A stretch of 64,000 bases of DNA from Cryobacterium lactosi (lineage in GTDB: Bacteria > Actinomycetota > Actinomycetes > Actinomycetales > Microbacteriaceae): the NCBI RefSeq assembly GCF_004403945.1, contig NZ_SOHM01000047.1, positions 1-64,000 of the forward strand, in the 5' to 3' direction. The number at the start of each line of letters is the position of its first letter. Position 1 is the stretch's first letter. Under the pieces are notes generated by a model that saw only the letters and a list, made by a program, of their open reading frames with translations, had not been told where the DNA came from and searched no databases. The position numbers and the translations under genes were made by a program. Shown piece after piece: positions 1-64,000 of the stretch.

Positions 1-317
1 GCGCGGCCCGCGGCGGCCAGGATGCTGTGCTGCGCCCGCTCGGTCTCGGCCTGAGCCCGCGCTCGGCGGGACAGCCGCGACCGGGCTGCCTCGACCGGCG
101 TCGCCCGATGCGAGGGCTCCGCCCCGGCGGCCGGCTCGGTCCGTGGCGGCCAGGCGTCGGCGGTTGGCGATGCCCGCTCGGGTGCAGCCGACGGCCCGGC
201 CGGCAGCAGGTAGTCCCACACCGACACCGGCGACACCCCGGCGGCCAGCAGCACCGCGAGCCGCTCGGCCACCCGGGCCACCTCCTCGATCGGCAAGATC
301 TGTGGCGGACGGCTCAT
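1..317 (-). CDS. tadB: TadB-like pilus assembly membrane protein (partial, N-terminus only)
   Basis: An open frame begins with ATG at 317 and runs off the left end of the window without a stop (105 codons seen). The ATG overlaps the tadA stop as ATGA, so the two genes are translationally coupled. The visible peptide starts MSRPPQILPIEEVARVAERL, then an LLAAGVSPVSVWDYL stretch, then a Pro/Ala/Arg-rich linker ending in QHSILAAAGR. An N-terminal helix of this kind ahead of a linker fits GspF/TadB-family inner-membrane proteins of actinobacterial Flp pili, which directly follow tadA. The function call rests mainly on position; no transmembrane segment lies in the visible part. Confidence 0.6.
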   Translation of the reverse strand, partial: MSRPPQILPIEEVARVAERLAVLLAAGVSPVSVWDYLLPAGPSAAPERASPTADAWPPRTEPAAGAEPSHRATPVEAARSRLSRRARAQAETERAQHSILAAAGR

Positions 318-1450
318 GCGGGCACCGTGCTGAGCCGGTCGGCCGAGTCGAGCACGAACCGGCCCACCTGCGCGAGCCGCCGCAGTCCCCCGCGCCGTTC
401 CAGGTGCAGCACCAGATTGATCGCACTCACGGTCTGCCGAGCGACCGCCGCTGGGCTCATACCGGCGAGGGCACCGAGCGCCTCGAGCCGGGCGGGCACG
501 TCGGCCAGCGAGTTGGCGTGCAGGGTGCCGGCCCCGCCGTCGTGGCCGGTGTTCAGCGCGGCCAGCAGCTCGCGGATCTCCACACCCCGGCACTCGCCGA
601 GCACCAGCCGGTCCGGGCGCATCCGCAGGGCCTCACGCAGCAGGCTGTCCAGGCCGATACGGCCGGCGCCCTCAAGATTGGCCTGGCGGGATTCCAGGGC
701 CACGACGTGCGGGTGCGCGATGCGCAGCTCCGCGACGTCCTCGATGGCCACGATGCGCTCGGCCGCGGGCGCCTCGCCCAGCAGCGCGGCGAGCAGGGTG
801 GTCTTGCCGCTGCCGGCGGCGCCGGTGACCAGCACGTTCTCCCGGTTGTGCACCGCCGCGCGCAGCCGGCCGAGTTGGGCGGACCGGGCCTCCCCCTGGC
901 CGAACAGGCCGCCGGCCGCGAGCGCGTCGAGGCTGAGGCGTTCGGCCCGCGGCAACCGGATCGACAGCAGCGTGCCCGTGCTCGACACCGGCGGCAGCAC
1001 GGCGTGCACCCGGATGCCGTCGGCCAGCCGCACGTCGACGCAGGGGCTGGCTTCGTCGATGTGCCGGCCGCCAAGGGCGATCAGCCGAACCGCCAGGTCC
1101 CGGATGCCGCGCTCGTCGCTGCGCCAGTCCGGCGCGGGCACCAATCCGTGACCGGCGTCCAGCCAGAGGCCGGCATCGCCGTTGACGAAGAGGTCGGTGA
1201 CGGCGGGGTCGCGGGCGAATCGGCTGAGCGGGCCGAGCAGCGAGAGGTCGGTACGCGAGGGCGCGACCGGAGGCCGAGCGTGGCCCGGGGCGGGGTCGCG
1301 GATGTCGAGGTCGCGCGCACGGTCGAGGTCGGGGCCACGCGCACGGCCGAGGTCGGTGCCGCGGAGCGGGTCCGGATGCGGATCGGTGCTGACGATGAGG
1401 GTGCTGGGCCGGTTGAGGAAGGATGGCACCGCGACGTAGGGCTCTGGCAT
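314..1450 (-). CDS. tadA: TadA/CpaF-type pilus assembly or secretion ATPase
   Basis: 378-residue P-loop ATPase of the VirB11/CpaF family, the cytoplasmic motor of Tad (Flp) pili. Walker A GAAGSGKTT is at about residues 210-218, an acidic-box segment IEDVAEL near 235, and the Walker B region RPDRLVLGECRG near 280; His-box-type residues follow at HDGGAGTLHANS. Residues 1-65 are Arg/Asp/Pro-rich and low in complexity, unlike the family core, so translation might begin later; however a TAGCGT box lies exactly 6 nt before this ATG, fitting a leaderless mRNA. No ssd/cpaE gene precedes it, although that gene usually sits upstream in actinobacterial tad operons; instead a 720-bp gene-free stretch follows. 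Downstream it overlaps tadB by 4 bp. Confidence 0.88.
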   Translation of the reverse strand: MPEPYVAVPSFLNRPSTLIVSTDPHPDPLRGTDLGRARGPDLDRARDLDIRDPAPGHARPPVAPSRTDLSLLGPLSRFARDPAVTDLFVNGDAGLWLDAGHGLVPAPDWRSDERGIRDLAVRLIALGGRHIDEASPCVDVRLADGIRVHAVLPPVSSTGTLLSIRLPRAERLSLDALAAGGLFGQGEARSAQLGRLRAAVHNRENVLVTGAAGSGKTTLLAALLGEAPAAERIVAIEDVAELRIAHPHVVALESRQANLEGAGRIGLDSLLREALRMRPDRLVLGECRGVEIRELLAALNTGHDGGAGTLHANSLADVPARLEALGALAGMSPAAVARQTVSAINLVLHLERRGGLRRLAQVGRFVLDSADRLSTVPA

Positions 1451-1456
1451 GCGGGC

Positions 1457-1462
1457 ACGCTA
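1457..1462 (-). promoter_or_regulatory. -10 box TAGCGT of a putative leaderless tadA transcript
   Basis: Reading on the minus strand, TAGCGT is followed by six bases and then the tadA ATG. The same spacing recurs at many genes in this window. No convincing -35 hexamer is visible. Inference from spacing only. Confidence 0.4.
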
Positions 1463-1645
1463 CCGTCGGGCGCACTGGGGTGCGGGCGGCATCCGTTTTG
1501 GTGCGGTGTCGCCCTCGCCGGGCGGCTGTGGAGGAGCGGCTACAGCGTCGTGTTCTCAGCCAGCTGCTCTCATTCACCCGAGGAGGCGGTCGTATGGTCG
1601 CCTCAGCACCACGAAGCACCCACAGCGGAGCCCGGAGCCCGATAC

Positions 1646-1711
1646 AACTGTTGCCCGACCGGACTTCTGCGCCCGGTATGCGGGGCGCAGATGTCCGAAC
1701 GGGCAACAGTT
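1646..1711. repeat. 66-bp imperfect palindrome
   Basis: Outer arms AACTGTTGCCCG and CGGGCAACAGTT pair perfectly over 12 bp; the inner arms pair with three mismatches in total over about 28 bp, leaving a loop of about 10 bases around 1674-1683. It lies in the gene-free stretch between tadA and acs. It matches the other palindromes of this window in size but not in sequence. It may be a REP/MITE-like element or an operator. Confidence 0.6.
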
Positions 1712-1836
1712 TGCCTGGAGGGCTCATACAGCGGTGATGCGGTACAGCTGGTCACACAGGTGCCCGGTTCGCATGGGGGATGCGAGAGCCGCGCGGGGAA
1801 AGCACGGGTGCCGTTGAGAGACACCGGACGTGCCGT

Positions 1837-1880
1837 TAAAAGAAGGGGGGCGGCACCTATTGGGGGGAACAGGTGCCGCC
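1837..1880 (-). terminator. GC-rich hairpin with short T-rich tail (minus strand), function unsure
   Basis: GGCGGCACCT (1849-1858) pairs perfectly with AGGTGCCGCC (1871-1880). On the minus strand the stem is followed by CCCC and then TTCTTTT, which looks like an intrinsic terminator, but no gene on that strand lies within 300 bp upstream of it. The loop contains ATTGGGGGGAAC, repeated exactly at 1895-1906, so an operator or an mRNA leader element is also possible. Confidence 0.3.
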
Positions 1881-2171
1881 TCGGCAGTGCATTGATTGGG
1901 GGGAACCAACGCACCACAGGTCAAAACTTTCGTTCAGACATTGATAAGCATACTTGGGAAAATCAGATGTGCAAGTCCTCTGGGTCCCCCTAAATGAGGA
2001 CATAAAAAGAAGCCCCCGTGAGAACCGTTTTTCGAAAATATCCCGGGCAGAAATTCGTTGTTTCTTCCGTGAGCAATTGCCCTCGAAACGGCTGGGTGTG
2101 CCGTGTAGGGTTCAGGGACGGGGCCGCCGCGGCGCCCCACACCGCCTGAACTCGCAAAGGAGCGAACCATC

Positions 2172-4133
2172 ATGAGCGTGCAAATCGACCATCTTCTCCA
2201 CGAATCCCGCCGATTCCCGCCCTCCCCAGAGTTCGCCGCGTCTTCGGTGGCCACCGAGTCGCTGTACACGGATGCCGCAGCAGATCGCCTTGGTTTCTGG
2301 GCCGAGCAGGCTCGCGACCTGCTGCACTGGCACAAGCCGTTCACCCGCACGCTGGACTGGACCAATCCTCCCTTCGCGAAATGGTTCGACGACGGCGAGC
2401 TCAACGTGGCGTACAACTGCCTCGACCGGCACGTGCTCGCCGGCAACGGCGACCGCATCGCGCTGCACTGGGAGGGCGAGCCGGGCGACTCCCGCGCGAT
2501 CAGCTACGCGCAGCTCACCACCGAGGTCAAGCGGGCCGCGAACGTGCTCCTCGGCCTCGGCGTGCGGGCCGGCGACCGGGTCGCCATCTACCTGCCGATG
2601 ATCCCCGAGGCGGTCGTGGCCATGCTCGCCGTCGCCCGGATCGGCGCCGTGCACTCGGTGATCTTCGGCGGCTTCAGCGCCGAGAGCCTGCGCTCCCGCA
2701 TCGACGACGCCGAAGCTGTAGTCGTGATCACCGCCGACGGCGGCTACCGCAAGGGCCGCGCCACCCCGCTCAAGCCCGCGGTCGACGCCGCCCTGGCCAG
2801 CGGCGACTCGAGCGTGCACACCGTGCTCGTCGTGGAACGCACCGGCGGCGACGTCGAGTGGAACGAACGCGACAAGTGGTGGCACGAGGAACTCGCCGGC
2901 GTCTCGGACGAGCACGAAGCCCAGCCGTTCCCGGCCGAGAACCCACTGTTCATCCTCTACACCTCCGGCACCACCGGTAAGCCCAAGGGGATCCTGCACA
3001 CCAGCGGCGGCTACCTCACCCAGGTGGCGTTCACGCACAAGAACGTCTTCGACCTCAAGCCCGAGAAGGACGTCTTCTGGTGCACCGCCGACGTGGGCTG
3101 GATCACCGGGCACAGCTACGTGGTCTACGGGCCGCTGGCCAACGGCGCCACCCAGGTGCTCTACGAAGGCACCCCCGACACCCCGCACCCCGGCCGGTGG
3201 TGGGAAATCATCGAGAAGTACAAGGTGAGCATCCTCTACACGGCGCCCACCGCCATCCGCACGTTCATGAAGATCGGCCGCCAGGAGCCGCAGAAGTTCG
3301 ACCTGACCAGCCTGCGCCTGCTCGGTTCGGTGGGCGAGCCGATCAACCCTGAGGCCTGGATGTGGTACCGCGAGGTGATCGGCAACCAGCTCACCCCGGT
3401 GGTGGACACCTGGTGGCAGACGGAGACCGGCGCGATCATGATCTCGGCGCTGCCCGGCCTCACCGAGGCCAAGCCGGGCGCGGCCCAGGTCGCCATCCCG
3501 GGTGTCTCCATCGACGTGATCGGCGAGGACGGCGAACACGTGGGGCACGGCAACGGCGGCCTACTCGTGGTGACCGAACCCTGGCCGTCGATGCTGCGCG
3601 GCATCTGGGGCGACCCGGAGCGGTACATCGAGACCTACTGGGAGAAATTCCAGGATGCCCCGAACGGTCCGCTGTACTTCGCCGGCGACGGCGCCCGGCT
3701 CGACCGTGACGGCGACATCTGGCTGCTCGGCCGGGTGGACGACGTGATGAACGTGTCCGGGCACCGGCTGTCCACGGCCGAGATCGAATCGTCGCTGGTG
3801 GCGCACGGCGTGGTCGCCGAGGCCGCGGTGGTGGGCGCGCACGACGACACCACCGGGCAGGCCGTCGTGGCGTTCGTGATCATCAAGTACAGCCAGACGG
3901 ATGCGGCGAGCCACGCCGACATCAGCGCCGTGCTGCGTGCCCACGTGACGTTGCAGATCGGGGCGATCGCCCGGCCGCGGGAGATCCACATCGTGACCGA
4001 GCTGCCCAAGACCCGCTCGGGCAAGATCATGCGGCGCTTGCTGCGGGACGTTGCGGAGGGCCGCGAGATCGGCGACACCACCACCCTCGCCGACACCTCG
4101 ATCATGCAGATCATCTCGGCGAGCATGCGCTAA
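2172..4133 (+). CDS. acsA: Acetyl-CoA synthetase (AMP-forming)
   Basis: 653 residues, the usual length of Acs. It activates acetate with ATP to acetyl-AMP and then to acetyl-CoA, in the cytoplasm. The ANL-superfamily phosphate-binding loop YTSGTTGKPKG is at about residues 262-272, the WWQTETG motif follows at about 415, the hinge region LGRVDDVMNVSGHR at about 518, and the C-terminal TRSGKIMRR at about 614-622 carries the lysine that protein acetyltransferases typically modify to switch Acs off. The start is set by AAAGGAG at 2157-2163, eight bases before ATG. The gene stands alone; it is followed after 7 bp by a palindromic repeat. Confidence 0.96.
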   Translation: MSVQIDHLLHESRRFPPSPEFAASSVATESLYTDAAADRLGFWAEQARDLLHWHKPFTRTLDWTNPPFAKWFDDGELNVAYNCLDRHVLAGNGDRIALHWEGEPGDSRAISYAQLTTEVKRAANVLLGLGVRAGDRVAIYLPMIPEAVVAMLAVARIGAVHSVIFGGFSAESLRSRIDDAEAVVVITADGGYRKGRATPLKPAVDAALASGDSSVHTVLVVERTGGDVEWNERDKWWHEELAGVSDEHEAQPFPAENPLFILYTSGTTGKPKGILHTSGGYLTQVAFTHKNVFDLKPEKDVFWCTADVGWITGHSYVVYGPLANGATQVLYEGTPDTPHPGRWWEIIEKYKVSILYTAPTAIRTFMKIGRQEPQKFDLTSLRLLGSVGEPINPEAWMWYREVIGNQLTPVVDTWWQTETGAIMISALPGLTEAKPGAAQVAIPGVSIDVIGEDGEHVGHGNGGLLVVTEPWPSMLRGIWGDPERYIETYWEKFQDAPNGPLYFAGDGARLDRDGDIWLLGRVDDVMNVSGHRLSTAEIESSLVAHGVVAEAAVVGAHDDTTGQAVVAFVIIKYSQTDAASHADISAVLRAHVTLQIGAIARPREIHIVTELPKTRSGKIMRRLLRDVAEGREIGDTTTLADTSIMQIISASMR

Positions 4134-4140
4134 CACCCTC

Positions 4141-4203
4141 TCGCGAACTGTGAGTTAAGCACCTTCCGGAGGCCCGGATAAGTGCTCAGCTCACAGTTCG
4201 CGG
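4141..4203. repeat. CGCGAACTGTGAG palindromic repeat, copy A
   Basis: About 63 bp immediately after the acs stop. The left arm TCGCGAACTGTGAGTTAAGC and its inverted counterpart ending at 4203 enclose a short variable centre. Outer arms are nearly identical to those at 5547-5611 and 59276-59340. Position at a gene's 3' end suggests a terminator-like or REP-like role. Confidence 0.8.
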
Positions 4204-4242
4204 ATGCGGGGGCGCTCGGAGGAAACGTTCACGAACGGCACC

Positions 4243-4248
4243 TACGGT
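4243..4248 (+). promoter_or_regulatory. -10 box TACGGT of a putative leaderless transcript
   Basis: TACGGT sits 7 nt before the ATG at 4256, and the ATG has no well-placed ribosome binding site. It supports 4256 rather than the in-frame GTG at 4247 as start. Confidence 0.35.
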
Positions 4249-4255
4249 GGGCGGA

Positions 4256-5542
4256 ATGTCTCGAGATATCTCCCGCGACCGCATGGTCGGGCTCGACGCC
4301 CTGCGCGGGGTTGCCGCCGTGATCGTGCTCGTGCACCACGTGTCGATGACCGCCCCGTCCATCTCGGCCGCGTACTCCTCGAGCGCGAACGTGGCGGTGT
4401 TCTCCCCCGCCTGGTGGGTCACCCTGTCGCCGCTGAAGATCCTCTTCGCCGGCCCGGAGTTCGTGCTGGTGTTCTTCGTGCTCAGCGGATTCGTGCTCGT
4501 GCTCAGCCCGCTGCGCCGCTTCCCGTGGGTGCGCCGGCCCGCGCCCGCCGCCGCCGGAGGCCCGGTCGGAGCCGCCTCCCCCGCAGCCGCCGCCTCAGCT
4601 TCCGCGCATCCGGCCGCCGCGGAGGCCCCGGCCGCGGGCTACGACTGGCTGGCCTACTACCCGCGCCGCATCGTGCGGCTGGCGATCCCCGTGTTCGTGT
4701 CGGTGGTCCTGGCCGCGCTGTGGATCCTGATCGTGCCGCGCACCGTGAACGGCGACGGCGGGGCGTGGATGGCGAAGCAGGGCAGCCCCGACCTCGGCCT
4801 CGGCAACCTGCTGCGCGAGGCCAGCATCGTGGGCTTCACCGGCCGCCCCGACGTCAACCCGCCGCTCTGGTCACTGGCGTGGGAGATGTGGTTCTCCCTG
4901 CTGCTGCCGGTCGGCGTGATCCTGGCCGTGGCCACCCGCCGGTGGACCCTGGCCTGGGTGGCGGTGCTGCTGGCCGTGTCCACCGCGGGGTACCTGCTCG
5001 GCATCGAACCGCTGATGTACCTGCCCGCGTTCGGCCTGGGCGCGCTGCTCGCCGCCAACCACGGTGCTCTCCTGGCCCGCACCACCCGGCTGGCCCGGCG
5101 CCGCGGCGGCACCCTGGTCTGCGCCGCGCTCACGGTTCTCGGGCCGGTGCTGCTCATCGGCTACTGGCTGCTGCGGCCGGCTCTCACCGAGCCGTGGAAC
5201 GATGTGGCGCTGGCCCTGCGGGTGCCGGGCGCGGCGCTGATCGTGGCATCCGTGGCGCTCTGGCCGCCGGTGCAGCGGATGCTCAGCGGCCGCCTTCTCG
5301 CCTGGCTCGGCACGATCAGCTTCAGCCTGTACCTCGTGCACTTCCCCGTCGTGGTGACCTTCGGGCAGATGTTCGGGCCGGAGCACTGGTGGTGGGGCGC
5401 ACTGATCTCGGTGCCGCTGAGCCTCGTGCTGGCCCAGCTGATGTACCGCTGGGTGGAGCGGCCCGCGCAGACGCTGGCCGGCCGGGTCGGGGCCGCGTTC
5501 TCGGCCGGGCATCCGCGGCCGGAGGGGGCACCCTCGGCGTAG
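4256..5542 (+). CDS. Acyltransferase-3 family membrane protein (OafA/YrhL type)
   Basis: About 428 residues with roughly ten hydrophobic segments. The N-terminus carries the family signature GLDALRGVAAVIVLVHHV, including the paired His residues expected in the active site, followed by FVLSGFVL. Such enzymes move acetyl or other acyl groups across the membrane onto surface glycans or lipids. An Ala/Pro-rich insertion of about 40 residues (near 98-140) breaks a cytoplasmic loop and looks like a spacer. A GTG three codons upstream is an alternative start. The last residues (ERPAQTLAGR) match the usual family end. The gene stands between two copies of the same palindromic repeat. The substrate cannot be told from sequence. 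Confidence 0.88.
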   Translation: MSRDISRDRMVGLDALRGVAAVIVLVHHVSMTAPSISAAYSSSANVAVFSPAWWVTLSPLKILFAGPEFVLVFFVLSGFVLVLSPLRRFPWVRRPAPAAAGGPVGAASPAAAASASAHPAAAEAPAAGYDWLAYYPRRIVRLAIPVFVSVVLAALWILIVPRTVNGDGGAWMAKQGSPDLGLGNLLREASIVGFTGRPDVNPPLWSLAWEMWFSLLLPVGVILAVATRRWTLAWVAVLLAVSTAGYLLGIEPLMYLPAFGLGALLAANHGALLARTTRLARRRGGTLVCAALTVLGPVLLIGYWLLRPALTEPWNDVALALRVPGAALIVASVALWPPVQRMLSGRLLAWLGTISFSLYLVHFPVVVTFGQMFGPEHWWWGALISVPLSLVLAQLMYRWVERPAQTLAGRVGAAFSAGHPRPEGAPSA

Positions 5543-5546
5543 AACG

Positions 5547-5611
5547 CTCGCGAACTGTGAGAAAAGCCCCAGAAATCCGAAGATTCTGGGGCTTAACTCA
5601 CAGTTCGCGAG
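5547..5611. repeat. CGCGAACTGTGAG palindromic repeat, copy B
   Basis: CTCGCGAACTGTGAG (from 5547) pairs with the reverse complement ending at 5611; the inner arms GCCCCAGAA/TTCTGGGGC extend the stem to about 28 bp around an 8-base loop. It lies between the converging ends of the acyltransferase and ridA and could terminate both transcripts. Confidence 0.85.
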
Positions 5612-5618
5612 ATGAGGC

Positions 5619-6089
5619 TTAGGCGAAGGAGACGATGAGCTCCACCTCGACGGGCGAGTCCAGCGGCAGCACGGCCACGCCCACGGCGGAGCGGGCGTGC
5701 ACGCCGATGGTGCCGAAGATCTCGCCGAGCACCTCGGAGGCGCCGTTGACCACACCGGGCTGGCCGGTGAAGTCGGGGGCGGATGCGACGAAGCCGGTGA
5801 CCTTGACCACCTGGGTGATCCGGTCCAGCGACCCAATCACGCTCTGGATGGCGGCGAGCGCGTTCAGCGCGCACTGCCGGGCGTACTCGCGCGCGTCGGC
5901 GGCCGGCACCAGGCCGTGGCCGTCACCGACCTTGCCCGTTGCGGGCAGCGCACCCGACACCATCGGCAGCTGGCCGGAGGTGTAGACCAGCGACCCGCTC
6001 ACAACGGCGGGCACGTACGAGGCCACCGGCGGCACGACCGACGGCAGATCGATGCCCAGTTCGGCCAGACGAGCCTCGATCTGTGACAT
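5619..6089 (-). CDS. RidA/YjgF-family enamine/imine deaminase-like protein
   Basis: 156 residues in the RidA fold, a cytoplasmic trimer that hydrolyses reactive enamines or imines in classical members. Visible features are SGSLVYTSGQLPM near the N-terminus and the C-terminal strand segment ending VEVELIVSFA. The classical RidA signature with a catalytic Arg is not obvious (RSAVGVAVLPLDSPVEVE), so this belongs to the longer YjgF subgroup of uncertain activity. AAGGAG lies 7 nt before the ATG at 6089 (an ATG at 6095 is too close to it). The start overlaps the end of the upstream DUF4177 gene, so both are one operon. Its placement beside ponA2-like and metallophosphoesterase genes matches the conserved actinobacterial ponA2 neighbourhood. 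Confidence 0.88.
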   Translation of the reverse strand: MSQIEARLAELGIDLPSVVPPVASYVPAVVSGSLVYTSGQLPMVSGALPATGKVGDGHGLVPAADAREYARQCALNALAAIQSVIGSLDRITQVVKVTGFVASAPDFTGQPGVVNGASEVLGEIFGTIGVHARSAVGVAVLPLDSPVEVELIVSFA

Positions 6090-6091
6090 GG

Positions 6092-6259
6092 TCATGCTCC
6101 TTCCGCGCCGGCGACCGGACGCTTGAGATAGGCGACGAGTCCACCCTCGGGGCCGGTGACGACCTGCACGAGTTCCCAGCCTTCCGACCCCCAGTTGTTG
6201 AGGATGGCGGCTGTGTTGTGGATCATCAGCGGGGTGGTGAGGTACTCCCAGGCAGTCAT
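6092..6259 (-). CDS. Small DUF4177-family protein
   Basis: 55 codons, ATG at 6259 to TGA at 6092. The peptide begins MTAWEYLTTPLMIHN and contains NNWGSEGWELVQVV, the typical DUF4177 core (aromatic WEYL, then G-x-EGWELV). A GGAG lies a few bases before the ATG. Its stop lies inside the ATG region of ridA (GCATGACCATG), which indicates translational coupling. Small DUF4177 genes next to ridA recur in Actinobacteria. The function of the family is unknown. Confidence 0.8.
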   Translation of the reverse strand: MTAWEYLTTPLMIHNTAAILNNWGSEGWELVQVVTGPEGGLVAYLKRPVAGAEGA

Positions 6260-6297
6260 AAGGCTCCGATTCAGGCGGTTTTTCAGGCTTTGTCCCT

Positions 6298-6303
6298 TAC
6301 GCT
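6298..6303 (+). promoter_or_regulatory. -10 box TACGCT of a putative leaderless PBP transcript
   Basis: TACGCT is 7 nt before the ATG at 6311, and no ribosome binding site is present. The paralogous gene at 9900 has TAAGCT at the same spacing. Confidence 0.45.
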
Positions 6304-6310
6304 CAATTGT

Positions 6311-8860
6311 ATGTCTGCCAAAAATCGTACGGTTAGTGGAGCCCTCGGCGGCCTCCTGGGCTTTATCGGGATGAGCGCCGTAGCCGGTGTCCTCGTCACG
6401 GTCGCCGTCACCCCCGCTCTCGCCGTTTCAGGCATGACGGCCACGAACACGATCAACGTGTTCGAGAACCTGCCCAACTATCTCAAGGTGGATCAGCTCT
6501 CCCAGAAGAGCACCATCTACGCCCTCGACGGCAACGGCGCCCCGTACGCGCTGGCCTCGTTCTACGACCAGAACCGGGTCGAGGTGCCGATCGACAGCAT
6601 GAGCCAGTTCGTGCAGGATGCCGCGGTTGCCGGCGAGGACCCCCGCTTCTACGATCACGGCGGCGTTGACCTGCAGGGCACCATCCGCGGCGCCCTCTCC
6701 ACCGTCACCGGCGGCGGCACCCAGGGTGGTTCATCCATCACCCAGCAGTACGTCAAGAACGTTCTCGTGCAGAAGTGTGAGGTTCTCACCGATCAGGACG
6801 AGCTCGACGCCTGTTACGACGATGCCACCGAGACCTCCCCGGAGCGCAAGCTCAAGGAGATGCGCCTGGCCATCGGCGTCGAGAAGGAATACAGCAAGCT
6901 CGAGATTTTGCAGGGCTACCTGAACATCACCCTGTTCGGTGGCAGCGTGTACGGCATCGAAGCCGCCGCCGGGTACTACTTCAACACCACCGCGGCGAAC
7001 CTCAACGCGTCGCAGTCGGCCAGCCTCATCGCGATCGTGAACAACCCGGAGAAATTCCGCCTCGACAGGCCGGACAGCGAAGCCAACGGTGCCGCCAACG
7101 GGTACGCCGCCAACAAGGAACGCCGCGACTACATCCTCGGCGAGATGCTCCAGTACAAGAAGGTGAGCCAGGAGGACTACGACGCCGCCATCGCCTCGCC
7201 GATCGAGCCCACCATCACCGAGCCGAGCACCGGATGCCAGACCGCTGGCGGCAGCGCCTACTTCTGTGACTACGTCACCCACGTGCTCAAGAGCGACCCC
7301 ACCTTCGGTGAAGATGAAGACACCCGCATGATGAACTTCCGTCGCGGCGGCTACGACATCTACACCACCCTCGACCTGGACCTGCAGCTGGAAACAGAGA
7401 CCACCATGGCCGAGAACGTGCCCCAGACCTTCGACGGCTGGGACGTGGGCGCCGTGGCCACCAGCGTGGAGGTGGGCACCGGCCGGGTGCTCACGATGGC
7501 GCAGAACAAGACCTACAGCCAGGACCCCGAAGTGCAGGCCCTCGGCGCCCAGTACTCCGGCATCAACTACAACACCGACTTCAACCAGGGCGGTTCGCGC
7601 GGCTTCCAGCCCGGCTCGACCTACAAGGTCTTCACTCTCGCCGAATGGCTGAAGGAGGGTCACGCGCTCAACGAGCGGGTCGACTCGGCCCGCAAGTCCG
7701 ACTGGGGCACCTTCCAGGACTACTGCAGCGGCCCGCAAACCTTCCCGGGCTACAACCCGAAGAACGACGCGAACGAGCCCGGCACCAACTACAGCGCCCT
7801 GCAGTCGACCATCGACTCCATCAACACCGGCTTCCTAGGCATGGCCAAGAAGCTCGACCTCTGCAAGATCCGCGACACCGCCGAATCGTTCGGCGTGCAC
7901 CGGGCGGATGGCGACCCGCTGGAGAAGGGTGCCTCCTCGGTGCTCGGCACCAACGAGGTGGCTCCGCTGAGCATGGCGGTGGCCTTCGCCGGCATCGCCA
8001 ACAAGGGCAACACCTGCTCGGCGATTGTCATCGACCGCATCGTGGGCCCTGACGACACCGAGATCGCCCCGCCCGCCTCTACCTGCACCCAGTCGGTCGA
8101 CCCGTCTGTCGCCGCCGGCATGGCGTACGCCATGAAGCGGGTGCTCACCGAGGGCTCCGCCGCCCAGTCCTACGGCAACACCTCCCCCCGGGTGCCGATG
8201 ATCGGTAAGACCGGAACCACCGACGGCGCCAAGGACACCTGGATGAGCGGCGCGAGCTCCAAGGTCGCCACCGTCGTGGGTGTCGTCAGCGTCACCGGCG
8301 ATGCCAACCAGCGCTCCAGCAAGTACGCCTTCGACAGCGGTTCCGCCGCCACCGCCCGGCACCGGATGTGGCCGGAGATCATGAGCGTCGCCAACGCCAA
8401 GTACGGCGGAGACGAGTTCGACGAGGCGTCCACCAACGTCATTCAGGGTGCCCAGGTCGCCGTTCCCGACGTGCGTGGTCAGTCCATGGAAGACGCCAAG
8501 AGCGCTCTCGAGGGCGCCGGCTTCGAATTCGCCGACGGCGGCGTAACCGATTCAGAGCTGCCCGCAGGCACGGTGGCCCGCACCGACCCGGCCGGGGGAT
8601 CCCAGGCCAGCAGCGGCGCGACCATCACGGTGTATTCCAGCAACGGCGCCCAGGGGCTGCTGCCGGATGTCGCCGGGCAGACCCTCGAACAGGCCAGGGC
8701 CACGCTCGCCGGCTTCAACGTCGTGGTGACCGACCAGGCCGTCAACGACCCCGGCCAGAACAACAAGGTGATCTCGATGAGCCCGGCGGCCGGCACGGCC
8801 GCCACCAAGGGCAGCAGCGTCACCCTGGTGGTCGGCAAACAGCAGGGAGCGGCAGGTTGA
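6311..8860 (+). CDS. Class A penicillin-binding protein with PASTA domains (PonA2-like), copy 1
   Basis: 849 residues: bifunctional peptidoglycan glycosyltransferase and DD-transpeptidase on the outer face of the membrane. One N-terminal membrane anchor (about 10-40). Glycosyltransferase motifs AGEDPRFYDHGGVD (about 105) and GGSSITQQYVKN (about 140). Transpeptidase motifs: SxxK in PGSTYKVFT (about 435), SIN in DSINTGF and KTGTT (about 631). Two PASTA domains fill residues 715-849 (VPDVRGQSMEDAKSAL and LPDVAGQTLEQARATL). The chosen ATG follows a TACGCT box by 7 nt; longer upstream extension would run through non-coding sequence. The stop overlaps the TTG start of the metallophosphoesterase. 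A close paralogue lies at 9900. Confidence 0.95.
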   Translation: MSAKNRTVSGALGGLLGFIGMSAVAGVLVTVAVTPALAVSGMTATNTINVFENLPNYLKVDQLSQKSTIYALDGNGAPYALASFYDQNRVEVPIDSMSQFVQDAAVAGEDPRFYDHGGVDLQGTIRGALSTVTGGGTQGGSSITQQYVKNVLVQKCEVLTDQDELDACYDDATETSPERKLKEMRLAIGVEKEYSKLEILQGYLNITLFGGSVYGIEAAAGYYFNTTAANLNASQSASLIAIVNNPEKFRLDRPDSEANGAANGYAANKERRDYILGEMLQYKKVSQEDYDAAIASPIEPTITEPSTGCQTAGGSAYFCDYVTHVLKSDPTFGEDEDTRMMNFRRGGYDIYTTLDLDLQLETETTMAENVPQTFDGWDVGAVATSVEVGTGRVLTMAQNKTYSQDPEVQALGAQYSGINYNTDFNQGGSRGFQPGSTYKVFTLAEWLKEGHALNERVDSARKSDWGTFQDYCSGPQTFPGYNPKNDANEPGTNYSALQSTIDSINTGFLGMAKKLDLCKIRDTAESFGVHRADGDPLEKGASSVLGTNEVAPLSMAVAFAGIANKGNTCSAIVIDRIVGPDDTEIAPPASTCTQSVDPSVAAGMAYAMKRVLTEGSAAQSYGNTSPRVPMIGKTGTTDGAKDTWMSGASSKVATVVGVVSVTGDANQRSSKYAFDSGSAATARHRMWPEIMSVANAKYGGDEFDEASTNVIQGAQVAVPDVRGQSMEDAKSALEGAGFEFADGGVTDSELPAGTVARTDPAGGSQASSGATITVYSSNGAQGLLPDVAGQTLEQARATLAGFNVVVTDQAVNDPGQNNKVISMSPAAGTAATKGSSVTLVVGKQQGAAG

Positions 8861-9825
8861 GCGCCGCACGCACCGTCGTCGCCTCGGCGTCAGCCGTAGC
8901 GGCGGCCGGGCTGGCCGCGTTCGCCTGGGGCTCGCTCATCGAGCGCCGCCGGTTCACCCTGCGTGAGATCACGGTTCCGGTGCTCGCGCCGGGCTCCGAC
9001 CCGATCAAGGTGCTGCACCTGTCCGATCTGCACATGGCGCCGTGGCAGCGCGACAAGCAGGACTGGGTGCGCGGCCTGGCCGCGTTGAACCCCGACCTGG
9101 TCGTGAACACGGGCGACAACCTGGGTCACGAAGACGGCATCGCGGGTGTGGAGTACGCCCTCGAACCGTTCAAGGGCATCCCGGGCATCTTCGTGAACGG
9201 CTCGAACGACTTCTTCGGCCCACAGCCGAAGAACCCGCTGAAGTACTTCGGCGGCCCGTCGATGCTGCGCACCCGGCACGCAGAGCTCGACACCGACGAC
9301 CTGCACCGGGTGTTCGCCGACCTCGGCTGGACCGACCTGAACAACGCCGCCGAGGCACTGGACATCAACGGCACCCACCTGGAGATGTTCGGGGTGGACG
9401 ATCCGCACATCCGCCGCGACCGGCTGGACCTGATCACCGGCGCCATCGACGAGATGCGCGGCAACGACCCGCTCACCGAGGAGACCTGGCCGGACCCCGA
9501 AGAACCGACCGGCCGGCGCTCCACCCTCACCGTGGGCGTCGTGCACGCGCCCTACCAGCGGGTGCTCAACTCGTTCGTGAACCACGGCGCCCAGCTGATC
9601 CTGGCCGGCCACACCCACGGCGGCCAGGTCTGCGTGCCCAAGTTCGGCGCATTGGTAACCAATTGTGATATTCCCCGCCGACAGGTGAAGGGCCTCAGCC
9701 TCTGGAGCGTGGGGCTGCGCACCTCGTACCTCAATGTCTCCGCGGGACTGGGCACATCCATCTACGCGCCAGTGCGCTTCGCCTGCCCGCCCGAGGCGAC
9801 GCTGCTGACCCTCACCGCCGCGTAG
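8857..9825 (+). CDS. Metallophosphoesterase (membrane-anchored, calcineurin-like)
   Basis: 322 residues starting at TTG 8857, which overlaps the PBP stop as TTGA. An N-terminal hydrophobic segment (about 5-22) anchors it. Metal-binding motifs run in the family order: SDLHM (about 54), NTGDN (about 84), NGSNDFF (about 113, where GNHD/E is usual), and GHTHGGQ (about 250). The family hydrolyses phosphoesters with two metal ions; the substrate is unknown. The same ponA2-then-metallophosphoesterase order is found in mycobacteria (Rv3682-Rv3683), which suggests a cell-envelope task. It shares a transcript with the PBP upstream. Confidence 0.9.
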   Translation: MSAARTVVASASAVAAAGLAAFAWGSLIERRRFTLREITVPVLAPGSDPIKVLHLSDLHMAPWQRDKQDWVRGLAALNPDLVVNTGDNLGHEDGIAGVEYALEPFKGIPGIFVNGSNDFFGPQPKNPLKYFGGPSMLRTRHAELDTDDLHRVFADLGWTDLNNAAEALDINGTHLEMFGVDDPHIRRDRLDLITGAIDEMRGNDPLTEETWPDPEEPTGRRSTLTVGVVHAPYQRVLNSFVNHGAQLILAGHTHGGQVCVPKFGALVTNCDIPRRQVKGLSLWSVGLRTSYLNVSAGLGTSIYAPVRFACPPEATLLTLTAA

Positions 9826-9886
9826 CTGACGCCGGGACCCCTCGTCCTGGGGTGACCATCACCGCTTTCCCCCACCGTTGATCCTC

Positions 9887-9892
9887 TAAGCT
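9887..9892 (+). promoter_or_regulatory. -10 box TAAGCT of a putative leaderless PBP transcript
   Basis: TAAGCT lies 7 nt before the ATG at 9900; there is no ribosome binding site. It mirrors the arrangement at the paralogue 6311. Confidence 0.45.
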
Positions 9893-9899
9893 CACGATT

Positions 9900-12425
9900 A
9901 TGGGGGAATACAAAAGAACTTTTTCCGGCGTCGTCGGGGGACTCGTCGGATTCGTGGCCATGAGCGCCGTCGCCGGTGTGCTGATCGCGGTCGGGATCAC
10001 GCCGGCCCTCGCGATCTCGAGTCTGGCCACAAGCACCACGATCAACGCCTTCGAGAACCTGCCGAACTACCTGAAGATCGACGAGCTGTCGCAGGTGAGC
10101 ACCATCTACGCCATCGACCCCAACGGTCAGCCCTACGAGCTCGCGTCGTTCTACGACCAGAACCGGGTCGAAGTGCCGCTCGAGGCCATGAACCTCTTCG
10201 TGCAGGATGCCGTCGTCGCCGGTGAGGACCCCCGGTTCCGCGAGCACGGCGGCGTGGACCTGCAGGGCACCCTGCGCGCGGCGCTGGCCAAGTTCACCGG
10301 CGGACCCACCTCGGGTGGGTCCTCGGTGACCCAGCAGTACGTCAAGAACGTGCTGGTGCAAAAGTGCGAGGTCATGCCCGATCCGGACGAGCTCCAGGCC
10401 TGTTTCGAGGAGGCCACCGACCCCACCGAGGAACGCAAGCTCAAGGAGATGCGGCTGGCCATCGGGGTGGAGAAGGAGTACAGCAAGGACGAGATCCTGC
10501 AGGGCTACCTGAACATCACCGGCTTCGGCGGCACCGTCTACGGCATCCAGGCCGCGGCCGAGTACTACTTCTCCGCCAGCGCCGCCACGCTCACCCTGCC
10601 GCAGGCGGCCAGTCTGGTCGCGATCGTGAACAACCCGGAGAAGTTCCGCCTGGACGAGCCCGAAAGCGAAACCAACGGCGCCGCGAACGGGTACGCCGCC
10701 AATAAAGACCGGCGCGACTACATCCTGCGCGAGATGCTCAAGCACAAGAAGATCAACCAGGCTGACTACGACGCCGCCGTCGCCAGCGCGATCGAGCCGG
10801 CCATCACCGAGCCCAGCACCGGCTGCCAAACCGCCGGCGGCGCCGCGTATTTCTGCGATTACGTCACCTACCAGCTCAAGACCGACCCCACCTTCGGCGA
10901 GAACGAAGACAGCCGCATCACCAACTTCCGTCGCGGCGGCTACCAGATCTACACCACCCTTGACATCGAACTGCAGATGGCCAGCGAGGCGGCCATCGCC
11001 GAGAACGTGCCGATGACCGACAGCTGGGACGTGGGAGCCGTGGCAACCAGCGTGGAGGTGGGCACCGGCCGGGTGCTCACGATGGCGCAGAACAAGCTGT
11101 ACACCCAGCTGGAGGTCGCTCCGGGCCCGGAGTACACCGGCATCAACTACAACACCGACTTCACCCAGGGCGGCTCGCTGGGCTTCCAGCCCGGCTCCAC
11201 CTACAAGGTGTTCACCCTGGCCGAGTGGCTCAAGGAGGGCCACCCGCTCGGCGAGCGGGTCGACTCCGCGCGCAAGGCCAACTGGGGCACCTTCCAGGAC
11301 TACTGCGACGGCGCCCAGAGCTTCCCGGGGTACAACCCCCGCAACGACTCCAACGAGTCCGGCCGCAACTATTCGGCGCTGGAGTCGACCATCGACTCGA
11401 TCAACACCGGCTTCCTCGGCATGGCCAAGCGACTGGACCTGTGCAAGATCCGCGACACCGCCACATCCTTCGGGGTGCACCGGGCGGATGGCGACCCACT
11501 GCAGAAGGGCGCCTCGTCGGTGCTCGGCACCAACGAGGTCGCGCCGCTGAGCATGGCGGTGGCCTTCGCCGGCATCGCCAACAAGGGCACCACCTGCTCC
11601 CCCATCGTGATCGACCGCATCATCGGTGCGGACGGCGTGGAGATTCCCGCGCCGGTGTCCACCTGCACGGAGTCCGTGAAGCCCGAAGTGGCCGCCGGTA
11701 TGGCGTACGCCATGGAACGGGTGATGACCCAGGGTTCCGCCGGGGAGTCGTACCGCAACACATCGCCGCGGCTGGACATGATCGGTAAGACCGGAACCAC
11801 CGACGGCTCCAACGACACCTGGATGAGCGGCGCGAGCACCGAGGTCGCCACCGTCGTGGGAGTGGTCAGCGTCACCGGAAAAGAGAACAACCAGCGCAGC
11901 CTCAGGTTCGACAGCGGTTCCGCAGCCACGGCCCGGCACCGGATATGGCCCGACATCATGAGCGTCGCCAACGCCAAGTACGGCGGCGACGAGTTCGACG
12001 AGGCCGCGAACAACCTCATTCGCGGTGTGCAGGTCACCGTGCCCGATGTGCGCGGCCAGAGCGTGGATCAGGCCCGCAACACCATCGAGGGCGCCGGCTT
12101 CGGCTTCCTCGACGGCGGGCAGACCGACTCCGAGCTGCCCGCCGGCACCGTGGCGCGCAGCGACCCCGCCGGCGGCGCGACCACCAGCACCGGCGCCGCC
12201 GTCACGGTGTACTCCAGCAACGGGTCGCAGATCTTGCTGCCCAATGTGGTGGGGCAGACCGTCGACCAGGCTAAGGGCACGCTGAGCGGTTTCGGCGTGG
12301 TGGCCAACGAGCAGGCGGTGACCGACCCGGGCCAGAACGGCAAGGTGCTGTCCCAGGCCCCCGCCGCGGGCAGCCCGGTCATCCCGGGCGGCACCGTGAT
12401 CGTGGTCGTCGGCAAGATCCCGTAG
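9900..12425 (+). CDS. Class A penicillin-binding protein with PASTA domains (PonA2-like), copy 2
   Basis: 841 residues, with the same domain plan as the protein at 6311 and extensive visible identity (for example FENLPNYLK, ASFYDQNRVEVP, SINTGFLGMAK). Glycosyltransferase motifs AGEDPRFREHGGVD and GGSSVTQQYVKN; transpeptidase SxxK in GSTYKVFT (about 431), SIN, and GKTGTT (about 628); two C-terminal PASTA domains (VPDVRGQSVDQARNTI, LPNVVGQTVDQAKGTL). All catalytic motifs are intact, so both copies should be active. It probably arose by local duplication with the metallophosphoesterase between the copies. It is followed by a tRNA gene. Confidence 0.95.
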   Translation: MGEYKRTFSGVVGGLVGFVAMSAVAGVLIAVGITPALAISSLATSTTINAFENLPNYLKIDELSQVSTIYAIDPNGQPYELASFYDQNRVEVPLEAMNLFVQDAVVAGEDPRFREHGGVDLQGTLRAALAKFTGGPTSGGSSVTQQYVKNVLVQKCEVMPDPDELQACFEEATDPTEERKLKEMRLAIGVEKEYSKDEILQGYLNITGFGGTVYGIQAAAEYYFSASAATLTLPQAASLVAIVNNPEKFRLDEPESETNGAANGYAANKDRRDYILREMLKHKKINQADYDAAVASAIEPAITEPSTGCQTAGGAAYFCDYVTYQLKTDPTFGENEDSRITNFRRGGYQIYTTLDIELQMASEAAIAENVPMTDSWDVGAVATSVEVGTGRVLTMAQNKLYTQLEVAPGPEYTGINYNTDFTQGGSLGFQPGSTYKVFTLAEWLKEGHPLGERVDSARKANWGTFQDYCDGAQSFPGYNPRNDSNESGRNYSALESTIDSINTGFLGMAKRLDLCKIRDTATSFGVHRADGDPLQKGASSVLGTNEVAPLSMAVAFAGIANKGTTCSPIVIDRIIGADGVEIPAPVSTCTESVKPEVAAGMAYAMERVMTQGSAGESYRNTSPRLDMIGKTGTTDGSNDTWMSGASTEVATVVGVVSVTGKENNQRSLRFDSGSAATARHRIWPDIMSVANAKYGGDEFDEAANNLIRGVQVTVPDVRGQSVDQARNTIEGAGFGFLDGGQTDSELPAGTVARSDPAGGATTSTGAAVTVYSSNGSQILLPNVVGQTVDQAKGTLSGFGVVANEQAVTDPGQNGKVLSQAPAAGSPVIPGGTVIVVVGKIP

Positions 12426-12427
12426 CC

Positions 12428-12461
12428 CTTGTCGAGACCGGCGAAATCCGCTGGTCGAAAC
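12428..12461. repeat. Degenerate copy of the TCGAGAC/GCTGGTCGA short repeat
   Basis: CTTGTCGAGACC followed by CCGCTGGTCGA resembles the two halves of the dispersed repeat CCGCTGGTCGAGCCTGTCGAGACC seen at 14727, 39142, 40538 and 52821, here rearranged. Weak match. Confidence 0.35.
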
Positions 12462-12506
12462 CCCGGGACCCGATGGGGTTATACTTGTCGAGGTCCACAG
12501 GGCCAT

Positions 12507-12580
12507 CGGGGTATGGCGCAGCTTGGTAGCGCGCGTCGTTCGGGACGACGAGGTCGCAGGTTCAAATCCTGTTACCCCGA
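12507..12580 (+). tRNA. tRNA-Pro (anticodon CGG)
   Basis: 74 nt. Acceptor CGGGGTA pairs with TACCCCG and the discriminator base is A. D arm GCGC-AGCTTGGTA-GCGC, anticodon stem CGTCG/CGACG around loop TTCGGGA giving anticodon CGG, and T arm GCAGG-TTCAAAT-CCTGT. CCA is not encoded. It reads CCG proline codons, which are frequent here. A strong terminator follows. Confidence 0.97.
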
Positions 12581-12590
12581 CAGAAACAAA

Positions 12591-12619
12591 CCCCCACTCG
12601 TTGCGAGTGGGGGTTTTTC
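12591..12619 (+). terminator. Rho-independent terminator after tRNA-Pro
   Basis: CCCCCACTCG (12591-12600), loop TTG, and CGAGTGGGGG (12604-12613) followed by TTTTTCT. A perfect 10-bp stem with a U-tract. Confidence 0.93.
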
Positions 12620-12647
12620 TGTTCCTTCGCGCCCGGAAAGGCCCGCC

Positions 12648-14129
12648 ATGACTGACTCCCCCCGCACCGATTCGGCCCCGGTGGTCACCCGCCGCGCCTG
12701 GCAGGCCCTCATCGTGCTGCTCGCGGGGATGTTCATGGCGCTGCTGGACACCACGATCGTGAACGTGGCGTTGCCGAGCATCCAGACCAGCCTGAACGCC
12801 TCCGAGGCGACGCTGTCGTGGATCATCTCCGGCTACGCCCTCGCATTCGGCCTCGCGCTCATCCCGGCCGGCCGCATCGGCGACCGGATCGGTCACAAGT
12901 GGGTGTTCTTCACCGGGCTGGCGCTCTTCACCGTGGCGAGCCTGGCCTGCGGCCTGGCGCAGGACCAACTCCAGCTCATCGTGGCCCGGGTGCTGCAGGG
13001 ACTGGCCGGCGGCATGTTCGTGCCCGCCGTGACCGCCGTCATCCAGCTGATGTTCCCGCCGCGATTCCGCGGCAAGGCGTTCGCCATCATGGGCTCGGTC
13101 ATCGGCGTCTCCACCGCGCTCGGCCCCATCGTGGGCGGCCTGATCATCGAGGCCTTCGGCGTGGAGAACGGCTGGCGCCTGGTGTTCTGGGTGAACCTGC
13201 CCATCGGCGTGGTCGCCCTCATCGCCGCGGCGGTGCTGCTGCCCTCAGGCACCGGCACCAAGGCCACCGCAGGCGCACAGGCATCCCGCATCGACTGGGT
13301 GGGTCTACTGCTCGTGTCGGCCGGCCTGGTGGCGCTGCTGGTGCCGCTGATCGAAGGCCAGGACCGCGGCTGGCCGCTCTGGACCTACCTGGTGCTCGCC
13401 GCCGGCGCCCTGCTCATCGTGGCGTTCGGCGCCTGGGAGGTGCGGGTGAGCAAGCGTGGGCAGAGCCCGCTCGTGCCGCCGCACCTGTTCTCTCACCCCG
13501 CCTTCACCGGCGGTGTGATCCTGGCCCTGGTGTACTTCGCGGCCTTCACCAGCATCTTCTTCACCATCTCGATCCTCTGGCAGGCGGGCCTCGGCCACAC
13601 CGCGCTCGAGTCCGGCCTGGTGTCCATCCCGTTCGCGATCGGCTCGATCGTCGCATCGTCGCAGAGCAACCGGCTCACCCTGCGCTTGGGTCGCACCGTG
13701 CTCGTGCTCGGCGTGGGCCTGGTGACCATCGGCCTGGTCTGGGTGTGGCTGGTGCTGCTTCTCACCGCCCCGGCCGACCTCACCAACTGGCTCCTGCTGC
13801 CGCCGCTGTTCATCGCGGGCCTGGGCAGCGGCGCGTTCATCGCCCCGAACGTGTCGTTCATCGTCGCCACCGTCGACCGCGCCGAGGCCGGCGCGGCCAG
13901 CGGCGTTGTCGGCGTGATGCAGCGGGTGGGCAGCGCCGCGGGTATCGCCGTGGTGGGCAGCGTCTTCTTCGGCACCCTCGTGGTGGCCGGCCCCGGCGCG
14001 GATGCTGTGGCCACCGGCTTCACCGACAGCGCCACCCTGGCCATGGCCGTCAGCGCCGCCCTGAGCGTGGTCGCCCTGCTGCTGGTGTTCCTGCTGCCCA
14101 AGCGCGTCGAGGTTCCCGGCGGGCGCTGA
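12648..14129 (+). CDS. MFS transporter, DHA2 (14-TM) drug:H+ antiporter family
   Basis: 493 residues with about 14 hydrophobic segments. The DHA2 N-terminus LAGMFMALLDTTIVNVALPSI (split here into LLDTTIVNVALP) and motif A GRIGDRIGHKWVF between TM2 and TM3 are present, as is the motif-C-like GxxxGPxxGG in STALGPIVGGLI. Such EmrB/QacA-type pumps export lipophilic drugs or metabolites using proton motive force. ATG at 12648 is preceded by GGAAAGG. It stands alone between two terminators. The substrate cannot be predicted. Confidence 0.92.
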   Translation: MTDSPRTDSAPVVTRRAWQALIVLLAGMFMALLDTTIVNVALPSIQTSLNASEATLSWIISGYALAFGLALIPAGRIGDRIGHKWVFFTGLALFTVASLACGLAQDQLQLIVARVLQGLAGGMFVPAVTAVIQLMFPPRFRGKAFAIMGSVIGVSTALGPIVGGLIIEAFGVENGWRLVFWVNLPIGVVALIAAAVLLPSGTGTKATAGAQASRIDWVGLLLVSAGLVALLVPLIEGQDRGWPLWTYLVLAAGALLIVAFGAWEVRVSKRGQSPLVPPHLFSHPAFTGGVILALVYFAAFTSIFFTISILWQAGLGHTALESGLVSIPFAIGSIVASSQSNRLTLRLGRTVLVLGVGLVTIGLVWVWLVLLLTAPADLTNWLLLPPLFIAGLGSGAFIAPNVSFIVATVDRAEAGAASGVVGVMQRVGSAAGIAVVGSVFFGTLVVAGPGADAVATGFTDSATLAMAVSAALSVVALLLVFLLPKRVEVPGGR

Positions 14130-14141
14130 GCCACACCTGTT

Positions 14142-14172
14142 GCTCCCAGCCGGGCCTGGCTACGCTGGGAGC
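14142..14172 (+). terminator. Hairpin after the MFS gene, probable terminator
   Basis: GCTCCCAGC (14142-14150) pairs with GCTGGGAGC (14164-14172), 12 bp after the MFS stop. The tail is TTGGTCCGTT, weak in T, so termination is plausible but not certain. Confidence 0.45.
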
Positions 14173-14247
14173 TTGGTCCGTTGACGGTGATGTCCTCCCG
14201 CGATGCACCCTGCCGGAGGCCGTGACCCGCAGCCCGTGGGAGGTCTC

Positions 14248-14718
14248 GTGAACGCTTTAGCTAGGCGCCGGCACGCCACTCTCCGCACGGTCGCCCGCTG
14301 GCTTGCCGCCGCGTACCTGCTCACCCTCACGCTGATCGCGTTCTGGCCCACCCCGGTCGACCGCGGCGCTCACGGCACCATCGTGCGGGTGCTTGACCGC
14401 CTGCACGCCCAGGGCGTGCCGACCTGGCTCAACTACACCCTGGTCGAATTCACCGCGAACATCGCCCTGTTCCTGCCTGTGGGGCTGCTGGGCGTGCTTC
14501 TGCTCGGCTCCGCCCGCTGGTGGCTGGCGATCCTGGCCGGTTTCACCGCCAGCAGCCTGATCGAACTCGGCCAGCTGATCTTCCTGCCGGCCCGGTACGC
14601 CACCGTCATGGACGTGCTCGCCAACACCGCCGGCGCCGCCCTCGGCGCCCTGCTCGCGCTGGCCCTGCTGGCCGCCGTCACCGCCCGCTCCCCCGCCGTC
14701 CCCCGGCAGCTGGCGTAG
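14248..14718 (+). CDS. VanZ-like membrane protein
   Basis: 156 residues from GTG 14248, with GGGAGG five bases upstream; an in-frame ATG at 14203 lacks a binding site. Four hydrophobic helices. VanZ-domain marks include LIAFWPTPVD after helix 1, FTANIALFLPVGLL, and SLIELGQLIF-LPARYATVMDVLANTAGAALG. VanZ confers low-level teicoplanin resistance in enterococci, but most family members have unknown envelope functions. A glycopeptide resistance role is not implied here. The following LytR-CpsA-Psr gene is convergent. Confidence 0.85.
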   Translation: MNALARRRHATLRTVARWLAAAYLLTLTLIAFWPTPVDRGAHGTIVRVLDRLHAQGVPTWLNYTLVEFTANIALFLPVGLLGVLLLGSARWWLAILAGFTASSLIELGQLIFLPARYATVMDVLANTAGAALGALLALALLAAVTARSPAVPRQLA

Positions 14719-14726
14719 CCGTTCTC

Positions 14727-14750
14727 GCTGGTCGAGCTTGTAGAGACCCC
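14727..14750. repeat. GCTGGTCGAGC..GTAGAGACC short dispersed repeat
   Basis: One copy of the repeat whose other orientation reads GTCTCGACAGGCTCGACCAG at 39142, 40538 and 52821. It lies between convergent genes. Confidence 0.6.
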
Positions 14751-14760
14751 CGCAGCCCGC

Positions 14761-15804
14761 CTACCCAGCCGCCTGCAGCGGCCCTACCACCGCCGCCACG
14801 GTGTCGGAGCGGTAGGCCTCCTGCAGGGCCGGCAGCGCCTCCCAGTCCAGGTTCACGATCGACTGCCCGTCGGCAGACGTGCCGGTACCCGTGGTGGGGA
14901 TGGTGAAGAAGCTCACGTCGCCCTCCCGCACCTCCCGCAGTTCCACGCCCAGGCTCACCAGGTCGGTGGCCGAGAGCTCCGCGTCGATCGCCAGGTTGGG
15001 GCTGACCGCCTCCACCACCCCGCCCATCGTGGCCGGACTCGCCAGCACCGACTTCTGCATCAGCCCGCTGAGCAGCGCCCGGATCAGCAGTTGCTGGTTG
15101 CGCACCCGCTGGAAGTCCCCGTCGGTGAACGCGTAGCGCTCCCGGGCGAAGGCCAGCGCCTCGGTGCCGGTGAGGTGCTGCGCCCCCTGCGGGAACGTGT
15201 GCCCAGCCAGATGGTACGAATCGAAGGCGATGGGGTTGTCGATGTCCACGCCGCCGAGCGCATCCGTCAGCGCGGCGAACCCGGCGAAGTCCACCACCGC
15301 CACATGGTCGATGCGCGAGCCCAGCAGCCCCTCCACCGTCTGAACCGCCAGCGGCACCCCGCCGTAGGACAGCGCCGCGTTGATCTTCGCCTCGCCGTGG
15401 CCGGGGATCTCCAGCCAGGTGTCGCGCGGGATCGACATCACCGACAGCGACTTGCGATCGGCCGGCACGTGCACGATCACGATGGTGTCGGAGCGTTGCC
15501 CGCTGAGGTTGGCGATCGACCCGGTGCTGGCGCCCCGGCTGTCCGAGCCCAGCAACAGAAAATTCAGCGCGGATGCCGCCGCGCCGGTCGCCACCGGCGG
15601 CCGCACCGACTCGTCGGCCGGGAACGCCGCGGGAATCTTCTCCACCGACTCGAAGCTCCTCGAGAGGTTCCACACCGTCACCGCGGCCGCCCCCAGCACC
15701 ACAATCGCGAAAGCACTGAACACAACAAAGACAATCCGCCAGGCCCGGCTGCCGCGCGCAGGCCGAGTCTGATGGCGCGTTGGCGCGTTCTGCACTTCGG
15801 GCAT
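14761..15804 (-). CDS. LytR-CpsA-Psr family glycopolymer ligase
   Basis: 347 residues. ATG at 15804 is preceded by AGGAGG with good spacing; an upstream ATG at 15915 would add 37 unlikely residues. One N-terminal membrane helix (about 25-48), then the extracytoplasmic LCP domain: LLLGSDSRG, SDTIVIVHVPADRKSLSVMS, IPRDTWLEIPGHGEAKINAA, and GSRIDHVAVVDFAGF. LCP enzymes attach undecaprenyl-phosphate-linked glycopolymers (teichoic acid, capsule, arabinogalactan) to peptidoglycan. At the edge of an exopolysaccharide cluster, it may anchor that polymer to the wall. The conserved Asp and Arg residues are present. Confidence 0.92.
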   Translation of the reverse strand: MPEVQNAPTRHQTRPARGSRAWRIVFVVFSAFAIVVLGAAAVTVWNLSRSFESVEKIPAAFPADESVRPPVATGAAASALNFLLLGSDSRGASTGSIANLSGQRSDTIVIVHVPADRKSLSVMSIPRDTWLEIPGHGEAKINAALSYGGVPLAVQTVEGLLGSRIDHVAVVDFAGFAALTDALGGVDIDNPIAFDSYHLAGHTFPQGAQHLTGTEALAFARERYAFTDGDFQRVRNQQLLIRALLSGLMQKSVLASPATMGGVVEAVSPNLAIDAELSATDLVSLGVELREVREGDVSFFTIPTTGTGTSADGQSIVNLDWEALPALQEAYRSDTVAAVVGPLQAAG

Positions 15805-15943
15805 CGGGTTGCCTCCTGCGGACCGGTAGGGGTGCGGTGCGCACACCATAGACCGCCGATTCAGGCCCGGATAGTGTCCTCCATTGTGCCGACACCCGAA
15901 TTGGGGGTCACCCATTTGGGGTGCAAATCCCCCGCTCCCCCAT

Positions 15944-15949
15944 TAGAGT
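15944..15949 (+). promoter_or_regulatory. -10 box TAGAGT of a putative leaderless small ORF
   Basis: TAGAGT is exactly 6 nt before the ATG at 15956. G-rich and C-rich runs (15903-15941) lie upstream where an operator could sit. Confidence 0.4.
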
Positions 15950-15955
15950 CGCTGC

Positions 15956-16096
15956 ATGGGAATCCGACGACGAACTCGTCGGATTCGCCGTTGGTACCGA
16001 CGACACGAACAGAGCAGCGGGATGCTTGCCGCCCGTGTGATTCTCATTGCGCTGGCCGCTTGCACAGCACTAACAATCGCTCTCATCGCCATGTAA
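15956..16096 (+). CDS. Small Arg-rich single-pass membrane protein (hypothetical)
   Basis: 46 residues, ATG at 15956 to TAA at 16094-16096. The first 18 residues hold about ten arginines (MGIRRRTRRIRRWYRRHEQ) and are followed by a hydrophobic helix (AARVILIALAACTALTIALI). This positive-inside single-span layout is protein-like. No ribosome binding site is seen, but a TAGAGT box stands at the spacing that recurs before leaderless genes in this window. It is divergent from the LCP gene. No family recognised; it could be a chance ORF. Confidence 0.45.
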   Translation: MGIRRRTRRIRRWYRRHEQSSGMLAARVILIALAACTALTIALIAM

Positions 16097-16357
16097 CGCC
16101 TCATCACCGCTTCACATATCCCCGACTGCAGTAGACGCCATTTACATTCGGCCCCCAGAAATCCCGTTCTGTTGGCGAGCGTCGGCTAGATGTGCCAGTG
16201 AGGCATTCTTGGCGGTTGCGGAGGCCCAGTCAGTGAGCCTCTTAGAGGCTCCCGCCCTGCCGTCAGGTCCGCTTACGGCGAGAAGATTCGTCGTCGAGCA
16301 GCTCGCGTTATCAGATGCCCGGGAAATGAGGTCTCCGCAAAAGCGTTTAGCTTTAGG

Positions 16358-17134
16358 CTACGGTTCCCGCCGCGCGCCCGCGGCATCAAGCAACGGGATT
16401 ACTTGGGTCGCGATGAAAGCGTGCCCTTCGTCGTCAGGGTGCACGTTGTCGCTCCCAATGAAGCGTCCATTTTCACCGGTGAGCCAGCCAAGCCGGATCG
16501 GTGAGGCGAAGTTCGCACCAATCGCTGCTGCCCTGGCTTCCAAATGCGCGTCCAACTGCAGAAGCACCTCGGACGGCTGGTCGTCCCGCCAAAAAGGGCC
16601 GAGAATAACCAGGTTTGCGTCGGGCCAGCGACCTTGGAGACGAGCAATGAACGCGTCTGCAGCCAGGGCATTCTCGGCCGGCGTCGCGCGATAGTCATTC
16701 GCGCCCGCTGCCAGCACGATTACATTCGCGAGTGAGCCGGGGCGAGTAGAGTCCAAGGCTGCATTCAGACCTCGACCGTCAGCCTCACCATTGATGTAGC
16801 CTGCGCCACTACTCGACTCAACTGAGGCTGTGCAACCCAGTTCCACACAGGCAATGGCCGGCCAGCCAACGTCATCGACTCCTCCCATTTCGGAACCGCC
16901 CGTGTAGGAATCGCCAAAGAATTTCACGGCGGGCGGCGCCACCCGGGCGGTTCCATATGTAGGGATTGGGCCGGCTGTCGCGGTCGGATCAGCATTCGAT
17001 TGCGCGCTACCCAATGCGAATGTAGTGAGTGCCACCACGGCTACAGCGATTAGACCAAGCCCTCCAATTTTGAAAGAGCGCATGCTCGTAGATTCGCGGA
17101 GATTCCTGCGACCTCGTCGATTCCCCCATGCCAT
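16358..17134 (-). CDS. Secreted SGNH/GDSL-type hydrolase
   Basis: 258 residues. An Arg-rich n-region and hydrophobic stretch (GLGLIAVAVVALTTFALG) form a signal peptide or anchor. The SGNH blocks are in order: block I FFGDSYTGG with nucleophile Ser, block II Gly in SSGAGYING, block III GANDYR with Asn, and block V DNVHPDDEGH with Asp and His. It should act outside the membrane as an esterase, lipase or glycan deacetylase; in a glycan cluster a deacetylase is a natural guess. TAGGCT 6 nt before the ATG at 17134 supports this start; ATG 17083 is the alternative. Confidence 0.85.
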   Translation of the reverse strand: MAWGNRRGRRNLRESTSMRSFKIGGLGLIAVAVVALTTFALGSAQSNADPTATAGPIPTYGTARVAPPAVKFFGDSYTGGSEMGGVDDVGWPAIACVELGCTASVESSSGAGYINGEADGRGLNAALDSTRPGSLANVIVLAAGANDYRATPAENALAADAFIARLQGRWPDANLVILGPFWRDDQPSEVLLQLDAHLEARAAAIGANFASPIRLGWLTGENGRFIGSDNVHPDDEGHAFIATQVIPLLDAAGARREP

Positions 17135-17140
17135 GGGCTT

Positions 17141-17146
17141 AGCCTA
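17141..17146 (-). promoter_or_regulatory. -10 box TAGGCT of a putative leaderless SGNH hydrolase transcript
   Basis: Minus strand TAGGCT followed by AAGCCC and ATG. The same hexamer with the same spacing precedes the lipoprotein gene at 17397. Confidence 0.4.
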
Positions 17147-17384
17147 TCGGAGCGCCAGTTGCGAGACGACGAGGAACATATCCTTCTCCTCTGGTTGCAT
17201 CGCCAATATATTCCCGACCGTCGTTCCCTTTGGTACTTCGCATACGGGATTTGCACCGACTATTAGACCCCTAAACGCAGGACTCCGCGTTCTCCGCTTC
17301 TCAAGTGCCGATTGTTGCCGTCGAAATCTCTCATGGCGTTTTGAGTCAGGCGTTGAGTATCGACGTTTCGCTGGGCCCATTCGG

Positions 17385-17390
17385 TAGGCT
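17385..17390 (+). promoter_or_regulatory. -10 box TAGGCT of a putative leaderless lipoprotein transcript
   Basis: TAGGCT, then CTCCCA, then the ATG at 17397. No ribosome binding site. Confidence 0.4.
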
Positions 17391-17396
17391 CTCCCA

Positions 17397-17777
17397 ATGC
17401 GTCTACTAGCTCCGGCAATACTCATGTGCAGCGTCCTTTTGCTCTCTAGCTGCGCCAGCGCCGACACACCAACCATTGCGGTTCCGTCGAGGACGGCAAC
17501 CGCCACCCCTGCGCCTACGACGCTGACCGAACCGCAGCTCCTCGACAAGCAGACCAAGACCATGGTGAACCTCTACAGCCAGGTGGTCTGCACCAACCTT
17601 GCTGATCACCCCGACCTCGACCTCAACTACGCCGTCGACAAGGTGCTGGCCACCTACGCCACCGAGGGTCTCTCCGAGGAGTCTCGAGTGGAACTCGCCC
17701 ACCGCGTGCTAGAACAGTCCGCAGCTAAGAGCTGCCCGGATCAGAGCGGACGCGTCGCAGCCGACCTCACAGAGTGA
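17397..17777 (+). CDS. Small lipoprotein of unknown function
   Basis: 126 residues. A signal peptide with lipobox LLSSC (Cys at about residue 19) indicates lipid anchoring on the outer face of the membrane. A Thr/Pro/Ala-rich spacer (PTIAVPSRTATATPAPTT) leads to a mostly helical domain (about 45-126) with two more Cys (VVCTN and KSCPD) that may form a disulfide. No known family recognised. It stands alone with its own promoter, facing the HAD/ugd operon. Confidence 0.75.
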   Translation: MRLLAPAILMCSVLLLSSCASADTPTIAVPSRTATATPAPTTLTEPQLLDKQTKTMVNLYSQVVCTNLADHPDLDLNYAVDKVLATYATEGLSEESRVELAHRVLEQSAAKSCPDQSGRVAADLTE

Positions 17778-17933
17778 AGCTCCGGTGCTAGCGCCATCGA
17801 GTCCGTCCGGCTGAGGGTCGCCCTTTCGGCGGCACCGGGGTATCTTGACACCGATCGCGGCGCTTACCCCGCTTCTTTCACGCGCCGGGCCCGCCGGCGC
17901 GGCAAGCACATGCTCCCCGAAGAGGATGCACCT

Positions 17934-18098
17934 ATGCCGTCAACCCGTTTTGGCCTTCGTCGGTGGTTCGAGCGCGAAATCACAGCGCCACTCACCGCGA
18001 TGTACGGCCGCATCGACGAACATCTGCTCGACGCTTCAGCCGACCAGGCACCGCCGCCGAACTCCTCTAAGGGCGCACTATCGCCAAGGTCGGAATGA
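17934..18098 (+). CDS. Small hypothetical protein
   Basis: 54 residues from ATG 17934, preceded by AGAGGA seven bases upstream. Begins MPSTRFGLRRWFEREITAP and continues with an amphipathic helix (MYGRIDEHLLDA), then a low-complexity tail. The tail overlaps the 3' end of the HAD gene on the other strand by 32 bp. No family recognised. Start signals are reasonable, but coding status is uncertain. Confidence 0.4.
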   Translation: MPSTRFGLRRWFEREITAPLTAMYGRIDEHLLDASADQAPPPNSSKGALSPRSE

Positions 18099-18843
18099 GC
18101 TCATCAAGGAATGCCGCGGTGTCGTTCCAGTTCTCGACGGCGACGCAGTCAACGCCCAGAGCCTTCACCGGGTAATCATTCCCATTCTCATCCAGTCTGT
18201 CCCCCACAAATAGCATCTCGTCGAGGGGAATGCCGGTGAGTTCGGCGAGCCGATTCATGCCGTACGCCTTGTCAATGCCCCGCCGGGTAATGTCTACGGA
18301 GGTGGAGCCTCCCGAGCGCACTTCAAGGTCGGGCAGCAACGCCTGAACGGACTCGCGAAGCGCCGTCTTCTTTGCACCATCTGTGTCCCACTGGGTCTTC
18401 GCTGCCACCGGCGCCGCTTGCCCGAGGGCGGAGAAGGTGATCTGCGAACCGCGGTCCTCAAGAATCGGACCCCAGGTCTCGCTCTCCCAGTAACCGAGCT
18501 CGCGGGCGATCGCTTCCACAGCGGCCAAGGCGCGCCACTTCTGATCATCGGTCAAATTCTCGGCATAGACCTGCTGCCACTCCCCCGCACTGTGGCGGTA
18601 ATACTGAGTGCCGCAGGTAGGCATGAGGTGCAGACGCGCAAGCGCGGACTCGTCCACATCAGCCAGGTTATCCACGACCTGCATGGTGAACTGAGCGAAT
18701 TGGCCGCCCGAGATCACGCACACTTCCGCTACGTCCAACAGCCGCACGAGAAGTGCCGCCATACGCGGATCGATCGGTGACTTAGACGGCGCGAGGGTGT
18801 CGTCCAGGTCGAAGGCGACCAAACGAGGGTTCTGCAATGCCAT
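18067..18843 (-). CDS. HAD-IIB family phosphatase, phosphomannomutase-like
   Basis: 258 residues. HAD motif I DLDDTLAPSKSPID (nucleophile Asp and acid Asp), motif II in VISGGQ, the family lysine near GIDKAYGM, and motif IV FVGDRLDENGND, all in HAD-IIB (Cof/PMM) order. Eukaryotic phosphomannomutases share this layout, so it may provide mannose-1-phosphate for the GDP-mannose needed by gmd and fcl nearby, or it may act as a sugar phosphatase. Its ATG directly abuts the ugd stop (TAAATG), so the two are co-translated. Confidence 0.82.
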   Translation of the reverse strand: MALQNPRLVAFDLDDTLAPSKSPIDPRMAALLVRLLDVAEVCVISGGQFAQFTMQVVDNLADVDESALARLHLMPTCGTQYYRHSAGEWQQVYAENLTDDQKWRALAAVEAIARELGYWESETWGPILEDRGSQITFSALGQAAPVAAKTQWDTDGAKKTALRESVQALLPDLEVRSGGSTSVDITRRGIDKAYGMNRLAELTGIPLDEMLFVGDRLDENGNDYPVKALGVDCVAVENWNDTAAFLDELIPTLAIVRP

Positions 18844-20157
18844 TTAGGGACGGCCCAATCCGTAGTAGGTCCAGCCGGCGGCTCGCCAAGCTGCTGCATC
18901 GAGGGTGTTCCGACCGTCGACAATTGTTCGGGTGTTCACAAGACCAGCGGCCCATTCCGGGTCGATCGACTTGAATTCTGGCCACTCGGTGACCAGCACG
19001 ACAGCGTCTGCGCCGCGAAGGGTCTCTTCGAGATCCGTGGCGTAGGTGATCTGGGGGTGACGTGACCGTGAGTTCTCGATGGCTTGCGGGTCGGTGGCGA
19101 CCACGTCGGCGCCCAGTCCTCGCAATTGCACGGCAACGTCGAGGGCGGGCGAGTCACGCACGTCGTCGGAGTGAGGCTTGAAACTTAGCCCGAGGACAGC
19201 GACCTTGGCGTTGTAGACCGGGCGGTCGAGGGCCGATACCGCGAGGTCGACAACGCGCTGGCGTCGGCGGAGGTTGATGGCATCAACCTCCTTGAGGAAG
19301 GCGACGGATTCGCCGCGCCCAAGTTCTTCGGCCCGTGCAGTAAATGCGCGGATATCCTTGGGCAGGCATCCGCCACCAAAACCAACACCGGCATTTAAGA
19401 AACGGCGCCCAATACGCGTGTCGTAGCCGATGGCGTCGGCCAGCTGGGTGACATCGGCGCCGGAGACCTCGGCGATTTCGGCCATGGCGTTGATGAAACT
19501 AATCTTGGTCGCCAGGAATGCGTTCGCGGCGACCTTGACAAGCTCGGCAGTGGCATAGTCGGTAACTACCAGCGGGGTCTTAGCACCCACGGCGGAAGCG
19601 TAGACCTCGTTGAGCTGAGCGACCGCTCGATCCCCGCTCGGTCCCTGAGGCACCCCATAGACGAGTCGGTCTGGTGCAATTGTGTCCTGCACTGCAAATC
19701 CTTCGCGCAGGAACTCGGGGTTCCAAGCGAGCGCCGCGCCTGCCCCGGAAGCCTCGACGACCAGCGCGAGACGGGCGGCGGTGCCCACCGGCACCGTGCT
19801 CTTGCCGACCACGAGGTCGCCTGCCTTAAGGTGCGGCAAGAGCGCCTCTACTGCCGCGTTGACATAGGTCAGGTCGGCGGCATAGCTTCCCTTTTTCTGC
19901 GGGGTTCCCACAGCAACGAAGTGCACCTCAGCGCCGGCTGCGTCGGCGATCTCCGTACTGAAACGCAGCCGACCTGAGGCCATGGCGGACGTCAGCACTT
20001 CGGGTAGCCCCGGTTCGAAGAACGGGGTGCGCCCCTCGCTCAGAGCCGCGATTTTGGCCGCGTCGACGTCGATACCGACGACCTCATGCCCGAGCTCGGC
20101 CATAGCCGAAGCGTGCACAGCGCCGAGATAACCACAACCGATAACAGAAATTCTCAT
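18844..20157 (-). CDS. ugd: UDP-glucose 6-dehydrogenase
   Basis: 437 residues, typical for the family. N-terminal Rossmann motif GCGYLGAVHASAMAELGH, the catalytic cysteine in GVGFGGGCLPKDIRAF (about 260), and a C-terminal UDP-binding domain (SFKPHSDDVRDSPALD). It oxidises UDP-glucose to UDP-glucuronate with 2 NAD+, supplying uronic acid for exopolysaccharide. GGGGA lies before the ATG. It is the first gene of a two-gene unit with the HAD phosphatase. GDP-mannose dehydrogenase is related, but the neighbouring gmd and fcl already use GDP-mannose; UDP-glucose is more likely. Confidence 0.9.
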   Translation of the reverse strand: MRISVIGCGYLGAVHASAMAELGHEVVGIDVDAAKIAALSEGRTPFFEPGLPEVLTSAMASGRLRFSTEIADAAGAEVHFVAVGTPQKKGSYAADLTYVNAAVEALLPHLKAGDLVVGKSTVPVGTAARLALVVEASGAGAALAWNPEFLREGFAVQDTIAPDRLVYGVPQGPSGDRAVAQLNEVYASAVGAKTPLVVTDYATAELVKVAANAFLATKISFINAMAEIAEVSGADVTQLADAIGYDTRIGRRFLNAGVGFGGGCLPKDIRAFTARAEELGRGESVAFLKEVDAINLRRRQRVVDLAVSALDRPVYNAKVAVLGLSFKPHSDDVRDSPALDVAVQLRGLGADVVATDPQAIENSRSRHPQITYATDLEETLRGADAVVLVTEWPEFKSIDPEWAAGLVNTRTIVDGRNTLDAAAWRAAGWTYYGLGRP

Positions 20158-20242
20158 GCTTTTATCCCCATGTGACAGAGCCTACCGGCAGCACCTGAGG
20201 TGCCCGGGGGCGACGAGCGACTAGAAGCGTAGACGGCGCTTC

Positions 20243-20277
20243 TCAAAAAGAAGGCCCCGAACAGTATGTTCGGGGCC
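20243..20277 (-). terminator. Rho-independent terminator after the LAxTG protein gene
   Basis: GGCCCCGAAC (20253-20262) pairs with GTTCGGGGCC (20268-20277) around a 5-base loop. On the minus strand the stem is followed by TTCTTTTTGAG. It separates the surface-protein gene from ugd. Confidence 0.88.
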
Positions 20278-20346
20278 CTCTGTGATGCATGGCTAGCTAC
20301 CTCACGCAGTGTCGGAAGGTGGTGCCTCCAGCCTTACCGAGTTTGA

Positions 20347-20892
20347 CTACGCGTTGGAGCGCTGGCGACGCACAACGGTCAGAGCAACCATCAGTGCAAC
20401 GCCAAGCAGCAGGGCGCCAGCAGCCGCCCAGATCGCGAGCATCGGAGCGTCGTAACCGGTGCTGGCAAGGCCGCCATCGGTCGAGGTAGCGCCAGCGCCC
20501 GCGTCAGCGGCAGGAACGGTGATCGAGGCGGTGCCCACGGTGCCGGAGGTGAGGCCGGTGGCTGTGGTGGTGTAGGTGCCGGTCGCGTCAGCCGGAAGTG
20601 CAACGTTGACGCTGGCAGCACCAGCGGACGTTGCCGACTTGGTCAGCGAGACCGTGGCGGCCTTGACGACAGAGAGTGTGGCGGTACCAGACCCGGTTAC
20701 GGCGAACGAAACCGATTCGCCGGCGGTGAAGGATCCGTCGGTGAAGGCAACGGCGACCGTTGCCCCGGGTGCGACGGTGCCGGAGACAACGACGTTGCTC
20801 TCCGGTACATAGCCCGCTGCGTTAGCTGCGGCCGGAACTGCGAAAACTGCGAGAACCGCGAGTGCGGCTGCCGCTAAGGACTTTTTGAACAT
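20347..20892 (-). CDS. Small LAxTG-type sortase-anchored surface protein
   Basis: 181 residues. Sec signal peptide ending in AANAAG, an Ala/Thr/Val-rich beta domain of about 110 residues resembling one Ig-like fold (VVVSGTVAPGATVAV, FTAGESVSFAVTGSG), and a C-terminal sorting signal: LASTG, a hydrophobic helix, then RRQR. LAxTG is the motif of class E sortases of high-GC Gram-positives. The protein should end up linked to peptidoglycan. No sortase gene lies in the window. Its own terminator makes it a single-gene unit within the glycan cluster. Confidence 0.85.
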   Translation of the reverse strand: MFKKSLAAAALAVLAVFAVPAAANAAGYVPESNVVVSGTVAPGATVAVAFTDGSFTAGESVSFAVTGSGTATLSVVKAATVSLTKSATSAGAASVNVALPADATGTYTTTATGLTSGTVGTASITVPAADAGAGATSTDGGLASTGYDAPMLAIWAAAGALLLGVALMVALTVVRRQRSNA

Positions 20893-20992
20893 GGAGGTAC
20901 CCCCTGCTGATGTGCAATGAATGTGCCGACACTGGCGGTGCTTCGATTGAAGCTGTCCCCCGAGGAGGGGATACCCCCAACACTAGGGGATG

Positions 20993-22804
20993 TTAACAGC
21001 CGATATCCAGTTTCTTTGTTTCATTTCTGTGAATTACGGGTGTCATTTGCAACTCATTTTCTCCGGCGAACTGCTGTGGACCGAGCCAGTTATAGCGCAG
21101 GACCGTGCTCTGCCCGGGCGAAAGTTCGATAGCGATCGCGCTCACCTGATAGCCGTCGTCGCTTGCGGGAAGGTAGGGGACCGGTTGGCCGTCCTGCGAT
21201 AAGCCCAGGTTCTGCATATCAGGCGCTGCGTAGACGGAGACAATAGTCTTCACATTTCCGGGCGCAACACCGAACACCCCTCCACCCGTGACGTAACGGG
21301 GCAGGACTGTCGCGGCGTCGGCCGGCGCCGTGTTCGTGAGCGTGACCTCCACCGTGTAATTGGGCCGCCTATCGTTACGGCAGGTGACTTGCCCAATACT
21401 CGAGTTCACGTCGAGATAGGTTCCCATCTTGGCGCCGGTCGCATCGTTGAGATACAGCCCGAATCTCTGCGTCGCATCGTCGCTTATGGGCAGCGATCCG
21501 GCCAAACTGGTGTCCGCCAGAATCGCTTGCTCACCCTCAGAGGAGCTCCACACCAGCACGCGATGCTCAGCCCCGGCCTTACCCAGAGCAGTAATCAGTT
21601 TGACCGGATCGACGTCACCGCCGGCGACGGCCGAAAACACTGAGGCCGCCGCTGCTGCGAAGAAGGCGTCCTGGTCGGACGGCTCTGCGTAGCGCGCGTA
21701 CACATCGGTGAGTAGAAGACTGACGGCGTTTTCCGAACTAAGCACGTCTCCCGTTGGGAGCGTGATGGGGCCGGTAGCGGCGAGGATGTATCCCAGCGCT
21801 ACCGGATCGATGGACAGTACACCGTCGACCTGGACGCCATATTCCAGACGCCACATCTCCTGCGCCAGTTTGGCCGAGAGGGGAAAACTGGGCGTAAGGC
21901 CGACATTCAGCATGTACTGACCGGTTCTCTGGCTGTAGAGGTTGCCGGTGTCGGGGGGAAGATCAAGCACCGATTCAGCGTGACGGGGGAAGCTTGCACC
22001 GGGTGCCTGCTGAGTGAGTTGAATTGCCCCATTCTCGGTGTGGATCAATGCAACAGCACCAACAATGCCACCCGTGGAGCGAAGTTCGGCAGGATTCTGG
22101 AAAAGTACCGCGTAGTTTCGCGGGCCGTTGGCACCCAGCATGGCTGGAATAATCCGAACTGCTCTGTCGACGGCGCTAATGGAAACGGCAGCCTCGTCGA
22201 CTGCTGCGCTCAGCCTTCCCGCCGCGCCGGATACCTCGTCGAGGGTACCGTTCGTGTCGAGCGCACTAGCCTGTGTCTGCGCTGCGACTATCGCTGTCGC
22301 GGCCGAACTTATAGCTGGCTGTGCATCGATGAGCGGTTGCACGTCGATCGCGCCATCAACGGGGCGGAAGTCGTTGACCGAGATGCCGCCCGCTACTTCG
22401 GCGAGCGGAGCGATCCCGTTCTTGGCCAGATCGTCGACAACTGCCGCCAGCTGTCGAACGACGGCGAGGTTGGGCCCAAGCGCTGGGATTCCCTCGAATG
22501 CACGCCACACGGGATCACTGGTGAGAGCGGCCGCCGAGGCAGCGCGCTGGGTCAACTCCTCACCAGTAAGCCGAGCCCCGTCACCGTCACCGTCCACAAC
22601 CTGGCGTTGCATGGTGCTGGCCAGCGGAATCGCACCCTCAAGCTCTCCCCGAGCGAGGACAGCGCGAACGCCTACCCACGCTACCGACCCGAGAAGGACG
22701 ATAACCACCGCAAGCAAAACCAACAAAGCCGCCTTCTTGCGACCGCGCTTGGCACGCCTCCGATCGCGTCGGCGCGGCCGAGTCGAGGAGAGAGACTCCA
22801 CCAC
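20993..22804 (-). CDS. DUF4012 domain membrane-anchored protein
   Basis: 603 residues. A basic N-terminus (RRRDRRRAKRGRKK) precedes one membrane helix (about 26-46), and the rest should be extracytoplasmic. The DUF4012 core is recognisable at VLFQNPAELRSTGGIVGA (about 240), with following segments resembling LCP-like folds (VDGVLSIDPVALGYIL). DUF4012 proteins occur in actinobacterial exopolysaccharide loci; their biochemical role is not established. Its start codon abuts the fcl stop (22804/22805), so it is expressed with GDP-fucose synthesis. Confidence 0.85.
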   Translation of the reverse strand: MVESLSSTRPRRRDRRRAKRGRKKAALLVLLAVVIVLLGSVAWVGVRAVLARGELEGAIPLASTMQRQVVDGDGDGARLTGEELTQRAASAAALTSDPVWRAFEGIPALGPNLAVVRQLAAVVDDLAKNGIAPLAEVAGGISVNDFRPVDGAIDVQPLIDAQPAISSAATAIVAAQTQASALDTNGTLDEVSGAAGRLSAAVDEAAVSISAVDRAVRIIPAMLGANGPRNYAVLFQNPAELRSTGGIVGAVALIHTENGAIQLTQQAPGASFPRHAESVLDLPPDTGNLYSQRTGQYMLNVGLTPSFPLSAKLAQEMWRLEYGVQVDGVLSIDPVALGYILAATGPITLPTGDVLSSENAVSLLLTDVYARYAEPSDQDAFFAAAAASVFSAVAGGDVDPVKLITALGKAGAEHRVLVWSSSEGEQAILADTSLAGSLPISDDATQRFGLYLNDATGAKMGTYLDVNSSIGQVTCRNDRRPNYTVEVTLTNTAPADAATVLPRYVTGGGVFGVAPGNVKTIVSVYAAPDMQNLGLSQDGQPVPYLPASDDGYQVSAIAIELSPGQSTVLRYNWLGPQQFAGENELQMTPVIHRNETKKLDIGC

Positions 22805-23800
22805 CTACTCGCGCAGCGTGTCGGAGTGGGCCCGGTACCAGCCGACGGTTGAGCGGAGTCCGTCTTCGAGGCCGATTTTAGCGGTCCAGCCGGCCTGGGC
22901 GAGTTTGCTGACATCGAGCAGTTTCTGGGGGGTGCCGTCGGGCTTGTCGGTGTCCCACTCGGTGGTGCCGGTGAAGCCGACGACGCGGGCGATGGTTTCG
23001 GCGATCTCCCGGATGGTGACGTCGCTGCCGGTGCCGACGTTGACCTGGTCGGGCCCGTCGTAGTGCTCGAGCAGGTGCAGGCAGGCTTCGGCCATGTCGT
23101 CCACGTGCAGGAACTCCCGCCGCGGCGTGCCAGTGCCCCAGTTGGTAACACTGGTCGCACCCGACTGGGCGGCTTCGTCATACCGGCGGATCAGGGCCGG
23201 AAGCACATGCGAGCCCTTGGGCGAGAAGTTATCACCGGGCCCGTAGAGGTTGGTCGGCATCGCCGAGATCCACGGCAGGCCGTACTGCCGGCGGATCGCC
23301 TGGATCTGCAGGATCCCGGCGATCTTCGCGATCGCGTACGCGTCGTTCGTGGGCTCGAGGTGCCCGGTGAGAAGGGTGTCTTCCCGGATCGGCTGCGGCG
23401 CCAGACGCGGGTAAATGCACGACGAACCCAGAAACAACAGGCGTTCGACACCGTACTTGAGGGCAGCGTCGAGGACGTTGACCTGGATGCGCAGGTTGTC
23501 GCTAAGAAAATCCACCGGGTAGGTGCTGTTGGCCAGGATCCCGCCGACCTTCGCCGCAGCCAACACCACGTACCGGGGCGTAGTCTCGGCGAAGAACGCG
23601 AACACCGCGTCCCGGTCTTTCAGGTCCAGCTCAGCCGAGCTGCGGCCGACGAGGTCGGTGAAGCCTTCCGCTTCCAAGTGCCGCCAGATCGCGGAGCCGA
23701 CCAGGCCGCGATGCCCGGCCACATAGAACCGGGCATCCCGGTCCAGGGCCGCCGGGGTGAAGTCGACCTGGTCGCGGGTGTCCGTCGCCGTGTCAGTCAT
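22805..23800 (-). CDS. fcl: GDP-L-fucose synthase
   Basis: 331 residues, short-chain dehydrogenase fold. NADPH-binding GHRGLVGSAIWRHL near the N-terminus, the catalytic YxxxK as YAIAKIAG, SSCIYP, and the family signature GPGDNFSPKGSHVLPALIRR. It epimerises and reduces GDP-4-keto-6-deoxymannose to GDP-L-fucose, the second step after Gmd, whose gene ends 2 bp upstream. About 20 extra residues precede the Rossmann motif. Both catalytic motifs look intact. Confidence 0.94.
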   Translation of the reverse strand: MTDTATDTRDQVDFTPAALDRDARFYVAGHRGLVGSAIWRHLEAEGFTDLVGRSSAELDLKDRDAVFAFFAETTPRYVVLAAAKVGGILANSTYPVDFLSDNLRIQVNVLDAALKYGVERLLFLGSSCIYPRLAPQPIREDTLLTGHLEPTNDAYAIAKIAGILQIQAIRRQYGLPWISAMPTNLYGPGDNFSPKGSHVLPALIRRYDEAAQSGATSVTNWGTGTPRREFLHVDDMAEACLHLLEHYDGPDQVNVGTGSDVTIREIAETIARVVGFTGTTEWDTDKPDGTPQKLLDVSKLAQAGWTAKIGLEDGLRSTVGWYRAHSDTLRE

Positions 23801-23802
23801 GG

Positions 23803-24834
23803 TTACTTCGTTCCCCAGCTCGTCAGCTTGACCTCATCGATCCACGGCCGACCGGAGTGCGACAGCGCGGCGATGTCGGCGTCGACCATGATGCGGGCCA
23901 GCTCAGCGGTATCGACTTCGGCCTTCCAGCCGAGCTTGTCCTGGGCCTTGGACGCGTCGCCGACGAGGGCGTCGACCTCGGTGGGGCGCAGGTAGCGTTC
24001 GTCGAAGCGGACGTGCTCTTCCCAGTTCAAGCCGGCGTGGCTGAACGAGGTTTCCACGAAGTCACGCACCGTGAAGTTACCGCCGGTGGCCAGGACGAAG
24101 TCGTCCGGCTCGTCGGCCTGCAGCATCCGCCACATACCCTCAACGTATTCCGCGGCGTAGCCCCAGTCGCGGATCGAGTCCAGGTTGCCCAGGTAGACGT
24201 GATCCTGGGTGCCGGCCTTGATCGCCGCGACGGCACGGGTGATCTTGCGCGTCACGAACGTTTCACCACGGCGCGGGGACTCGTGGTTGAACAAGATCCC
24301 GTTCACGGCGAACATGTCGTACGCCTCCCGGTAGTTCTTCGTCACCCAGTACGAATACACCTTCGCGGCACCATACGGGGAACGCGGGTAGAACGGGGTG
24401 TCCTCGTTCTGCGGCGGCGGCGTCGCACCGAACATCTCCGAACTCGACGCCTGGTAGAACCGCGGGTGAATACCCGCCATCCGCACCGCTTCCAGCAAAC
24501 GAATGGTGCCCATCCCGGTCGTGTCACCGGTGTGCTCAGGCTCATCGAAAGACACCCGCACGTGCGACTGCGCGGCCAGATTGTAGACCTCGTCCGGCTG
24601 AATCTCGGCCAGGAGCGTCACCAGACGGGACCCGTCGGAAAGGTCGCCGTAGTGCAGGAACAGCTTCGCCGACGGGTCATGCGGGTCCACGTAGAGGTGA
24701 TCAATCCGCGAGGTGTTGAAGGTCGACGCGCGACGGATCAAGCCGTGCACCTCGTAACCCTTGGCGAGCAGAAGCTCGGCCAGGTAGGAACCATCCTGGC
24801 CAGTGATACCGGTAATGAACGCGCGCTTAGTCAA
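23803..24834 (-). CDS. gmd: GDP-mannose 4,6-dehydratase
   Basis: 343 residues from TTG at 24834 (GGGGGA lies 4 nt upstream); an ATG at 24909 would add 25 Cys-rich, unlikely residues. NADP-binding [15 protein letters not shown], the YxxxK motif as [12 protein letters not shown], and the signature [18 protein letters not shown]. It converts GDP-D-mannose to GDP-4-keto-6-deoxy-D-mannose, substrate of Fcl. Gmd, Fcl and the DUF4012 gene form one tightly packed operon. No manC gene (GDP-mannose formation) is visible in the window. Confidence 0.95.
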
Positions 24835-24963
24835 TTGATCCCCCAGGGGTGTCGGGCAACAACAATCGGACATGACGTCCGTCGTCAATGCCGGGCTGTT
24901 TCGCTTCAAGGCTGAGCATATGGATTCGAATGCAGGGACGCAAACGGGGGGTACCCGAGTGTG

Positions 24964-26253
24964 TCATCGGCGAGTGCCGGCACGGGTCACAATCCTGTGT
25001 AGCCACCTTGCGAACTTGTCGATGGCCGCTCCCTCGCCCAGCACGTCCGTGCGGTAGCGGAACCCGTTTTCGCCCAAGCTGCGGGCAAGAACAGCGTCAG
25101 AACCGAGCGCAAGGGCGGCGTCTAGGAGCGCCTGCGGGTCGCCGGCCGAGACGATCCGGCCAGCGTTGGCTGCTTCGATCTCGCTGGCGGTGAGCCCATC
25201 GGGATCGGTAGCGCCGATGACGGGGCGGGCCGCGTTGAAGTAGGAGGTGAGCTTGCTGGGCACTGCCATCTCGGACACACCCGGCTTTTCATTGACGAGC
25301 AGCACGTCCGCTGACGCAAGCGCGTCTTGGAAGCCGGCATCGTCCAACGACCCGATGAACTGCAAGCGTGTGACGCTCGCGCCGAGGGCCTGGAGCTCGT
25401 CGCGTTGGCTGCCGTTGCCTAACAACACGAATCGCACCGGACGCTCCTGCTCGTCTGCAAGACCGGCCGCATGCACGACATTCTCGAGGCCCTGTTTTAC
25501 GCCCATATTGCCCGCATGCAGCACGATGGTCTCACCGTCCGCCCAGCCGTGACGGGCCCTTGTGGCAACAACGTCAGTCGGCGCGGCAGGGTCGAGGTGT
25601 GTCCAGTTGCGCACAACTTCAATCCGCTCGGCGGCGACACCGAGCCGTCGGCTGAGATGCTCGCCGAATCTGTCGTGAATCACGACGACACCCGAAGCTG
25701 CCCTGAGGGTGGTCTTCTCCACCCACGTGATGAGCTTCGCAACCGGGCCAACGCCCATTCCGGTTTCGGTGATTCCGAGGCTGTAGATGTCTTGCACCCA
25801 GACATTCACGAGCGGCCGCGTTGGGCTCAGTCGCGCGCGTGCCATGGCGAGCGCCGTGGAAAACAGCGCGGGTGACACCATCACGATGACATCGGGGTTG
25901 CCCCAGCGGGCGAACACCAGGCGCAATCCGAAGGTGAGCTCCGAAACGAGCCGATTCAGGCCGCCGGGCTTGGCAGGTACGTAGTGCCGCAATCGGGTGA
26001 CCGTTACCCCATCAATGACCTCAGTGCTCCTCCAGCGGCCGTAACCGTCGTGGATCTCCCATTCGGGGTAATGCGGGTGGGCAGTTAGCGCGCTCACCGC
26101 AACACCGCGCTCCGCCAATCCACGTGCTAAAGCGCTGGTGTACGGTGATATTCCGGTGGTCTCCGGCGCATAGTTGAGTCCGATAATGAGAACTCTTGGG
26201 GAGGATCCCTCGGACCCACTCGCCGTGGGCAGCGGGACGTCTAGACGCGTCAC
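24964..26253 (-). CDS. Glycosyltransferase family 4, WcaI-like
   Basis: 429 residues, GT-B fold. N-terminal GLNYAPETTGISPYTSALARGLAERGH-type segment (here ...AERGVAV) matches colanic-acid WcaI/fucosyltransferase-like enzymes; the C-terminal domain has HAGNMGVKQGLENVVHAA, the VLLGNGSQRDEL strand, and VNEKPGVSEMAVPSKLTSYF before the ATDPDG/EIE nucleotide-sugar contact. It should add a sugar (possibly fucose) to the lipid-linked repeat unit on the cytoplasmic side. GTG start with GAGGAAG about 10 nt upstream. It reads away from the wcaF-like gene. Confidence 0.88.
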   Translation of the reverse strand: MTRLDVPLPTASGSEGSSPRVLIIGLNYAPETTGISPYTSALARGLAERGVAVSALTAHPHYPEWEIHDGYGRWRSTEVIDGVTVTRLRHYVPAKPGGLNRLVSELTFGLRLVFARWGNPDVIVMVSPALFSTALAMARARLSPTRPLVNVWVQDIYSLGITETGMGVGPVAKLITWVEKTTLRAASGVVVIHDRFGEHLSRRLGVAAERIEVVRNWTHLDPAAPTDVVATRARHGWADGETIVLHAGNMGVKQGLENVVHAAGLADEQERPVRFVLLGNGSQRDELQALGASVTRLQFIGSLDDAGFQDALASADVLLVNEKPGVSEMAVPSKLTSYFNAARPVIGATDPDGLTASEIEAANAGRIVSAGDPQALLDAALALGSDAVLARSLGENGFRYRTDVLGEGAAIDKFARWLHRIVTRAGTRR

Positions 26254-26572
26254 AATGGAGCTACTTCCTCTGTCGCAGGTCCGAGCACCGCGAAGTGTGC
26301 CAACCCAGCTTCATTTCTTCTCACGAGAATCCCCCCAAGTGGATCGATGTTCCCAATCGCTGCGCCCAATGTGGTCGCCCCCATCCGGGTGTCAATCACG
26401 GTGTGGAATCCCAGCCTAACCACGACAGCACCCCGGCCCCCAAATGCGGGGACGTCGACAGGGTAAATTGCGAGTTTCGGACACGTTACAATTCAGCACA
26501 CACCCACCCGCGCGCCCTGGACGGGGTGCAGAGGCGAGACAATATGGGGACGGGCAATTTTGGGAGGACTCC
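26254..26572. other. 319-bp divergent intergenic region
   Basis: It separates the leftward GT4 gene and the rightward acetyltransferase gene and should hold both promoters. AT-richer than neighbouring coding DNA. TACAAT at about 26485-26490 is a possible -10 box on the plus strand, but no -35 at a good distance was found. No open frame with credible signals. Confidence 0.3.
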
Positions 26573-27160
26573 ATGGGATTCAGGGAACCGAATCAGCCAA
26601 GCAACGTGCGCGTAATCGACTTGGCTGACGCGCCAGGCGAGAAAACCGCATGGGACAGGCCGAAAGCACAGGTCTACCTTTGGGCGATCGTCGAACTGCT
26701 TCTCATCACCAACGCATGGCAAGTCAGTTCTACCCTGCGAATCCGCGCCCTTCGCCTTTTCGGCGCGGAGATCGGCGACGGAGTCATCTTCCGGCCCCGC
26801 ACACGAGTGAAATTCCCGTGGAAGTTGCACATCGGCGACCGGGCCTGGATTGGTGAGGGCGTTTGGTTTCACAATCAGGACCACATCCACATCGGAAGCG
26901 ATGTCGTTATTTCTCAAGAGACATTCCTCACCACTGGCACTCACGCCTACCGAAGGGACATGTCTCTACTCACCCGGCCGATTCTGATCGAATCTGGAGT
27001 TTGGATTACTTCACGCTGCATGGTCCTGGGCGGAGTCACCGTTGGGACCTCTGCTCTAGTCAAGCCGATGTCATTGGTCTCCGAAGATGTGGCCCCGAAC
27101 ACAATTGTTGGGGGAAATCCCGCACGTCCATTGGGTACGAGATTTCCCACCGCCGCCTAG
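26573..27160 (+). CDS. WcaF-like hexapeptide-repeat acetyltransferase
   Basis: 195 residues; GGGAGG lies 6-7 nt before the ATG. The N-terminal helices (QVYLWAIVELLLITNAWQVS) are followed by left-handed beta-helix repeats (IGDGVIF, IGDRAWIGEGVWFHN, IGSDVVISQET, WITSRCMVLGGVTVGTSALV) and NPARPLG, as in colanic-acid WcaF acetyltransferases; GTHAYRRDMSL supplies the catalytic-type His. It probably O-acetylates the repeat unit from acetyl-CoA. It is the only plus-strand gene within the polysaccharide block, and its end overlaps the next gene by 4 bp tail to tail. Confidence 0.88.
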   Translation: MGFREPNQPSNVRVIDLADAPGEKTAWDRPKAQVYLWAIVELLLITNAWQVSSTLRIRALRLFGAEIGDGVIFRPRTRVKFPWKLHIGDRAWIGEGVWFHNQDHIHIGSDVVISQETFLTTGTHAYRRDMSLLTRPILIESGVWITSRCMVLGGVTVGTSALVKPMSLVSEDVAPNTIVGGNPARPLGTRFPTAA

Positions 27161-27738
27161 CCTGTCCTGCCCCGTAGCGCGGCTGAGTGCGACTCCCGCT
27201 CTTCAGCGGAATTGAACCTGTGCTTTACGACCCTCGCTGGATTGCCGACGGCGATGCCGTATGACTCGACATCCTTTGTGACCACGGCTCCGGCGCCGAT
27301 GATGGCTCCATCCCCGATTTGAACTCCGCCCAGAACGATGACTCCGCCGCCTATCCACACGTCGCGGCCAATCTGTACAGAGTCGAGCGGAATGTTCTCG
27401 CGATCGCCCACCCAAGTTGAAAAGGCCATGGGCATGCCAACTTGATCCGTGTCGTGATCCGCCCGCCCAACGATTTGCACGCCCCGGCCGATGAGGCAGT
27501 AGTCGCCTATCGTTCCGTCCACCTCGATCACCGAGCGTTGACCGAGCGACACATTGTCGCCGACAATCAGCCCGTGCAAAGAATTAATGGAACTACCGCG
27601 GCCCAACCTCAGATTGAGACCGTGTGTAACTTTGCCGTGCACGGCGATCCGCCTCATCACACCTCGCACTATTCGTTCCAGTGGCGCCGGGATTCTGCTT
27701 CGGTTCTCCGGAACCCTAATCATTGAATTCTCGGCCAT
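27157..27738 (-). CDS. Hexapeptide-repeat acyltransferase (LbH family)
   Basis: 193 residues. Repeats run through LIVGDNVSLGQRSVIEVDGTIGD, IGRGVQIVG, then IGRDVWIGGGVIVLGGVQIGDGAIIGAGAVVTKDV and NPARVVKHRF, the standard end of maltose/galactoside-type acetyltransferases. The catalytic His is in GRADHDTDQVG. A second O-acetyltransferase in the cluster suggests two acetylation sites or an N-acetylation step. The start lies inside the upstream GT4 gene (19-bp overlap), so the two are co-translated. Confidence 0.85.
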   Translation of the reverse strand: MAENSMIRVPENRSRIPAPLERIVRGVMRRIAVHGKVTHGLNLRLGRGSSINSLHGLIVGDNVSLGQRSVIEVDGTIGDYCLIGRGVQIVGRADHDTDQVGMPMAFSTWVGDRENIPLDSVQIGRDVWIGGGVIVLGGVQIGDGAIIGAGAVVTKDVESYGIAVGNPARVVKHRFNSAEERESHSAALRGRTG

Positions 27739-28841
27739 CCGTCTGCCCCCAATCTTTGATCGTCATTGCGCAGGGCATGCTTTATACCCGACGCCATCGC
27801 CTCCGCAGAATATGCCTGACGGACAGAGTCTGCGAGTGCAGAACGCTCGGCTCCTGCCCCTTGTCTCGGGAATGAATCCAAGGTGCGCGCGAGCGACGCC
27901 GGGTCGTCTGTGTCGAAGAACGCCACCCCACCGAACCTTGCAAGTTCGATTTCAGGGGCGTGCGGTTCGTCCCGCGAAATTGCCATGGGCACTCCAAAAC
28001 CCAGACTCTGTGTCAAACTCAACCCAACGTAGCCAGGGGAAACGGAACAAACGGCACCTGCATACAACGCCTGCAGTTCACTAACCTCCGCAACTTGCCC
28101 GAGGAAACTCACCTCGTCTTTGGATCCACCGAGAGAAGTCACTAGCTGTTGTAGCCTCACTAGCTCTTCCCCCTGTCCCGCGATGAGGAGTCTCGCACCG
28201 GACTTCCGGAGCTCACTCTGCAGGAAGCCCCGGATGAGTACCTCGACCTTCTTGTCCGCAACCAGCCGCCCGACATAAAGCACGTGGGAGTAGGAGTCGT
28301 TGGTACTAGATGCACCCATCTCGTTCGCCCGATATAGAGAGTTCGGAGCTACCCAGACCGGCGAATTTGGGAGTTCTGCGCGCGCGGGCAGGACGCTGTC
28401 GTAACCGTATAAGACCGTGCCTTGAGCCAGCCTCCTCATCAGCCGTCTCAGTGAAGCTGTTTTGCTCTCACCCCCCGCTCGCGGATGCAGATGGCCCCAA
28501 AGGAGAGTTCTCCTGCGGCCTACGCGACGGAGGATGAGAAGCACCCAGGCAGTCGCGCTCCTGGGGTTAAGGTCGAGAATCGTCGTCTGAGCGCGAAGGG
28601 CCGCACCCCAGTGTCCCGTTTGAATGAGCCCGCGTCCAGCGATAACTGTGTTCGTCACGAGTTGATAGAGAGAACTGTCTATGCCAGTTCGAATCGTCGG
28701 ATCGATGTGTCTGGACCCCGCATAGAGGCCCACATTGAGGTTCTCCGTCTCTGCGAGGGACTCAATGCACTTCTGTCGGTAGAAGGGAAGCACCGCCAGG
28801 TATAGGACAAACGGCGGAGGACCCTGACTGCTAGTGGTCAT
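27720..28841 (-). CDS. Glycosyltransferase family 4
   Basis: 373 residues. The C-terminal GT-B domain is clear: HVLYVGRLVADKKVEVLIRGF, LLIAGQGEELVRLQQL, VSFLGQVAEVSELQALYAGA, and the SVSPGYVGLSLTQSLGFGVPM segment, in which GLSLTQS stands where EG-xxxxE (sugar-nucleotide contact) is usual. The N-terminal half is divergent and Arg-rich. It should transfer one sugar during repeat-unit assembly; donor and acceptor are not predictable. Codon use here is less GC-rich than in flanking housekeeping genes. Confidence 0.82.
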   Translation of the reverse strand: MTTSSQGPPPFVLYLAVLPFYRQKCIESLAETENLNVGLYAGSRHIDPTIRTGIDSSLYQLVTNTVIAGRGLIQTGHWGAALRAQTTILDLNPRSATAWVLLILRRVGRRRTLLWGHLHPRAGGESKTASLRRLMRRLAQGTVLYGYDSVLPARAELPNSPVWVAPNSLYRANEMGASSTNDSYSHVLYVGRLVADKKVEVLIRGFLQSELRKSGARLLIAGQGEELVRLQQLVTSLGGSKDEVSFLGQVAEVSELQALYAGAVCSVSPGYVGLSLTQSLGFGVPMAISRDEPHAPEIELARFGGVAFFDTDDPASLARTLDSFPRQGAGAERSALADSVRQAYSAEAMASGIKHALRNDDQRLGADGWPRIQ

Positions 28842-28903
28842 AACGTTCCCTTTCGCGTAAGGATCTGTGAGATGCGCTGACTCCAGTCACGCTGGCACCG
28901 GAG

Positions 28904-29983
28904 TTACAAGAACTCCTGGACTCTGCTCTTCAAGACATGAAGTCGGCTCCTAGCCGCATCGACGTCCAGACTCAAAGTCTGCTTCCGCGCTTGGAAGCCG
29001 CTCGCCAGGAGTGTTTCCAAGACAGGCGCGGACGAACCTACCGACGGTACCGAAACCAATTGAATCCAGGGTGAGAGAGTAGTGGGGAGCTTGTCGGCGG
29101 ATGGTTCGACGACGGCGACTGGGAACGCTCCATGCTGAATTCCCAGAATCAGCGCGTGAAGCCTATTGCTGATCACGATGTCTGCTTCGGCGTAGGCAGC
29201 TCGAATCGTATCGAACTGGTCAAGGTGGGACTTTGAGCCCCAGAGAATGGCGTCGAGCCCGAACTCGTATGCGAGCTCACTGTGCTGATTGTCGTCTCGT
29301 TTAACCTGGGTAACGAACTTCACGTCGTAGCCAGCGCCCTTGAGGACCTCAACCGCAGTCTTGACCATTTCGCGGTCGACTTTTCTGTCCCCGCGGAGCG
29401 ATATCAGTGCCAACCCCTTTCGTGCACTTGCGAACCCAGAATGGGCAAAGGCCAAGTCCGGTTGCATTTCCAGGGCGCTTCCTAGCGCCGATGACGATGC
29501 ATTGTCCCGCACGGTATATATGGCGAACTTGTTCACCAGGGCTCGTTCGATTGCTTTCGCGAGACGGCCCGATCCTCTCAACGCTCGTCCGACCGCGATC
29601 GCATGCCCGCCAGAGAGCCTTACCAACGTCACGTTTGCAAAATTGGCGAGAGTTTTAGCTAGTATTTTGGGCTGGGTGCCGAGAAGTTGTGGCCCGGGCG
29701 CGAAGGCAATGGAAGCACGTCGCGCCAAGATAGCCCTTAGCAGCAGGACCTGGAACTTAATCGGCGAACGAACCACCCGCACGTTCGACGAGAATGCGAA
29801 AGCGTCAATGTAGGACTGAGGCATGGTACCGACGAAAACGGTGACTGACCGTTCTCCTTCTGACACCCAATCAACGAGAGTCTGACGAATTTCGATGTCG
29901 CCCAGGTTGTCCCACTGGGCACTGACACTGCAGAAAAGAATGCGGCGACGCATTGGCTCACTTTCAACTTCGGCTTGTCTCAT
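28904..29983 (-). CDS. Polysaccharide pyruvyl transferase family protein
   Basis: 359 residues from ATG 29983, which overlaps the flippase stop as ATGA and has AAGGAA 8 nt upstream. The family layout is visible: N-terminal SAQWDNLGDIEIRQTLVDW, LSGGHAIAVGRA, ALISLRGDRKVDREM mid-protein, and the C-terminal AEADIVISNRLHALILGIQHGAFPVAV, where the NRLHALI signature identifies the CsaB/WcaK group. It transfers pyruvate from PEP to a sugar, giving ketal-linked, acidic pyruvate. Part of the flippase-polymerase operon. Confidence 0.85.
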   Translation of the reverse strand: MRQAEVESEPMRRRILFCSVSAQWDNLGDIEIRQTLVDWVSEGERSVTVFVGTMPQSYIDAFAFSSNVRVVRSPIKFQVLLLRAILARRASIAFAPGPQLLGTQPKILAKTLANFANVTLVRLSGGHAIAVGRALRGSGRLAKAIERALVNKFAIYTVRDNASSSALGSALEMQPDLAFAHSGFASARKGLALISLRGDRKVDREMVKTAVEVLKGAGYDVKFVTQVKRDDNQHSELAYEFGLDAILWGSKSHLDQFDTIRAAYAEADIVISNRLHALILGIQHGAFPVAVVEPSADKLPTTLSPWIQLVSVPSVGSSAPVLETLLASGFQARKQTLSLDVDAARSRLHVLKSRVQEFL

Positions 29984-31239
29984 TGGTTCGGTTCCTTGCG
30001 AGCGATGAAGATCGTCACACGGCTCAGGAGTAGGACCGCCTGCACGACAAAGGCCAACGCGAGCGCCCAAGCTGCGCCGTAGGCCCCGCTAAAGGACGCG
30101 CCTAGGGCGCATCCAACCAGGCACACGATTGTCATCACCAGGGACGTCTTGGCAACAAAGTGTTTTAGGCCGACTCCCTGGAGCAAAGCTCCCAGCAGGG
30201 AAGCCGCTGCTGCAAAGACAAGGCCGGAAGTTGCGATCTGAATTGCTGGAACCGCACCTTTGTAGGCCTCGCCCAGGGCAAAAGGAACGAAGTACGGTAC
30301 AGCGAAAGCGATGGCTACGTACAAAAGCGCCAGACCTGCCAAGCATGCAACCACAAGTTTGACCAAGCCAAAAAGGTTCGAGTGGTTACGCCGAGAGGCC
30401 TGGGGCAGAAGTACAGTTGCGAGGGACGTGGGGAGTATGCGTAGTGGACCCGTTATGCGGCTTGCGGCAGCGTAGAACCCCGCCTGATGCGCACCGGCGA
30501 AAAAGGTGACGACGGTGACATCGAGATTCCGGGCCTGCGTTGCGACAGAATTCATCCAATACGGCCACGTCTGTATCAAGAGTTCGCGAACGGAGATTCG
30601 AACTGAAGGAGCCAAGCGCCGCACGACGAATGAGTGCGCGAATATCGAGGATCCGACCGCCGATACTGCTGACGCAACTGAAAAAGCGAGGATCGGCGGC
30701 ATGCCTGCAGTCCACATGCCGACAAAGAGCGCAAGGGCACTGGCACGTCGCATGACCAAGTTGCCCGTATTCACCCGTGCATCACCATCTGCAAGAATTA
30801 CGCCTAGCCAGACGTCGGCATTGCGTTCGCTGGCCACCCATATAGCCAGAGGGAGAATCTCCCAAAACCGGGAGTCTCCAGCCAAGGCCAGAACAATAAG
30901 GCAGCTAGCTGTAATTGCCGCGAGCACAAGCGACAACCCGTTGTTCACTTTGAGAGCCGGCGCGATAAAACCACTGTCGCGGTGCCGCGAACGTTCCCTC
31001 ACCACATAGGTAGAGATGCCTAAATCGAACACAGTTTGAGCTAACGTGGCGACGCCCAGAACCGCCGAGAACATTCCGAAGTCTTCGGGTGCTAGCGCTC
31101 GCGCTAGGAGCACGAACGTTAGGGCTTGGATCAACGCAGCCGCTATCCGGCCAGCCGCGACCCAAACAAACTGCGAGATCATGGTGATTCCGTTCAGAGT
31201 CGTTGGCGGTCGATTTTGCGCTTTGTGCTGCTCACTCAA
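29980..31239 (-). CDS. Wzx-type lipopolysaccharide/oligosaccharide flippase
   Basis: 419 residues with about 12 hydrophobic segments and the MATE-like polysaccharide-synthesis start FVWVAAGRIAAALIQALTFVLLARALAPEDFG, broken in LLARALAPEDFG, the hallmark of Wzx/RfbX proteins. It should flip undecaprenyl-diphosphate-linked repeat units to the outer face. The start overlaps the polymerase gene end by 8 bp, and its stop overlaps the pyruvyltransferase start. Confidence 0.88.
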   Translation of the reverse strand: MSEQHKAQNRPPTTLNGITMISQFVWVAAGRIAAALIQALTFVLLARALAPEDFGMFSAVLGVATLAQTVFDLGISTYVVRERSRHRDSGFIAPALKVNNGLSLVLAAITASCLIVLALAGDSRFWEILPLAIWVASERNADVWLGVILADGDARVNTGNLVMRRASALALFVGMWTAGMPPILAFSVASAVSAVGSSIFAHSFVVRRLAPSVRISVRELLIQTWPYWMNSVATQARNLDVTVVTFFAGAHQAGFYAAASRITGPLRILPTSLATVLLPQASRRNHSNLFGLVKLVVACLAGLALLYVAIAFAVPYFVPFALGEAYKGAVPAIQIATSGLVFAAAASLLGALLQGVGLKHFVAKTSLVMTIVCLVGCALGASFSGAYGAAWALALAFVVQAVLLLSRVTIFIARKEPNQ

Positions 31240-32683
31240 CCTTTGTTCCTACGTCCAGCCGTACGGCACTGGCATGTGGTGTCCTCACGCCTTGTGTGAC
31301 TGGCGGGCTGCTACCCGCAGCGGCCAGACGCCGAACGGCCCAGTCCACGATGAGTAGCACTATCCAACACTGAGCAGCTATCCAGAGCTGGGAAATGGGG
31401 TTTCCACGAACGATGACGGTAGCGAACCCGGCGAGAAGGAGCAGTAATCCTGTCATCTTCCCCTGGGATGCCCAGAGCCGGGATTCGAAGCCAGCGCAGA
31501 GCAGCCCCAGAACAAGCATGCCAATGACGACACCCGGGAATGCGAGATCGTAATAGAGGGTGCCGACAACGCTTGGGACTGGGCAAACTGCCTGCGCGCA
31601 GGTTCCCCCGAACGCTTGCAGCAGCAATTCGTTGCTCCAAGTCTGAAAAGGCAGAATGTTAGCCGGAATTGGAGCCAGAAGCGCTTCCCCCAGAGTTCCA
31701 CGGCCGAACCCATACGGTAGCGAATCTCCCAGCCGTGGCGCGAGGTAGGCCACATAATTGAACATCTCCGTGTCATATGACAAAAAGAAGCTATTGAGAA
31801 CTCCTTGAATACCTTCGGAACTGAAGTACTCACCCATTGCCCCAACAAGACTTGTGTCGCCCGTTCTGGATCCGGCGCTTCTGACGAACGGGAATATCGC
31901 CAAAGCGATAAATGCGGCTGCCGCTCCAATCAACCATCTCAATCTCAGGGTTCTCGTCCACCCTGGCCCGCAAGCCCCGAGCAACGCGGCGACGATTGAG
32001 GGAATCAGAAACCGGCGCGTCCCCAAAGCTGACGGGGGGATGATGCAAAGGGCAACTACGATCCAGTAGACCGCGGATTGGCGCGCGGTGTACGGAATGA
32101 ACCGTTCGAACCGAAACCGAGTAAGTGCCACAACGAGTGCCGCGATGACAGGCAGGGCAGGCACGAGCGCGGGAACGTTAAGAAGCGTCTCCCCGGCGGC
32201 CTGCGAGCGCCCGGCAAATAGGACTGCGATGTAGGCGACTCCGCCTCCCAGCACGATCATCGCGATAATCCAGATTCCGAGTACGCTCACCGCTGCAATA
32301 GCTGAGACAGCCGGCAACAAGCGCGGCTGCGGCTTTTCGAATTCCGATGGTTGATTCAAACGATTCGGGTTTGTTCTTGCCACGCCGGCGCGTTGACGAC
32401 CCATTATCGCCCCAAATAGATTGCCCGCGGCGAGGCACACTACTGCCACGAACCCGATAATCGCAGCGTCCTCAAACCCGGAAACCACGTCAAACCCGTA
32501 GAAATCGTAGGTCGAGGTAGACAGCATCAATAGCGGTCTGGCACCGAAGATGGCTACCAACATCAGCATCGATACCGAGAATGGCGACACAAGTCGTCCT
32601 TGGCGAAAGCGGGTTGTTAGCAGCCAGGCGGTCAGCCCGACAAACACTGTCAGCGTCGGCCAGAATGTGAGACTCTCAGACAT
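31232..32683 (-). CDS. O-antigen/exopolysaccharide polymerase-like membrane protein (Wzy)
   Basis: 483 residues, 11-12 hydrophobic segments and a large extracytoplasmic loop (about 270-370, PFVRSAGSRTGDTSLVGAMGEYFSSEG) as in Wzy polymerases of the oligosaccharide repeat unit family. Sequence identity among Wzy proteins is low, so the call combines topology with position between flippase and phosphoglycosyl transferase. It would polymerise repeat units at the outer membrane face. Confidence 0.75.
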   Translation of the reverse strand: MSESLTFWPTLTVFVGLTAWLLTTRFRQGRLVSPFSVSMLMLVAIFGARPLLMLSTSTYDFYGFDVVSGFEDAAIIGFVAVVCLAAGNLFGAIMGRQRAGVARTNPNRLNQPSEFEKPQPRLLPAVSAIAAVSVLGIWIIAMIVLGGGVAYIAVLFAGRSQAAGETLLNVPALVPALPVIAALVVALTRFRFERFIPYTARQSAVYWIVVALCIIPPSALGTRRFLIPSIVAALLGACGPGWTRTLRLRWLIGAAAAFIALAIFPFVRSAGSRTGDTSLVGAMGEYFSSEGIQGVLNSFFLSYDTEMFNYVAYLAPRLGDSLPYGFGRGTLGEALLAPIPANILPFQTWSNELLLQAFGGTCAQAVCPVPSVVGTLYYDLAFPGVVIGMLVLGLLCAGFESRLWASQGKMTGLLLLLAGFATVIVRGNPISQLWIAAQCWIVLLIVDWAVRRLAAAGSSPPVTQGVRTPHASAVRLDVGTKVE

Positions 32684-32701
32684 CTCCCACCTTGGCAGCC
32701 A

Positions 32702-34180
32702 CTAGTACGCTCCTTCGCGACTTAGAACTGTCTTAACAGTTCGCCAAAGGATCCCGACGTCGCCGACAATTGACCAGTTTTCAACGTAGTAGAGGTCCAG
32801 CCGCACGGTGTCCTCCCACGAAAGGTTTGAACGACCGCTGACTTGCCATAGGCCAGTTATCCCTGGTTTGACAAGGAACCTCCTATGAACGTGATGCTCG
32901 TATTCAGAAACTTCGCGTTCCAGTGGGGGGCGAGGACCGACCAGAGACATAGAGCCACCGAGGACGTTGAATAGCTGGGGTAGCTCATCGAGGCTAAACC
33001 GACGCAGGAATTTGCCGATCGGAGTGACGCGAGGATCGTCTTTCATTTTGAACATGACCGAGTTCCCCTCGGATTGTTCCTGCAGTGTCGACAACTGGGC
33101 CTCGGCGCCCGTATTCATAGAACGGAATTTCAGCATCTTGAAATGATTGCCGTTGATGCCCACACGGTTCTGACGAAATAGAACCGGTCCGGGGGTGCTA
33201 AGGCGTATTGCCACCGCGATTGCTGCCAGCAAAGGCGAAAGAAAGAAGACTAAAAGCGCACTGCCCAAAAGATCGAACCCTCGCTTAGCGTAGAGCTTGA
33301 TTCCCTCGTAGCGCGGAGTCTCTACGTGGATGAGGGGCAGTCCGGCAACCGGCCTTGTGTGAATGCGCGGTCCGCCGATGTCTGTGAGGCTGGGAGCCAC
33401 GACTAGGTGCTGACGACCTGGCTCGAGTCCCCAACTCAGCTCTCGCATTCGTTGTGGAGGGAGTTCGTCGCTACTGCTGACCACAACCGTGTCCGCGCCG
33501 ACGGTCGCCATGGCTTCCTGCACCCTGTCAATGTCCACGAACACAGGAATGCTCGAATCCGGCAGTGAGTAGGTTCCAGAATCACCGGGGATACATGCGC
33601 CGACGACCATGTACCCCGCCTCGGGGTGGCGGGCGAGTTCACGCGCCAGGTGCTCCGCAGAGGCACGCGAGCCAACGAGAAGAACCCTAGAAGAAAACTC
33701 TCCGTCGAGCCGTTTCGCGCCCAACCAAAGCCGCCATATCCACCGCGAAAACACAAGAACGGCCAGCCCAAGCGGGAATGCGATGAGAATGTAACCCCGA
33801 GCGAACTCGATCTGGAAAAGAAACGAAACGATTGCTACGAGTCCGAACAGCCGGAAGGTACCGTCGGCCACCATCCGATACTCCTGTGTACCAGTGCCGA
33901 GCACCCTGTATCCACGACTGCCGAAGATGCCGAGCATGAGCATCCAGGCCGTAATGATGGCAACGGAAATCGCCGTGTAGCTGACTGCCACCTCAGTGAG
34001 GTTGCCCCCAAAACGCACGTCTGCAGCGGCGACACCGAACCAGAGAATTTGAACACCGAAAACAACCCAAACGAGAACTAGAAGGTCGGTCAGCACTAAC
34101 CGAGATGCGTAGATATCACGCCAGTTGCGGCCCTCAGACCGAGCGTTAACGGAAACCTCGCCCGTTGTCGTCTTGCTCAT
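32702..34180 (-). CDS. Polyprenyl glycosylphosphotransferase (WbaP/CpsE-type initiating sugar transferase)
   Basis: 492 residues: four or five N-terminal membrane helices, a CoA-binding-like Rossmann domain ([24 protein letters not shown]), then the catalytic bacterial sugar transferase domain ([80 protein letters not shown]). It starts synthesis by moving sugar-1-phosphate onto undecaprenyl phosphate. The D/E and R residues of the catalytic SLDELPQ and GPRP motifs are present. It lies in the same operon as the tyrosine kinase and phosphatase, which often act on such enzymes. Confidence 0.92.
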
Positions 34181-34201
34181 GTTCCCCCGCGTGACACGTG
34201 G

Positions 34202-35167
34202 CTACTGCCACGATATTCCCTGGTCGATGGATCGCTTGACGGTGTCGCCGGCCCACACCCACAAGGAACCGGTTGCTTCCGAAATAGCTACATTGCCATG
34301 CATGGTCTCCGCTGGTATGGCCACCGGGAGACAGCCTGTTGGGGTCGCTATGAGCGGTTCCACCGACAGGTAGGTCAGCTGCACTCCCGCACATTCCGGG
34401 AGACCGACCGTTGCTATAACGTACCCCATTGTGGTTACGGCCAGATTAACTGCGCCCGGGACCTGCACCGGACTACTCCAGGTTGCCGCAGCGTCTTCGG
34501 TAGTGAATATCTGGGCATCGCTACAGAGAACCGCGGCGCCGTCTTCAACGTCAGAGCGCGGTGCCAAAGCGACGACCGACGTGCACGGAGCCACTACGGC
34601 ATTGCCAGGCGTGTGGATGACGGAACGATCCGCCGGATCGACGTACCACTCACCAATGAGCTGGTCCGGATAGTCGGAGAAATCGCTGCCGGCGACGAAA
34701 GACTTGACAAATTGCGGGACGCAGCCATCGGCTGAGAGACCAATCATTTCAACCAACGAGCTAGAGACGACGTCCAGGGTCTGCAGGGCTGTGACCCGAA
34801 CGTCGCTTGTGGCATCCCTACTCTGCCACGTAGCACCCGAATCAGTAGAAAGTTCAGGAGCAGCGGCAGCAGTCGGGCACTCCCCCGTTATGGCTCGCCA
34901 CGCGGTGGTACCGTCCAAAGCAGAGAGCAGACGAGTCGAGGGAATCACGACGGTCGCTGGCACAGACGAGGTCGGCGTGTTTGTTGTCTGGCTGGGCGTG
35001 AAGGTCGGAAGGGGCCTCGGGGACGAGGACGGCGCGCCTCCATCTCCCGCTCCCAGAGCCCAACCAACCAGAATTACGTCAGCAACAAGGAAGGCCGTGA
35101 CACCTAGGTACATCCAGACGCCACGACGTGACGAATCTCTGGGCCTGCTGCGGGGTGGGCGGGGCAT
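34202..35167 (-). CDS. Secreted or anchored Asp-box (BNR-like) beta-propeller protein
   Basis: 321 residues. One N-terminal membrane helix (about 18-40), a Pro/Thr/Ser spacer, then a beta-rich domain with Asp-box-like repeats S/T-x-D-x-G-x-T-W: LSTDSGATWQSRD, FTTEDAAATWSSP, and SIDQGISW at the very C-terminus. Cys residues at GECPT, DGCVPQ, APCTS, VLCSD, PECAG and TGCLP suggest disulfides outside the cell. Asp-boxes mark sialidases and photosystem-assembly-like propellers but do not define an activity. No catalytic residues recognised. It may bind or trim the polymer or assist export. Confidence 0.65.
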   Translation of the reverse strand: MPRPPRSRPRDSSRRGVWMYLGVTAFLVADVILVGWALGAGDGGAPSSSPRPLPTFTPSQTTNTPTSSVPATVVIPSTRLLSALDGTTAWRAITGECPTAAAAPELSTDSGATWQSRDATSDVRVTALQTLDVVSSSLVEMIGLSADGCVPQFVKSFVAGSDFSDYPDQLIGEWYVDPADRSVIHTPGNAVVAPCTSVVALAPRSDVEDGAAVLCSDAQIFTTEDAAATWSSPVQVPGAVNLAVTTMGYVIATVGLPECAGVQLTYLSVEPLIATPTGCLPVAIPAETMHGNVAISEATGSLWVWAGDTVKRSIDQGISWQ

Positions 35168-35170
35168 GGT

Positions 35171-35800
35171 CTAGCTGCGGCCGACCGCTGCGACGAAGGC
35201 ACTGGTGATGGTCGTGACTGATGCGTTGAGAACATCACCAACGCGCGCATACACGTCGACAGACTGTCGATAAGGGTCTTCGATGTCGTCGTCGTCGGGG
35301 TGGGCAGGAGGTGGGGAGTAGCCTCGCGTGGTGGAGACCTCGGCCAATAGGGCGCGGAGAGTTTCGGCTGTATCTGGCCGCCGAGTCTCGTCAGTCTCTA
35401 GTTGCTGATACTGCGCACCCGGTTCGAGGACTGCAGGTAGCAGACGGGCCAGCTGGTTGAGGGTGTAAGTGTAGCGGGAGGCCCTGGGGTGGAGCGAGAC
35501 GACAGCACTCCGGTGGTCTCGGGTTGCGGTAAGAACCAAGTCGGAGTCGGCTATGTGCTGTTCGGTGAGTTGCTGGGACCGGTGCCCACTCTGCTCGGCA
35601 CCGTAGCGCTGCGCGAGCTGGGCCGCCTCGGGGGTCATACCGTACCCGACCATGGACTGGGTACCGGCGCTAACAATTAGTGCCGGAATTCCGGCAGCCT
35701 CGAGTTGCGCGTGCAGAAGCCGCTCAGCCACCGGCGATCGGCAGATGTTTCCGGTGCAGACCACGAGCACCTTGAATATTGCGGGGCTCTGCACGTTCAC
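35171..35800 (-). CDS. Low-molecular-weight protein-tyrosine phosphatase
   Basis: 209 residues, longer than the usual 150-160. P-loop CTGNICRSP (CX5R) at about 15-23 and the general-acid motif DDDIEDPYRQS near 175 define the family. It dephosphorylates the adjacent tyrosine kinase and possibly the initiating transferase. Extra residues in the centre hold an ETRRPDTAETLRALLAEV insertion. ATG overlaps the kinase stop as ATGA, so kinase and phosphatase are made together. Confidence 0.92.
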   Translation of the reverse strand: MNVQSPAIFKVLVVCTGNICRSPVAERLLHAQLEAAGIPALIVSAGTQSMVGYGMTPEAAQLAQRYGAEQSGHRSQQLTEQHIADSDLVLTATRDHRSAVVSLHPRASRYTYTLNQLARLLPAVLEPGAQYQQLETDETRRPDTAETLRALLAEVSTTRGYSPPPAHPDDDDIEDPYRQSVDVYARVGDVLNASVTTITSAFVAAVGRS

Positions 35801-37248
35801 TCCTTTGCCTTTTTGATCCTGGCACGCTTGGCCTGCTGGGCGCGCTCACGGCGCGTGGGCTCGTCAGTTGTGACCTCATCGCCATAGCCGTACCCGTAGC
35901 CGTAGCCGTAGCGGTTGTAACCATAAGCATCGGGGCCCTTCGTCGGCAGCATCGTGAGAACCAGGCCTGAGATGGGAGCGCCAACATTTGTGAGCGACGA
36001 GATTGCGCCCTTTAGCTGGTTCTTCTGGGTACGACCCGCAGCAACCACGATGATGGCGCCTCCTACGTTCTTAGCCAGAATCGCCGCGTCGGTGACTGGC
36101 AGAAGCGGAGGCGTGTCATAGATAACCACATCAAACATGCGGTTGAACTCACCGATGAAATGGGTCATTCGCGCCGACCCAAGCAACTCGCTCGGATTGG
36201 GCGGTACCTGGCCAGCGGGCAAGACGAAGAGCTGAGCTCGACCCCACGGCTGAATGACGTCGTCAAGTTCAGCTCGACCGATCAGCACATCCGTCAGACC
36301 GACGGCTCCCTCAACACCCATGTAGTCCGCGACTTTAGGGCGGCGCAGATCGGCGTCTATGAGCAGAACTCTGGACCCGGCGTCTGCCAAGGCGATGGCC
36401 AAATTTGCTCCAGTGGTGCTCTTGCCTTCACTCTCGATTGACGAGGTGATTACGAAGCTGCGGTCGGTGCGACCTACGTCGAGAAACTGCAGATTCGTTC
36501 GCAGGGTGCGGAACGACTCGGCCCTGGGACTGCGCGGGTCGACGTGCACGATAAGCGGGCGGTCCTGCGCTTTGGGGTCGAAGACGATGCCTCCAAGGAT
36601 CGCGACGTCCGTGACGCCCTCCACGTCGTGTTCATTGCGGATACGTGTCTCCAGGGTTTCCCGAAGAATGGCAAGCCCTAGGCCTACTGCAAGTCCGACC
36701 AACCCGCCCAGGGCGACGTTGAGGGGAACATTGGGACTAACCGGCGCCGATGGCACAGTTGCTTCCTGGGCACGCGTGAGCTTGACCGGTGAGATTGCGT
36801 CACTGGCTTCGGGAGTTTCGATCTCCTCAACTACTGCAGTGAGGCTCTGGGAGATTGCGTTCGCCGTATCGGCTGCGCGAACGGGGTCCGTGTCGGTGAC
36901 CGTGATGTCAATTATCGACGTATCGAGTGGAGCCGCGGCGGCCACTCGCTCCGCAAGCTCGTCCGCGGGGATACCGAGCTCAAGGGTGCCGATCACCGGC
37001 AGGAGCACGATGGGCGTCGTCGCCAGGTCGGAGTAGGTCTTTACCCTCTGGACTGTAAACGTGTTGCCCTGCGCCAGCTCGCTCGTCGTTCCCCCCGACT
37101 GCGTGGAAACGAAGACCTTTGCCGTTGCGCTGTATTTGGGTGTCTGCACAAGGGAGAATGCCGCGGCGGCACCGACTCCGACGAGGGTGAGTAGAACGAT
37201 CAGCACCCAGCTCTTGCGGAGGATACGAATGTAGTCGCGAAGTTCCAC
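35797..37248 (-). CDS. Polysaccharide biosynthesis tyrosine autokinase (Wzz-BY-kinase fusion)
   Basis: 483 residues. Wzz-type N-terminus with TM1 (about 14-35) and TM2 (about 172-195) around an outer domain; the cytoplasmic kinase has Walker A SSIESEGKSTTGANLA (about 262), Walker A' VLLIDADLRRPKV (about 292) and Walker B VVIYDTPPLLPVTDA (about 370). The C-terminal tail (YGYNRYGYGYGYGYGDE) carries seven tyrosines, the autophosphorylation cluster. It controls chain length and polymer export. GTG start with AAGGAAAGG upstream. First gene of the long leftward operon that ends at 28904 or beyond. Confidence 0.93.
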   Translation of the reverse strand: MELRDYIRILRKSWVLIVLLTLVGVGAAAAFSLVQTPKYSATAKVFVSTQSGGTTSELAQGNTFTVQRVKTYSDLATTPIVLLPVIGTLELGIPADELAERVAAAAPLDTSIIDITVTDTDPVRAADTANAISQSLTAVVEEIETPEASDAISPVKLTRAQEATVPSAPVSPNVPLNVALGGLVGLAVGLGLAILRETLETRIRNEHDVEGVTDVAILGGIVFDPKAQDRPLIVHVDPRSPRAESFRTLRTNLQFLDVGRTDRSFVITSSIESEGKSTTGANLAIALADAGSRVLLIDADLRRPKVADYMGVEGAVGLTDVLIGRAELDDVIQPWGRAQLFVLPAGQVPPNPSELLGSARMTHFIGEFNRMFDVVIYDTPPLLPVTDAAILAKNVGGAIIVVAAGRTQKNQLKGAISSLTNVGAPISGLVLTMLPTKGPDAYGYNRYGYGYGYGYGDEVTTDEPTRRERAQQAKRARIKKAKE

Positions 37249-37376
37249 TCAGCGGCCTTTCCTTGGTGCTTTGCCATGTTGGTGCGAGGCCGGAATACTT
37301 CACCCCCCTGTTATGGTGCCACACCTGAGCCGCTGTCCATCCACCGATGGACGCGAACCGCAACCCCACGAACCAC

Positions 37377-37382
37377 TAGTTT
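37377..37382 (+). promoter_or_regulatory. -10 box TAGTTT of a putative leaderless protease transcript
   Basis: TAGTTT lies 7 nt before the ATG at 37390; no ribosome binding site. Confidence 0.35.
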
Positions 37383-37389
37383 GGGCTTC

Positions 37390-38118
37390 ATGACTCCATC
37401 AATCCACCGTGAATCCCGCCCGCGCTTCGGGGTGGAGATCGCCGCGTTGGGCGTGGTCGCGGCTGTTCTGCTGGTGGTGGGGCTGAATAGCCTGTTCTCC
37501 CGAGGCATCGTTCTCGATCAGCAGCTGGGTACATTGCTCAGCTACCTTGTGGCGTGGGTGCCGCTTCTCGGCGCCGTGTTAATTTTCTGTTTCGGGTTCG
37601 GCACGCGATCGTTGGTGCGTGACATCGGACTGCTTTTCCGTCCGCTCGACGTGCTGTGGGGGCTCACTGTGGGTGTCGTCGCCCGGGTACTGGCCACGAT
37701 CGTGGAGATCGCCGGGTATGGGCGGATGGGGTCGGCGGGCGCGACTCTGGGTGAGCCTGTGCGCGATCTGTGGTGGCTTTTCGTGGTGCTTCTGGCCCCC
37801 GTGGTCCTGTCCCCCTTTATAGAGGAGATGTTCTTTCGCGGGTTGGTGCTCCGGTCAGTGCGGGGCGCGGCATCCGGCCGGGCTGTTTCGCCTGCGGTCG
37901 CTGCGGGTACCGCCGTGGTGGTGAGCGCGGCGGTCTTTGCGCTGGTGCATGTGATCGACACTGGATCGGTGACCGCGACAGTGGTGATCGGGGTGTCCAC
38001 GTTCCTGTTCGGCCTCGGCGCGGGGGCGCTGACCGTGATGACCGGCCGGCTGGGCGGGGCGATTGTGGCCCATGTCACCTTCAACGCGCTCGTGGTGGTG
38101 CCGGCGCTGCTCGGCTGA
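37390..38118 (+). CDS. CPBP-family intramembrane glutamic endopeptidase
   Basis: 242 residues with about seven membrane helices. The three CPBP (Abi) motifs are present: EEMFFRG (about 163, catalytic Glu pair), FALVHV (about 198) and HVTFNALVV near the C-terminus. Members cleave prenylated or membrane peptides (Rce1-like) or protect against bacteriocins; the actual role is unknown. It is convergent with the histidine kinase gene, only 7 bp apart. Confidence 0.88.
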   Translation: MTPSIHRESRPRFGVEIAALGVVAAVLLVVGLNSLFSRGIVLDQQLGTLLSYLVAWVPLLGAVLIFCFGFGTRSLVRDIGLLFRPLDVLWGLTVGVVARVLATIVEIAGYGRMGSAGATLGEPVRDLWWLFVVLLAPVVLSPFIEEMFFRGLVLRSVRGAASGRAVSPAVAAGTAVVVSAAVFALVHVIDTGSVTATVVIGVSTFLFGLGAGALTVMTGRLGGAIVAHVTFNALVVVPALLG

Positions 38119-38125
38119 GTGCGCC

Positions 38126-40687
38126 CTAGGGGGTACGCAGGGCTCCTTCGGGGCCGACGGACAGGATGCGGGGGGTGCCGGACTCGATCACAAGGGTGGC
38201 CACATCCGCCCGGCCGGCCGGCAGCAGGCGTACGGTGACGCGGCCGTGCTCGATGCTGTCGAGCACGTCGGCGACGGTGCGGGCGAGGGTGTCGAGTTGC
38301 TCGGGCGGGGTGTCGGCGCTGTCGTCGAGCACGGTGACCTCCACGCCGCGCTGCCGGGCCGCCTGGACGGCGTCGATGACCGGGGGCAGGAACAGGGCGC
38401 GGCCGCGGATGGCGTCCCGCAGGCTGGCCTCGACGAGGAGGCACTGGGCGCGCTCGGCGGCGGTGAGGGCGTGCGGCTCGGCCAGGCGTAGCAGGGTGGG
38501 CCGGGCGAGGGCGTTGACCCGGCGGAGCTGGGCCTTGCGTTCCCGGATGGCCGCGACGGTGGTGGCGTCTTGGCGGGCGCGGTCGAGGTCGAGTTGGTTG
38601 AGCACCTGGAGGTGGCGTTCGGTGCGGCTGAGCCCCACCACGAAGAGGGTGCCGGCGAGCAGGGTTCCGGCGTGCCGGCTGACCAGTTCGACGCCGAGCA
38701 GGCCGGACTGGCCGGTCGCGACGGCCCAGGCCACGGCCAGCAGGGTGAGCACCGCGTAGCCGACCCAGGCGGACCGGATCTGGCCTCGGGCTGCGAGCAC
38801 CACCAGGATCAGGGTGATCGCACCGAGGTGCCAGTGCGCGAACGGCACGCCGTTGTGGGCGGGCAGGTAGACGAACATGAGCACGGCACCCACCCCGCTG
38901 AGGGCGAGGGCCAGCGCTACCTGGGCGCGCGGGAAAGGCTGGGACATCGGGCGCATCAGGGTGATGCCGGAGAACACGATGGCGAGCAGCGCGCCGAACA
39001 TGAGCGCGAGGGGGCGGCCGGGAACGATGTCGATGAGAGCGAGGAGGCCGTGAACGAGGACGAACAGGGCCAGGATGAGCCTGGCCATGGGGGTGGTGAG
39101 GTCGAGGGTGCGGGCCAGGGCGGCGGGGTTGGTTTCGGGCGGGGTCTCGACAGGCTCGACCAGCGGGGTGGAGTCGGGCTGCGGGACGGGCTCGGGGCGG
39201 CGTTCGGTGGCCCGACGGTCGTGGCGGCGGGTCTCGACAAGTTCGACCCGCGGGTTCGGCTTGACCAGCGGGTTCGGCTCGACCAGCGGAGACGGCTCGG
39301 TGGCGTCGAGGGACCGGCGGTCGGGGGCCCAGGCTACGACTACGTCGGTGCCGCGGCCGGGGGCGGAGCGCACGTGGGCGGCGCAGTCGGGCAGCCGAGC
39401 CATGCGGCCCAGGATGGACTCCGCAATGCCGAGGCGCTCCGGCGGCACCCCGGCGGGGTCGAAGCCCACTCCGTCATCACTGATGGTCACTTGGAATCCG
39501 TCGGTGGTGGAGAGGATGGCGACCGCGCGGTGCACCGTGCGGATCGGGTCGTGCCCGGCGGCGGACGCGACGGAGTTGCGCAGGGCTTCGCCGACAGCAC
39601 CGAGGATGGCTGCCACCGCCGCCGACGGCACGGTGCGCTCGATGTTGGCGTCCTGGCCGGCGCGAGACGGGTTGTCGACCCGCACCGCGGCATCCGGAGC
39701 GATCTGCTGAACCAGCCGGCCGATGCGGCGGGCGGCCTCGGAGACCAACACCACCGGCTCCACCGGCGGGGTGCGCAGCGCGTCGAGCTGGTGGAGGGTT
39801 TTCGACGCGTGCTCGGAGACCACCTCTGGCGGGGTGCGGTCCAGGCCCGCCATCAGGAGGGTGGAGATGACGCTGTCGTGTACGAGCGCGTCGATGGTCA
39901 ACCGCTCCTGCCGGCCGGCCACCTGCGCGGCCCGGTGCGCTTCGGCCTGCCGGGTGAGGAGGGCGGCGTTGTCGACGCGGGTCGCGGACCGGCGGGCGGC
40001 GAGGGTGAAGGCGACGAACACGCTCACCAGCAGCAGGGAGTAGAGCCCGTCGGCGAGGCCGACGAGGGCCGGGTGGGCCTCGGCCGAGGTGCGGAACCGC
40101 ACGATCCCGCTGAGGGTGCAGGCCAGCAGCGTGAACCCCCAGGCCACGCTCACGCGGGCAAAGATGGCCACGGCCACACAGGGCACCCCGGTGAAGGTGA
40201 TCACCCAGGGGATGTCGGCGCCGGCGGGCATCGGTTCGGCGGTGAGGAGGAACCGGAGACCCAGAATCAGGACGAAGCAGAGCGCCATCGCGGCGACGAT
40301 GCCCTGCAACATGCGCCGAGTGGCCCACCGCACGCTGACGCCGAGAGCGACGGGCAGCCCGAACGACACCGCGAAGCCGATCGCGGCCGCCGGCGCGCTC
40401 GGGTTGCCGGCCTGGGCCAGGAACGGGGGGATCGCCAGGATGCCGAAGATGCCGGCCGCGGCGGCCACGGCGATGCAGACGAGTCGGGTGAGGTTGGCGG
40501 TGGCGGTGTGGGTGGGGATGGCTGCGGGGTCGACTGGCGGGGTCTCGACAGGCTCGACCAGCGAATTGGGGGCGGTCTCGACACGCTCGACCAGCGGATT
40601 GGGGGAGGTCTCGACAGGCTCGACCAACGGAGAGGGCTCGACCGGCGGAAGGGCGACGGCGAGCGGGTGGGGGTCGGGGGTGGTCAT
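38126..40687 (-). CDS. Fused sensor histidine kinase plus C-terminal pseudokinase-like half
   Basis: 853 residues from ATG 40687, overlapping the regulator's stop (ATGA). Order: low-complexity tail with LVEPVET repeats (about 17-52); six-helix membrane domain (about 66-232); dimerisation helix with the phospho-acceptor candidate His270 in ALVHDSVISTLL; ATPase domain with N-box GEALRNSV (about 366), SDDGVGFDP (about 403) and GRGTDV (about 444); a second LVEP linker (about 466-516); then a second membrane domain (about 533-680) and a helical C-terminal domain (about 690-853) with no recognisable N, G1 or G2 box. Each half has a separate counterpart at 43567-44973 and 42182-43570. The LuxR-type regulator upstream is the likely partner. 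The signal is unknown. Confidence 0.85.
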   Translation of the reverse strand: MTTPDPHPLAVALPPVEPSPLVEPVETSPNPLVERVETAPNSLVEPVETPPVDPAAIPTHTATANLTRLVCIAVAAAAGIFGILAIPPFLAQAGNPSAPAAAIGFAVSFGLPVALGVSVRWATRRMLQGIVAAMALCFVLILGLRFLLTAEPMPAGADIPWVITFTGVPCVAVAIFARVSVAWGFTLLACTLSGIVRFRTSAEAHPALVGLADGLYSLLLVSVFVAFTLAARRSATRVDNAALLTRQAEAHRAAQVAGRQERLTIDALVHDSVISTLLMAGLDRTPPEVVSEHASKTLHQLDALRTPPVEPVVLVSEAARRIGRLVQQIAPDAAVRVDNPSRAGQDANIERTVPSAAVAAILGAVGEALRNSVASAAGHDPIRTVHRAVAILSTTDGFQVTISDDGVGFDPAGVPPERLGIAESILGRMARLPDCAAHVRSAPGRGTDVVVAWAPDRRSLDATEPSPLVEPNPLVKPNPRVELVETRRHDRRATERRPEPVPQPDSTPLVEPVETPPETNPAALARTLDLTTPMARLILALFVLVHGLLALIDIVPGRPLALMFGALLAIVFSGITLMRPMSQPFPRAQVALALALSGVGAVLMFVYLPAHNGVPFAHWHLGAITLILVVLAARGQIRSAWVGYAVLTLLAVAWAVATGQSGLLGVELVSRHAGTLLAGTLFVVGLSRTERHLQVLNQLDLDRARQDATTVAAIRERKAQLRRVNALARPTLLRLAEPHALTAAERAQCLLVEASLRDAIRGRALFLPPVIDAVQAARQRGVEVTVLDDSADTPPEQLDTLARTVADVLDSIEHGRVTVRLLPAGRADVATLVIESGTPRILSVGPEGALRTP
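39142..39168. repeat. GTCTCGACAGGCTCGACCAG repeat inside the histidine kinase gene
   Basis: A copy of the dispersed repeat also found between genes at 14727 and 52821. Here it is read in frame as PLVEPVETP in the linker between the two halves of the kinase. Confidence 0.75.
39230..39291. repeat. Partial TCGAC/CGACCAGCGG repeats in the kinase linker
   Basis: GTCTCGACAAGTTCGACC followed by two truncated units ending GACCAGCGG; encoded as PLVEPNPLVKPNPRVELVET. A decayed array of the same repeat. Confidence 0.6.
40538..40646. repeat. Array of four GTCTCGAC..GCTCGACCAGCGG units at the 5' end of the kinase gene
   Basis: Three near-complete units (GGTCTCGACAGGCTCGACCA, GGTCTCGACACGCTCGACCA, GGTCTCGACAGGCTCGACCA) and one partial (GGCTCGACCGGCGG), about 40 bp apart. 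Encoded as PSPLVEPVETSPN, PLVERVETAPN and SLVEPVETPP in the cytoplasmic N-terminal tail. Confidence 0.8.
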
Positions 40688-41334
40688 GAGCGGCCGGGAA
40701 CGGGCAGGATGCCGTCTTCCAGGGCGCGCTTGTACAGGTCGATCTTGGTGTTCGCGGGGCGGCCGACGCGTTCGTACTTGGAGCGCACCCGACGGATGTA
40801 GTCCACCACGGTGAGCTCGGACAGCCCGGTGTGCGAGGCCACCAGCGGCGCCTTGGCGCCGGCGGCGTAGAGCGAGAGCACCTCGCGTTCGCGCGGGCTC
40901 AGGCCGGCGTCGGAGAGGTCGGGGTCGCCATCCAGCGCCGCCGCCCACTCGGTGGACGCGATGGTGTCGCCGGCCGCAGCGCGGGTGACCGCGTCGAGCA
41001 GCACGCCGGTGGGTTCGGATTTGCGCACCACACCGAGCACCCCGCTGCGGGCGGCGGCGCGCATGAGCTGCGCGTCGTCGCCGCCGGTGAACGCGAGCAC
41101 GGCCGCGCCGGTGGCCCGCAGCCGGTCGACGTTGCCGGTGACGGTGGAGCCGTCGGCCAGACGCAGGTCGAGGATCACCAGGTCGATGTGGGTCTCCCCC
41201 ACCTGGTTGAGCAGTTCGGTGACCGTGGCGACGGTGGCCACCACCTCGATCTCGGGGAGGGTGGCGAACAGGCTGGCGAAGCCGCGCACCACGATCTCAT
41301 GGTCGTCGATCAGCGCGACCCGGTACCGGTTCAT
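40684..41334 (-). CDS. LuxR/NarL-family response regulator
   Basis: 216 residues. Receiver domain with DDHEIV (acidic pocket), phospho-acceptor Asp in LVILDLRLADG (about 56), FTGGDD for the T/S switch, and a K in VVRKSE (about 106). The C-terminal helix-turn-helix LSPREREVLSLYAAGAKAPLVASHTGLSELTVVDYIRRVRSK matches LuxR-type DNA binding, though the usual NKEIA is replaced by KAPLVASH. GAGAGG precedes the ATG. It is translationally coupled to the fused kinase and is the only regulator near either kinase version, so it may serve both. Confidence 0.9.
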   Translation of the reverse strand: MNRYRVALIDDHEIVVRGFASLFATLPEIEVVATVATVTELLNQVGETHIDLVILDLRLADGSTVTGNVDRLRATGAAVLAFTGGDDAQLMRAAARSGVLGVVRKSEPTGVLLDAVTRAAAGDTIASTEWAAALDGDPDLSDAGLSPREREVLSLYAAGAKAPLVASHTGLSELTVVDYIRRVRSKYERVGRPANTKIDLYKRALEDGILPVPGRS

Positions 41335-41406
41335 TGTGTGCCTCTCGTGCCGACCTGAAAACGGGTGCCCCTATAAGTAACGGCTTTTGCGTGCGAGGCC
41401 GCGTGC

Positions 41407-42147
41407 TTAGGGTAGTGAAGGGGAACGAGCCGGGGGGCTCGCTGGGGCGCTCTCGATGGGATGATTCGCATTCTGCGCATCCGCATCGGTTGAGCGCCCC
41501 GGCACCTGGCCCTCGTCGTGGCTCACCGGTTCGCGGCGGCGGTTGTTGAGCACGCCGTGGCTCTCCTCGAGGTAGCAGGAGCCGCAGAGCGACTCGTAGG
41601 TGACCTCGACGCCGTCGATGGCCACCTGGTCGCCGTCGAAGACGAAGACCCCGTCGACCTTGCGCCCGTTGAACACGGCCTTGCGGCCGCACCGGCAGAT
41701 GGTCTTGAGCTCTTCGAGGCTGTGCGAGACCTCGAGCAGCCGACGGCTGCCCGGGAATGCGACGGTCTGGAAGTCGGTGCGGATGCCGTAGGCCAGCACC
41801 GGGATGTTCTCGATGATCGCGATGCGCAGCAGGTCGTCGACCTGGGTTTCGGTGAGGAACTGGGCCTCGTCGACGAGCAGGGCAGAGACGTCGACACCGG
41901 TGGTGCCGATGGCATCTTGCCGGTGTTGCTGGAACAGGGCGTACGCATCCGTCTCGGGTGTGAGCAGGAAGTCGACGCCGCGGGTGACGCCCAGCCGGGA
42001 GAGGATGCCGCGGTCGCCCTTGGTGTCGATCGACGGTTTGGCCAGCAACACCTGGTGGCCGCGCTCCTCATAGTTGTAGGCAGCTTGGAGCATCGAGGTG
42101 CTCTTGCCGCTGTTCATCGCCCCGTATCGGAAATACAGTTTCGCCAT
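41407..42147 (-). CDS. tdk: Thymidine kinase (TK1 type)
   Basis: 246 residues; the family core is about 200, and the last 45 residues (EPVSHDEGQVPGRSTDADAQ...) are a low-complexity tail. P-loop FRYGAMNSGKSTSM at the N-terminus, LLVDEAQFL (catalytic Glu), TDFQTVAFPGSRRLLE, and the zinc-binding cysteines in ICRCGRKAVF and CGSCYLEE. It phosphorylates thymidine in the salvage pathway. It lies between the fused and split kinase units with no functional link evident. Confidence 0.93.
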   Translation of the reverse strand: MAKLYFRYGAMNSGKSTSMLQAAYNYEERGHQVLLAKPSIDTKGDRGILSRLGVTRGVDFLLTPETDAYALFQQHRQDAIGTTGVDVSALLVDEAQFLTETQVDDLLRIAIIENIPVLAYGIRTDFQTVAFPGSRRLLEVSHSLEELKTICRCGRKAVFNGRKVDGVFVFDGDQVAIDGVEVTYESLCGSCYLEESHGVLNNRRREPVSHDEGQVPGRSTDADAQNANHPIESAPASPPARSPSLP

Positions 42148-42181
42148 AACCGCCGGTACCGCCCTTTTGTACGTTGAGGTT

Positions 42182-43570
42182 TCAGCGTACTTGGCGGGGC
42201 GCTTTCTGCGCGCGCACCCCTGCGGGGGTGGCCGGGGTGGCCGGTGCCTGTGGGGCAGCGGATGCGTCGTTCGGGTCGCGGACGCTGTCGTACTCGATCG
42301 TGAGCGAGGGCCGCCTCACGGTGACCCGCACGTTGTCGAAGACCACCCGGATGACGCCCAGGTAGGGGCGGAGCAGGGCTTTTACTTTGCGCGGCGGCAG
42401 GTCGAGGGCGGCCTGGATGGTGATGGTGTCCAGCTGGGCCGGTGCCGGGGCGGCGGGCGCGGGCTTGGCCGCGGACGACCGGGGCAGGCGGGGCACGGAT
42501 GCGGTGTCCTGGGCCGTGGTGGGCAGTGGTTGCGCCGGTCTGGCCTTGCTCGGGGCGGGCTTGACCGGCGGGGCGGTGCCGGTGATCTGCACGACGAGGC
42601 TGTGCGGGTCGAAGCCGGGCGCAGCGCAGAGGGCACCGATCAGGGCGGCGGTGGCGGCGCGCTGGTCGGCGCGGAACGCGGTGGCGCGGTGCTCGGGGTC
42701 GGCCACGACGAGCAGCCCGGGGGTGCCGCGCTCGGTCAGGGCCGCGCGTTCCCGGGTGGCCACGGTGTCCAGCCAGGTGCGGTCGATCTCGGCGACCAGG
42801 GTGCGGCGCACATCGGCGGCGAGCTGGCCGGCCTGGGCGATGTCCAGGGCGGTGACGGTGCCGCGTTCGAGGAGGTCGGCGAGGAACGGGATGACGCCGG
42901 ATTTCAGGGCGGCGACCTGCTGCTCCACCACGGCCCGGGCCATCTGGCCGCGGGCTTCCTCGGTGCGGGCGACGATGGCGCGGCGGGCATCCGTCTGCCA
43001 GGCCAGGATGGAGCGCACGATACGGCGGGAGTACGCGGCGCCGGCGGCGGTGGGGGCGAGGATCTGGGTGGCCGAGACGATCGCGTACACGGCGACGGGC
43101 ACGGTGACCTCGAACGAGTCGGCCTGCGGCAGGGTGACCGCGACCGCGACGACGCTGGCGACGGCGCCGGAGAGGGCGATCTGCCGCCAGGGCCGATAGG
43201 GGGCCAGCGCCAGGAGCAGGAAACCGATGCAGACCGGGCCGAAGTCGTCTTGCACGAGCAGGTTGGAGCCCCAACGGCTGAACTGTTCGAAGAGGTAGCC
43301 GGCGAGGGCCAGGGCGGCCATGACCAGGTGCATGCGGCCGTTGAACGGGGCGTTGGCCGGTTGGGCGGCGATCACCAGGGTGCCGGCGGCGGCGCCCATG
43401 GCGAGTACGGCGAGGGTGGCGAAGAGCGGGTTCTGGATTTGGCTCTGTTGCAGGACCGTGGCGATCACCGAGTAGCAGAGCACGATCGAGGCGATGAGGG
43501 GCGCCAGCGGCCAGGCGGCGAGGGTGCCCAGCGGGTCGAGGCGCTGCTGGGTGGAGCGGCGGCGGGTCAC
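42182..43570 (-). CDS. Membrane pseudokinase-like partner protein (counterpart of the C-terminal half of the fused kinase)
   Basis: 462 residues from GTG 43570, overlapping the kinase stop (GTGA). About seven helices (28-190), then a helical region (RTEEARGQMARAVVEQQVAALK) and a domain whose spacing parallels the fused protein: TALDIAQAGQLAADVRRTL here, TAAERAQCLLVEASLRDAI there, followed by AALTERGTPGLLVVAD against AARQRGVEVTVLDD. ATP-binding boxes of histidine kinases are not visible. A Pro/Ala linker then leads to a C-terminal beta-rich piece (IRVVFDNVRVTVRRPSLTIEY). No named family recognised. It is probably a non-catalytic partner or ligand-sensing subunit of the upstream kinase. Confidence 0.7.
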   Translation of the reverse strand: MTRRRSTQQRLDPLGTLAAWPLAPLIASIVLCYSVIATVLQQSQIQNPLFATLAVLAMGAAAGTLVIAAQPANAPFNGRMHLVMAALALAGYLFEQFSRWGSNLLVQDDFGPVCIGFLLLALAPYRPWRQIALSGAVASVVAVAVTLPQADSFEVTVPVAVYAIVSATQILAPTAAGAAYSRRIVRSILAWQTDARRAIVARTEEARGQMARAVVEQQVAALKSGVIPFLADLLERGTVTALDIAQAGQLAADVRRTLVAEIDRTWLDTVATRERAALTERGTPGLLVVADPEHRATAFRADQRAATAALIGALCAAPGFDPHSLVVQITGTAPPVKPAPSKARPAQPLPTTAQDTASVPRLPRSSAAKPAPAAPAPAQLDTITIQAALDLPPRKVKALLRPYLGVIRVVFDNVRVTVRRPSLTIEYDSVRDPNDASAAPQAPATPATPAGVRAQKAPRQVR

Positions 43571-44973
43571 GGGGTGGGCCCGTCGGTGGGGGTGGGGGTG
43601 TTCGCGGGGGTGGGGGCATTCGCGGGTTGCCCTGCTGCGGACGAGGTGCTCCGGCGTGCAGGGGCAACTCGTCCGGAGGGGGGCAAGTCGGAGGAGTTCG
43701 CGGGGATGACCGGAGTGGGGGCATCCGTTTCTGCGGCCTCGGCGGCTTCTTCTGCGGCCGCGGCCGCGATGGTGCTCGCCACGACGGGCGGGGCGGGCAG
43801 GGTGAGCAGCACCGAGGTGCCAGCGCCGGGCCGGGACCAGATCTGCACGGAGCCGCCGAGCCGTTCGATGCGTTTGCGCACCGACTGGCGCAGGCCCAGC
43901 CGGTCGCTGCCGGTTTCGGCCTCCATGAAGCCGCGGCCGGCGTCGAGCACCATCACCGAGACGTTCTGGTCGTCGGCGTCGATGACCACCTCGGCGGTGA
44001 CGATACCGGCGTGCAGCAGCACGTTCACCAGGCATTGCTGCACCGCCAGGCCCAGCTCCCGGTCGCTCTGCGGGTCGAGCCGGGCGAGGGACTCCTTGTC
44101 GCCGGTGATGTCCACGACCAGGCCGCGGTCACGCATGCGGTCGATGGCGCGGAACACGGCGCTGGACAGCCATCCGTCATTGCCGGCGGACGTGGCGGTG
44201 CGTTCGTCGACGTGGGTGAGCCAGTCACGGTCGGCGAGGGTCTGCAGGGTCTCGCGGAGGCCCGCCTCGAGGCCGCGGGTCATGGGGCCGGGTTTGGCTC
44301 GGGCCACCGAAACCAGCTGGTTGAGGGTGGTGTCGTGCATGAGGGCGATGGCGCGAACGTCGAAGTCGTGGCGCAGGATGCGGGACTCGTCGTCTTGCAC
44401 GGCGCGGTGGATGGCGGGCTGGGCGGTGCGTCCGGTGCGGCGGGCGAGGCCGTCGAGCAGCATCACGCCGACCAGGAACAGGTAGGTGACGATGGTGAAC
44501 ACGTCGGGGCGGTCGGGCACCGGGGTTTGCGACACGGCGAGGGTGGCGGCGACCTCGGCGAGGAGGAAACCGACCGTGCTCCACAGCACGCCGATCAGCG
44601 CGCCGGAGCCGGCGCCGCCGACCATGATCAGGGCCATTTTGGGCAGCGAGATGAGGAACATGTCCGAGGAGGGGAAGACGCCGGGCATGCCCAGCACCGC
44701 GCTGGTGAACAGGTAGGTGCACACGGCGCCGAGCAGCAGGTAGGCGATGGTGAGCGGCACGGTGCGCCAGCGGGCGAGCAGGGCCAGCAGCGCGCCCATG
44801 CCGAGGATCGCGGCGACGGTGACCTGCAGCCGGTCGGTGGGCGGGAACACGCTCAGCGCCAGCACCGAGAGCAGGGCGCCGGCCAGGCAGATGAGGCCGA
44901 ACCAGTGCGACGCACGGGCGAGGGCACGACTCAGCGTGGCCTTGACCAGGTGGTCGGGTAGACCTAGTGACAT
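43567..44973 (-). CDS. Sensor histidine kinase (split version)
   Basis: 468 residues; GAGAGGG lies before the ATG. Six to seven membrane helices (22-178), then the dimerisation helix with candidate His213 in IALMHDTTLNQLV, matching ALVHDSVISTLL of the fused kinase, and an ATPase domain: VQQCLVNVLLHAG (N-box Asn), LDAGRGF (G1), GSDRLGL and GAGTSVLL (G2). The Ala/Pro/Thr-rich C-terminal tail ends at the junction with the next gene. No response regulator directly adjoins. Translational coupling to 42182-43570 implies a 1:1 complex. Confidence 0.85.
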   Translation of the reverse strand: MSLGLPDHLVKATLSRALARASHWFGLICLAGALLSVLALSVFPPTDRLQVTVAAILGMGALLALLARWRTVPLTIAYLLLGAVCTYLFTSAVLGMPGVFPSSDMFLISLPKMALIMVGGAGSGALIGVLWSTVGFLLAEVAATLAVSQTPVPDRPDVFTIVTYLFLVGVMLLDGLARRTGRTAQPAIHRAVQDDESRILRHDFDVRAIALMHDTTLNQLVSVARAKPGPMTRGLEAGLRETLQTLADRDWLTHVDERTATSAGNDGWLSSAVFRAIDRMRDRGLVVDITGDKESLARLDPQSDRELGLAVQQCLVNVLLHAGIVTAEVVIDADDQNVSVMVLDAGRGFMEAETGSDRLGLRQSVRKRIERLGGSVQIWSRPGAGTSVLLTLPAPPVVASTIAAAAAEEAAEAAETDAPTPVIPANSSDLPPSGRVAPARRSTSSAAGQPANAPTPANTPTPTDGPTP

Positions 44974-45130
44974 TGCGCCCTCTCTGTCCGTGACGGCTCC
45001 GCGTTTGATTATCTCAGGAGTGCGGGTGAGGTCCGTTGATCGAACGGGTTGTTCCGTCGATCGCGCCTGTCGGGATCCGGGGAGCCGTCGCGCAGGCGCA
45101 TCCGCTCGCCGGTTGAGCCTGTCTGGGCAC

Positions 45131-45194
45131 TACGCGGGGTAGGCGCCGCTATGCGCCAGGCGCGCCACCCGCGTAGCGGCGCCTGACCCGCATA
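45131..45194. repeat. GCGGGGTAGGCGCCGCTA palindromic repeat, copy 1
   Basis: About 64 bp. The left arm GCGGGGTAGGCGCCGCTATG pairs with TAGCGGCGCCTGACCCGC in inverted orientation across a centre CCAGGCGCGCCAC. Near-identical to copy 2, 170 bp downstream. Confidence 0.75.
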
Positions 45195-45300
45195 CCTCGA
45201 GTGGAGCCGCGGATGCCATGCACCTCGGCCGGGAAGCACGGGCCACGGAGAGAGTGCGCGGCAGATGGCAGCGTTCGGGTACGCATCCGCGTTGGGGAGT

Positions 45301-45362
45301 TATGCGGGGTAGGCGCCGCTACGCGCCAGGCGTGCCACCCGCATAACGGCGCCTGACCCGCG
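45301..45362. repeat. GCGGGGTAGGCGCCGCTA palindromic repeat, copy 2
   Basis: About 62 bp, differing from copy 1 at only a few positions, some in matching positions of both arms (TACGCG/TATGCG), as expected of a conserved hairpin. Confidence 0.75.
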
Positions 45363-45418
45363 CAGCTCGGGCGGGACCGTGGCTGGCGGGGCGGGGTGCC
45401 GCTCGGGTGGCCGGCGCA

Positions 45419-46063
45419 TCAGCGGGCGATCGCGCCGTCGGCCAGGTGCACTGTTCGATCGGCGGAGGAGAGCACCTCGGGGTCGTGGGACACGCAGACC
45501 ACGGCCACGCCGCTCTCGGCTTCTGCGCGCATGATCTGGCGGATCCGCTGGGCACTGTCGCTGTCCAGGCCGGTCGTGGGCTCGTCGAGGAGGAGGACTG
45601 CGGCGGCGCGGGCGAGTCCCTGCGCCAGCAGGGTGCGCTGGCGTTGTCCGCCGGAGAGGGTGGCGAAGGGCAGCCTGGCGAGATCCTGGATCTGCAGCCG
45701 TTCGAGGGCGTCGTCGATGGCGGTGCGGGCGGCAGCGTCGAGCCGGCGCCAGCGGCCGAGCCGGCCCCACACGCCCACCGTCACCACGTCGCGCACCGTC
45801 ACCGGCAGGCGGTCCGTCTCGGCGGTGCGTTGCGGCACGAGGGCCACGGCGCCCGTCACGGAGCGGGTTCCCTCCGTCGGCGGACGGGTGCCGGCGAGAA
45901 CCTCCAGCAGGGTGGTCTTGCCCGCGCCATTTGGGCCGGCCAGCACGGTGAGGCATCCCGGCAGCACATCGAGGTCGATACCCCGGAGGGCGTCGCGACC
46001 GGCGAAGTCGACCGTCACCCCACGGAGGCTGGCCGCGGGGGCGGTGTCACGGGTCTGGCTCAC
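45419..46063 (-). CDS. aztA: Zinc ABC transporter ATP-binding protein (AztA-like)
   Basis: About 214 residues. Walker A GPNGAGKTT (about 46), Q-loop in ALVPQRTAE, signature LSGGQRQRT, Walker B VLLLDEPTTGLD, and H-loop CVSHDPEV: a complete importer ATPase of the Mn/Zn (ZnuC/AztA) group. GTG 46063 is chosen because TAGACT lies 6 nt upstream; GTG 46069 is also in frame but would lie directly at the box. It powers uptake through the permease encoded divergently at 46118. It is expected to be under Zur control through the shared operator at 46082. Confidence 0.9.
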   Translation of the reverse strand: MSQTRDTAPAASLRGVTVDFAGRDALRGIDLDVLPGCLTVLAGPNGAGKTTLLEVLAGTRPPTEGTRSVTGAVALVPQRTAETDRLPVTVRDVVTVGVWGRLGRWRRLDAAARTAIDDALERLQIQDLARLPFATLSGGQRQRTLLAQGLARAAAVLLLDEPTTGLDSDSAQRIRQIMRAEAESGVAVVCVSHDPEVLSSADRTVHLADGAIAR

Positions 46064-46069
46064 CCGCAC

Positions 46070-46075
46070 AGTCTA
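46070..46075 (-). promoter_or_regulatory. -10 box TAGACT of aztA
   Basis: Minus-strand TAGACT, then GTGCGG, then GTG (46063). The corresponding -35 region (about 46093-46098) falls within the Zur-like box. Confidence 0.45.
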
Positions 46076-46081
46076 CACAGT

Positions 46082-46096
46082 TGAGAAGCGTTCTCA
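46082..46096. promoter_or_regulatory. Zur-type operator in the divergent aztA/aztB promoter
   Basis: TGAGAAGCGTTCTCA is a perfect palindrome around the central GCG and matches the actinobacterial Zur pattern TGAAAATCGTTTTCA at 12 of 15 positions. It lies between two divergent -10 boxes, covering the -35 of aztA and the spacer of aztB, so zinc-loaded Zur could block both. Confidence 0.8.
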
Positions 46097-46098
46097 TT

Positions 46099-46104
46099 TA
46101 GAGT
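46099..46104 (+). promoter_or_regulatory. -10 box TAGAGT of aztB
   Basis: TAGAGT 13 nt before the aztB ATG, just 2 bp beyond the Zur-like box. The leader would be only about 6 nt with no ribosome binding site. Confidence 0.45.
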
Positions 46105-46117
46105 ACGGTCAACCACC

Positions 46118-47041
46118 ATGCCCTCCCCCACCGCTGCACTTCTCGAGCCGTTCACGCTCGACTTCTTTCAGCGCGCCCTCGTCGGCGGCGGTCTCGTCGC
46201 GATCCTGTGCGGGGTGGTCGGCACGTGGGTTGTCATCCGCGGCATGGCCTTTCTCGGCGAGGCACTGGCCCACGGGATGCTGCCCGGCGTGGCCCTGGCC
46301 ACCCTCCTCGGCATCCCCGTGCTGGTGGGTGGCGCGGCGAGCGCCGTGGCCATGAGCCTGGGCATCGGGATGCTGCAACGCCGCGGCAGATTGTCGTACG
46401 ACACGAGCATCGGGATGCTGTTCGTCTCGATGCTCGCACTCGGCGTGGTCATCATCTCCCACTCCGGCAGCTTCGCCACCGATGCCACCTCGATCCTGTT
46501 CGGCGACATCCTCGCCATCGCACCCGCCGATCTGGTCTTCCTGGCGATCGCCGCCGGGGTCGGTCTGGTCGTCGCCGCCGCCGCGCACCGCCCGCTGGTC
46601 GCTCTGGCGCTGGATGCCCGGGTCGCCGCCACCCTCGGACTGGGTCCCAGATCGGCGCAGGCCGCCCTGGTGGGGTTGGTCTCGCTTGCCGTCGTCGCCT
46701 CCTACCAGGCCGTCGGCTCCCTCCTCGTTGTCGGGTTGCTGCTCGCCCCCGCGGTGGCCGCGGCCCACTGGACCACCCGCATCCCCACCCGGATGGCGCT
46801 CGCCGCGGTGCTGGGCATCGCCGCGGTGCTCATCGGCCTGCTCGTGTCGTGGTTCGCCGCCACCGCGGCGGGCGCCTCGGTCGCCGTGACCGCGATCGGG
46901 ATCGCCTGTCTGTCGTGGATGCTGCACACGGCCGTCATCGGGTGGCGATCGACCCCGTCGAGGATGGCCTGCGCCCGAGCGACCACGTCGAGAGACACCA
47001 CGGCCCGATCGACCAGGACGAGGCTCACCACAGCCCGATGA
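46118..47041 (+). CDS. aztB: Zinc ABC transporter permease (AztB/ZnuB family)
   Basis: 307 residues with 8-9 hydrophobic segments. The ABC-3 family marks LGEALAHGMLPGVALATLLG and SYQAVGSLLVVGLLLAPAVAA are clear. It forms the membrane channel for zinc with AztA and the binding protein AztC. About 30 hydrophilic residues at the C-terminus (CARATTSRDTTARSTRTRL) are Thr/Arg-rich and not part of the family core. It is first in the operon aztB-aztD1-aztC-aztD2. Confidence 0.93.
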   Translation: MPSPTAALLEPFTLDFFQRALVGGGLVAILCGVVGTWVVIRGMAFLGEALAHGMLPGVALATLLGIPVLVGGAASAVAMSLGIGMLQRRGRLSYDTSIGMLFVSMLALGVVIISHSGSFATDATSILFGDILAIAPADLVFLAIAAGVGLVVAAAAHRPLVALALDARVAATLGLGPRSAQAALVGLVSLAVVASYQAVGSLLVVGLLLAPAVAAAHWTTRIPTRMALAAVLGIAAVLIGLLVSWFAATAAGASVAVTAIGIACLSWMLHTAVIGWRSTPSRMACARATTSRDTTARSTRTRLTTAR

Positions 47042-47123
47042 CCCCCGCGTCGCCCGGCACTAAGCCCGCCCGTCACATCCGCCAACTCGCCTATCACCCC
47101 GACCCGTGTCCCGAAAGGACTCC

Positions 47124-48326
47124 GTGCGCTCTCGCCTCACCCCGTTCGCCCTCGCCGGCGTACTCACCCTCACGGCCTGCTCCGGCGCTCCGGCACCGGC
47201 TGCCGACACCGACTCGACCGCCGACGGCCACGGCAGCGTGGCGGGCGCCGTAGAGCTAGCCGAGCCGCGGCTCGGCCTCACGACGATCGACCAGAGCGGC
47301 GCGATCTCACACCTGGACCTGCTCGATGAGAGTGTCAGTGATCTCGGCACCGTGGGCGAGCCGACCGCGCTGAGCACCGACGGACGGTACCTGTTCGCCC
47401 AGACGCCCGCCGGCGTGGAGATCGTCGACAGCGGTGTCTGGACCTGGGACCACGTCGACCACTTCCACTACTACCAGGCCGACCCCCGCATACTGGGCAC
47501 CGTCGCGGGGGCGGGCGTGGCCACGATCGCCACGACGAATCTGTCCACCACGGGCAGCACCGGGATGTTCTTTGCCGAGTCCGGCGAGGCCGTTCTGGTT
47601 GACACCGAGGCGCTGTCCAAGGGCGAGATCACCGAGAGGTTCCGGCTGAGCACCGCCCCGGGCGCCGGCCTGGTTGTGCCCGTGGGCTCCTTCGCGCTCG
47701 TCGCCGACGGCGCCGCGGCATCCGTTCTGGGCTACACCGCGGACGGCGAGCCGACCGGGCTGGACGAACCCTGCGTGCAGCCGGCCGGGACCGTCACCAC
47801 CCGGGTGGGCGCGGTGATCGGATGCGCGGACGGCGCGCTGCTCGCCTCGGTGCAGGACGACGAGCTCACCGTCGAAAGGATCCCCTACCCGGTCGACGCG
47901 CCGGCGGCGACGTCGTTCCACAACCGGGAGGGCCGGCCAACCGTTGCCGCCCTGGCCGGCACCGAGGGCATCTGGCTGCTCGACACCCGCGCACGAGCAT
48001 GGACACTCCTGGCCGCTCCCGCCCCGCTCGTGCAGGTGACCGCCGTCGACGACGCCGACCAGCACCTCCTGGCCCTCACCGCTGACGGCCGCCTGCTTGT
48101 GCTGAACGGCGCGGATGGGTCGACGATCGCCGAGACGGCACCGCTCGTGGCGGATTCCCTGGCTGCCGGCGAGACCCCCGTTCTGATCGCCGACCAGCAA
48201 CGCGCCTACCTCAGCGCCCCGACCGAGCGACTGCTCTACGAGATCGACTTCGCCGACGGCGCCCGGCTGGCCCGCACCTTCGACTCGACAACCGAACCCG
48301 CCTTCGTGGCAGAGACGGGACGCTGA
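47124..48326 (+). CDS. AztD-like zinc metallochaperone lipoprotein, copy 1
   Basis: 400 residues from GTG 47124, with AAAGGA 4 nt upstream. Lipobox LTAC (Cys about 18) anchors it outside. The rest is a beta-propeller-like protein with short repeats (GLTTIDQSGAISHLDLL, GVATIATTNLSTTG, FALVADGAAASVLGY). A His cluster WDHVDHFHYY (about 112-121) is a likely zinc site; DGHGS near the N-terminus is another. In Paracoccus and Citrobacter, AztD delivers zinc to AztC. Located between permease and binding protein genes. A second AztD-like gene follows. Confidence 0.8.
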   Translation: MRSRLTPFALAGVLTLTACSGAPAPAADTDSTADGHGSVAGAVELAEPRLGLTTIDQSGAISHLDLLDESVSDLGTVGEPTALSTDGRYLFAQTPAGVEIVDSGVWTWDHVDHFHYYQADPRILGTVAGAGVATIATTNLSTTGSTGMFFAESGEAVLVDTEALSKGEITERFRLSTAPGAGLVVPVGSFALVADGAAASVLGYTADGEPTGLDEPCVQPAGTVTTRVGAVIGCADGALLASVQDDELTVERIPYPVDAPAATSFHNREGRPTVAALAGTEGIWLLDTRARAWTLLAAPAPLVQVTAVDDADQHLLALTADGRLLVLNGADGSTIAETAPLVADSLAAGETPVLIADQQRAYLSAPTERLLYEIDFADGARLARTFDSTTEPAFVAETGR

Positions 48327-48328
48327 CC

Positions 48329-49243
48329 GTGAGACGAACCCGTGCGGCGCTCGCAGCGCTCGCCCTGACCGCGGTCTGCATGCTGACCGGGTGCAGCCCC
48401 GCCGCCGACGATCGCCCTGTTGTCATCGTCTCCACCAACATCCTCGGCGACGTGGTGGGCGAGCTTGTCGGCGACCAGGCGGAGGTGGTGACGCTGATGA
48501 AGCCCAATGCCGATCCGCACTCGTTCGAGATCTCCGCCCAGGCGGCGGCCCGCCTGCGTTCGGCCGACCTCGTCGTCTCCAACGGGCTGGGCCTGGAGGA
48601 GGGACTCCAGCAGCACCTGGACGCGGCCTCGGCTGCCGGTGTGCGCCTGTTCGTCGCCGGGGACGCCATCGACGTGTTGGATTACCGGGCGGGCGACGCC
48701 GCCGGCATGCCCGACTCGCATTTCTGGACCGATCCTGGCCGGATGCTCGATGTCGTCGACGCTCTCGAACCGGTCCTCGGCGCCCTGCCCGGTGTCGACC
48801 CGGCCGAGGTGACCACACATACCGGCGAGTATCGCGCCGAGCTGGAACGACTCGACGACGAGATGACGGACGCCTTCGCCGGCATCCCGGCGGAGCGGCG
48901 CGCGCTCGTGACCAACCACCACGTGTTCGGCTACCTCGCCCAACGCTTCGACTTCGACGTTGTCGGGGCCGTCATTCCCGGTGGCACGACCCTCGCCGCG
49001 CCCTCCGCCTCCGACCTGGCCGACCTCGTCACCGCCGTGGAGGAGACGGGGGTGCCCACGATCTTCGCGGAGTCCTCCTCGCCCGATCGCCTCGTGCAGG
49101 CCCTCGCCAGCGAGGCCGACGTGCACGTGCGGGTGGTCGAGCTGTTCACCGAGTCCCTGACCGATCCGGCGGGCGGCGCACCCGATTACCTCACCATGAT
49201 GCGCGTCAACACCGAGCGCATCACCACCGGGCTCTCCTCGTGA
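48329..49243 (+). CDS. aztC: Zinc-binding lipoprotein of ABC transporter (AztC/ZnuA family)
   Basis: 304 residues, GTG start 2 bp after the aztD1 stop. Lipobox LTGC at about residue 22. Cluster A-I fold with the metal ligands in order: NADPHSFE (His about 63), DSHFWTDPG (His about 131), TNHHVFGYLA (His about 196) and an acidic partner in the C-terminal FAESSSPDR stretch. It lacks the long His-rich loop of ZnuA, as AztC proteins do. It binds zinc outside the cell and hands it to AztB. Confidence 0.92.
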   Translation: MRRTRAALAALALTAVCMLTGCSPAADDRPVVIVSTNILGDVVGELVGDQAEVVTLMKPNADPHSFEISAQAAARLRSADLVVSNGLGLEEGLQQHLDAASAAGVRLFVAGDAIDVLDYRAGDAAGMPDSHFWTDPGRMLDVVDALEPVLGALPGVDPAEVTTHTGEYRAELERLDDEMTDAFAGIPAERRALVTNHHVFGYLAQRFDFDVVGAVIPGGTTLAAPSASDLADLVTAVEETGVPTIFAESSSPDRLVQALASEADVHVRVVELFTESLTDPAGGAPDYLTMMRVNTERITTGLSS

Positions 49244-49302
49244 GCGCCGCCATCCGCTTCACAGATCACAGCACCAACCACCCCATAGAAAAGGAACCAC
49301 CC

Positions 49303-50502
49303 ATGCGTACCCCTTATCTCCGCCGAGTCGGCGCCACGGCGCTCACCCTCGGACTGGCCGCATCCCTCGCCGCCTGCTCGACCGGCACAACACCGGGCGA
49401 CACCACCTCCTCGCCCGCCGCGGATGCCGGCGCCCGGGTCGCCGTCTCCTACCCCGGCGGCATCCTCGTGCTCGACGGCGACACCCTCGAGCCCGTCGCG
49501 GACTTCGACGCCGAGGAATTCACCCGGCTCAATCCCGCCGGCGACGGCCGGCACGTCATGGTCACGATGAGCGAGGGCTTCCAAGTGCTCGACACCGCGG
49601 CCGGCACGGCCGATGACGCCGAGCTCACCGACCGCATCTTCTCCGCCGACACCGCCGGCCACGTGGTGCGGCACGCGGGCAAGACGATCCTCTACGCCGA
49701 CGGCACCAGCGACACCACGGTGTTCGACACGGCGGACCTCGCCGCGATCGACGGTCTGCCCGAGGTCGAGACCATCCCCGGCGTCGAGGCGCACCACGGG
49801 GTGTCGGTCCTGCTCGAAGACGGCACCTTCCTCACCACCGTCGGCAACGCCGACGGCCGCAACGGCATCGAGGTGCGCGACGCCGACGGCACGGTCGTCG
49901 CCACGAGCGACCAGTGCCCCGGTGTGCACGGTGAGGGCACGGCATCCGATGAGGCCGTGGTGTTCGGCTGCGAGAACGGTGCGTTGGTCTACAAGGACGG
50001 CGTGATCACCAAGCTCGACGCCCGCGACCAGCCCTACGGACGCATGGGCAACGCCTATGTGAGCGAGACCAGCCCGATCATCGTGGGCGATTACAAGAGC
50101 GACCCGGATGCTGAGGGCTACTTCCTGCAGGCCGTGAACCTCATCGACACCGCGGCCATGACCTCGGAGGTCGTGGACCTTCCCGAGGGCGTCGGGTACA
50201 CCTTCCGCGGCGTCGCCCGCGGCCCGGACGACCTGGCGTACATCATCGGCTCGGACGGCGCGATCCACGTGCTCGACCCCGAGACCGGGTCGATCACCGA
50301 CTCGTTCCCCGTGATCGAGGCGTGGGAGAGCCCGGTTGAGTGGCAGGATGCCCATCCCGCGATCGTCGTCTCCGGCACCATCGCCTACGTCACCGAGCCG
50401 GCCGCGAACAGCATCCACGCGGTCGACCTGACCACCGGCGAGGTCGTGTCCACCGGCACGCTCGACATCACGCCCAACGAGCTGGCGGTCGCCGCGGGCT
50501 AA
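49303..50502 (+). CDS. AztD-like zinc metallochaperone lipoprotein, copy 2
   Basis: 399 residues; AAAAGGA lies before ATG 49303. Lipobox LAAC (Cys about 25). Propeller-like repeats such as GILVLDGDTLEPVADFD, GVSVLLEDGTFLTTVGN and GAIHVLDPETGSITDSF. Possible zinc ligands are GVEAHHGV (about 163-170) and CPGVHGEG (about 205-212). It diverges strongly from copy 1 and is closer to the standard AztD pattern. It ends the operon. A division of labour between the two copies is inferred, not shown. Confidence 0.82.
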   Translation: MRTPYLRRVGATALTLGLAASLAACSTGTTPGDTTSSPAADAGARVAVSYPGGILVLDGDTLEPVADFDAEEFTRLNPAGDGRHVMVTMSEGFQVLDTAAGTADDAELTDRIFSADTAGHVVRHAGKTILYADGTSDTTVFDTADLAAIDGLPEVETIPGVEAHHGVSVLLEDGTFLTTVGNADGRNGIEVRDADGTVVATSDQCPGVHGEGTASDEAVVFGCENGALVYKDGVITKLDARDQPYGRMGNAYVSETSPIIVGDYKSDPDAEGYFLQAVNLIDTAAMTSEVVDLPEGVGYTFRGVARGPDDLAYIIGSDGAIHVLDPETGSITDSFPVIEAWESPVEWQDAHPAIVVSGTIAYVTEPAANSIHAVDLTTGEVVSTGTLDITPNELAVAAG

Positions 50503-50521
50503 GCGGCTTTTGCCAGGGAGA

Positions 50522-50551
50522 GGCGCGGTCACACTGTGGCCGCGCCCCTTT
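50522..50551 (+). terminator. Hairpin after the zinc operon, probable terminator
   Basis: GGCGCGGTCACA pairs with TGTGGCCGCGCC (one bulge) about 20 bp after the last stop, followed by CCTTTGG. The T-tail is short. Confidence 0.5.
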
Positions 50552-50739
50552 GGCGTGGGCGGGGGGGGGGCTCGGACGCGGCCGGTCCTGCCGCATCCGC
50601 TGCACCCCGTGTGGCTGGATGCGCCCGCTATAGGGGGCTCATCCAGCCAGAAGAGGCGCAGCGACGGCCGAGGCCGCACGCACGCACGCCGCGATGAGCG
50701 GGCCGACGGGCCTGACCGCAGCTGCCGTGCTGCTGCGGG

Positions 50740-51525
50740 TCAGTCGTTCAGGTGCAGAATGGCGTAGTCAGCTTCTTCCACGGTGAACTGTGCCCCGTAC
50801 TCGCTGACCAGTTGATCGTGGATCGCTGCGGGGGACATGGCCATCTGCTCTTGGTAGGTCTTCGCGCTGGCCAGCGCGTTCGCCGACCAGTCCGCGTCCA
50901 CGTTGTCGACGGCATACTGCGCTGCTTCGACCGTGAATTGGCCGCCGTATTCCGACGTGAGCTGAGCGAAGATGCCGGCCTTGCTCATGTCCATCATGCT
51001 TGCGTACGTGCCGGCTGAGGTCAGCGCTGACTTGTATTCCGCCGGGACAGCTGCCGCCTCGGGTTCGGGGGCTACGGTCTCCTCCGCCGCTTCAGCCGGC
51101 TCGACCGGTTCAGACTGCTCAAGAGGCTGCGCCGTGGCCGACGCGACGATCTCTGCAACAGCGTCGCCGGTTGTGCCGACGAGCGCAAAAGCGCCGATCG
51201 TCACCACGATCGAAGACACAACGGCAATACCACCGAGAATAACTCCGGTCAGTGCCATCCCCTTGGACTGGTGCTTGCGAAGCGCGAGAATGCCGAGCAC
51301 GACCGCGACAATTCCCACGAGCGCACCGAAGACTGGAATGAGCCCGAAGAGGAACGCACCGATACCAACGATCAGGGCTGCCAGTGCGAGGCCCCTCGCC
51401 GGACCGGGCGGCCGCTGCGGAGGCATTGTGACTGTGGAAGGTCCGTAGGCGGGCGCGGTAGGGGGATGCGATGCGTCAGGTCGGGGCTCGCGTGAGCCGT
51501 CCCCCAGCGGTTCAGATGTTGTCAT
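50740..51525 (-). CDS. DUF4190 membrane protein with two Ltp (host-cell-surface lipoprotein) domains
   Basis: 261 residues from ATG 51525. A Pro-rich cytoplasmic N-terminus; two membrane helices of DUF4190 type (LALAALIVGIGAFLFGLIP and a paired segment ending ILALRKHQSKGMALTG); a third helix (SSIVVTIGAFALVG); an acidic Glu/Pro/Ala spacer; and two copies of the Ltp repeat: ALTSAGTYASMMDMSKAGIF plus LTSEYGGQFTVEAAQYAV, then ALASAKTYQEQMAMSPAAIH plus LVSEYGAQFTVEEADYAI. Ltp of Streptococcus phage TP-J34 blocks phage DNA entry, but chromosomal actinobacterial versions are common and of unproven role. CATACT 6 nt before ATG may be its -10 box. Confidence 0.88.
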   Translation of the reverse strand: MTTSEPLGDGSREPRPDASHPPTAPAYGPSTVTMPPQRPPGPARGLALAALIVGIGAFLFGLIPVFGALVGIVAVVLGILALRKHQSKGMALTGVILGGIAVVSSIVVTIGAFALVGTTGDAVAEIVASATAQPLEQSEPVEPAEAAEETVAPEPEAAAVPAEYKSALTSAGTYASMMDMSKAGIFAQLTSEYGGQFTVEAAQYAVDNVDADWSANALASAKTYQEQMAMSPAAIHDQLVSEYGAQFTVEEADYAILHLND

Positions 51526-51677
51526 GCCTTGAGTATGGCAGTGATGAAGAGTGTCCCTTTTGGGGGGCAAGACCGCCGATCAGTGTGGCGATTCCCGACG
51601 CAAGGTCCCCACGCTGGATCCACAGCGGCGGCGAGGTTCAGGGGCCGCCAGCGCCGCAGATAACGCATATTAGGTGC

Positions 51678-52769
51678 TCAGAAGAGGGTGGGCGAGAGGT
51701 CGGGCGGAAGCTCGGCTGAGATCAGCGAGCCGACGGGCCCCGCATCCGTTGCCGGGCCGGCGGCGGCCGGGCCGGTGAGCGCTTTGGAGAGGATGCCGCC
51801 GGTGGCGGGGTCTTCGCGGCGCCGCTCGAGGCCGTGCGCGCGCAGCAAAGGGTGGATGCGCTCGGCCAGCCACTGGCGGTACTCCTTGGGTGCGTAGGCG
51901 CCGCGCTTGTAGAGCTCCCGGTACTGGGGCATCAGCTCGGGATGGTCCTGCTCGAGCCAGTGGAAGTACCACTCCTTGACGCCCGGCTTGAGATACAGGG
52001 CGCTGTAGAGCACGCCGGTGGCGCCGGCGGCCTTGGCCTGGCGCATCGCCTCGTCGAGGTGCGCCTTGGTGTCGGTGAGGAACGGCAGGATCGGCATCAT
52101 GAACACCGAGCAATCCATGCCCTTGTCGCGGATGGCGCTGACCGTGGCCAGCCGAGCCTTGGTGCTGGGGGTGCCCGGTTCGACCGACTGCTGCAGGGCG
52201 TCGTCGTAGATCGCGATCGACAGGGCGAGGTCTACCGGTACCCGCTGGCTGGCCTCCTGCAGCAGGTCGAGGTCGCGGCGCAGCAGGGTGCCCTTGGTGA
52301 GGATCGAGAACGGGGTGCCGGAGTCGGCGAGCGCGGCGATGATGCCGGGCATCAGCCGATAGCGGCCCTCGGCGCGCTGGTAGGGGTCGGTGTTGGTGCC
52401 CAGGGCCACCGGATGCTTGCCCCAGGTGGGTTTGGTGAGTTCTTTGCGGAGCACCTCGGCCACGTTGACCTTCACGATGATCTCGTTGTCGAAGTCCTTG
52501 CCGGCGTCGAGGTCGAGGTAATTGTGGGTGGGGCGGGCAAAGCAGTAGGAGCACGCATGAGAGCAGCCCCGGTAGGGGTTGATGGTCCAGCCGAACGGCA
52601 TGGCGCTTTGGCCGGGCACGCGGTTGAGCGCGGACTTGGCGAGCACCTCGTGGAAGGTGATGCCGTCGAATTCGGGGGTGCGGACGCTGCGCACCAGGTT
52701 GTTCAGCCGGGCGAGGCCGGGCAGCGCGCCGGCCTGCTCGGTCGTCAGTTCCTGTCCACTCCAGCGCAT
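51678..52769 (-). CDS. Rv2578c-family radical SAM protein
   Basis: 363 residues from ATG 52769 (MRWSGQEL), matching the usual family start; an ATG six codons upstream is less likely. The iron-sulfur motif is CX3CX2C in YRGCSHACSYCFAR (about 70-83). Further blocks: VALGTNTDPYQRAEG, SILTKGTLLRRDL, and FMMPILPFLTD. The family is conserved in Actinobacteria, resembles spore photoproduct lyase, and has no established substrate. It stands alone. Confidence 0.9.
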   Translation of the reverse strand: MRWSGQELTTEQAGALPGLARLNNLVRSVRTPEFDGITFHEVLAKSALNRVPGQSAMPFGWTINPYRGCSHACSYCFARPTHNYLDLDAGKDFDNEIIVKVNVAEVLRKELTKPTWGKHPVALGTNTDPYQRAEGRYRLMPGIIAALADSGTPFSILTKGTLLRRDLDLLQEASQRVPVDLALSIAIYDDALQQSVEPGTPSTKARLATVSAIRDKGMDCSVFMMPILPFLTDTKAHLDEAMRQAKAAGATGVLYSALYLKPGVKEWYFHWLEQDHPELMPQYRELYKRGAYAPKEYRQWLAERIHPLLRAHGLERRREDPATGGILSKALTGPAAAGPATDAGPVGSLISAELPPDLSPTLF

Positions 52770-52820
52770 GCATCCAGTCGAACACATGTTCGAGTGCGAT
52801 GCAAGGTGGTGGGGTCATCC

Positions 52821-52847
52821 GTTGATCGACAGGCTCGACCAGCGGGA
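52821..52847. repeat. TCGACAGGCTCGACCAGCGG short dispersed repeat (intergenic copy)
   Basis: Same unit as within the kinase gene at 39142 and 40538. It lies upstream of the radical SAM gene, near its presumed promoter. Confidence 0.65.
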
Positions 52848-53014
52848 TGGGGCGCATCCGGGTGAGTAAAGGCGGAGATGTTCGGGACACGCCGGCGGGT
52901 CGGGCGGCGGATGCGGCGTGTCGCGAATTTCTCCGCCTTTAGTGCCGAGCGGGGCCCGCCAAGGCCGAAGCAGGGGGGATTACTCGGGGAGATGCAGGCC
53001 GGCGCGGCCGGCTC

Positions 53015-54490
53015 CTACGCAGTGAGGTGCAGGGTTGCCGCGGTGGCGGCCAGACTGGCGGCCGCGGCGGCGGGGTCGTCGGAGAGCTTGGTGCCCAGGC
53101 TCGGGACCATTTCGCGCAGCTGCGGCTCCCAACGGGAGTACTCGCCGGGGAAGCAACGCTTGAGCAGGTCGACCATGATCGGGGCCGCGGTGGAGGCTCC
53201 GGGCGAGGCGCCGAGCAGACCCGCGATGCTGCCGTCGGCGGAGGTGATGACCTCGGTGCCGAACTGCAGGATGCCGCCCAGCTTGGCGTCCTTCTTCATC
53301 ACCTGCACGCGCTGACCAGCGGTGATCAGCTCCCAGTCCTCGGCCTTGGCCGTGGGCATGAACTCCTGCAACGCGCCCAGCTTCGCCTTGCGGGAGGCGA
53401 AGACCTCACCGACCAGGTACTTCATCAGGCCGAAGTTGTTCTTGGCCACGGCGAGCATCGGCACGAGGTTGTGCGCGCGCACCGAGAACGGCAGGTCGAA
53501 CCAGGTGCTGGTCTTGAGGAACTTGGGGCTGAAGCCGGCGAACGGGCCGAAGAGCAGCGAGGTCTCGCCATCCACCACCCGGGTGTCGAGGTGCGGCACC
53601 GACATCGGCGGGGCCCCCACGGCGGCCTTGCCGTAGACCTTGGCCTGGTGCTGAGCCACGATGGCCGGGTTGGAGGTGCGCAGGAACTGGCCGCTGATGG
53701 GGAAGCCGCCGAAACCCTTGATCTCGGGGATGCCGCTCTTCTGCAGCAGCGCGAGGGCGCCGCCGCCGGCGCCGACGAAGACGAACTTGGCCTCGACGGT
53801 GTTCGTGTACCGGCCCACCAGGCTGAGCAGTTTGAGCTTCCAGGAGCCGTCGTCCTGCTGCTTGAGGCTCGTGACCTGCTGGTTGAGGTGCACCTTCACG
53901 CCGCGCTCCTTGAGCGAGTCGAAGAGGTAGCGGGTGACGGCGCCGAAGTCCACGTCGGTGCCGGACTCGATGCGGGTCGCGGCGATCTTCTGCTTCGCGT
54001 CGCGCTTCTTGGTGAGCAGCGGGGTCCACTCGCCGATGACGGCGGGATCTTCGCTGTACTCGAGGCCGGCGAACAGCGGCTGGTCGGCGAGCACGTCGCG
54101 GCGCTTGCGCAGGTAGTCCACGTTGTCGGCGCCGTGCACGAACGTCATGTGCGGCGTGGAGTTGATGAACTTCTCGGGCTCGGGCAGCACGCCGGTTTCA
54201 ACCAGGTGCGCCCAGAGCTGGCGGCTGATCTGGAACTGCTCGTTGATAGCCACGGCCTTCTCGGCGGTGACGGAGCCGTCGGCGGCCTGGGGCATGTAGT
54301 TGAGCTCGCAGAGCGCCGCGTGCCCGGTGCCGGCGTTGTTCCACGGGTTCGAGCTCTCCTGGGCAAGCTCGCCAAGGCGCTCGTAGACCTGGATGTTCCA
54401 GTCGGGCTGCAGTTCGGCGAGCAGGGTGGCCAGGGTGGCGCTCATGATTCCCCCGCCAATCAGGGCGACATCGACCTTTTCTGAATTCAC
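53015..54490 (-). CDS. mqo: Malate:quinone oxidoreductase
   Basis: 491 residues, typical length. FAD-binding VALIGGGIMSATLATLL at the N-terminus, QESSNPWNNAGTGHAALCELNY (here in parts ESSNPWNNAGTGHAA), and the C-terminal GASPGASTAAPIMVDLL. It oxidises malate to oxaloacetate and passes electrons to menaquinone at the membrane, replacing NAD-dependent malate dehydrogenase in the TCA cycle. GTG start with a TAGAGT box exactly 6 nt upstream and no ribosome binding site. Confidence 0.95.
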   Translation of the reverse strand: MNSEKVDVALIGGGIMSATLATLLAELQPDWNIQVYERLGELAQESSNPWNNAGTGHAALCELNYMPQAADGSVTAEKAVAINEQFQISRQLWAHLVETGVLPEPEKFINSTPHMTFVHGADNVDYLRKRRDVLADQPLFAGLEYSEDPAVIGEWTPLLTKKRDAKQKIAATRIESGTDVDFGAVTRYLFDSLKERGVKVHLNQQVTSLKQQDDGSWKLKLLSLVGRYTNTVEAKFVFVGAGGGALALLQKSGIPEIKGFGGFPISGQFLRTSNPAIVAQHQAKVYGKAAVGAPPMSVPHLDTRVVDGETSLLFGPFAGFSPKFLKTSTWFDLPFSVRAHNLVPMLAVAKNNFGLMKYLVGEVFASRKAKLGALQEFMPTAKAEDWELITAGQRVQVMKKDAKLGGILQFGTEVITSADGSIAGLLGASPGASTAAPIMVDLLKRCFPGEYSRWEPQLREMVPSLGTKLSDDPAAAAASLAATAATLHLTA

Positions 54491-54496
54491 CTTCTT

Positions 54497-54502
54497 ACTC
54501 TA
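54497..54502 (-). promoter_or_regulatory. -10 box TAGAGT of a putative leaderless mqo transcript
   Basis: TAGAGT, AAGAAG, GTG on the minus strand. Same hexamer and spacing as at 15944. Confidence 0.45.
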
Positions 54503-54591
54503 ACCCGGCGCGCGGGCGGCTCCGGCGGGGCGCCATCGCGGGCGCGGCGGCCGACCGGGGTGCCGCGGACGAGCATCCGCGGCGCCGTGTC

Positions 54592-54630
54592 GGGGTGACC
54601 CACAGGGGTGACCCATCGGGGTGGCCCGTA
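54592..54630. repeat. Three tandem 13-bp units GGGGTGACCCAYM upstream of the GH6 gene
   Basis: GGGGTGACCCACA, GGGGTGACCCATC and GGGGTGGCCCGTA run head to tail without gaps and end in the -10 box. They cover the place of the -35 element. Likely an operator for a dimeric or cooperative regulator. Confidence 0.65.
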
Positions 54631-54634
54631 GGAT
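54629..54634 (+). promoter_or_regulatory. -10 box TAGGAT of the GH6 gene
   Basis: TAGGAT 6 nt before the ATG at 54641, directly adjoining the triple 13-bp repeat. Leaderless arrangement. Confidence 0.45.
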
Positions 54635-54640
54635 TGCCGA

Positions 54641-55636
54641 ATGGACTCCACCGGTAGCCGTCTGGGCATCTCCCTGGGCATCATCGCCCTCGCCGCGCCC
54701 ATCGTGGCCCTGGGCCTGTTCATCGGGACCTTTGCCGCCCCGGTCACCAGCGCCGCCCACAGCAACCCGCTCGCCGGGCTCTCCTTTTATAACAACCCTG
54801 ATTCGACCGCGAATCTGGCCGCCGCCGACGCCGCGACCGCCGACCCGGACTCCGCCGAGGCCGCCACCCTGGCCCGGATGGCGGAGCAGCCCTCCGCGAT
54901 CTGGCTGCTGCCGGAGAAGTACCCGATGGACACCGTGCAGGCCGATGTCGCCGCCATCGCGGATGCCGCCGTCGCCGCCGGGCAGACGCCGGTCTTCGTC
55001 ATCTACGGCATCCCCGACCGCGACTGCGGCAACTTCTCGGCCGGCGGGCTCTCGGAGACCGACTACCCGACCTGGGTTGCCTCGATTGCGACGGCGCTCA
55101 CGCTCACACCATCCGTGGTGATTCTCGAACCGGATGCCCTGTCACTGGCCACCGAGTGCGGCAACGTCGACCAGCGGGTGCAGCAGATCCAGCAGGGCAT
55201 CACCACCTTCGCGCCCACGCTCGCCACGGTCTACCTCGACGCGGGCCACTCCGACTGGCTCGACCCGGCCACCGCCGCGGACTTGCTCAACCGGGCCGGC
55301 GTGCAGAACGTACGCGGGTTCGCGACGAACGTCTCCAACTACAACGACTCGGCCGCGGAGCAGGCCTTCGGCGAAGCGGTGTCCGCCCTGACGAATGGCG
55401 CCCACTTCATCGTCGACACCTCGCGCAACGGCCGCGGCGGCAACGGCGAGTGGTGCAACCCCACCGGCCGGGCGCTGGGCACCACCCCGGAGGCGACCAC
55501 TGACGGTGGCCTGCGCGACGCGAACCTGTGGGTGAAGGAGCCCGGCGAGAGCGACGGCACCTGCAACAACGGGCCGGCCGCTGGCGAATGGTGGAACGAG
55601 CGGGCCCTCGAACTCGCGGCCGCTGCCGGCTGGTAG
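54641..55636 (+). CDS. Glycoside hydrolase family 6 (endoglucanase/cellobiohydrolase-like), secreted or anchored
   Basis: 331 residues: N-terminal hydrophobic segment (about 8-35) then a single GH6 domain without a carbohydrate-binding module. Family marks: YGIPDRDCGNFSAGG (catalytic-acid region), VILEPDALS, YLDAGHSDW, NVSNY, DTSRNGRGG, WCNPTGRALG and LWVKEPGESDGTC. The Cys pairs of GH6 are present. It cleaves beta-1,4-glucan. Next to a cellulose-synthase-like GT2 and c-di-GMP proteins it may act in glucan synthesis, as BcsZ does, and not in feeding; this is inference. Confidence 0.9.
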   Translation: MDSTGSRLGISLGIIALAAPIVALGLFIGTFAAPVTSAAHSNPLAGLSFYNNPDSTANLAAADAATADPDSAEAATLARMAEQPSAIWLLPEKYPMDTVQADVAAIADAAVAAGQTPVFVIYGIPDRDCGNFSAGGLSETDYPTWVASIATALTLTPSVVILEPDALSLATECGNVDQRVQQIQQGITTFAPTLATVYLDAGHSDWLDPATAADLLNRAGVQNVRGFATNVSNYNDSAAEQAFGEAVSALTNGAHFIVDTSRNGRGGNGEWCNPTGRALGTTPEATTDGGLRDANLWVKEPGESDGTCNNGPAAGEWWNERALELAAAAGW

Positions 55637-55684
55637 CGGGCCCCACGGGTCACCTGAGTCGAGGTGATGGATGCTCAGACCACG

Positions 55685-55690
55685 TAATAT
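55685..55690 (+). promoter_or_regulatory. -10 box TAATAT of the response regulator gene
   Basis: TAATAT 8 nt before ATG 55699; AGG lies in the spacer but too close to serve as a binding site. Confidence 0.4.
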
Positions 55691-55698
55691 ACTCAGGT

Positions 55699-56703
55699 AT
55701 GTCGTCAGCCGGGGAAATTCGCAGGGTAGCGGTGATTATCGAGGACGACGCCGATATCCGCCATCTGCTTGAAGCCGTACTCACGCAGGCCGGATTCGAC
55801 GCCATCGCCACGAGCAACGGCCTCGACGGGGTACGCGCGGTTCGCGCCTACGACCCGATCGTCACCACACTCGACGTGAGCATGCCCGGCATGGACGGCT
55901 TCGAGACCGCCAAGCGGATTCGCGCGTTCAGCACCACCTATCTTGTGATGCTCACCGCCCGCGACGAAGAGATCGACACGCTGCAGGGCCTCGAGGCCGG
56001 CGCCGACGACTACCTGACCAAGCCGTTCCGGCCGCGTGAACTGCGCGCCCGCATCGACGCCATGCTGCGCCGGCCCCGCCTGACGCTGCCGCCGGACGGC
56101 GTCGAGCCGCAGCCGGCCGCGCCCGTCGCCCCTGTCGCTCCGGCTGTGCCCGTCGCGTACACCCAGCCCGCGCCGGTGGCCGCCGAGCCCGCGTTCACCC
56201 CCGCCTACGAACCGCCGGTCACGGCGCCCACTCCCCCGGCAGCTGACCTGCCGCCGAGCCTGGCCCCGGTTCCGGGCACGTACACGGGCGCGCAGGCAGC
56301 ACCGGTGGCGCAGGCGACCTCCCCCGCATCCGCCAGCAGCGACGAGCGGGCGGACGACTGGCTGGAGCACAACGGCCTGCGGCTCAGCAACGACATGCGC
56401 CTGGCCATGCTCGGCACCGTGGAGCTGGACCTCACCCGCACCGAGTTCGACCTGCTGGCCGCGCTGCTCGAATCGAAACGGCGGGTGCGCAGCAAGGCCG
56501 ACCTCGCGCTGCTGCTGCGCGGCGAGAGCTACGTGACGTCGTACTACGTGAACGAGGCCGACAAGCGAGCTGTCGAGGCGCACCTGAGCAACCTGCGCCG
56601 CAAGCTCGGTGACAGCCTCACCTCGCCGCGCTGGCTCGAGACCGTGCGCGGCGTGGGCTACCGGCTCGCGGCGTCGGATGAGGCTGGGCGCGACACGTTC
56701 TAG
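55699..56703 (+). CDS. OmpR-family response regulator with extended Pro/Ala linker
   Basis: 334 residues, about 100 more than usual. Receiver (1-121) with IIEDDADIR, phospho-acceptor Asp in TTLDVSMPGMDG (about 55), T in VMLTARDE and K in DYLTKPFRP. A Pro/Ala/Val-rich linker of about 95 residues (122-218). C-terminal winged helix: LTRTEFDLLAALLESKRRV, NLRRKLGD, TVRGVGYRL. The cognate kinase may be the PAS histidine kinase at 60566-62227, the only HisKA-type kinase nearby. It probably controls the glycan synthase locus. Confidence 0.9.
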   Translation: MSSAGEIRRVAVIIEDDADIRHLLEAVLTQAGFDAIATSNGLDGVRAVRAYDPIVTTLDVSMPGMDGFETAKRIRAFSTTYLVMLTARDEEIDTLQGLEAGADDYLTKPFRPRELRARIDAMLRRPRLTLPPDGVEPQPAAPVAPVAPAVPVAYTQPAPVAAEPAFTPAYEPPVTAPTPPAADLPPSLAPVPGTYTGAQAAPVAQATSPASASSDERADDWLEHNGLRLSNDMRLAMLGTVELDLTRTEFDLLAALLESKRRVRSKADLALLLRGESYVTSYYVNEADKRAVEAHLSNLRRKLGDSLTSPRWLETVRGVGYRLAASDEAGRDTF

Positions 56704-56733
56704 CTCGGGCCATCCGCTTGATGAGCGGGTGCG

Positions 56734-57096
56734 TCAGCGCTGCAGCGCGAACATGGTGGCGAGGTCGGCGCAGGCCTGCTCGCCGACCTCGTTGAGGCGG
56801 GTGATGTGACGCATCGAGCCGGGGATGTCGCCGTCGCGCAGGGCGTCGTGCATCATGGCGGCGGTGGCCTCCACCGTGATCGCCCCCACCATGGTGCTGC
56901 TCGAGCGGATGCTCAGCAATACCACGTGAGCTTCTTCGGCATCCGGATACTGCGCGCCCAAAGCCGCGGCCAGGCGCTGGGACCGGCTGTGCCAGAGATG
57001 CACGAAGTCGTGCACAAAACGGCGCTGCAAGTCACGATCGCCGCCTACCTGGGTCAGTAGCGCGCGCAGAGCAGTGGCTTCGATGTGGGCGCTCAA
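56734..57096 (-). CDS. Hpt-like protein lacking the phospho-histidine
   Basis: 120 residues from TTG 57096, which overlaps the GT2 stop (TTGA). All-helical, with an Hpt-like pattern: RRFVHDFVHLWHSRSQRL, then LLSIRSSSTMVGAITVEATAAMM where Hpt domains read AHxLKSSSxxxGA, and a final helix ITRLNEVGEQACADL. The position of the phosphorylatable His holds Leu (or Ser, depending on alignment), so phosphotransfer by the usual route is unlikely. It may be a decoy or scaffold for the response regulator, or a partner of GT2. Family assignment is by pattern only. Confidence 0.6.
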   Translation of the reverse strand: MSAHIEATALRALLTQVGGDRDLQRRFVHDFVHLWHSRSQRLAAALGAQYPDAEEAHVVLLSIRSSSTMVGAITVEATAAMMHDALRDGDIPGSMRHITRLNEVGEQACADLATMFALQR

Positions 57097-58538
57097 ACCT
57101 TGTAGCCGCGGTGGCGCTTGATCAGGGTGAAGAACATGGTCAGGGTCTGCAGCACTGTGGTCACTCCAAGGATCGGCCATCCGATCCACAGGATGGTGGA
57201 CTGGATCACGATGGGCAGCTGCATCCAGATGAACACCATTGCCGCCGCGGCGGCGAGTCCCACTAGGAGGGGCACCAGGTAGGCGTTGCCTGAGCCGCGC
57301 TCCGCCTTGGCCTGCTCCGCCCAGTTGTCGACCTGCTTGTTGCTGGCGAATTTGGTCCAGGCCCGCACGAAGTGGCCGATGCGCACCCACATGTAGATCT
57401 CGGCGGGGAAGAACCCGATGGCGAAGAAGATGTCCTTACCGTTGCGATTCTTCATCGACAGCGCCGTGCGCAGGTTCAGCAGCAGCGCCACGACGGGCGG
57501 GACCAGCCAGATCGGACTGAACACGAACGCGCCGATCGACAGCGACGCGAACAGCAGGATGAAGAACATCACCCGGGTGAGCACGTTGACGATCATGGAG
57601 AAGTTCTCGAGCCAGCGCAGGCGCAGGTTGGGGTGGAAGGGCTGGCCCTTGGTGTCGCCGCGCTGACCGGGCCACATGAGCTCGATGGCGCCGAAGTTCC
57701 ACTTGACCTGCTGGGCATCCAGGCCGCGGAGGGTGGTCATGCCGCCCACGTTGGCGCGGGCCTGGGCGCTGATCTTGGTGAGGTAGCCGGCGCTCTTGAT
57801 CTGCAGCGAGAGCAGGGAGTCCTCCACCTCGCTGTCCTTCACCCACGGGGTGGCCTGGTGGCTGTCGACCATCACCTCGCGCAGGGCCTTGATGGAGAAG
57901 ATCGAGAACTGGCCGCCGAGCACGGCCATGTTGCGGCCGCGGAGCATGTTCTGCATGTTGAACGCCGCGAACTGGGCGCGCTGGCCGGCGATGAGGAAGC
58001 TGGGGATGACGCCGTTGATCACGGTGTCGTCGATGCTGTAGATCGCGGAGATGCCGCCGACCCGGGTGTCTGAGGAGATTTCGGCCTCGAGCTGCTCCAC
58101 GGCGTTCGGCGAGGCGGTGGTGTCGCCGTCGACGCCGAGCAGGAAGTCGCAGCCCTCGATGAGGGAGTAGCCGTAGTTGAGCGCGCCGACCTTCTTGTCG
58201 GGGTTCTCGCCGATGTCGTGCACGAACACCTCGGTGAACTGCATGACGCCGTCGGTGACGACCTCGTGCGGGCCGGCGAACTTGCTGGCGATCTTGACGG
58301 TGTCGTCGGTGGTGTTGTTGACCACCACGTGGATGACATCGGGCAGCCGGGTCTGGGCCAGGAGCGACTCGAGGACACCGCCGATGGAGTCGGCCTCGTT
58401 GTACGCGGGAACGATGCAGCCGACCATCGGGCGGGACGATGGCAGGCCCTGCACCATCGAGTTGAACTCGTTGGCATAGGCATCCGCCACCGGGTCGACG
58501 GCCGGGATGATCTTGGTGTAGTTGTTTCTCTCGTTCAC
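57093..58538 (-). CDS. Processive family-2 glycosyltransferase (cellulose-synthase-like), membrane
   Basis: About 481 residues from GTG 58538 (GTG 58547 and an ATG at 58610 are alternatives; the extra N-terminus looks non-coding). GT-A domain with VPAYNEADSIGGVL, DxD in LGVDGDTTA, the third Asp in VKDSEVEDSLLSLQ, and QQVKW (about 277) in place of the Q(Q/R)xRW of cellulose and hyaluronan synthases. Four or more membrane helices follow (MFFILLFASLSIGAFVF and later). No PilZ domain is seen, so c-di-GMP would have to act indirectly. It should polymerise and export a beta-glycan. Coupled to the Hpt-like gene. Confidence 0.85.
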   Translation of the reverse strand: MNERNNYTKIIPAVDPVADAYANEFNSMVQGLPSSRPMVGCIVPAYNEADSIGGVLESLLAQTRLPDVIHVVVNNTTDDTVKIASKFAGPHEVVTDGVMQFTEVFVHDIGENPDKKVGALNYGYSLIEGCDFLLGVDGDTTASPNAVEQLEAEISSDTRVGGISAIYSIDDTVINGVIPSFLIAGQRAQFAAFNMQNMLRGRNMAVLGGQFSIFSIKALREVMVDSHQATPWVKDSEVEDSLLSLQIKSAGYLTKISAQARANVGGMTTLRGLDAQQVKWNFGAIELMWPGQRGDTKGQPFHPNLRLRWLENFSMIVNVLTRVMFFILLFASLSIGAFVFSPIWLVPPVVALLLNLRTALSMKNRNGKDIFFAIGFFPAEIYMWVRIGHFVRAWTKFASNKQVDNWAEQAKAERGSGNAYLVPLLVGLAAAAAMVFIWMQLPIVIQSTILWIGWPILGVTTVLQTLTMFFTLIKRHRGYKV

Positions 58539-58654
58539 AAAATCCACTCTGTCAGGCCGACACACGGTTTCACCCCTAATCGGGTCAAGGTTTTCACAAG
58601 ATAAACTCAAGAACAGCGCAGCAGTCGCCTACGCAGAGCAAATCGGGGGATCCC

Positions 58655-59254
58655 ATGCCGACGTCAATCCGCACCCGCCTGGCAGCGCTCACCTGTGCCG
58701 CCGGGCTCACGCTGACCCTCTCCGCGTGCGGGCAGGCGCCATGGGCGGACCTGGACGCGGGCGCATCCGCCACCCCCACGGCGAAAGCCACCATCACGGC
58801 GATCGAGAACGACCTGTCCGCCGGCTCAACCCGTCACCAGCTCACGGCCGGGGATGCGGCGCTGACCGTGGACTACTCCTCGAGCCTGAACATGGGCCAG
58901 TGGACCGCGGCCGCGAACAAGCCCGTGAGCTTCTCGCTCAGCGCCACGCTCGGCACCGACGACGGCCAGGACGTCTTCCTGTCCAAGATGACCGTCGTAA
59001 CGGCCGTCACCGGGCCCACGGGCCCGCTGGAGTCGCCCGCAACGTTTGTGGACCAGTCCACCCTCGCGCCCGGCTACCTGATGAAGGCGCCGTACAGCTA
59101 CGGCCAGACCTACGTGATGTCGGCCATCGACCCGGCGGCCACCAGCGTCACCCTGTCGTTCACCTTCGAGCTGCTCATCCAGTCGACGCCGACCGCGGCC
59201 TCGTTCGCGAAGCAGACCGCCAGCGACCAGATCACGGTCGCGATCGTTCCCTAG
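58655..59254 (+). CDS. Lipoprotein of unknown function
   Basis: 199 residues; GGGGGATC precedes the ATG. Signal peptide with lipobox LSAC (Cys about 25). A short acidic spacer, then a beta-rich domain of about 150 residues (ALTVDYSSSL, KPVSFSLSATLG, VTLSFTFELLIQSTP) resembling small secreted Ig-like domains. No family recognised. It is divergent from the GT2 gene, with TAAACT at about 58601-58606 as a possible -10 box. It could be an outer component of glycan export. Confidence 0.75.
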   Translation: MPTSIRTRLAALTCAAGLTLTLSACGQAPWADLDAGASATPTAKATITAIENDLSAGSTRHQLTAGDAALTVDYSSSLNMGQWTAAANKPVSFSLSATLGTDDGQDVFLSKMTVVTAVTGPTGPLESPATFVDQSTLAPGYLMKAPYSYGQTYVMSAIDPAATSVTLSFTFELLIQSTPTAASFAKQTASDQITVAIVP

Positions 59255-59275
59255 CCCCGGTTTCGCGAACCCACC

Positions 59276-59340
59276 CTCGCGAACTGTGAGCTGAGCACCG
59301 AAAACTCGCGTTTTTAGGTGCTTAGCTCACGGTTCGCGGA
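59276..59340. repeat. CGCGAACTGTGAG palindromic repeat, copy C
   Basis: CTCGCGAACTGTGAGCTGAG on the left pairs with the inverted arm ending TCACGGTTCGCGGA on the right. Between converging genes, 20 bp after the lipoprotein stop. The right arm contains one change (ACGGTT for ACAGTT). Confidence 0.8.
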
Positions 59341-59355
59341 AGGGGGGCGCGGGGG

Positions 59356-60534
59356 CTAGAGGTCGCGGGCGGGGGCCGGCTCGGTGGTGACGGCGATGTC
59401 GTTGCCGCCGCGGCGCTTGACGACCTCGATGGACTGGCCAGCGGCCGTGCTGAGCTCTTCGAGGTCGTAGCCGTGGTCGAAGGTGTCCGCGATGCCGAAG
59501 CTCGCGGTGAGCCGGATCTGGTACGACTCCCCCATCGGTCCGTCGACGAGGGCGTTCTGCATCCGCTGCACGATCGTGAGCGCCTCGGTGGCCGAACCGA
59601 CCGCGGCCAGCACGTAGAAGCGGCCGGCGGCGGGGTGTCCGATCAGCGACATCAGCGGCGCGCTGCCGCGGAGGGTGTCGGCGAAACGGGCGATGGCGTC
59701 GTCGCCGGCGACGCGGCCGAAGGCCGTGTTGATCTCGGGGAGGTTGTCGATGTCGGCACCGATCACGGCCAGCCCGAGTTCGGCACGTTCGCCGCGCTGC
59801 AGGTGGTCGGTGGCCGCCTGCTGGAACGACGTGCCCGACAGCACGCCGGCCGCCGAGTGGATGCCCACGGTGATGTCGCCGACGGCGTTGCTGCCGACGC
59901 GTTCGGCGCGCAGGATCGACGTGGCGATGCAGGCGGTGACGATGAGGGCCATGTTGAGGATCGACGTGGTGCCGGAGCTGAAGTACGTGGTGAAGGTGGC
60001 GCTGTCGACGCCATCCGTGATGAAGGCGATGGCACGGCCGGTGTAGAACACGGCCGCGATGAAGAGCACGATCGAGAAGATCCGTCCGTTCACGTTGCGG
60101 CGCAGCCGGCCGCGGAGCGCCTCGGCACCGCCCAGGGCGCCCATCAGCGCCACGATCAGCCAGAGCGGGCCGGCTCCGGCCCATTCGCCGCCATCCGCGC
60201 CGGGGATCAGGGTGATGACGGCCACGACCAACGCGAGGCCGCCGACAACGGCGAAGCCCGAGCTGCGGCCGTTGTAGACCCGGCTGCCCGACCAGAGCGC
60301 ACCCACGGTCACCACCAGGGACGCGTTGGCGACGGTGATGGACCACCAGGCCTCGTCGCTGACCAGGTAGACGCCGTAGCCGACGGCGACCATGATGCCC
60401 GCCACGAACGCGAGGCTCCACAAACGGCCCGGGGGGTCGTTGCGGTTCAGCGCGGTATTGAAGATGAACGAGACCCCGCACAGGATCACGATCAACCCAC
60501 TGATCATCTGCAGGGTGGGTCCGTCTAATTGCAT
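59356..60534 (-). CDS. Membrane protein with degenerate GGDEF domain
   Basis: 392 residues; GGGGGA precedes the ATG. Seven or eight membrane helices (1-215) and a C-terminal GGDEF-fold domain (about 225-385). The substrate-binding part survives (VIGADIDNLPEINTAFGRVAGDDAIARFA), but the active-site loop reads HPAAGRFYVL where active enzymes have R-x-GGDEF. It is therefore unlikely to make c-di-GMP and may bind GTP or c-di-GMP or act as a sensory partner. It sits in line with the histidine kinase and the GGDEF-EAL gene. Confidence 0.85.
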   Translation of the reverse strand: MQLDGPTLQMISGLIVILCGVSFIFNTALNRNDPPGRLWSLAFVAGIMVAVGYGVYLVSDEAWWSITVANASLVVTVGALWSGSRVYNGRSSGFAVVGGLALVVAVITLIPGADGGEWAGAGPLWLIVALMGALGGAEALRGRLRRNVNGRIFSIVLFIAAVFYTGRAIAFITDGVDSATFTTYFSSGTTSILNMALIVTACIATSILRAERVGSNAVGDITVGIHSAAGVLSGTSFQQAATDHLQRGERAELGLAVIGADIDNLPEINTAFGRVAGDDAIARFADTLRGSAPLMSLIGHPAAGRFYVLAAVGSATEALTIVQRMQNALVDGPMGESYQIRLTASFGIADTFDHGYDLEELSTAAGQSIEVVKRRGGNDIAVTTEPAPARDL

Positions 60535-60565
60535 TCTGTCCCCCGCTGAGCGTGGTGTAGCACGC

Positions 60566-62227
60566 TCAACCTCTGTTCACCGGGAGCGTGGCGATTGCCG
60601 TCGTCCCCTTGCCTTTGGTCGACTCCAGGCGCAGATCGCCGCCGTGTTCGCGCATGATGTCCCGGCTGATGCTCAGGCCCAGTCCCGTGCCGTGCACGCT
60701 GGAACCCCGCACCGAGTCGGCCCGATAAAACCTGTCGAAGAGGTTGCCCTGTTCGTCTTCGCTCATGCCCCGGCCGGTGTCGGCGACCCGCACTTCGATG
60801 CCGCAGGACACCTCGTGCACGGTGACGCTGACCTTGCCGGACTCCACGTTGTACTTGATCGCGTTGGAGAAGATGTTGTCGATCACCTGGCGCAGCCGGA
60901 ACGCATCCGCGACGACCATGATCGGCGGCAGTTCGGCGATTTCGAACCGGATGTCGCGTTGCGCGGCGAGCGGCTCGGCCGACTCGACGGCATCCGTGAG
61001 GACCGCGGAGAGGTCACAGGCGGCGACATTGAGCGCCAGCCCCTCCTTGGACTCGCTGGCCGCGGTGAGCAGGCCGGAGACGATCTCGAGGAGCCGGTCG
61101 GAGTTCTTCGACGCGATCTCGAGCATCCGGCGGGTCTCGGGCTCGACCCTCTCGTCGTCGAGGGCCAGTTCGAGGTAGCCCAGGATGGAGGTGAGCGGGG
61201 TGCGCAGCTCGTGCGAGACCGAGGCGACGAGGTCGTCCCTGGCCTGCACAGCACGCACCTCGGCGGTCACGTCGCGGGTCACCATGACGCCGCCGTCGTA
61301 GCGGCCGGTGTGGTCGCGGATGGGCCGGGCCGAGACGAGCACGGCGGCCTGCTGCTGGTCGGGCGAACCCAGCCACACCGTGACCCGGTCCACCGTCTCG
61401 CCGCGGATGGCGCGCTGGGTGGGCCGGTCGGGGCCGTCGAACGGGGTGACGCCGTCTTCCTTGTAGACGATGCTGGACAGGCCGACGCCGTCGCTGACGC
61501 CGAACCGGGTGAGCATGGAGCGCTGGGCCCGGTTGACGAAGTTGACCCGGCCCTCGCTGTCGTAGCCGACCACACCGAAGTCGACGGTGTTGAAGATCTC
61601 GTCGAGGGTCTGCTCCTGGCGCCGGGAACGTTGCAGGGCCGCCTCGAACAGTCCGGCCTGCTGGGTGAGCAGCACCCGCTGGGCCTGCGCCCGCCGGTTG
61701 GAGGTGTAGGTGACGGAGGCCACGAAGGCGAGCATGATCGTGACGACGGCCAGCAGGGGCGCCTGGGTGGTGGCGTAGCCGGTGGCGTTGAGCGGGTCGC
61801 TGAAGAACTTCAGCGGCAGCCCGGCCCAGAGCAGCAGGGTCGCGAAGATGACGCTGCCGGTGGCGCCGGCCTGGCCGAAGTGGGTGGACATCCAGATCAC
61901 CGGGAACACCAGCAGGAAGCTCACGCCGAGTTGCGGCTGCGCCTCGCGGGCCAGGGTGAGCCCGACGATGTCGAGGAGCGGCAGTACAACAATGTAGATC
62001 TTGGGCAGCCGCCGCCAAGGCACGGCCGCGGCCAGCCCGGTGGTGCCGAAAATGATCATGACGCCAAGGAAGTACAGCGGCTCGACGAACATGGCCGGGT
62101 TGTTGGCCACCGTGACTGCCACGAGCAGCAGCGTGGCCGCGGCCAGGAGCAGCTGGGAGAGGAACACGGAGCGTTCGACACGCTCCCGCACGCCCACCCG
62201 GGGCGCCCTCAGACTCTGCTCGACCAT
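60566..62227 (-). CDS. Membrane PAS-domain sensor histidine kinase
   Basis: 553 residues. Five or six membrane helices (20-180), a coiled-coil, a PAS domain (about 205-325, FGVVGYDSEGRVNFVNRA), HisKA with His about 338 in SVSHELRTPLTSILGYL, and HATPase_c with N-box DNIFSNAIKYN, G1 DTGRGMS, F-box FDRFYRAD and G2 GTGLGLSI. All catalytic parts are intact. TAGGGT lies 6 nt before the ATG. It is the likely partner of the OmpR-type regulator at 55699. Signal unknown. Confidence 0.93.
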   Translation of the reverse strand: MVEQSLRAPRVGVRERVERSVFLSQLLLAAATLLLVAVTVANNPAMFVEPLYFLGVMIIFGTTGLAAAVPWRRLPKIYIVVLPLLDIVGLTLAREAQPQLGVSFLLVFPVIWMSTHFGQAGATGSVIFATLLLWAGLPLKFFSDPLNATGYATTQAPLLAVVTIMLAFVASVTYTSNRRAQAQRVLLTQQAGLFEAALQRSRRQEQTLDEIFNTVDFGVVGYDSEGRVNFVNRAQRSMLTRFGVSDGVGLSSIVYKEDGVTPFDGPDRPTQRAIRGETVDRVTVWLGSPDQQQAAVLVSARPIRDHTGRYDGGVMVTRDVTAEVRAVQARDDLVASVSHELRTPLTSILGYLELALDDERVEPETRRMLEIASKNSDRLLEIVSGLLTAASESKEGLALNVAACDLSAVLTDAVESAEPLAAQRDIRFEIAELPPIMVVADAFRLRQVIDNIFSNAIKYNVESGKVSVTVHEVSCGIEVRVADTGRGMSEDEQGNLFDRFYRADSVRGSSVHGTGLGLSISRDIMREHGGDLRLESTKGKGTTAIATLPVNRG

Positions 62228-62233
62228 ACTGCG

Positions 62234-62239
62234 ACCCTA
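62234..62239 (-). promoter_or_regulatory. -10 box TAGGGT of the PAS histidine kinase gene
   Basis: TAGGGT, CGCAGT, ATG on the minus strand; leaderless spacing, though the gene lies only 16 bp from the upstream GGDEF-EAL gene. Confidence 0.4.
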
Positions 62240-62243
62240 GCGT

Positions 62244-64000
62244 TTACAGCGAAAGCTCAGACGCGGCGCGCACGGGCAGCACGGCGTCGGCACCGAACTC
62301 TTCGAGTCGGGCGAGAGTCTTCTCAAAACTGCGCGGCACGCCGTAGTGGAACCCCTGGGCGCTGCGGATTCCCAGCGCGGACAGGTGGGTGGCCATGGCC
62401 TCGTTTTCGACGCCCTCCACGATCATCGAATACTCGAGGTTGTCGCCGAAGCCCTGCAGGGCCGTGAGCACCTCGCGCTGGCGCACATCGTCGAGGTCGT
62501 CGACAAGGCTCTTGTCGATCTTGAGGATGTCCATCGGCATCCGCACGAGCGCGTCGACCGAGGAGTCCTGGGAGCCGTAGTCGTCGAGGGCGATCATGAT
62601 GCCGATGTCGCGGAGGTGGTCGGCCTGGGCGCGCACCGCGGTGGACACCCGGGCGACGGAGCGTTCATTGAGTTCGAGGCAGAGGGAGATGCCCGGGTAA
62701 CGGTCGGCGAGGTCTTCGACGAAGCCGCCGATCCGCTGCGGCAGGATCTGGCCGGCCTCGACGTTGATGGTCATGCAGACGATCCTCGGTTCGATCAACC
62801 GGAAGTCCGCCGCGGCGGCCATCGCCTTGAGCGCCACCTGGCGGGTGAGCGCGTCGAGCCGGCCGAGGCTTTTGGCCTTCTCCACCAGCGACGGCGGTGA
62901 CAGCGGGCCGAGCTCGGGGTCGGTGTAGCGTACGAGGGCCTCGAAGGCCCAGATCTGCCCGGTAACCAGGCTCACGATGGGCTGGAAGGCCAGTTCGAGC
63001 AGGTCTTCGTCGATGGCGCGGGCGACGATGTCGTTCATCTGCGAGGAGCGGTGCCCGGAGATGTTGATGCTGCTCTCGTTGGCCGGGCCGCCGCGGCGAC
63101 GGGACTTCTTGATCGCCAGCATGCTGCGGTCGGCGTCGCGCAGCAGCTGGTTGACATCCGTCTCGCGGTGCGCGGAGTAGGCCAGGCCGATGCTGAGGAT
63201 CGGGTTGAGCACGGTGCCGCTGACCGCGAGGGGCTCGCCGGTGGCCTCCATGATGCGTTCGGCGAGCAGCTTGGCCTCGGCCAGTGACGACAGCCGGGTG
63301 AGGATGACGACGAACTCGTCGCCGCCGACCCTGGCGACCACGTCGTAGGAGCGGATGACGGCGCTGAGCCGGCGGCCGAGTTCGCTGAGGATCTCGTCGC
63401 CGGCCTGGTGCCCGTAGCGGTCGTTCATCCGTTTGAAGTCGTCGAGGTCGATGAACAGCACGGCCAGCGCCTCGGAGTAGTCGCGGTGGTCGTTGATGTT
63501 GGCCAGGGCGTCTTGGAAGGCGCCGTAGTTGGGCAGGCCGGTGAGCGGGTCGGTGTTGGCCCGGATGGTGAGGCCGCCGATGCTCTCCCTTGCGGTGAAG
63601 ACCACGTCGGCGGTGTGGGCCAGGGCTTCGAGGGCGCGGCGGTCGTCGCGGGTGAACGGGTAGTCCATCACGTCGCGGCGGGCCACCAGGTACTGGCCGC
63701 CGAGCGCACTGATCGCCAGTGGGGCGTCGATCTCGCCGAGTCCGGCCGGCTCGTGGCGCACCCCGGCGGACTCGACGCCGACGGTGTCGTGCACGGCGCG
63801 GAGGAGCACGGTGGCCAGGTCGGTGCTGGTGCCGGCCGGGGCGATGGTGATAGGGGTGGCCTGCCCGCCGGTTTTGACGAACTGGTTGGTGGCGTTGAGG
63901 TCGATGACCCCGTCGACCACGCCGGCCAGGCGGCGGCGCATGGCCGTGGCCCGCACGATCAGAATGGCGCCGGTGCCGAGGACCGCGAGCGGCACGAGGG
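62244..64000 (-). CDS. GGDEF-EAL protein, c-di-GMP synthesis and breakdown (partial, N-terminus cut)
   Basis: At least 585 residues, still open at the window end; the missing N-terminus probably holds membrane helices. A GAF-like segment precedes the GGDEF domain, whose active site RVGGDEFVV is intact with an RSYD inhibitory site five residues before it. The EAL domain carries EALVRY, the acidic ELNER, ALDDYGSQDSS, ILKIDKSLVDDL, EGVENEA and QGFHYG, so the phosphodiesterase residues appear present as well. It could make or degrade c-di-GMP depending on signal, near a beta-glycan synthase. Confidence 0.92.
   Translation of the reverse strand, partial: LVPLAVLGTGAILIVRATAMRRRLAGVVDGVIDLNATNQFVKTGGQATPITIAPAGTSTDLATVLLRAVHDTVGVESAGVRHEPAGLGEIDAPLAISALGGQYLVARRDVMDYPFTRDDRRALEALAHTADVVFTARESIGGLTIRANTDPLTGLPNYGAFQDALANINDHRDYSEALAVLFIDLDDFKRMNDRYGHQAGDEILSELGRRLSAVIRSYDVVARVGGDEFVVILTRLSSLAEAKLLAERIMEATGEPLAVSGTVLNPILSIGLAYSAHRETDVNQLLRDADRSMLAIKKSRRRGGPANESSINISGHRSSQMNDIVARAIDEDLLELAFQPIVSLVTGQIWAFEALVRYTDPELGPLSPPSLVEKAKSLGRLDALTRQVALKAMAAAADFRLIEPRIVCMTINVEAGQILPQRIGGFVEDLADRYPGISLCLELNERSVARVSTAVRAQADHLRDIGIMIALDDYGSQDSSVDALVRMPMDILKIDKSLVDDLDDVRQREVLTALQGFGDNLEYSMIVEGVENEAMATHLSALGIRSAQGFHYGVPRSFEKTLARLEEFGADAVLPVRAASELSL

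Follow-up and report, generated by a model that had tools for sequence, protein, structure and literature searches.

Two paralogous sensory systems lie side by side in the window, a 64,000-nucleotide stretch of a Cryobacterium lactosi contig, and each would originate from a three-component set consisting of a DesK/NarX-type membrane histidine kinase, a kinase-derived pseudokinase and a LuxR-type response regulator. We consider it probable that kinase and pseudokinase form heterodimers, that one system (system A) has become a fusion, and that the other (system B), now without a regulator, serves in many species as a modulator free of phosphotransfer. This explanation is built on observed homologies, gene orders, losses and constraint. 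System A consists of the regulator RR_A and the kinase (N) and pseudokinase (C) halves, HK1 being the kinase of the fused protein, and system B of the kinase HK2, the pseudokinase S and the regulator RR_B. The features are as follows, in the order of transcription:

43567..44973, minus strand: HK2, kinase of system B (468 aa), with membrane domain, DHp domain carrying phospho-His213 (codon 44335-44337) and HATPase_c domain
43567..43570, minus strand: 4-base overlap of the HK2 stop and the S start (GTG), consistent with translational coupling
42182..43570, minus strand: S, pseudokinase of system B (462 aa), with six predicted membrane helices, DHp-like helices and a predicted catalytic-domain fold without His or ATP boxes; an insert at about residues 341-371 is of low confidence in the structure prediction
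42148..42181, minus strand: 34-base gap from the S stop to the thymidine kinase start, the place of RR_B in other genera
41407..42147, minus strand: thymidine kinase (TK), adjacent to HK2-S in every locus examined
40684..41334, minus strand: RR_A, response regulator of system A with receiver and GerE (LuxR) domains
38126..40687, minus strand: fused kinase-pseudokinase of system A (853 aa), its start overlapping the RR_A stop by 4 bases
39308..40510, minus strand: N half (residues 60-460), with membrane domain, DHp domain carrying phospho-His270 (codon 39878-39880) and HATPase domain
39101..39307, minus strand: linker (residues 461-529, about 70 residues), mostly of low confidence
38129..39100, minus strand: C half (residues 530-853), pseudokinase with membrane domain, DHp-like helices and a truncated catalytic-like small alpha/beta end, without His or ATP boxes

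The five genes run head to tail, with spacings of -4, 34, 72 and -4 bases from HK2 through S, TK and RR_A to the fused gene. The initial annotation had delimited the 853-residue fused frame with its halves and the two split frames with their 4-base overlap, all of which were recovered at the same places, and all lie on the minus strand, which it had not named. It had also counted one nearby regulator; indeed, when the open reading frames of at least 60 codons in the window were scanned with two NarL-type regulator profiles (E <= 0.01), a single one scored. A 20-base repeat (GGTCTCGACAGGCTCGACCA and near copies) was also observed in the fused gene, at window positions 39143-39162, 40541-40560, 40574-40593 and 40607-40626. 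The N-terminal tail and the linker both contain it in frame, where it encodes LVEPVET or a close variant; its pattern has 18 exact copies in the genome (reversed control, 0), and the corresponding peptide pattern was matched in 7 of 62 other fused relatives.

The kinase and regulator parts were readily assigned by Pfam, with HATPase_c_2 in the first half of the fused protein (E 2.8e-7), HATPase_c in HK2 (E 1.1e-6), and Response_reg and GerE in RR_A (E 7e-12 and 1e-6). In protein searches that scored only the candidates with the most shared words (one of them listing 120 of 162 proteins), the names of near-identical proteins pointed to Cryobacterium, family Microbacteriaceae, and the Pfam accession PF26994 was attached to the relatives of the fused protein. 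Across 62 of 62 aligned fused proteins, HK1 has an invariant His270, N-box N371, G1 residues D404, G406 and G408, and G2 residue G446. The HK2 of the window also retains His213 and its ATP boxes. At the N-box position where HK1 has Glu, however, the HK2 of the window and those of 20 of 20 loci from other genera invariably have Gln, indicating that HK2 was unusual already before the losses in Cryobacterium described below.

C and S, which the initial annotation had read as homologous pseudokinases lacking ATP boxes, match each other over 206 colinear columns with a probability of 96.4% (P 1.4e-9, score 74.8) in Microbacteriaceae-wide profiles, while one reversed and eight locally shuffled controls scored 12.5-20.6. 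The family-wide profiles, for which L032, P0132 and rows below the length limit were left out of the C set, were used because Cryobacterium-only profiles were too shallow, giving a probability of 9% (E 0.0037). The profile alignment contains the same pairing of TAAERAQCLLVEASLRDAI with TALDIAQAGQLAADVRRTL that the initial annotation had proposed, and it spans the membrane and DHp regions, ending before the catalytic part. No ATP boxes were seen in the C and S alignments and no HATPase match was obtained for either half, nor do the alignments hold a conserved His at the place of the phospho-His. C also scored 65.4 against N (controls at most 34.0) and 56.6 against HK2 (controls at most 23.3), which points to common descent of C with histidine kinases. 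S reached 12% against HK2 and 4% against N, neither significant by profile alone, and no convincing family was found for it (best Pfam E 0.32, best NCBIfam E 0.12). Its tie to histidine kinases is thus supported indirectly, through its homology to C (96%) and its predicted catalytic fold. All structures were predicted as single chains, from alignments at genus level with 62 and 61 sequences; plain Foldseek returned no hit below E 0.001 for the S model. The model of the fused protein matched a class IIIa adenylyl cyclase over its membrane and helical parts, and no Pfam cyclase catalytic domain was present in the fused protein.

The initial annotation had regarded the locus as one unit in fused and split form. 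Comparison with other genera instead identified two old paralogous units: in two loci of genus g93 (L104 and L105), both stand side by side and split, in the order HK2-S-RR_B-TK-RR_A-N-C, an arrangement that appears ancestral to that of the window. RR_A shares only 34% identity with the RR_B of L104. In loci from other genera fetched for S, the order was HK2-S-RR_B-TK in 20 of 20, with the second regulator between S and TK. The N-C type was found in 22 of 40 other-genus loci (20 fetched for N-C, plus L104 and L105), an RR_A-like regulator lying upstream in 20 of the 22 (exceptions L121 and L127). N and C are separate reading frames in 20 of these loci and one reading frame in two (L111 and L129), while in Cryobacterium they form one reading frame in 33 of 41 loci, the window included, being split in one, partial in one and absent in six. 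Thus, two kinase-like membrane proteins and one regulator are encoded together in other genera, and the window holds system A as a fusion and system B without its regulator.

The proposed pairing of kinase and pseudokinase is supported by these loci, which were chosen from the best matches and not drawn at random. C adjoins N in all 22 of the N-C loci fetched from Microbacteriaceae other than Cryobacterium and in nine of nine strong loci from a survey of the phylum (L184-L192, three of them again Microbacteriaceae), and S adjoins HK2 in 20 of 20 fetched other-genus loci and 45 of 45 Cryobacterium loci. TK adjoins HK2-S in these same 20 and 45 loci, even where regulators are gone. S profiles matched 158 of 299 genomes of the family, in 48 of 85 genera. 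In the phylum survey (296 genomes), C-type matches (E <= 0.001) occurred in 14 genomes, ten of them strong, from four families; of the six fetched strong loci outside Microbacteriaceae, three carry a stretch of regulator sequence in the flanking 1.5 kb (L184, L192 and, weakly, L185). The S-type survey of these genomes gave three strong matches, all in Microbacteriaceae, and three weak matches in other families, which read across stop codons. The genome of the window itself contains two further sets, one ordered regulator-kinase-pseudokinase (L172, at C34) and one ordered kinase-pseudokinase-regulator (L171, at C47); the pseudokinase of the latter was recognised by position, by eye and because the S profile weakly matched its counterparts in L181 (38 bits) and L182 (22 bits). 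Unusual arrangements were also noted. Tandem N-C N-C pairs occur at L121 (6965-11218) and L165 (9185-14420). At about 10420-11712 of L111 (genus g90), HK2 breaks off within the DHp domain and continues in frame as RR_B, S being absent, which as the sequence stands would give a membrane-anchored receiver chimera; N and C are one reading frame in this same locus.

All 45 Cryobacterium loci contain HK2, S and TK and lack RR_B. RR_B-like sequences of 55-57% identity were found in three of 57 Cryobacterium genomes, away from the HK2-S-TK locus: in G004 and G024 the gene lies inside a second HK2-S-RR_B set whose HK2 keeps its His, and in G031 it stands without HK2-S in the fetched stretch. A displaced RR_B elsewhere in the genome of the window was considered and rejected, the best match (36% identity) being the regulator of another such set. 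RR_A occurs in 35 of the 45 HK2-S-TK loci and is absent from ten, and in 10 Cryobacterium species system A is not beside HK2-S. At the genome level, RR_A (at least 75% identity) was found in 46 of 57 (partial in G040), the best match in the other 11 being 43-48%. S is matched in 53 of the 57 genomes and kept in ten of the 11 without an RR_A orthologue (G021 has no S), while G001, G022 and G028 have RR_A and no S match. A 37-residue RR_A-like remnant lies beside TK in L179. Outside Cryobacterium, in L113 and L114 (genus g93), HK2 and S were not found within 16 kb, and the genomes were not among the S-profile matches; there, Gly replaces the phosphorylated Asp of RR_B, which nevertheless keeps a full LuxR-type C-terminus. 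RR_B of L116, also without HK2-S, keeps the phospho-Asp.

The phosphoacceptor of HK2 has been lost as well. The residue equivalent to His213 is His in 20 of 20 other-genus HK2 proteins, and in 48 Cryobacterium genomes, one per species, it is His in 14 (including the window), Gln in 15 and Asn in 19; five of the 53 S-bearing genomes (G016, G027, G030, G042 and G047) were left unscored. None of the 34 Asn or Gln species has a His elsewhere in the nine-residue stretch with the site, and the directly following Asp is kept in 48 of 48. On a tree of S and TK (47 rows), two changes suffice for the loss. A quick HK2 tree (162 of 188 rows, His column removed; L149, P0150, P0152, P0224, P0231 and P0232-P0252 left out) requires a minimum of four, the extra changes being His to Asn in P0154/P0155/P0158 and a His row, P0162, inside the Gln group, which may be a return to His or a sign of more than one Gln event. 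The N-box Asn and the D, G and G of G1 are kept in 187 of 188 HK2 rows and 47 of 48 species, the exception, L149, being split there, and G2 reads GAGT in 43 of the 48 species, DAGT in three and GAGA in one. A compensating His in S was examined and rejected: several S proteins of the Asn group have a His in the DHp helix, but those of L157, L159 and L161 have Gln while HK2 has Asn. Likewise, the DxxxQ motif, a phosphatase motif, gave a weak case for a phosphatase role of HK2, since 3 of 48 HK2 proteins from Cryobacterium and none of 20 from other genera have Gln at +5.

Constraint was estimated as pair medians of Nei-Gojobori dN/dS over pairs with dS of 0.1-1.5 in 44 of the 48 genomes (L149 and the short loci L009, L020 and L025 were dropped), in His, Asn and Gln groups of 12, 19 and 13 genomes. 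In this group order, the medians were 0.150, 0.150 and 0.184 for the HK2 catalytic domain, 0.174, 0.300 and 0.502 for its DHp domain, 0.227, 0.168 and 0.459 for its membrane part, and 0.297, 0.179 and 0.486 for S, with single-pair maxima in HK2 of 0.472 (catalytic domain) and 0.910 (DHp domain). The ATP domain is thus the best-kept part of HK2 once the phosphoacceptor is gone, and the Gln group shows relaxed constraint outside it, which would allow slow decay there.

Taking these results together, we propose that each pseudokinase, which would have the membrane, DHp and catalytic layout of a kinase minus the His and the ATP site, pairs with its kinase through the membrane and DHp domains, giving a heterodimer with one active site and two different sensory membrane domains that in intact sets would phosphorylate the LuxR-type regulator. 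The model of the fused protein suggests heterodimer formation, and kinase homodimers may also occur. In Cryobacterium, fusion of N to C would let system A work as a single chain and thereby favour the heterodimer. System B has lost RR_B from its locus, HK2-S being kept by selection afterwards, with repeated loss of the HK2 phosphoacceptor and retention of the ATP domain. Since the phosphoacceptor is lost in 34 of 48 species, HK2 must act there without phosphotransfer from its own DHp histidine, and since HK2-S is maintained where transfer from the usual histidine is impossible, its role in the Asn and Gln species would most likely be that of an ATP-binding modulator which acts on other kinase pairs. 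More tentatively, with the regulator lost and the phospho-His lost at least three times, Cryobacterium HK2-S may have turned into a membrane signalling complex that works without a regulator and has as its conserved output the binding of ATP, or else the phosphorylation of another kinase's histidine, instead of phosphotransfer from its own DHp domain; the species of the window would stand just before the last step.

The initial annotation had suggested two inputs into one regulator. This is not supported as a general role: HK2-S of other genera has its own RR_B, HK2-S persists in 10 species without an RR_A orthologue, and 34 of 48 HK2 proteins lack the phospho-His. That HK2-S and the fused N-C both phosphorylate RR_A appears unlikely. 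In the clade of the window, however, the His is kept and HK2, S, TK, RR_A and N-C form one apparent operon; with His213 and the ATP boxes intact in the HK2 of the window, and no regulator other than RR_A close by, cross-phosphorylation of RR_A may occur there. Moreover, RR_A is present in all 14 His-keeping species and His in 0 of the 10 species lacking RR_A, but this association is confounded by descent, the RR_A-less species lying inside one Asn clade, and RR_A is kept in 24 of the 34 species despite Asn or Gln in HK2. The low identity of RR_A to the RR_B of L104 also speaks against this reading.

A second alternative, that HK2 of the Asn and Gln species is a donor kinase using its ATP domain to phosphorylate a different kinase, for instance HK1, on the DHp histidine, would fit the retained N-box Asn and G1 motif, the Asp kept after the lost His and, by analogy, the Fas model, in which FasB is proposed to act on FasC. 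The N-box Gln of 21 HK2 proteins, set against Glu in HK1, and the 10 species without system A beside HK2-S speak against it, and we regard it as improbable. It is very unlikely that HK2-S is a decaying, functionless remnant left after RR_B loss; the repeated phosphoacceptor loss, a split HK2 (L149), a split S (L143) and the higher dN/dS of the Gln group would be expected of one, but the whole-protein medians are 0.18-0.49 across the three groups, the catalytic domain is still the most constrained part and S is matched in nearly all Cryobacterium genomes. Finally, that C and S are independent signalling proteins merely sharing a membrane domain and helices with kinases, as the end of their match before the catalytic part and the profile results of S against HK2 and N might suggest, is highly improbable.

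The three-component reading with heterodimers makes these systems of wider interest, as few heteromeric kinase-pseudokinase sensors are known and the set described here is widespread in actinobacteria, with split, fused, intact and orphaned states among closely related species. The natural series, in which the regulator and then the phospho-histidine are lost while the ATP site is kept, makes testable what a histidine-kinase complex can do after loss of phosphotransfer, and whether a pair of unlike membrane domains can serve as a single receptor in the way of membrane adenylyl cyclases. In a literature search conducted mostly at title level, no publication was recognised as describing these Microbacteriaceae systems. 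They resemble DesK/NarX-type (HisKA_3-like) kinases in their HD-containing DHp domain, HATPase domain and NarL-type regulator, but the residue at +5 after the His is rarely Gln and an extra pseudokinase gene is present. Other pseudo-histidine kinases, such as DivL and RetS, are kinase-like proteins that act on other kinases, and they are not known to be encoded as fixed sets with their kinase and regulator.

Closer likenesses are found in FasB and FasC of group A Streptococcus, for which the published account gives a two-hybrid signal for the heterodimer and none for homodimers, one regulator target, and a proposal that one partner is a pseudokinase, its authors calling reports of such heterodimers rare (PMC12675982). 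As described there, FasB-FasC-FasA likewise comprises two kinase-like proteins with six predicted transmembrane segments each and one regulator; by that description, however, the proposed pseudokinase supplies the phospho-histidine and the regulator is ComE-like, whereas here the pseudokinases lack the His and the ATP boxes, the kinase has both, and the regulator is of LuxR type (PMC12675982). In Corynebacterium glutamicum, a ChrS pseudokinase variant is reported to heterodimerise with HrrS, a similar case of actinobacterial kinase paralogues forming a heterodimer with a catalytically dead partner, although that variant is a frameshift from laboratory evolution and the genes here are conserved (PMC9491836). 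The membrane anchor of a bacterial adenylate cyclase is described as replaceable by the six-transmembrane receptor from the CqsS kinase, which brought the cyclase under ligand control; the membrane adenylyl cyclases AC5, AC8 and AC9 carry cyclase domains, whereas here a kinase and a pseudokinase are present, and common descent is not claimed (PMC4821796). The systems described here differ from the known ones in having pseudokinases without either the His or the ATP site, a natural fusion, and a staged loss of regulator and phosphoacceptor.
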